From: Syntrophomonadaceae bacterium
GTDB taxonomy: Bacteria > Bacillota > Dethiobacteria > DTU022
DNA length: 10,102 bases
Direction of reading: 5' to 3'
Assembly (NCBI GenBank): GCA_003564055.1
Contig: PWSG01000185.1
Coordinates: forward strand, 1-10,102
A program made the translations under genes and the position numbers. Below are positions 1 through 10,102 of the stretch, in pieces (position 1 is the stretch's first letter; each line of letters begins with the position of its first letter). The notes under the pieces were generated by a model. That model did no database searches. It saw only the letters and a list, made by a program, of their open reading frames with translations, and was not told where the DNA came from.

Positions 1-1173
1 AAACCCGCCGGAATTAACCATAATTCCCTCACCTACGTACGCTTCTTCCATGGTTTCACCAGCTAGGTCCCCACCTTCCGGTTGGATAACCACCCTGATA
101 GGCAGTTTATATTTCCGGGCAAACTCAAAGTCCCTCTGGTCATGTGCGGGAACCCCCATCACAGCGCCTGTGCCATATGCCATCAGAACATAATTACCAA
201 CCAAAATCGGCACCTCTTCTCCATTAGCCGGATTAACGGCATAGCGACCGGTAAAGAGACCAATCTTCGGCGCTTCTTCCGACGTTCTTTCTATTTCACT
301 TTCCTTTTTAACCCTGGCCACAAAATCGAGCACCTCTTTTTCCTGTTTCGTCCCCTCCACCAGGCGGTTAACCAGGGGATGCTCGGGAGCTAAAACCATG
401 TAGGTTACGCCATATAGAGTATCAGGCCGGGTAGTAAAGGTGCGAATTTCGTCATCTGGAAAACCTTTGACCCCGAAAGCAATCTCTGCACCTTCACTGC
501 GCCCGATCCAGTGCTGCTGCATAATCTTAACCCGTTCCGGCCAATCTTCGAGGGTATCAAGATCGTAAAGCAGCCTTTCAGCATAGTCAGTTATCTTTAA
601 AAACCACTGTTCTAATTCACGTGGCTCAACAACTGAAGAGCATCGCCAGCAAAGACCTTTTTCAACCTGCTCGTTGGCCAGCACGGTAGCACAATGACTG
701 CACCAGTTTACATCTGCTTTTCTTTTATAAGCCAGACCGCGCCGGTACATTAAAAGGAAAAGCCACTGCGACCAGCGATAATAATCAGGCGCCGAGGTAT
801 TTACTTCCCGCCTCCAGTCATAGCTTACTCCCAGGCGGTTTTGCTGCATCTTCATGTGTTCTATATTACGGGCAGTCCATTCTGCCGGGTTTACATTGTT
901 TTCAATTGCTGCATTTTCAGCAGGCAAACCGAATGCATCCCAGCCCATGGGGTGAATAACATTGTAATTACGCATACGCAAAAAACGGGCTAAAACATCA
1001 CCAATGGAATATACCCTCATATGGCCCATATGAAGCTTTCCGGACGGGTAAGGAAACATCTCTAAAACATAATACTTGGTTTTAGATTCATCTTTATTTG
1101 CCCGGTAAAAATCTTCTTTTTCCCACTGTTTCTGCCAGTATTCTTCAATTTGAGCAGGATCGTAATTATTCAA
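1..1173 (-). CDS. leuS: Leucyl-tRNA synthetase, N-terminal 391 codons (3' end outside window)
   Basis: Charges tRNA-Leu with leucine in the cytoplasm (class I aminoacyl-tRNA synthetase). The visible part holds the first half of the catalytic domain: the HIGH-type motif HMGH at residues 48-51 within [11 protein letters not shown], the zinc-binding module with CSHC and CWRC cysteine pairs around residues 150-175, and the beginning of the CP1 editing domain with TTRPDTLYG. The KMSKS motif would lie beyond the left edge. The start is TTG at 1173-1171: a TAG lies two codons upstream in frame, a GGAGG sits at 1184-1188 ten bases away, and the N terminus ([17 protein letters not shown]) fits the family. 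The gene is preceded by a leucine-specific T-box leader and terminator, so its expression should rise when uncharged tRNA-Leu accumulates. Identification is very secure; the gene is truncated only by the window. Confidence 0.97.
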
Positions 1174-1199
1174 GGCTATTTTACCTCCAGGTTAAAATG

Positions 1200-1228
1200 A
1201 AAAAATCCGCCCGCTAAAGGGACGGATT
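1200..1228 (-). terminator. T-box intrinsic terminator of the leuS leader
   Basis: Read on the minus strand, AATCCGTCC (1228-1220) pairs with GGGCGGATT (1212-1204) in a 9-bp stem with one G-T pair and a 7-nt loop, followed by a run of T ending at 1200. The upstream arm overlaps the 3' arm of the antiterminator: AAGGG (1252-1248) pairs with CCCTT (1221-1217), and GCGG (1240-1237) with CCGT (1225-1222). The two folds are therefore mutually exclusive, as expected for a transcriptional T-box switch. It would also serve as the only obvious terminator for the embedded tRNA-Ala gene. Confidence 0.9.
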
Positions 1229-1266
1229 GTATATACCCGCGGTACCACCCTTATTGGTCAAACATT

Positions 1267-1341
1267 TGGTGGAGCTGGCGGGAGTTGAACCCGCGGCCTC
1301 TTCCATGCCAAGGAAGCGCGCTCCCACTGCGCCACAGCCCC
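1267..1341 (-). tRNA. tRNA-Ala (anticodon GGC), CCA encoded, nested in the T-box leader
   Basis: All cloverleaf parts are visible on the minus strand: acceptor GGGGCTG paired with CAGCTCC (one G-T), D arm GCGC-AGTGGGA-GCGC, anticodon stem CTTCC/GGAAG with loop TTGGCAT giving anticodon GGC (reads GCC, alanine), variable loop AGGCC, T arm GCGGG-TTCAACT-CCCGC, discriminator A and an encoded CCA; 75 nt in all. No mispairs suggest decay. It has no convincing promoter of its own. The leuS leader promoter at 1533-1561 would transcribe it, so release would require RNase P and 3' processing out of the leader RNA. The 5' end is 12 nt after T-box stem III and the CCA is 15 nt before the T-box core. Confidence 0.95.
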
Positions 1342-1532
1342 TCGTTATGCTACCCGCTTTATACCGTTAACGCCGGTTATACGTCTGCGGCTTATTTATT
1401 GCCTCAGCTTCTCCGGGACGAGTTCAGCAGTTTAGCCTGCCGGTTTTCAGCTAATCCCGGCTCTCTGCTTAAGCATTCCTGCTTACTACTTCCCTTCATC
1501 AATTTATATATAGCACCTCGAGTACATTTAAC

Positions 1533-1561
1533 ATTATATGCACGCTATATACCCTTGTCAA
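1533..1561 (-). promoter_or_regulatory. Consensus sigma-A promoter of the tRNA-Ala/leuS leader
   Basis: On the minus strand the -35 box TTGACA (1561-1556) and the -10 box TATAAT (1538-1533) match the consensus perfectly with 17-bp spacing. Transcription would start near 1526, immediately upstream of T-box stem I. It begins 15 bp after the stop codon of the thiF-like gene, so leuS has its own promoter although upstream readthrough is possible. A perfect consensus is consistent with its driving a stable RNA gene as well as a leader. Confidence 0.9.
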
Positions 1562-1575
1562 TAGCATAGATATTT

Positions 1576-2445
1576 TTAGCCCTTAACTTCAACTAAAAAC
1601 GATTCTCCTGACTGCATATCGATAATTTGCATTTTATCTTCAGGAAGGACACCCTCTATTCCGGCCAGGATCTTTACCACTTCGCTGACCTGCCATGAAG
1701 CAAGCATGGCCGGAGTTGTTGCCGGATTGCCCAGGTGCATCTCTGCGCCTTTTTCAGCTTTTCCGTCATATGCCGGTCCATAGATATACTTTAATACAGG
1801 GTTATCCGGCCTGATTACTGCCATTTGGCCCAAAAAGCCTGCAATAGCACCGTGGACCATGCAAACACCAAGCTTGCCGCATGCTTTTTCAAGGGCATAA
1901 CGTGAAGAGAGATTGTCGAGACAATCTAAAACCAGATCGCAGTCTGCAAAAACTTCGGTAAGGTTTGAAGCGTCACCTCGCATCTGAAACGCCTTTACTT
2001 CCAAAGCGCCATTTATCTCAGATATACGCTCCGCTGCAGCATCTGCTTTAGAACGTTCAAGGTTCTTTTCAAGCGAGACTAATTGTCGGTTTAAATTGCT
2101 GTCGCTAAAAACATCGTCGTCGACAATTATCAACCTGCCAACACCCATACGAGCCAGCAACTCGAGGGCAAAACCGCCCAGGCCACCTGCGCCTGTAATA
2201 CCTACAGTTGAATTAAGAAGCCTGATCTGCCCCTTAATGCCCACTGTGCCAATACTGCGCTGGTAACGTTCAGGAATTATATCAGCTTCCAGGGCAGCAA
2301 TTTCAACTGCCTGTCTGCTTACTCCATGCTCTCTTGCTATTTCTATTGAAGCAGAAAGTGATAAGGAAGCGTAATCATCTCCTGCCGGATTCTTTTTTTT
2401 TGAAGAAGCATCTGAAACCACCTGGCAAAGATTTTTCTGTTCCAT
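1576..2445 (-). CDS. HesA/MoeB/ThiF-family E1-like adenylyltransferase
   Basis: Members of this family adenylate the C-terminal Gly-Gly of a ubiquitin-like sulfur carrier (MoaD or ThiS type). Numbering from the upstream ATG at 2451, the nucleotide-binding loop GAGGLGG is at residues 87-93, followed by the acidic DDD (111-113), the NRQ with the conserved Arg (121-123) and LDCLDN (175-180). The CxxC zinc pairs of MoeB/ThiF are not visible and there is no clear catalytic cysteine in the usual crossover loop, so transfer of sulfur is unproven. The roughly 80 residues before the Rossmann fold, with a helix-turn-helix-like stretch, form an extra N-terminal segment. Two ATG codons are possible, at 2451 and 2445; the second is preferred because GGGGG at 2453-2457 is only one base from the first but seven from the second. 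It follows rsfS by about 20 bp. A role in tungsten/molybdenum cofactor or thiamine sulfur chemistry is inference; the tungstate transporter in the same window favours the former. Confidence 0.85.
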   Translation of the reverse strand: MEQKNLCQVVSDASSKKKNPAGDDYASLSLSASIEIAREHGVSRQAVEIAALEADIIPERYQRSIGTVGIKGQIRLLNSTVGITGAGGLGGFALELLARMGVGRLIIVDDDVFSDSNLNRQLVSLEKNLERSKADAAAERISEINGALEVKAFQMRGDASNLTEVFADCDLVLDCLDNLSSRYALEKACGKLGVCMVHGAIAGFLGQMAVIRPDNPVLKYIYGPAYDGKAEKGAEMHLGNPATTPAMLASWQVSEVVKILAGIEGVLPEDKMQIIDMQSGESFLVEVKG

Positions 2446-2469
2446 CTGCATGCCCCCATTTTTTCTTAG

Positions 2470-2862
2470 CTAATCAGAATAAGAAGTAGAACTATTATCC
2501 GGTTCATCAAGGTAAACCCGCGGAGCTTCAGACCAAAGCCGTTCCAGGTCGTAAAACATCCTTGCCTCAGGTTGAAAAATGTGGACAACCAGGCCGCCGT
2601 AATCTAAAATAATCCACCACCCTTCACGGTAACCTTCAATCCGTAAGGTGTAATAACCAGCTTTTTTTAGATTTTCTACCAGATGATCAGAAATAGCATG
2701 GACCTGGACAACAGAAACCCCGGTTATAAGTAAAAAATAATCGGCAACAATAGATACCTGGCCGACTTCAAGCAAATAGAGATCATGCCCTTTTTTTTCA
2801 GACGCAAGCCGTGCGGCATGCAAGGCCAATTCCCGGGAATGGTTGGCCGATTCATGTGCCAA
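2470..2862 (-). CDS. rsfS: Ribosomal silencing factor RsfS
   Basis: RsfS (Iojap/DUF143 family) binds ribosomal protein L14 on the 50S subunit and blocks joining with 30S, lowering translation in poor conditions. The 130-residue protein shows the family core: the DLYLLEV strand, VADYFLLITG (residues 40-49), the downstream HAISDHL helix, and the GYREGWWIILDYGGLVVHIF block followed by ARMFYDLERLW. The start is TTG at 2862-2860: a GAGGTG lies seven bases upstream, a TGA stop lies three codons upstream in frame, and no ATG in frame gives a full protein. It lies 18 bp after yqeK, the usual neighbour in Bacillota, and precedes the thiF-like gene. The C-terminal 13 residues are acidic and Ser-rich, beyond the conserved core. 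Confidence 0.95.
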   Translation of the reverse strand: MAHESANHSRELALHAARLASEKKGHDLYLLEVGQVSIVADYFLLITGVSVVQVHAISDHLVENLKKAGYYTLRIEGYREGWWIILDYGGLVVHIFQPEARMFYDLERLWSEAPRVYLDEPDNSSTSYSD

Positions 2863-2880
2863 ATAACATCACCTCTGTTT

Positions 2881-3453
2881 TTAATTATAATCATTTTCTT
2901 CAATTTCTGCCAGTAGGCTGTTGCGAAATGTAACTGAACGCGGATGCAGCAACAGCCTTCTGTCCAGAACAGAACAAATCGCTTTATCGATAACAGCCAG
3001 AAGAGCTTTATCCAGGTTGATGCCGGCAATTCTTCTGACTTCTTCTATCCCTTCAAACTCCCGGCTTTTTTCAATTTTATCAGCCAGGTAAATAACTTTT
3101 TCAAATAAACTCATGCCCTTTCGACCGGTAGTATGATAGGCGACAGCTTTAAGTATCTCGTTATCCTCTATCTTGAGCTCTTCTTCAAGCAAAGCTGCTC
3201 CGACAGGAGCATGGAGTAATTTCTCCTGTCTCCTGGTGATCCTATCCAATGATAAGCCCATGGCCCGGGCTTTTTTTAGCAATTCGTGCTTTGTATACTT
3301 TTTGCCGTAATCATGGACTATCCCGGCCAGATATGCTTTTTCTTTGTCAACACCGTAATTCTCAGCCAAAGAAACCGCTGCTTCAGCCGTGTATAGACAG
3401 TGCCTGTAGAGCTCATCATCAAGCATTTCTTTCATTAAGTATGAATAATTCAT
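2881..3453 (-). CDS. yqeK: YqeK-type HD-domain Ap4A hydrolase (symmetrical)
   Basis: YqeK proteins are HD-superfamily metal-dependent hydrolases that split diadenosine tetraphosphate into two ADP. The 190-residue protein carries the expected metal ligands: H18, the HD pair H47-D48 in IVHDYGK, H81 in LLHAPVGA, H107 in AVAYHTTGR and D125 in IYLADKIE. It sits between the RRM gene and rsfS, the standard nadD-yqeK-rsfS order apart from the insertion. Its ATG follows the RRM gene's double TAA directly, and no good Shine-Dalgarno precedes it (only GAGAA), so translation is probably coupled to the gene before it. The C-terminal tail after residue 150 (HPRSVTFRNSLLAEIEEN) fits the family. Confidence 0.93.
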   Translation of the reverse strand: MNYSYLMKEMLDDELYRHCLYTAEAAVSLAENYGVDKEKAYLAGIVHDYGKKYTKHELLKKARAMGLSLDRITRRQEKLLHAPVGAALLEEELKIEDNEILKAVAYHTTGRKGMSLFEKVIYLADKIEKSREFEGIEEVRRIAGINLDKALLAVIDKAICSVLDRRLLLHPRSVTFRNSLLAEIEENDYN

Positions 3454-3456
3454 TTA

Positions 3457-3708
3457 TTACTGTTCTCGCGGTTTTGCTTCATTGACAACCAGCTTGCGAC
3501 CTTCCAGTTCAGCTCCATTGGTTTTTTCCAAAATTGTTTCCATGTTTTCTTCATTAACTTCGACAAAGCCGTAGCCACGGGAACGCCCTGTAGCTCTTTC
3601 AGTAATAATCCTGCACTCCAGCACTTCTCCGTGCTGAGAAAAAAACTGCTGCAGATCTTCTTCCTTGGTGCTCCAGGGAATGTTCCCAACGTATAAAGTT
3701 TTTTGCAT
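3457..3708 (-). CDS. Small RRM-domain RNA-binding protein
   Basis: The 83-residue protein is a single RNA recognition motif, like the glycine-poor bacterial RRM proteins of cyanobacteria and some Clostridia. RNP2 is LYVGNI at residues 5-10 and RNP1 is RGYGFVEV at residues 44-51, each with the aromatic residues that stack on RNA bases (Y6, Y46, F48). It lacks the C-terminal glycine-rich tail of cold-shock RRM proteins. The ATG at 3708 has a good GGAGGTG about eight bases upstream. It ends in TAA TAA immediately before the yqeK ATG. It stands inside the otherwise conserved nadD-yqeK pair. RNA target unknown; a role in RNA stability or cold adaptation is only a guess. Confidence 0.92.
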   Translation of the reverse strand: MQKTLYVGNIPWSTKEEDLQQFFSQHGEVLECRIITERATGRSRGYGFVEVNEENMETILEKTNGAELEGRKLVVNEAKPREQ

Positions 3709-3730
3709 TTAAACTTTCACCTCCGCATAT

Positions 3731-3759
3731 ATTATAACCTATTTCCAGGTTATTAAAAC
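3731..3759 (-). promoter_or_regulatory. Possible promoter with overlapping hairpin upstream of the RRM gene
   Basis: On the minus strand a perfect -10 box TATAAT lies at 3736-3731. A weak -35 (TTTTAA, 3759-3754) is 17 bp upstream. A 7-bp inverted repeat, ATAACCT-GGAAAT-AGGTTAT, overlaps the upstream edge of the -10 box. It could be a promoter with an operator, or just a small hairpin between nadD and the RRM gene. There is no T-run after it, so it is not a convincing terminator. Confidence 0.3.
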
Positions 3760-3763
3760 CCTA

Positions 3764-4414
3764 TTAAAAACTTGTCCGATATAAACCGTGCTTCCTGATA
3801 TACTGCTCTACCGGTTCGGGAGTTAAATACTTTATGGTTTTGCTAAGAGTAACCCTTTCCCTGATAAAAGTAGATGATACAGCAAGGGCGGGTATTTCAA
3901 GTAAGTGCACTTTTTGCCTCATTTCAGGACAGCTGCGATCCAGGCTTTCATAGAAACGATCCAGCGAGTAACCGGGCCTGGAAACGGCAATAAAAGTGCA
4001 GAGGCGGAGAAGCTCTTCATAATCTTTCCAGGTAAATATCTCCAGGATGGCATCCGCGCCGGTTATGAAAAATACTTCCAATCCCTGTTCTTCGCCGCAG
4101 GCAAAATGCCTGACAGTATCAATAGTATAGGTCGGCGCTTTTTTATCTATCTCAAACCTTGAAACAAAAAAAGAGGGGTTTGACATCACGGCCAGCGAAG
4201 TCATCAGGTAACGATGCTCCGGGACAGATATCGTTTTTTCATCTTTGTGGGGTGGAATTCCGGTTGGAACAAAAACAACATAATCAAGGTCAAATTGCTG
4301 CCTTGCCTCTTCTGCAGTAACCAGGTGGCCCACGTGGATGGGGTCGAAGGTTCCGCCCATCAGTCCGATGTTCAAACTTCCGGTTTTATTTGGCTGTGCA
4401 TTAAAAAAGAACAC
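3764..4414 (-). CDS. nadD: Nicotinate-nucleotide adenylyltransferase
   Basis: NadD joins nicotinate mononucleotide and ATP to nicotinate adenine dinucleotide in NAD synthesis. The nucleotidyltransferase motif GGTFDPIHVGH stands at residues 20-30 and the ISSTFIR-type motif is seen as SSTFIR at residues 180-185, near the end of the 216-residue protein. The start chosen is GTG at 4414-4412: it has an AAAGGAG six bases upstream and lies 19 bp after the obgE stop. The open frame could begin at an ATG at 4480, but that would overlap obgE and add 22 unrelated residues; a TTG closer to GGTFDP (at 4375) has only a cramped GGAAG. Even with GTG the protein carries about 14 residues before the usual family start. 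Position after obgE fits the Bacillota cluster. Confidence 0.94.
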   Translation of the reverse strand: MFFFNAQPNKTGSLNIGLMGGTFDPIHVGHLVTAEEARQQFDLDYVVFVPTGIPPHKDEKTISVPEHRYLMTSLAVMSNPSFFVSRFEIDKKAPTYTIDTVRHFACGEEQGLEVFFITGADAILEIFTWKDYEELLRLCTFIAVSRPGYSLDRFYESLDRSCPEMRQKVHLLEIPALAVSSTFIRERVTLSKTIKYLTPEPVEQYIRKHGLYRTSF

Positions 4415-4433
4415 TGTGATCTCCTTTGTATAA

Positions 4434-5720
4434 CTATTCGTAATAGGTAAATTCTTCCTGGCCGATACAAACCGTATCACCCTCTTCTATACCCTTCTTT
4501 TTCAGCTCTTTATCAAGTCCGCTGCGCCTGCAGTAATTCTGAAAACGCAGCAGAGCTTCTTCACTTTCAAAATCAGATTTTGCTGCAATTTTTTCAACCG
4601 CTGTGCCGGAAACAATGAAAACATCTCCTTTTTTCTTTATCTGCAGGGGTTTCTCTTCAGTTTCAACTACCCTTTTAACCACTTCTTCATCTTTTTGAAG
4701 AGCTGCTCTTTCTTCCGCCAGGGCTGTCACCCGGGTAAATAAATAGCGAACAAGATCGTCTACCCCTTCACCGGTTGCGGCAGAAATGGCAAATACCGGT
4801 GTTTTTACACCTTCGGTTTCCTGCACGGCTTTTTCAAGGGATTCCAACTGCTGACCGGTATCAGTCAAATCTGTTTTATTACCTACAACCAACCGCGGAT
4901 ATTCAGCAAGGTCATGGCTGAATCTGGACAACTCTTCCTGCAGCATACGATAAGCCTGATCGGGTCCGGGATATGCTTCAGGAGAGAGGTCAATGAGAAA
5001 CAACAATAACAAATTTCTTTCCACGTGGCGTAAAAAACGGTGGCCAAGGCCGGCACCTTCATGAGCGCCTTCGATTAGCCCCGGTAAATCGGCAACAACA
5101 AAACTACCGTCATCACCAGCCTTAACGACGCCAAGGTTAGGAGTAATCGTTGTAAAGGGATAAGAAGCCACTTTGGGTTTGGCCTCTGTTATACGTCCCA
5201 GGAGGGTTGACTTGCCGGCATTGGGAAAGCCTACAAGGCCTACCTGGGCCATTAGTTTAAGCTCAAGATTAATAATCTTTTCCTCGCCTGGAAGTCCTCT
5301 CTCAGCAATACGGGGAATTCTGTGGCGAGCGGTTGCAAAACGGGCATTTCCTTTGCCACCCTTGCCACCGGCTGCTACCAGAGCTTTCTTGCCGGGAGCT
5401 GTAAGATCGGCAATCAAGTTATTATCTAAATCAAGGACAATAGTTCCCAGGGGGACAGGAACAAGTAAATCTGCGCCGGAGGCTCCATGGCGGTCTTTGC
5501 CGCGCCCATGGCTGCCATCTGCCGCTTTTATCAAACGGCGATAACGCAGATCAAGAAAACTGTGCCTGGAAGGGTCAGCCAACAGGAATACAGAGCCACC
5601 GTCACCACCGTCGCCTCCGTCGGGGCCGCCTTTGGGCACATACTTTTCCCGGCGGAACGAAACCACTCCGTTACCTCCGCGCCCTCCGCGTACTACAAGC
5701 TCTAATTCGTCTACGAACAT
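4434..5720 (-). CDS. obgE: Obg/CgtA GTPase
   Basis: Obg is an essential GTPase of 50S subunit maturation, also tied to stress signalling. The 428-residue protein has all three parts: the glycine-rich Obg fold (residues 1-158, with GGPDGGDGGDGG), the G domain (G1 GFPNAGKS at 164-171, G2 threonines around 190, G3 DLPGL at 211-215, G4 NKTD at 281-284, G5 SAATG at 313-317), and the C-terminal OCT domain (about 350-425) typical of Bacillota. The ATG at 5720 has AGGTG about 11 bases upstream, slightly long spacing. It follows rpmA after a strong hairpin and is followed by nadD after 19 bp. Confidence 0.97.
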   Translation of the reverse strand: MFVDELELVVRGGRGGNGVVSFRREKYVPKGGPDGGDGGDGGSVFLLADPSRHSFLDLRYRRLIKAADGSHGRGKDRHGASGADLLVPVPLGTIVLDLDNNLIADLTAPGKKALVAAGGKGGKGNARFATARHRIPRIAERGLPGEEKIINLELKLMAQVGLVGFPNAGKSTLLGRITEAKPKVASYPFTTITPNLGVVKAGDDGSFVVADLPGLIEGAHEGAGLGHRFLRHVERNLLLLFLIDLSPEAYPGPDQAYRMLQEELSRFSHDLAEYPRLVVGNKTDLTDTGQQLESLEKAVQETEGVKTPVFAISAATGEGVDDLVRYLFTRVTALAEERAALQKDEEVVKRVVETEEKPLQIKKKGDVFIVSGTAVEKIAAKSDFESEEALLRFQNYCRRSGLDKELKKKGIEEGDTVCIGQEEFTYYE

Positions 5721-5771
5721 CAGTCCACAATCACCTGCGGCATTACCCTAATTTAAGGAGAATATTAATAA

Positions 5772-5797
5772 CGGCCCGGGTCAGTTGGCCCGGGCCG
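5772..5797 (-). terminator. GC-rich hairpin between rpmA and obgE
   Basis: A perfect 9-bp inverted repeat, CGGCCCGGG and CCCGGGCCG, with an 8-nt loop lies 8 bp after the rpmA stop. On the minus strand it is followed by TTATTAATATT, only a moderate T-run, so it probably acts as a partial terminator or a 3' stability element that separates abundant L21/L27 message from obgE. Confidence 0.6.
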
Positions 5798-5805
5798 CAT
5801 ATAGA

Positions 5806-6075
5806 CTAATTAACTGCTGCTTCTTCCGGATAGACGCTAACCTGCTGCTTGGCACGACTATTATATTCGAAAACAACACGGCCGCTGGACTTGGCAAACA
5901 AGGTATCGTCACTACCTTTACCGACATTTAATCCCGGATGGAAGCGGGTTCCCCTTTGCCTGATAATAATACTGCCGGCCTTGACCTGCTGTCCTCCATA
6001 ACGCTTAACACCAAGTCTTTTGGCATTACTATCTCTACCGTTACGAGAACTACCTACTCCTTTTTTATGAGCCAT
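5806..6075 (-). CDS. rpmA: Ribosomal protein L27
   Basis: L27 is a 50S protein whose N-terminal arm reaches the peptidyl transferase centre. The 89-residue protein has the signature [21 protein letters not shown] near the N terminus and [19 protein letters not shown] after it. It begins directly [10 protein letters not shown]; an in-frame TAA lies immediately before the ATG, so there is no room for the MLxLDLQFFA-type extension cleaved by Prp in most Bacillota. The start has AGAGAGGTG six bases upstream. It lies 67 bp after rplU with no Prp (ysxB) gene between them. Confidence 0.97.
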
Positions 6076-6142
6076 TTATGACACCTCTCTTTCATGAATG
6101 TCCGCGATAATATTAAATAAAATTCTTGATAAAGCTAAGTAA

Positions 6143-6454
6143 TTAACCGCTTACCGAGCTAATCAGCACTTCTGTATAAGGCTGTCTGTGACCCTGTTTG
6201 CGGCGATAATTCTTTTTCCGTTTAAATTTAAATACTGTAATTTTTTTACTGCGCCCTGAATGGACCACTTTACCTTCAACACTACAGTTATCCAGGTACG
6301 GCTTACCTACCTGCATCTCTTTGCCGTTGTTAAACATCAAAACCCGATCAAATTTAACCGTTTCGCCTTTTTCTGCCGGAAGCTTTTCCACACGGATAAC
6401 CTTGCCTTCTTCCGCGCGGTACTGCTTTCCACCTGTTTCAATTATTGCGTACAT
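6143..6454 (-). CDS. rplU: Ribosomal protein L21
   Basis: L21 binds 23S rRNA in the 50S subunit. The protein is 103 residues, the usual length, starting [17 protein letters not shown] and ending in the basic block [22 protein letters not shown]. The ATG at 6454 has GGGGGG seven bases upstream. The frame is open further upstream to 6556, but those residues fall in the untranslated leader and are not part of the family. First gene of the minus-strand series, with its own promoter and structured leader. Confidence 0.96.
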
Positions 6455-6540
6455 AAACAAACCCCCCGTAAGGACTCGCCGAATCAGGTAGCCCAAGCTA
6501 TGCGGGGCATTTGGACCATCTTCGTGCGGTATTAAATCTA
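6455..6540 (-). promoter_or_regulatory. Structured rplU leader, probable L21 autoregulatory leader
   Basis: Between the predicted start of transcription and the rplU ATG lie about 85 nt. CCCCG (6507-6503, minus) can pair with CGGGG (6468-6464), which is part of the only Shine-Dalgarno of rplU. Between them are a TAGC-TTGG-GCTA hairpin and a GATT/AGTC hairpin. An L21 leader family is known upstream of rplU in Bacillota, and repression by excess L21 is the usual idea. The pairing is seen here; the regulation is inferred. Confidence 0.6.
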
Positions 6541-6546
6541 TTGCAG

Positions 6547-6575
6547 ATTTTAACACGCACCCCTGCCTTTGTCAA
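6547..6575 (-). promoter_or_regulatory. Promoter of the rplU-rpmA-obgE cluster
   Basis: On the minus strand TTGACA (6575-6570) and TAAAAT (6552-6547) are separated by 17 bp. The start of transcription would be near 6540. It is divergent from the tup promoter, whose -35 box begins only 29 bp away. Confidence 0.88.
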
Positions 6576-6603
6576 TTAAGCGCCCATATTCACAATTTAG
6601 ATC

Positions 6604-6632
6604 TTGACGCAATTAACGGCTTATTATAAAAT
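6604..6632 (+). promoter_or_regulatory. Promoter of the tup leader and operon
   Basis: TTGACG (6604-6609) and TAAAAT (6627-6632) with 17-bp spacing form a good sigma-A type promoter, with transcription starting near 6639. It is placed just upstream of the structured leader and points to tupABC. A TATAAA overlaps the -10 but with 15-bp spacing, so TAAAAT is preferred. Confidence 0.75.
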
Positions 6633-6664
6633 GCACATGTAACAAAATTACATAAACATTTCCT

Positions 6665-6809
6665 TCGATCCATTTTTTCTAAGGTGACGCTTAAGTTACT
6701 ATGAAAAATGGACGATAGGGTTCGGCTGGAAACGGCCGGGCCTCCCGTTGCGGAAAGAAGGTACGGTAAACGCTTACCATCGTCGCATTTCCCAACGGGG
6801 AAATTGCGA
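6665..6809 (+). promoter_or_regulatory. Moco/tungsten-cofactor (Moco RNA motif) type riboswitch
   Basis: A hairpin at 6665-6715 contains CTAAG on one side and TATG on the other, resembling the 11-nt GAAA-tetraloop receptor (outer pair U-A instead of C-G). A 6-bp hairpin at 6723-6738 (CGGCTG-GAAA-CGGCCG) supplies the GAAA tetraloop. It runs into GGCCTCCCG, which resembles the conserved core of the Moco RNA motif as I remember it. A GGTAA-ACGC-TTACC hairpin is at 6765-6778. Two larger pairings compete: GACGAT (6711-6716) with ATCGTC (6779-6784), and CCCGTTG-c-GGAAA (6744-6756) with TTTCCCAACGGG (6788-6799). The class is known upstream of molybdate and tungstate transporters, so a tungsten- or molybdenum-cofactor ligand is likely. 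Assignment rests on structure, core sequence and the gene it controls; no covariance search was possible. Confidence 0.8.
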
Positions 6810-6815
6810 TTTTTT
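6783..6815 (+). terminator. Intrinsic terminator of the tup leader (expression platform)
   Basis: TCGCATTTCCC (6783-6793) pairs with GGGAAATTGCGA (6798-6809), 11 bp with one bulged T and an AACG loop, followed by six T (6810-6815). It lies 38 bp before the tupA ATG. Its left arm is shared with the long helix 6744-6756/6788-6799, so the two cannot coexist. Confidence 0.85.
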
Positions 6816-6853
6816 ATTATATCAAATACATTGGCTAAATGGTGATCTATAAG

Positions 6854-7726
6854 ATGAACAACAAAAGCAGCGACTATAAAGTATATTTTTTTTCATTTCT
6901 ATTCATAGTATTAATGCTTATAATGCCAACCGGGTGCAGCAGAATAGATGAAAGCCCCGAGCAAGCTCAAACTGGTCAAGAGAAATATATTCACCTGGCT
7001 ACAACTACCAGCACCTATGATTCAGGACTGCTTGATTTTATAAACCCGGTATTTACCGCAGAAACAGGAATTGCAGTCCGGGTTATTTCACTGGGAACCG
7101 GGGCGGCGCTGGAATCGGGACGGCGGGGGGACGCTGATGTGCTGCTGGTTCATGACCGAAGCGCTGAACTTGAGCTGGTAGAAGAAGGCTATTTTACCGA
7201 TCGTTACGACTTAATGTACAACGATTTTATTATTGTCGGACCGGCGTATGACCCGGCCGGTATCCAGGCAGTCGATTCGGTAACAGGAGCTTACATGATC
7301 ATTGCCGGTTCGGGCAGCAAGTTTGTGTCCCGCGGTGACGACTCCGGCACTCACAGAATGGAAGAAAGCCTTTGGAATAAAGTCGGAATTGAAACTAAAG
7401 GCCGGGACTGGTATTATTCAATCGGGCAGGGTATGGGCGATACTCTGCGTTTTACAAATGAAGTGCTTGGTTATACCCTGACCGACAGGGGCACTTATGA
7501 AGCAATCAAAACAAACCTTGATCTTAAAGTTTTATATGAAGGTGACCCTGCTCTTTATAATTATTACGGCATCATGGCTGTTAATCCGTCAATACATCAT
7601 CATGTTAAATATAATTATGCCATGGAGTACATAAACTTTTTAATCTCGGACACCGGGCAGGACTTAATTGAAGCTTATGAAGTTAACGGAACAGAACTGT
7701 TTTTTACCGATATTAGAATAGACTGA
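6854..7726 (+). CDS. tupA: Tungstate ABC transporter, substrate-binding lipoprotein
   Basis: TupA captures tungstate outside the membrane for the TupBC transporter. Signs: a hydrophobic signal segment (residues 10-25) ending in PTGC with the lipid-carrying Cys at residue 28, the oxyanion-binding TTTST at 50-54 followed by DSGLLD, GDADVLLVH at 92-100, MYNDFIIVGP near 121-130 and SRGDDSGTH at 159-167. These are the TupA rather than ModA hallmarks. The 290-residue length fits. Two ATGs are possible; 6854 is chosen because GGTGAT sits seven bases upstream, while the ATG at 6839 has no Shine-Dalgarno. First gene of the tup operon, behind the riboswitch. Specificity for tungstate over molybdate is inferred from family. 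Confidence 0.94.
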   Translation: MNNKSSDYKVYFFSFLFIVLMLIMPTGCSRIDESPEQAQTGQEKYIHLATTTSTYDSGLLDFINPVFTAETGIAVRVISLGTGAALESGRRGDADVLLVHDRSAELELVEEGYFTDRYDLMYNDFIIVGPAYDPAGIQAVDSVTGAYMIIAGSGSKFVSRGDDSGTHRMEESLWNKVGIETKGRDWYYSIGQGMGDTLRFTNEVLGYTLTDRGTYEAIKTNLDLKVLYEGDPALYNYYGIMAVNPSIHHHVKYNYAMEYINFLISDTGQDLIEAYEVNGTELFFTDIRID

Positions 7727-7755
7727 AGAATAAAGACATAGTCGGAGGTTACCCT

Positions 7756-8454
7756 TTGTCTCAACTAATTGAAGGAATACTAGAAGCATTTCGGCTTATT
7801 ATAGCCCTTGATGAAGATCTGCTGCATATTGTTTTTCTGTCACTGCGTATATCCGGTTTGTCAATAATTATTGGCACCCTGTTCGGAGTACCTCTGGGTG
7901 CCCTGCTGGGCTTAAAATCAGAAAAAAATACCCGCCTGGCCAGCAAATTAATTTTCACCCTGATGGGGACCCCGCCGGTTGTAGCTGGCCTCTTAATATA
8001 TTTACTGCTTTCCAGAATGGGCCCTTTCGGGGTATTGGGTTTGATCTACACCCCTGCGGCCATGATTATTGCCCAGGTTACCCTGGCCACCCCGATTATC
8101 GCCGGTTTGACCATGGTCGGTGTCCGCTCCCGGGGCAAAGAGGTCGTGGAAACAGCCCGTTCACTGGGTGCCGGAGCCAGCCTTATTACCTGGACAGTGA
8201 TTAAGGAATCGCGTATAGCAATTCTTGGTGCTGTCATAACCGGCTTTGGACGGATTATAGCCGAGGTCGGAGCGGTCATGATAGTTGGTGGCAATATTGC
8301 CGGGCAAACCAGGGTCATGACAACCGCCATTGTCCTTGAAACCAGGCGGGGGAATTTTGAACTGGCAATCGGACTGGGTCTGATCCTGCTCATCCTTTCC
8401 TTCTTTATTAACTCTTTCTTATATAATTTCCAGAAAGGGGGGCGCAGCAATTAG
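7756..8454 (+). CDS. tupB: Tungstate ABC transporter, permease
   Basis: Membrane partner of TupA and TupC. The 232-residue protein has about five hydrophobic segments and the ABC-permease cytoplasmic EAA-type loop (ETARSLGAGASLITWTVIKE, about residues 132-151), which docks to the ATPase, followed by GFGRIIAEVGAVMIVGGN. The start is TTG at 7756-7758 with GGAGG seven bases upstream; no ATG precedes it. It lies 29 bp after tupA, and its stop codon overlaps the likely start of tupC. Confidence 0.94.
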   Translation: MSQLIEGILEAFRLIIALDEDLLHIVFLSLRISGLSIIIGTLFGVPLGALLGLKSEKNTRLASKLIFTLMGTPPVVAGLLIYLLLSRMGPFGVLGLIYTPAAMIIAQVTLATPIIAGLTMVGVRSRGKEVVETARSLGAGASLITWTVIKESRIAILGAVITGFGRIIAEVGAVMIVGGNIAGQTRVMTTAIVLETRRGNFELAIGLGLILLILSFFINSFLYNFQKGGRSN

Positions 8455-9190
8455 TAATTATAAAACCATTGTAACTTTAAAAGGCATTAAAAAAATTTAC
8501 GACCAGGAAGTACTCAGCATAGATTCTATGACATTGCATGCAGGAAAAATTTACGGATTAATCGGCCCAAGCGGTGCCGGAAAAAGCACATTACTAAGAA
8601 TCATCAACCTGCTGACCCCTGCATCAGTCGGCACATACCTATTCCAGGGTGAACCTCTCCCGGAAAACGGCCGGAATAAGCTTAAAATACAGCGCAAAAT
8701 GGCCCTGGTCTTTCAAAAAACCCTGCTTTTTAAGGACAGTGTCTGGAATAATGTTGCTTATGGCCTGAAAGCCCGTAATTTCAACAGTAAGGAAACAGAA
8801 AAAAGGGTAAACCTCCTTCTTGAACAGGTTGGCATGGAAGAACTGGCAAACCGCCGCGCCGACACTCTTTCCGGCGGTGAAGCCCAGAGGGTTGCTATCG
8901 CCAGGGCAGTAGCTTTTGAGCCTGAACTGTTATTGTTAGATGAACCGACAGCAAACCTTGATCCAGTTAATATTGAAATTATAGAAAATATGATTTGCCA
9001 GATGAATCGAGAAAAAAAAATCACTGTTGTAATGGTTACTCACAACGTTTTCCAGGCCCGCCGCATTGCCAATGAGGTAATCTTTATAGAAAATGGAAAA
9101 GTAGTTGAAATGGGACCGACTAAAAAGATTTTTTCTGACCCGGAAAAGGAAAAAACCCGTCTCTTTGTCGAGGGAAAAATGATCTACTGA
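8450..9190 (+). CDS. tupC: Tungstate ABC transporter, ATP-binding protein (probable ATT start)
   Basis: ATPase of the tungstate importer. Numbering from ATT at 8450 (246 residues): aromatic A-loop Y17, Walker A GPSGAGKST at 39-47, Q-loop Q89 in VFQK, signature LSGGEAQ at 140-146, Walker B LLLLDEP at 160-166, H-loop His at about 198. An ATG at 8528 would remove the first beta strand and Y17. No ATG, GTG or TTG exists in frame between the upstream stop at 8381 and 8528. ATT at 8450 overlaps the tupB stop (ATTAG) and has an AAAGGGGGG seven bases upstream, so it is the best start. ATT as start is rare (known for infC). Alternatively a frame or sequencing error hides a normal start. The domain assignment itself is secure. 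Confidence 0.9.
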   Translation: MSNYKTIVTLKGIKKIYDQEVLSIDSMTLHAGKIYGLIGPSGAGKSTLLRIINLLTPASVGTYLFQGEPLPENGRNKLKIQRKMALVFQKTLLFKDSVWNNVAYGLKARNFNSKETEKRVNLLLEQVGMEELANRRADTLSGGEAQRVAIARAVAFEPELLLLDEPTANLDPVNIEIIENMICQMNREKKITVVMVTHNVFQARRIANEVIFIENGKVVEMGPTKKIFSDPEKEKTRLFVEGKMIY

Positions 9191-9219
9191 TCTTTATAGA
9201 AGCCTTTACTGCGACATGT

Positions 9220-9387
9220 AAGAACGTTATAAAATTTCATCCAATGATGCGAAACCTTGAAAATTTAGAAGGAGATGCACTTGACAGGGCTTTTCTGGAG
9301 GATATGATCCCGCATCACATGACCGCCGTGATGATGTCTCAATAACTTTTGTCACGGGGACTGGCAGAACTGCCAAGCTTCGCTTGA
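9220..9387 (+). pseudogene. Decayed DUF305 protein gene with internal stop
   Basis: The frame reads FHPMMRNLENLEGD, then DRAFLEDMIPHHMTAVMMSQ, which matches the DUF305 core (FLEMMIPHHxxAVxMA type). A TAA at 9343-9345 follows, and reading through it gives LLSRGLAELPSFA, again like the family (MLLSRGLAEHPEL), before a TGA at 9385-9387. There is no good start codon with a Shine-Dalgarno upstream (ATG ATG at 9244 is unsupported) and the C-terminal half is missing. So it appears to be a relic. Intact DUF305 proteins are small periplasmic or membrane-attached helical proteins, often tied to metal or copper stress. It lies 30 bp after tupC, in the 219-bp gap before the next gene; I see no other feature in that gap. 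Confidence 0.7.
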
Positions 9388-9409
9388 CGCACCCAAAACC
9401 TGACCTCTT

Positions 9410-10102
9410 TTACTTCTCGACCAGGTAGTAACAACCCATTTGGCCTGTTTTCTCCATTACAGTACGAAAAACTACCCGCCTGAATATCTTATCGAGCTTT
9501 TCTCCAAAAGCATCTTCCTTCCGGGAGGACCAGAAACAGGCTGCGCCTTTGGTGTGCAGACAGTTTTTTATTAACCGCAAGCCTGCTGTGTTATAAAAGA
9601 AACTGTTGGAAGGTATAGACAGCCAACTGCTGCCATTATCGGTATCAACCATGATAACGTGGTACTGATTTTCACCGGTTTTCTTAATCATAGAAGCTTC
9701 TTCTTCCAAAACTTTTCGAAAATCGCCCTCTGCCAGTCGTGTCCTGGGATCTGCAAGGGCACTACCATTGACTTCCTTAAAGTAAAAACGATTCCACCTG
9801 ATAACAGCAGGTTCAATTTCAGCCACTTTTACGAAACCAACCCCTGCAAAAGCGAGAGCTTCCCGGAGACTGTAGCCAACACCCAGGCCACCGATCAGCA
9901 CTTTAAACGGTTTTGCTGTGCGACTGGAGACAACCTGAAGCGCTTCCCTGACAGCCTCTTTTTCGGAAGCCCCGTTGTAAGTGGCCATCAGGAACACACC
10001 GTTATAGATAATTTCATATTCTTTGCCCCTGCGCTGAAGTTGTATTTCTCCCTTAGCCCCCTGCAGTCTTCCTATAACTTCCGGGGACTGCCCTGACCAG
10101 CT
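9410..10102 (-). CDS. Spermidine-synthase-like (SpeE-fold) protein, N terminus outside window
   Basis: The visible 230 codons cover the Rossmann-like aminopropyltransferase/methyltransferase fold: the N-terminal YEIIYNGVFLMATYNG segment, then VLIGGLGVGYSLR (glycine loop), VAEIEPAVIRWNR (acidic residue that binds the nucleoside), DPRTRLAEGDF, and VIMVDTDNGSSWL followed by FYNTAGLRLIKNCL. The glycine loop is GGLGVG rather than the GGGDGG of true spermidine synthases, and the catalytic DxxD motif is reduced to DTDNGS, so polyamine synthesis is doubtful; a related methyltransferase-like function is possible. The frame is open to the right edge with no stop, so the protein starts beyond 10102; the internal GTG (9997) is not taken as the start. 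It converges on tupABC with no clear terminator between. Confidence 0.82.
   Translation of the reverse strand, partial: SWSGQSPEVIGRLQGAKGEIQLQRRGKEYEIIYNGVFLMATYNGASEKEAVREALQVVSSRTAKPFKVLIGGLGVGYSLREALAFAGVGFVKVAEIEPAVIRWNRFYFKEVNGSALADPRTRLAEGDFRKVLEEEASMIKKTGENQYHVIMVDTDNGSSWLSIPSNSFFYNTAGLRLIKNCLHTKGAACFWSSRKEDAFGEKLDKIFRRVVFRTVMEKTGQMGCYYLVEK

Follow-up and report, generated by a model that had tools for sequence, protein, structure and literature searches.

The leuS leader described here is very probably dual-purpose: it appears to be a T-box riboswitch that houses, in the loop of its stem III, a gene for tRNA-Ala(GGC), as a rule the only one found in the genome. The architecture of the leader, its conservation, the covariation of its helices and the presence of a sole tRNA-Ala(GGC) match in most carrier genomes all speak for this reading. 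The arrangement was noticed in a 10,102-nucleotide stretch of DNA (the window) from a Syntrophomonadaceae bacterium (contig PWSG01000185.1 of assembly GCA_003564055.1); its parts are listed in Table 1.

Table 1. Parts of the leuS leader and their positions in the window.
Feature	Position (strand)	Basis
leuS promoter, sigma-70 type, TTGACA-17-TATAAT	1533..1561 (-)	pattern scan; consensus 12/12
T-box leader RF00230, single	1215..1508 (-)	cmscan, 105.7 bits (gathering 93), E 4.1e-23
Specifier codon CTC (Leu)	1420..1422 (-)	GAACTCG segment, read from sequence
RRRNG purine motif AAGCG, 5' of stem III	1355..1359 (-)	sequence
Stem III 5' arm, GGUAGCAU	1347..1354 (-)	covariation over 78 distinct arm pairs
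tRNA-Ala(GGC), encoded CCA, G3-U70	1267..1341 (-)	ARAGORN
Stem III 3' arm, GUUUGACC	1256..1263 (-)	arm pairing counts
AA motif, 3' of stem III	1254..1255 (-)	sequence
T-box core, GGGTGGTACCGCG, antiterminator 5' strand	1238..1250 (-)	sequence and cmscan alignment
UGGU bulge inside T-box core	1247-1244 (-)	
Intrinsic terminator	1204..1228 (-)	T-box model alignment and pattern scan
leuS, 5' part, runs past window edge	1..1173 (-)	TIGR00396, 578.6 bits (cut-off 548.4)

Judged at the sequence level by every feature tested, the leader is a T-box with an unusual stem III. The RF00230 match spans the whole model (1-219 of 219) with a 93-nt insertion, inside which the tRNA lies, and the tRNA model RF00005 finds the latter within the T-box match (68.9 bits, gathering score 29, 1341-1270, minus strand). 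Stem II and the IIA/B element are visible in the model alignment, the CTC specifier agrees with the identity of the regulated gene, and the CCGUCCC segment that forms the 5' strand of the terminator doubles as the 3' strand of the antiterminator. The sequence and the pattern scan thus provide the two mutually exclusive structures: the core (1250-1238), the shared CCGUCCC and the terminator (1228-1204). The promoter is the sole promoter-like match between 1150 and 1650, a region that yields 1.0 match on average at the scan threshold when shuffled. The initial annotation had described an intact tRNA-Ala lying within a Leu(CTC) T-box, upstream of the terminator; cmscan, ARAGORN and the sequence agree with this description, and both covariance models accept their part of the locus. 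The same annotation had placed the tRNA between the end of stem III, set at 1354, and the core. This needs correction: position 1354 begins the 5' arm, and the 3' arm (1263-1256) comes after the tRNA. A separate, complete T-box downstream of the tRNA was considered and rejected; where a match is found there is one per locus, and it encloses the tRNA. The source genome has six other T-box loci, all without a tRNA inside. Folding the locus as a single sequence gave nothing unusual (z +1.54 and -0.43), and the lowest-energy fold was not a cloverleaf; such folding being uninformative, the evidence used here is that of covariance models and comparison.

Upstream of the leader, between rsfS (2470-2862) and the leuS leader, lies a MoeB/ThiF-like gene (1576-2451, minus strand) that scores below the curated cut-offs; in several relatives an RsfS-like end was seen by eye directly before the leader. 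Elsewhere in the window, a molybdenum/tungsten cofactor riboswitch (6651-6776, plus strand, 72 bits) precedes a tungstate-type ABC transporter (6839-9190) composed of a TupA-like binding protein (211 bits, short of the cut-off of 400), a permease-like frame and an ATPase.

On comparative grounds, the tRNA stands where the leuS T-box would otherwise have the apical loop of its stem III, between RRRNG and AA. Passages in PMC7778990 and PMC7583486 describe an RRRNG-stem III-AA motif in T-boxes and present stem III as an indispensable part of the discriminator that senses aminoacylation. In the window the order is AAGCG (1359-1355), GGUAGCAU, tRNA, GUUUGACC and AA (1255-1254). Stem III arms around the tRNA form a mean of 5.06 of 6 pairs, against 4.45 +- 0.06 once the 3' arms have been exchanged among loci, a control that ignores relatedness (z 9.9); at least five pairs are formed in 54 of 78 arm pairs, whereas shuffling gives 40.4 on average and 50 at most. 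These arm pairs are the distinct ones among 98 loci, 8 of which were skipped as the anchors were absent; the test was anchored on RRRNG and AA, and all registers were tried, with equal freedom for the shuffles. Changes on both sides of a pair are common, most of all at the third pair, which is T-A in 37 cases, C-G in 23, A-T in 2 and G-C in 2, and non-canonical in 8 of 78. Only three of the six pairs are formed in 6 of the 78 arm pairs, and the genus to which the window belongs has a weak, short stem III (GGU/ACC plus interrupted pairs). In an earlier count in a single register, the paired fraction over the first five positions was 0.845, against 0.735 +- 0.011 for shuffled and 0.18-0.55 for slid partners; over eight pairs the same rule gave 0.762 against 0.644 shuffled (11 of 98 loci skipped, 71 distinct), and a first, poor anchor rule 0.698 of eight pairs against 0.584 shuffled. 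RNAalifold predicted no stem III on a MAFFT alignment in which the 5' arm had been misplaced, and for this reason pairing was counted by scripts anchored on RRRNG and AA.

The leuS T-boxes that lack the tRNA carry an ordinary hairpin at the same spot, between RRRNG and AA, in 31 of 37 segments (35 from the census described below, plus L023 and L061 of Tepidanaerobacter), under a rule demanding RRRNG, then three or more contiguous pairs, then AA. The rule is failed by L234, L244, L271, L276, L277 and L023; in L023 and L244 a hairpin is seen by eye, one or two bases off. The length of this hairpin is variable. Taken together, the comparison indicates that the T-box can fold around the tRNA and, as stem III pairing is kept, that it seems to be under selection to work with the tRNA in place.

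The tRNA, too, has been preserved by compensatory changes. RNAalifold returned the cloverleaf on 36 loci, with double changes in 11 of 23 consensus pairs, no cloverleaf pair broken in any row and G3-U70 kept in 36/36. All 98 distinct loci hold tRNA-Ala(ggc), each with CTCCA at the 3' end; copies with no encoded CCA occur in L080 and in genomes of family f16 (L256, L260, L261), within leaders that otherwise look intact. The strict pattern used for searching (T-arm, CCA, 2-32 nt, core) is neutral as to amino acid and misses any copy that has no CCA or whose core has diverged; all of its listed matches, 34 in the class and 61 in the phylum, are tRNA-Ala by their CTCCACCA end. A tRNA-Ala(GGC) pattern, applied to 80 of the 89 genomes positive for the strict pattern, matched in 77 and gave a single match, coinciding with the embedded gene, in 75 of the 80. 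A second match is present in G230 and G419, and none was obtained in G018, G029 and G373 although the embedded tRNA is present, so that this pattern misses some genes. In the source genome, the nested gene is the only Ala gene among nine tRNA family matches. Its standing as sole pattern match in nearly all positive genomes makes it likely that the embedded tRNA is transcribed, processed and charged. The notion of a tRNA-like mimic was discarded on account of the covariation and the sole-copy status.

In all 20 related loci to which the covariance model was applied, the tRNA falls within the T-box match, which excludes chance and assembly error. The match spans the tRNA in 17 of 19 further loci (11 above the gathering score, 6 below) and in 7 of the 12 leuS loci of the genome contig set that have a tRNA close upstream. 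As for the remaining five, L019 and L026 hold the core and the CTC segment on inspection, and a T-box core was not found in L024, L037 and L082. Within this contig set the arrangement is found in 10 of 80 leuS loci (L009, L010, L012, L013, L019, L020, L025, L026, L028 and L080), counting L010, which was outside the T-box model run, and L019 and L026, which fall below the gathering score. The strict pattern matches 34 of 97 genomes of the source organism's class and 61 of 398 across the phylum (38 of 267 genera, 19 family labels); a control pattern gave no match in the phylum-wide scan. Among the carriers are cultured strains: Thermosyntropha lipolytica DSM 11003, Halonatronum saccharophilum DSM 13868 and Desulfofundulus thermobenzoicus DSM 14055. 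In 91 of 98 loci an AACTC precedes the tRNA by no more than 330 nt, and 95 of 98 retain, downstream of the core, the CGYCYC antiterminator/terminator strand followed by a T run. For a census that leans less on the strict pattern, 101 genomes were drawn evenly, 98 of them with a LeuS match, and 97 upstream regions were covered (G136 left out). The tRNA is inside 21 of 56 leuS T-boxes and absent from 35, two regions have tRNA-Ala without a T-box core and 39 have neither, T-boxes being called here by core motifs instead of covariance models, so that those farther upstream escape (for G112, only about 185 nt were available).

On a LeuS tree the tRNA label is clustered, with 12 changes against 52.6 when shuffled, in a sample whose positives were picked by pattern and negatives by LeuS similarity, and whose T-box-without-tRNA group has 2 rows only. 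This clustering is consistent with one old origin followed by losses. Three rows of family f43 stand apart on a long branch. In that family (L167-L169), LeuS is 47.6-48.3% identical to that of the window, yet the same T-box with tRNA-Ala is present; perhaps the leader was transferred or leuS replaced.

Several loci depart from the common layout. L024, L037, L082, L164, L214, G134 and G139 retain the tRNA with the T-box lost or truncated. Five of these (L024, L037, L082, G134 and G139) have tRNA-Ala before leuS with a promoter-like sequence just upstream of the tRNA, and no T-box core was found upstream of leuS in G134 and G139; at least two strict-pattern matches, L214 and L164, lack the 5' half of the T-box. 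The L027 sequence starts within the tRNA, with no core after it. The converse, a T-box leader that lacks the tRNA, occurs more often than a tRNA without the switch. These losses and the T-boxes of the census that have no tRNA show that the two elements are separable; the tRNA-free T-boxes may be ancestral or may have lost the tRNA. In L010, L181-L185 and L299, an acyl-CoA synthetase-like gene directly follows the tRNA-bearing T-box, so that the Leu T-box would control that gene. Pfam assigns a piece of L185 to the AMP-binding family, and the genes of L010 and L181-L184 were recognised by the look of the frame. Where visible, the synthetase-like gene stands before leuS, which is next in L010 and about 1.9 kb after the tRNA in L299. 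Stem III accommodates further sequence alongside the tRNA in L019 (about 100 nt) and L186 (a repeat-rich insert). Side observations concern other parts of the leader. L187 has a tRNA-bearing leuS T-box (53.3 bits) with a much shortened stem I that keeps the CTC segment. In L173 (1326-1585), L171, L026 and kin (families f28 and f84), stem I nearly abuts stem III by eye, and these leuS T-boxes apparently have no stem II or IIA/B pseudoknot; a passage in PMC7583486 names glycine T-boxes as those naturally without the stem II domain. Six-tRNA clusters upstream of leuS in L294 and L297, where no T-box core was found, are unrelated to the nesting.

How might such a leader operate? We infer its transcription, processing, timing and working regulation as follows. 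One promoter would drive tRNA-Ala, T-box and leuS. From the order promoter, sensor, tRNA, antiterminator/terminator and leuS, it follows that every transcript, terminated or read-through, would include tRNA-Ala, as the initial annotation had reasoned in stating that the tRNA is made whatever the T-box decides. The supply of tRNA-Ala would track the promoter, and leuS would be further controlled by uncharged tRNA-Leu via the T-box. Since the base of stem III and its flanking purines are kept, the domain that reads the 3' end of tRNA-Leu could still form, and the tRNA would extend outward from its tip. Afterwards tRNA-Ala would be freed by RNase P together with 3' processing, which would part stem I from the antiterminator half; this severing of the sensor, also put forward initially, seems plausible. 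An RNase P cut would separate stem I from the discriminator, and hence the decision would have to precede the cut, or else the cut would limit the decision. Processing should in this way restrict the switch to a single co-transcriptional decision.

A less demanding view is that the tRNA is a passive passenger in a tolerant loop, kept as the sole tRNA-Ala(GGC), with the T-box indifferent to it and processing taking place long after the decision. We give this view somewhat less than an even chance. It is a weaker form of the dual-purpose leader and not its opposite, so that the chances of the two overlap. The variable length of the hairpin in tRNA-free T-boxes, the persistence of the tRNA where the T-box is lost and the sole copy, which explains retention, are all in its favor; indeed, the need to keep a sole tRNA gene could by itself account for the long conservation. 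The pairing of stem III maintained around the insert argues against indifference, and so does the nature of the 5' flanks. Of 75 distinct flanks of the embedded tRNA, 49 have the dinucleotide GU or GG just before the gene; among other tRNAs (from 30 tRNA loci of carrier genomes and the source genome) the figure is 22 of 99. The flank rows are related. Both dinucleotides are reported, in a passage of PMC9433436, to be slow for E. coli RNase P. One reading of these kinetics is that the RNase P cut is itself part of the control, ending the sensing period, maturing the read-through leuS mRNA and setting its stability, and the 5' end of the tRNA does fall between the sensor and the antiterminator in every locus with a full T-box match. 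We nevertheless hold this to be unlikely: the enrichment is among related rows, the window's own flank is GA, and AU, an optimal dinucleotide, is also common (23/75 embedded against 16/99 others). Moreover, flanks of the window's own family are mostly GG (20/37) and those of other families mostly GU (44/61), a split by family which means that few independent changes may underlie the enrichment. The slow dinucleotides can thus be taken as a lead only. Quite unlikely, in our estimation, is the more elaborate version in which the nested tRNA would be a working part of the switch, its folding completing and lengthening stem III and a deliberately slowed RNase P cut timing the end of tRNA-Leu sensing and maturing the leuS mRNA. 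If true, a single RNA would couple the maturation of a tRNA to the control of a synthetase in many Bacillota families.

The remaining alternatives carry little weight. The initial annotation had suggested that the embedded ACCA might compete in cis for the T-box bulge. The ACCA can pair with the UGGU, 19 nt away; however, it is internal, within stem III, whose geometry would hold the two apart, and the existence of the CCA-less copies of f16 and L080 makes such competition very improbable. Misassembly or chance juxtaposition is hardly conceivable. The window does come from a metagenome-assembled genome (1.62 Mb, 74% complete, 337 contigs), but the layout recurs in the 20 related loci and the 61 phylum genomes mentioned above, with no control match, and the single-contig genomes G110, G116, G143 and G193 are included; the concern about assembly error voiced at the outset is thereby allayed.

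Transfer RNA genes are co-transcribed with mRNAs or in rRNA spacers and excised from longer transcripts. The tRNA of the dual-purpose leader likewise lies in a longer transcript, but here the surrounding RNA is a tRNA-sensing riboswitch, which excision would halve. That riboswitch has the components of the leuS-class transcriptional T-box (RF00230), namely stem I with CTC, stem II, IIA/B, RRRNG-stem III-AA and core, with antiterminator and terminator, ahead of an aminoacyl-tRNA synthetase gene; it differs in stem III, whose apical loop is formed by a tRNA gene for another amino acid, complete and functional-looking. Passages of a review on T-boxes (PMC7583486) mention curious insertions of unknown function in every domain, stem III included, and T-boxes with insertions in stem III or helix A2 are known; here the insertion is a tRNA. 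The term "tRNA gene" is absent from the main text of that review. We found no description of a tRNA gene in a T-box in the open-access literature searched; early T-box surveys might mention one, and priority is uncertain. The nesting is easily overlooked, possibly because separate tools call the tRNA and the T-box.

The gene of one tRNA resides inside the RNA device that senses another, in 19 family labels of a sample from one phylum. The arrangement shows where stem III tolerates a large domain, and the nesting would force a measurable race between tRNA maturation and the co-transcriptional decision. In many species, the apparent only tRNA-Ala(GGC) would come from the leader of a synthetase gene.
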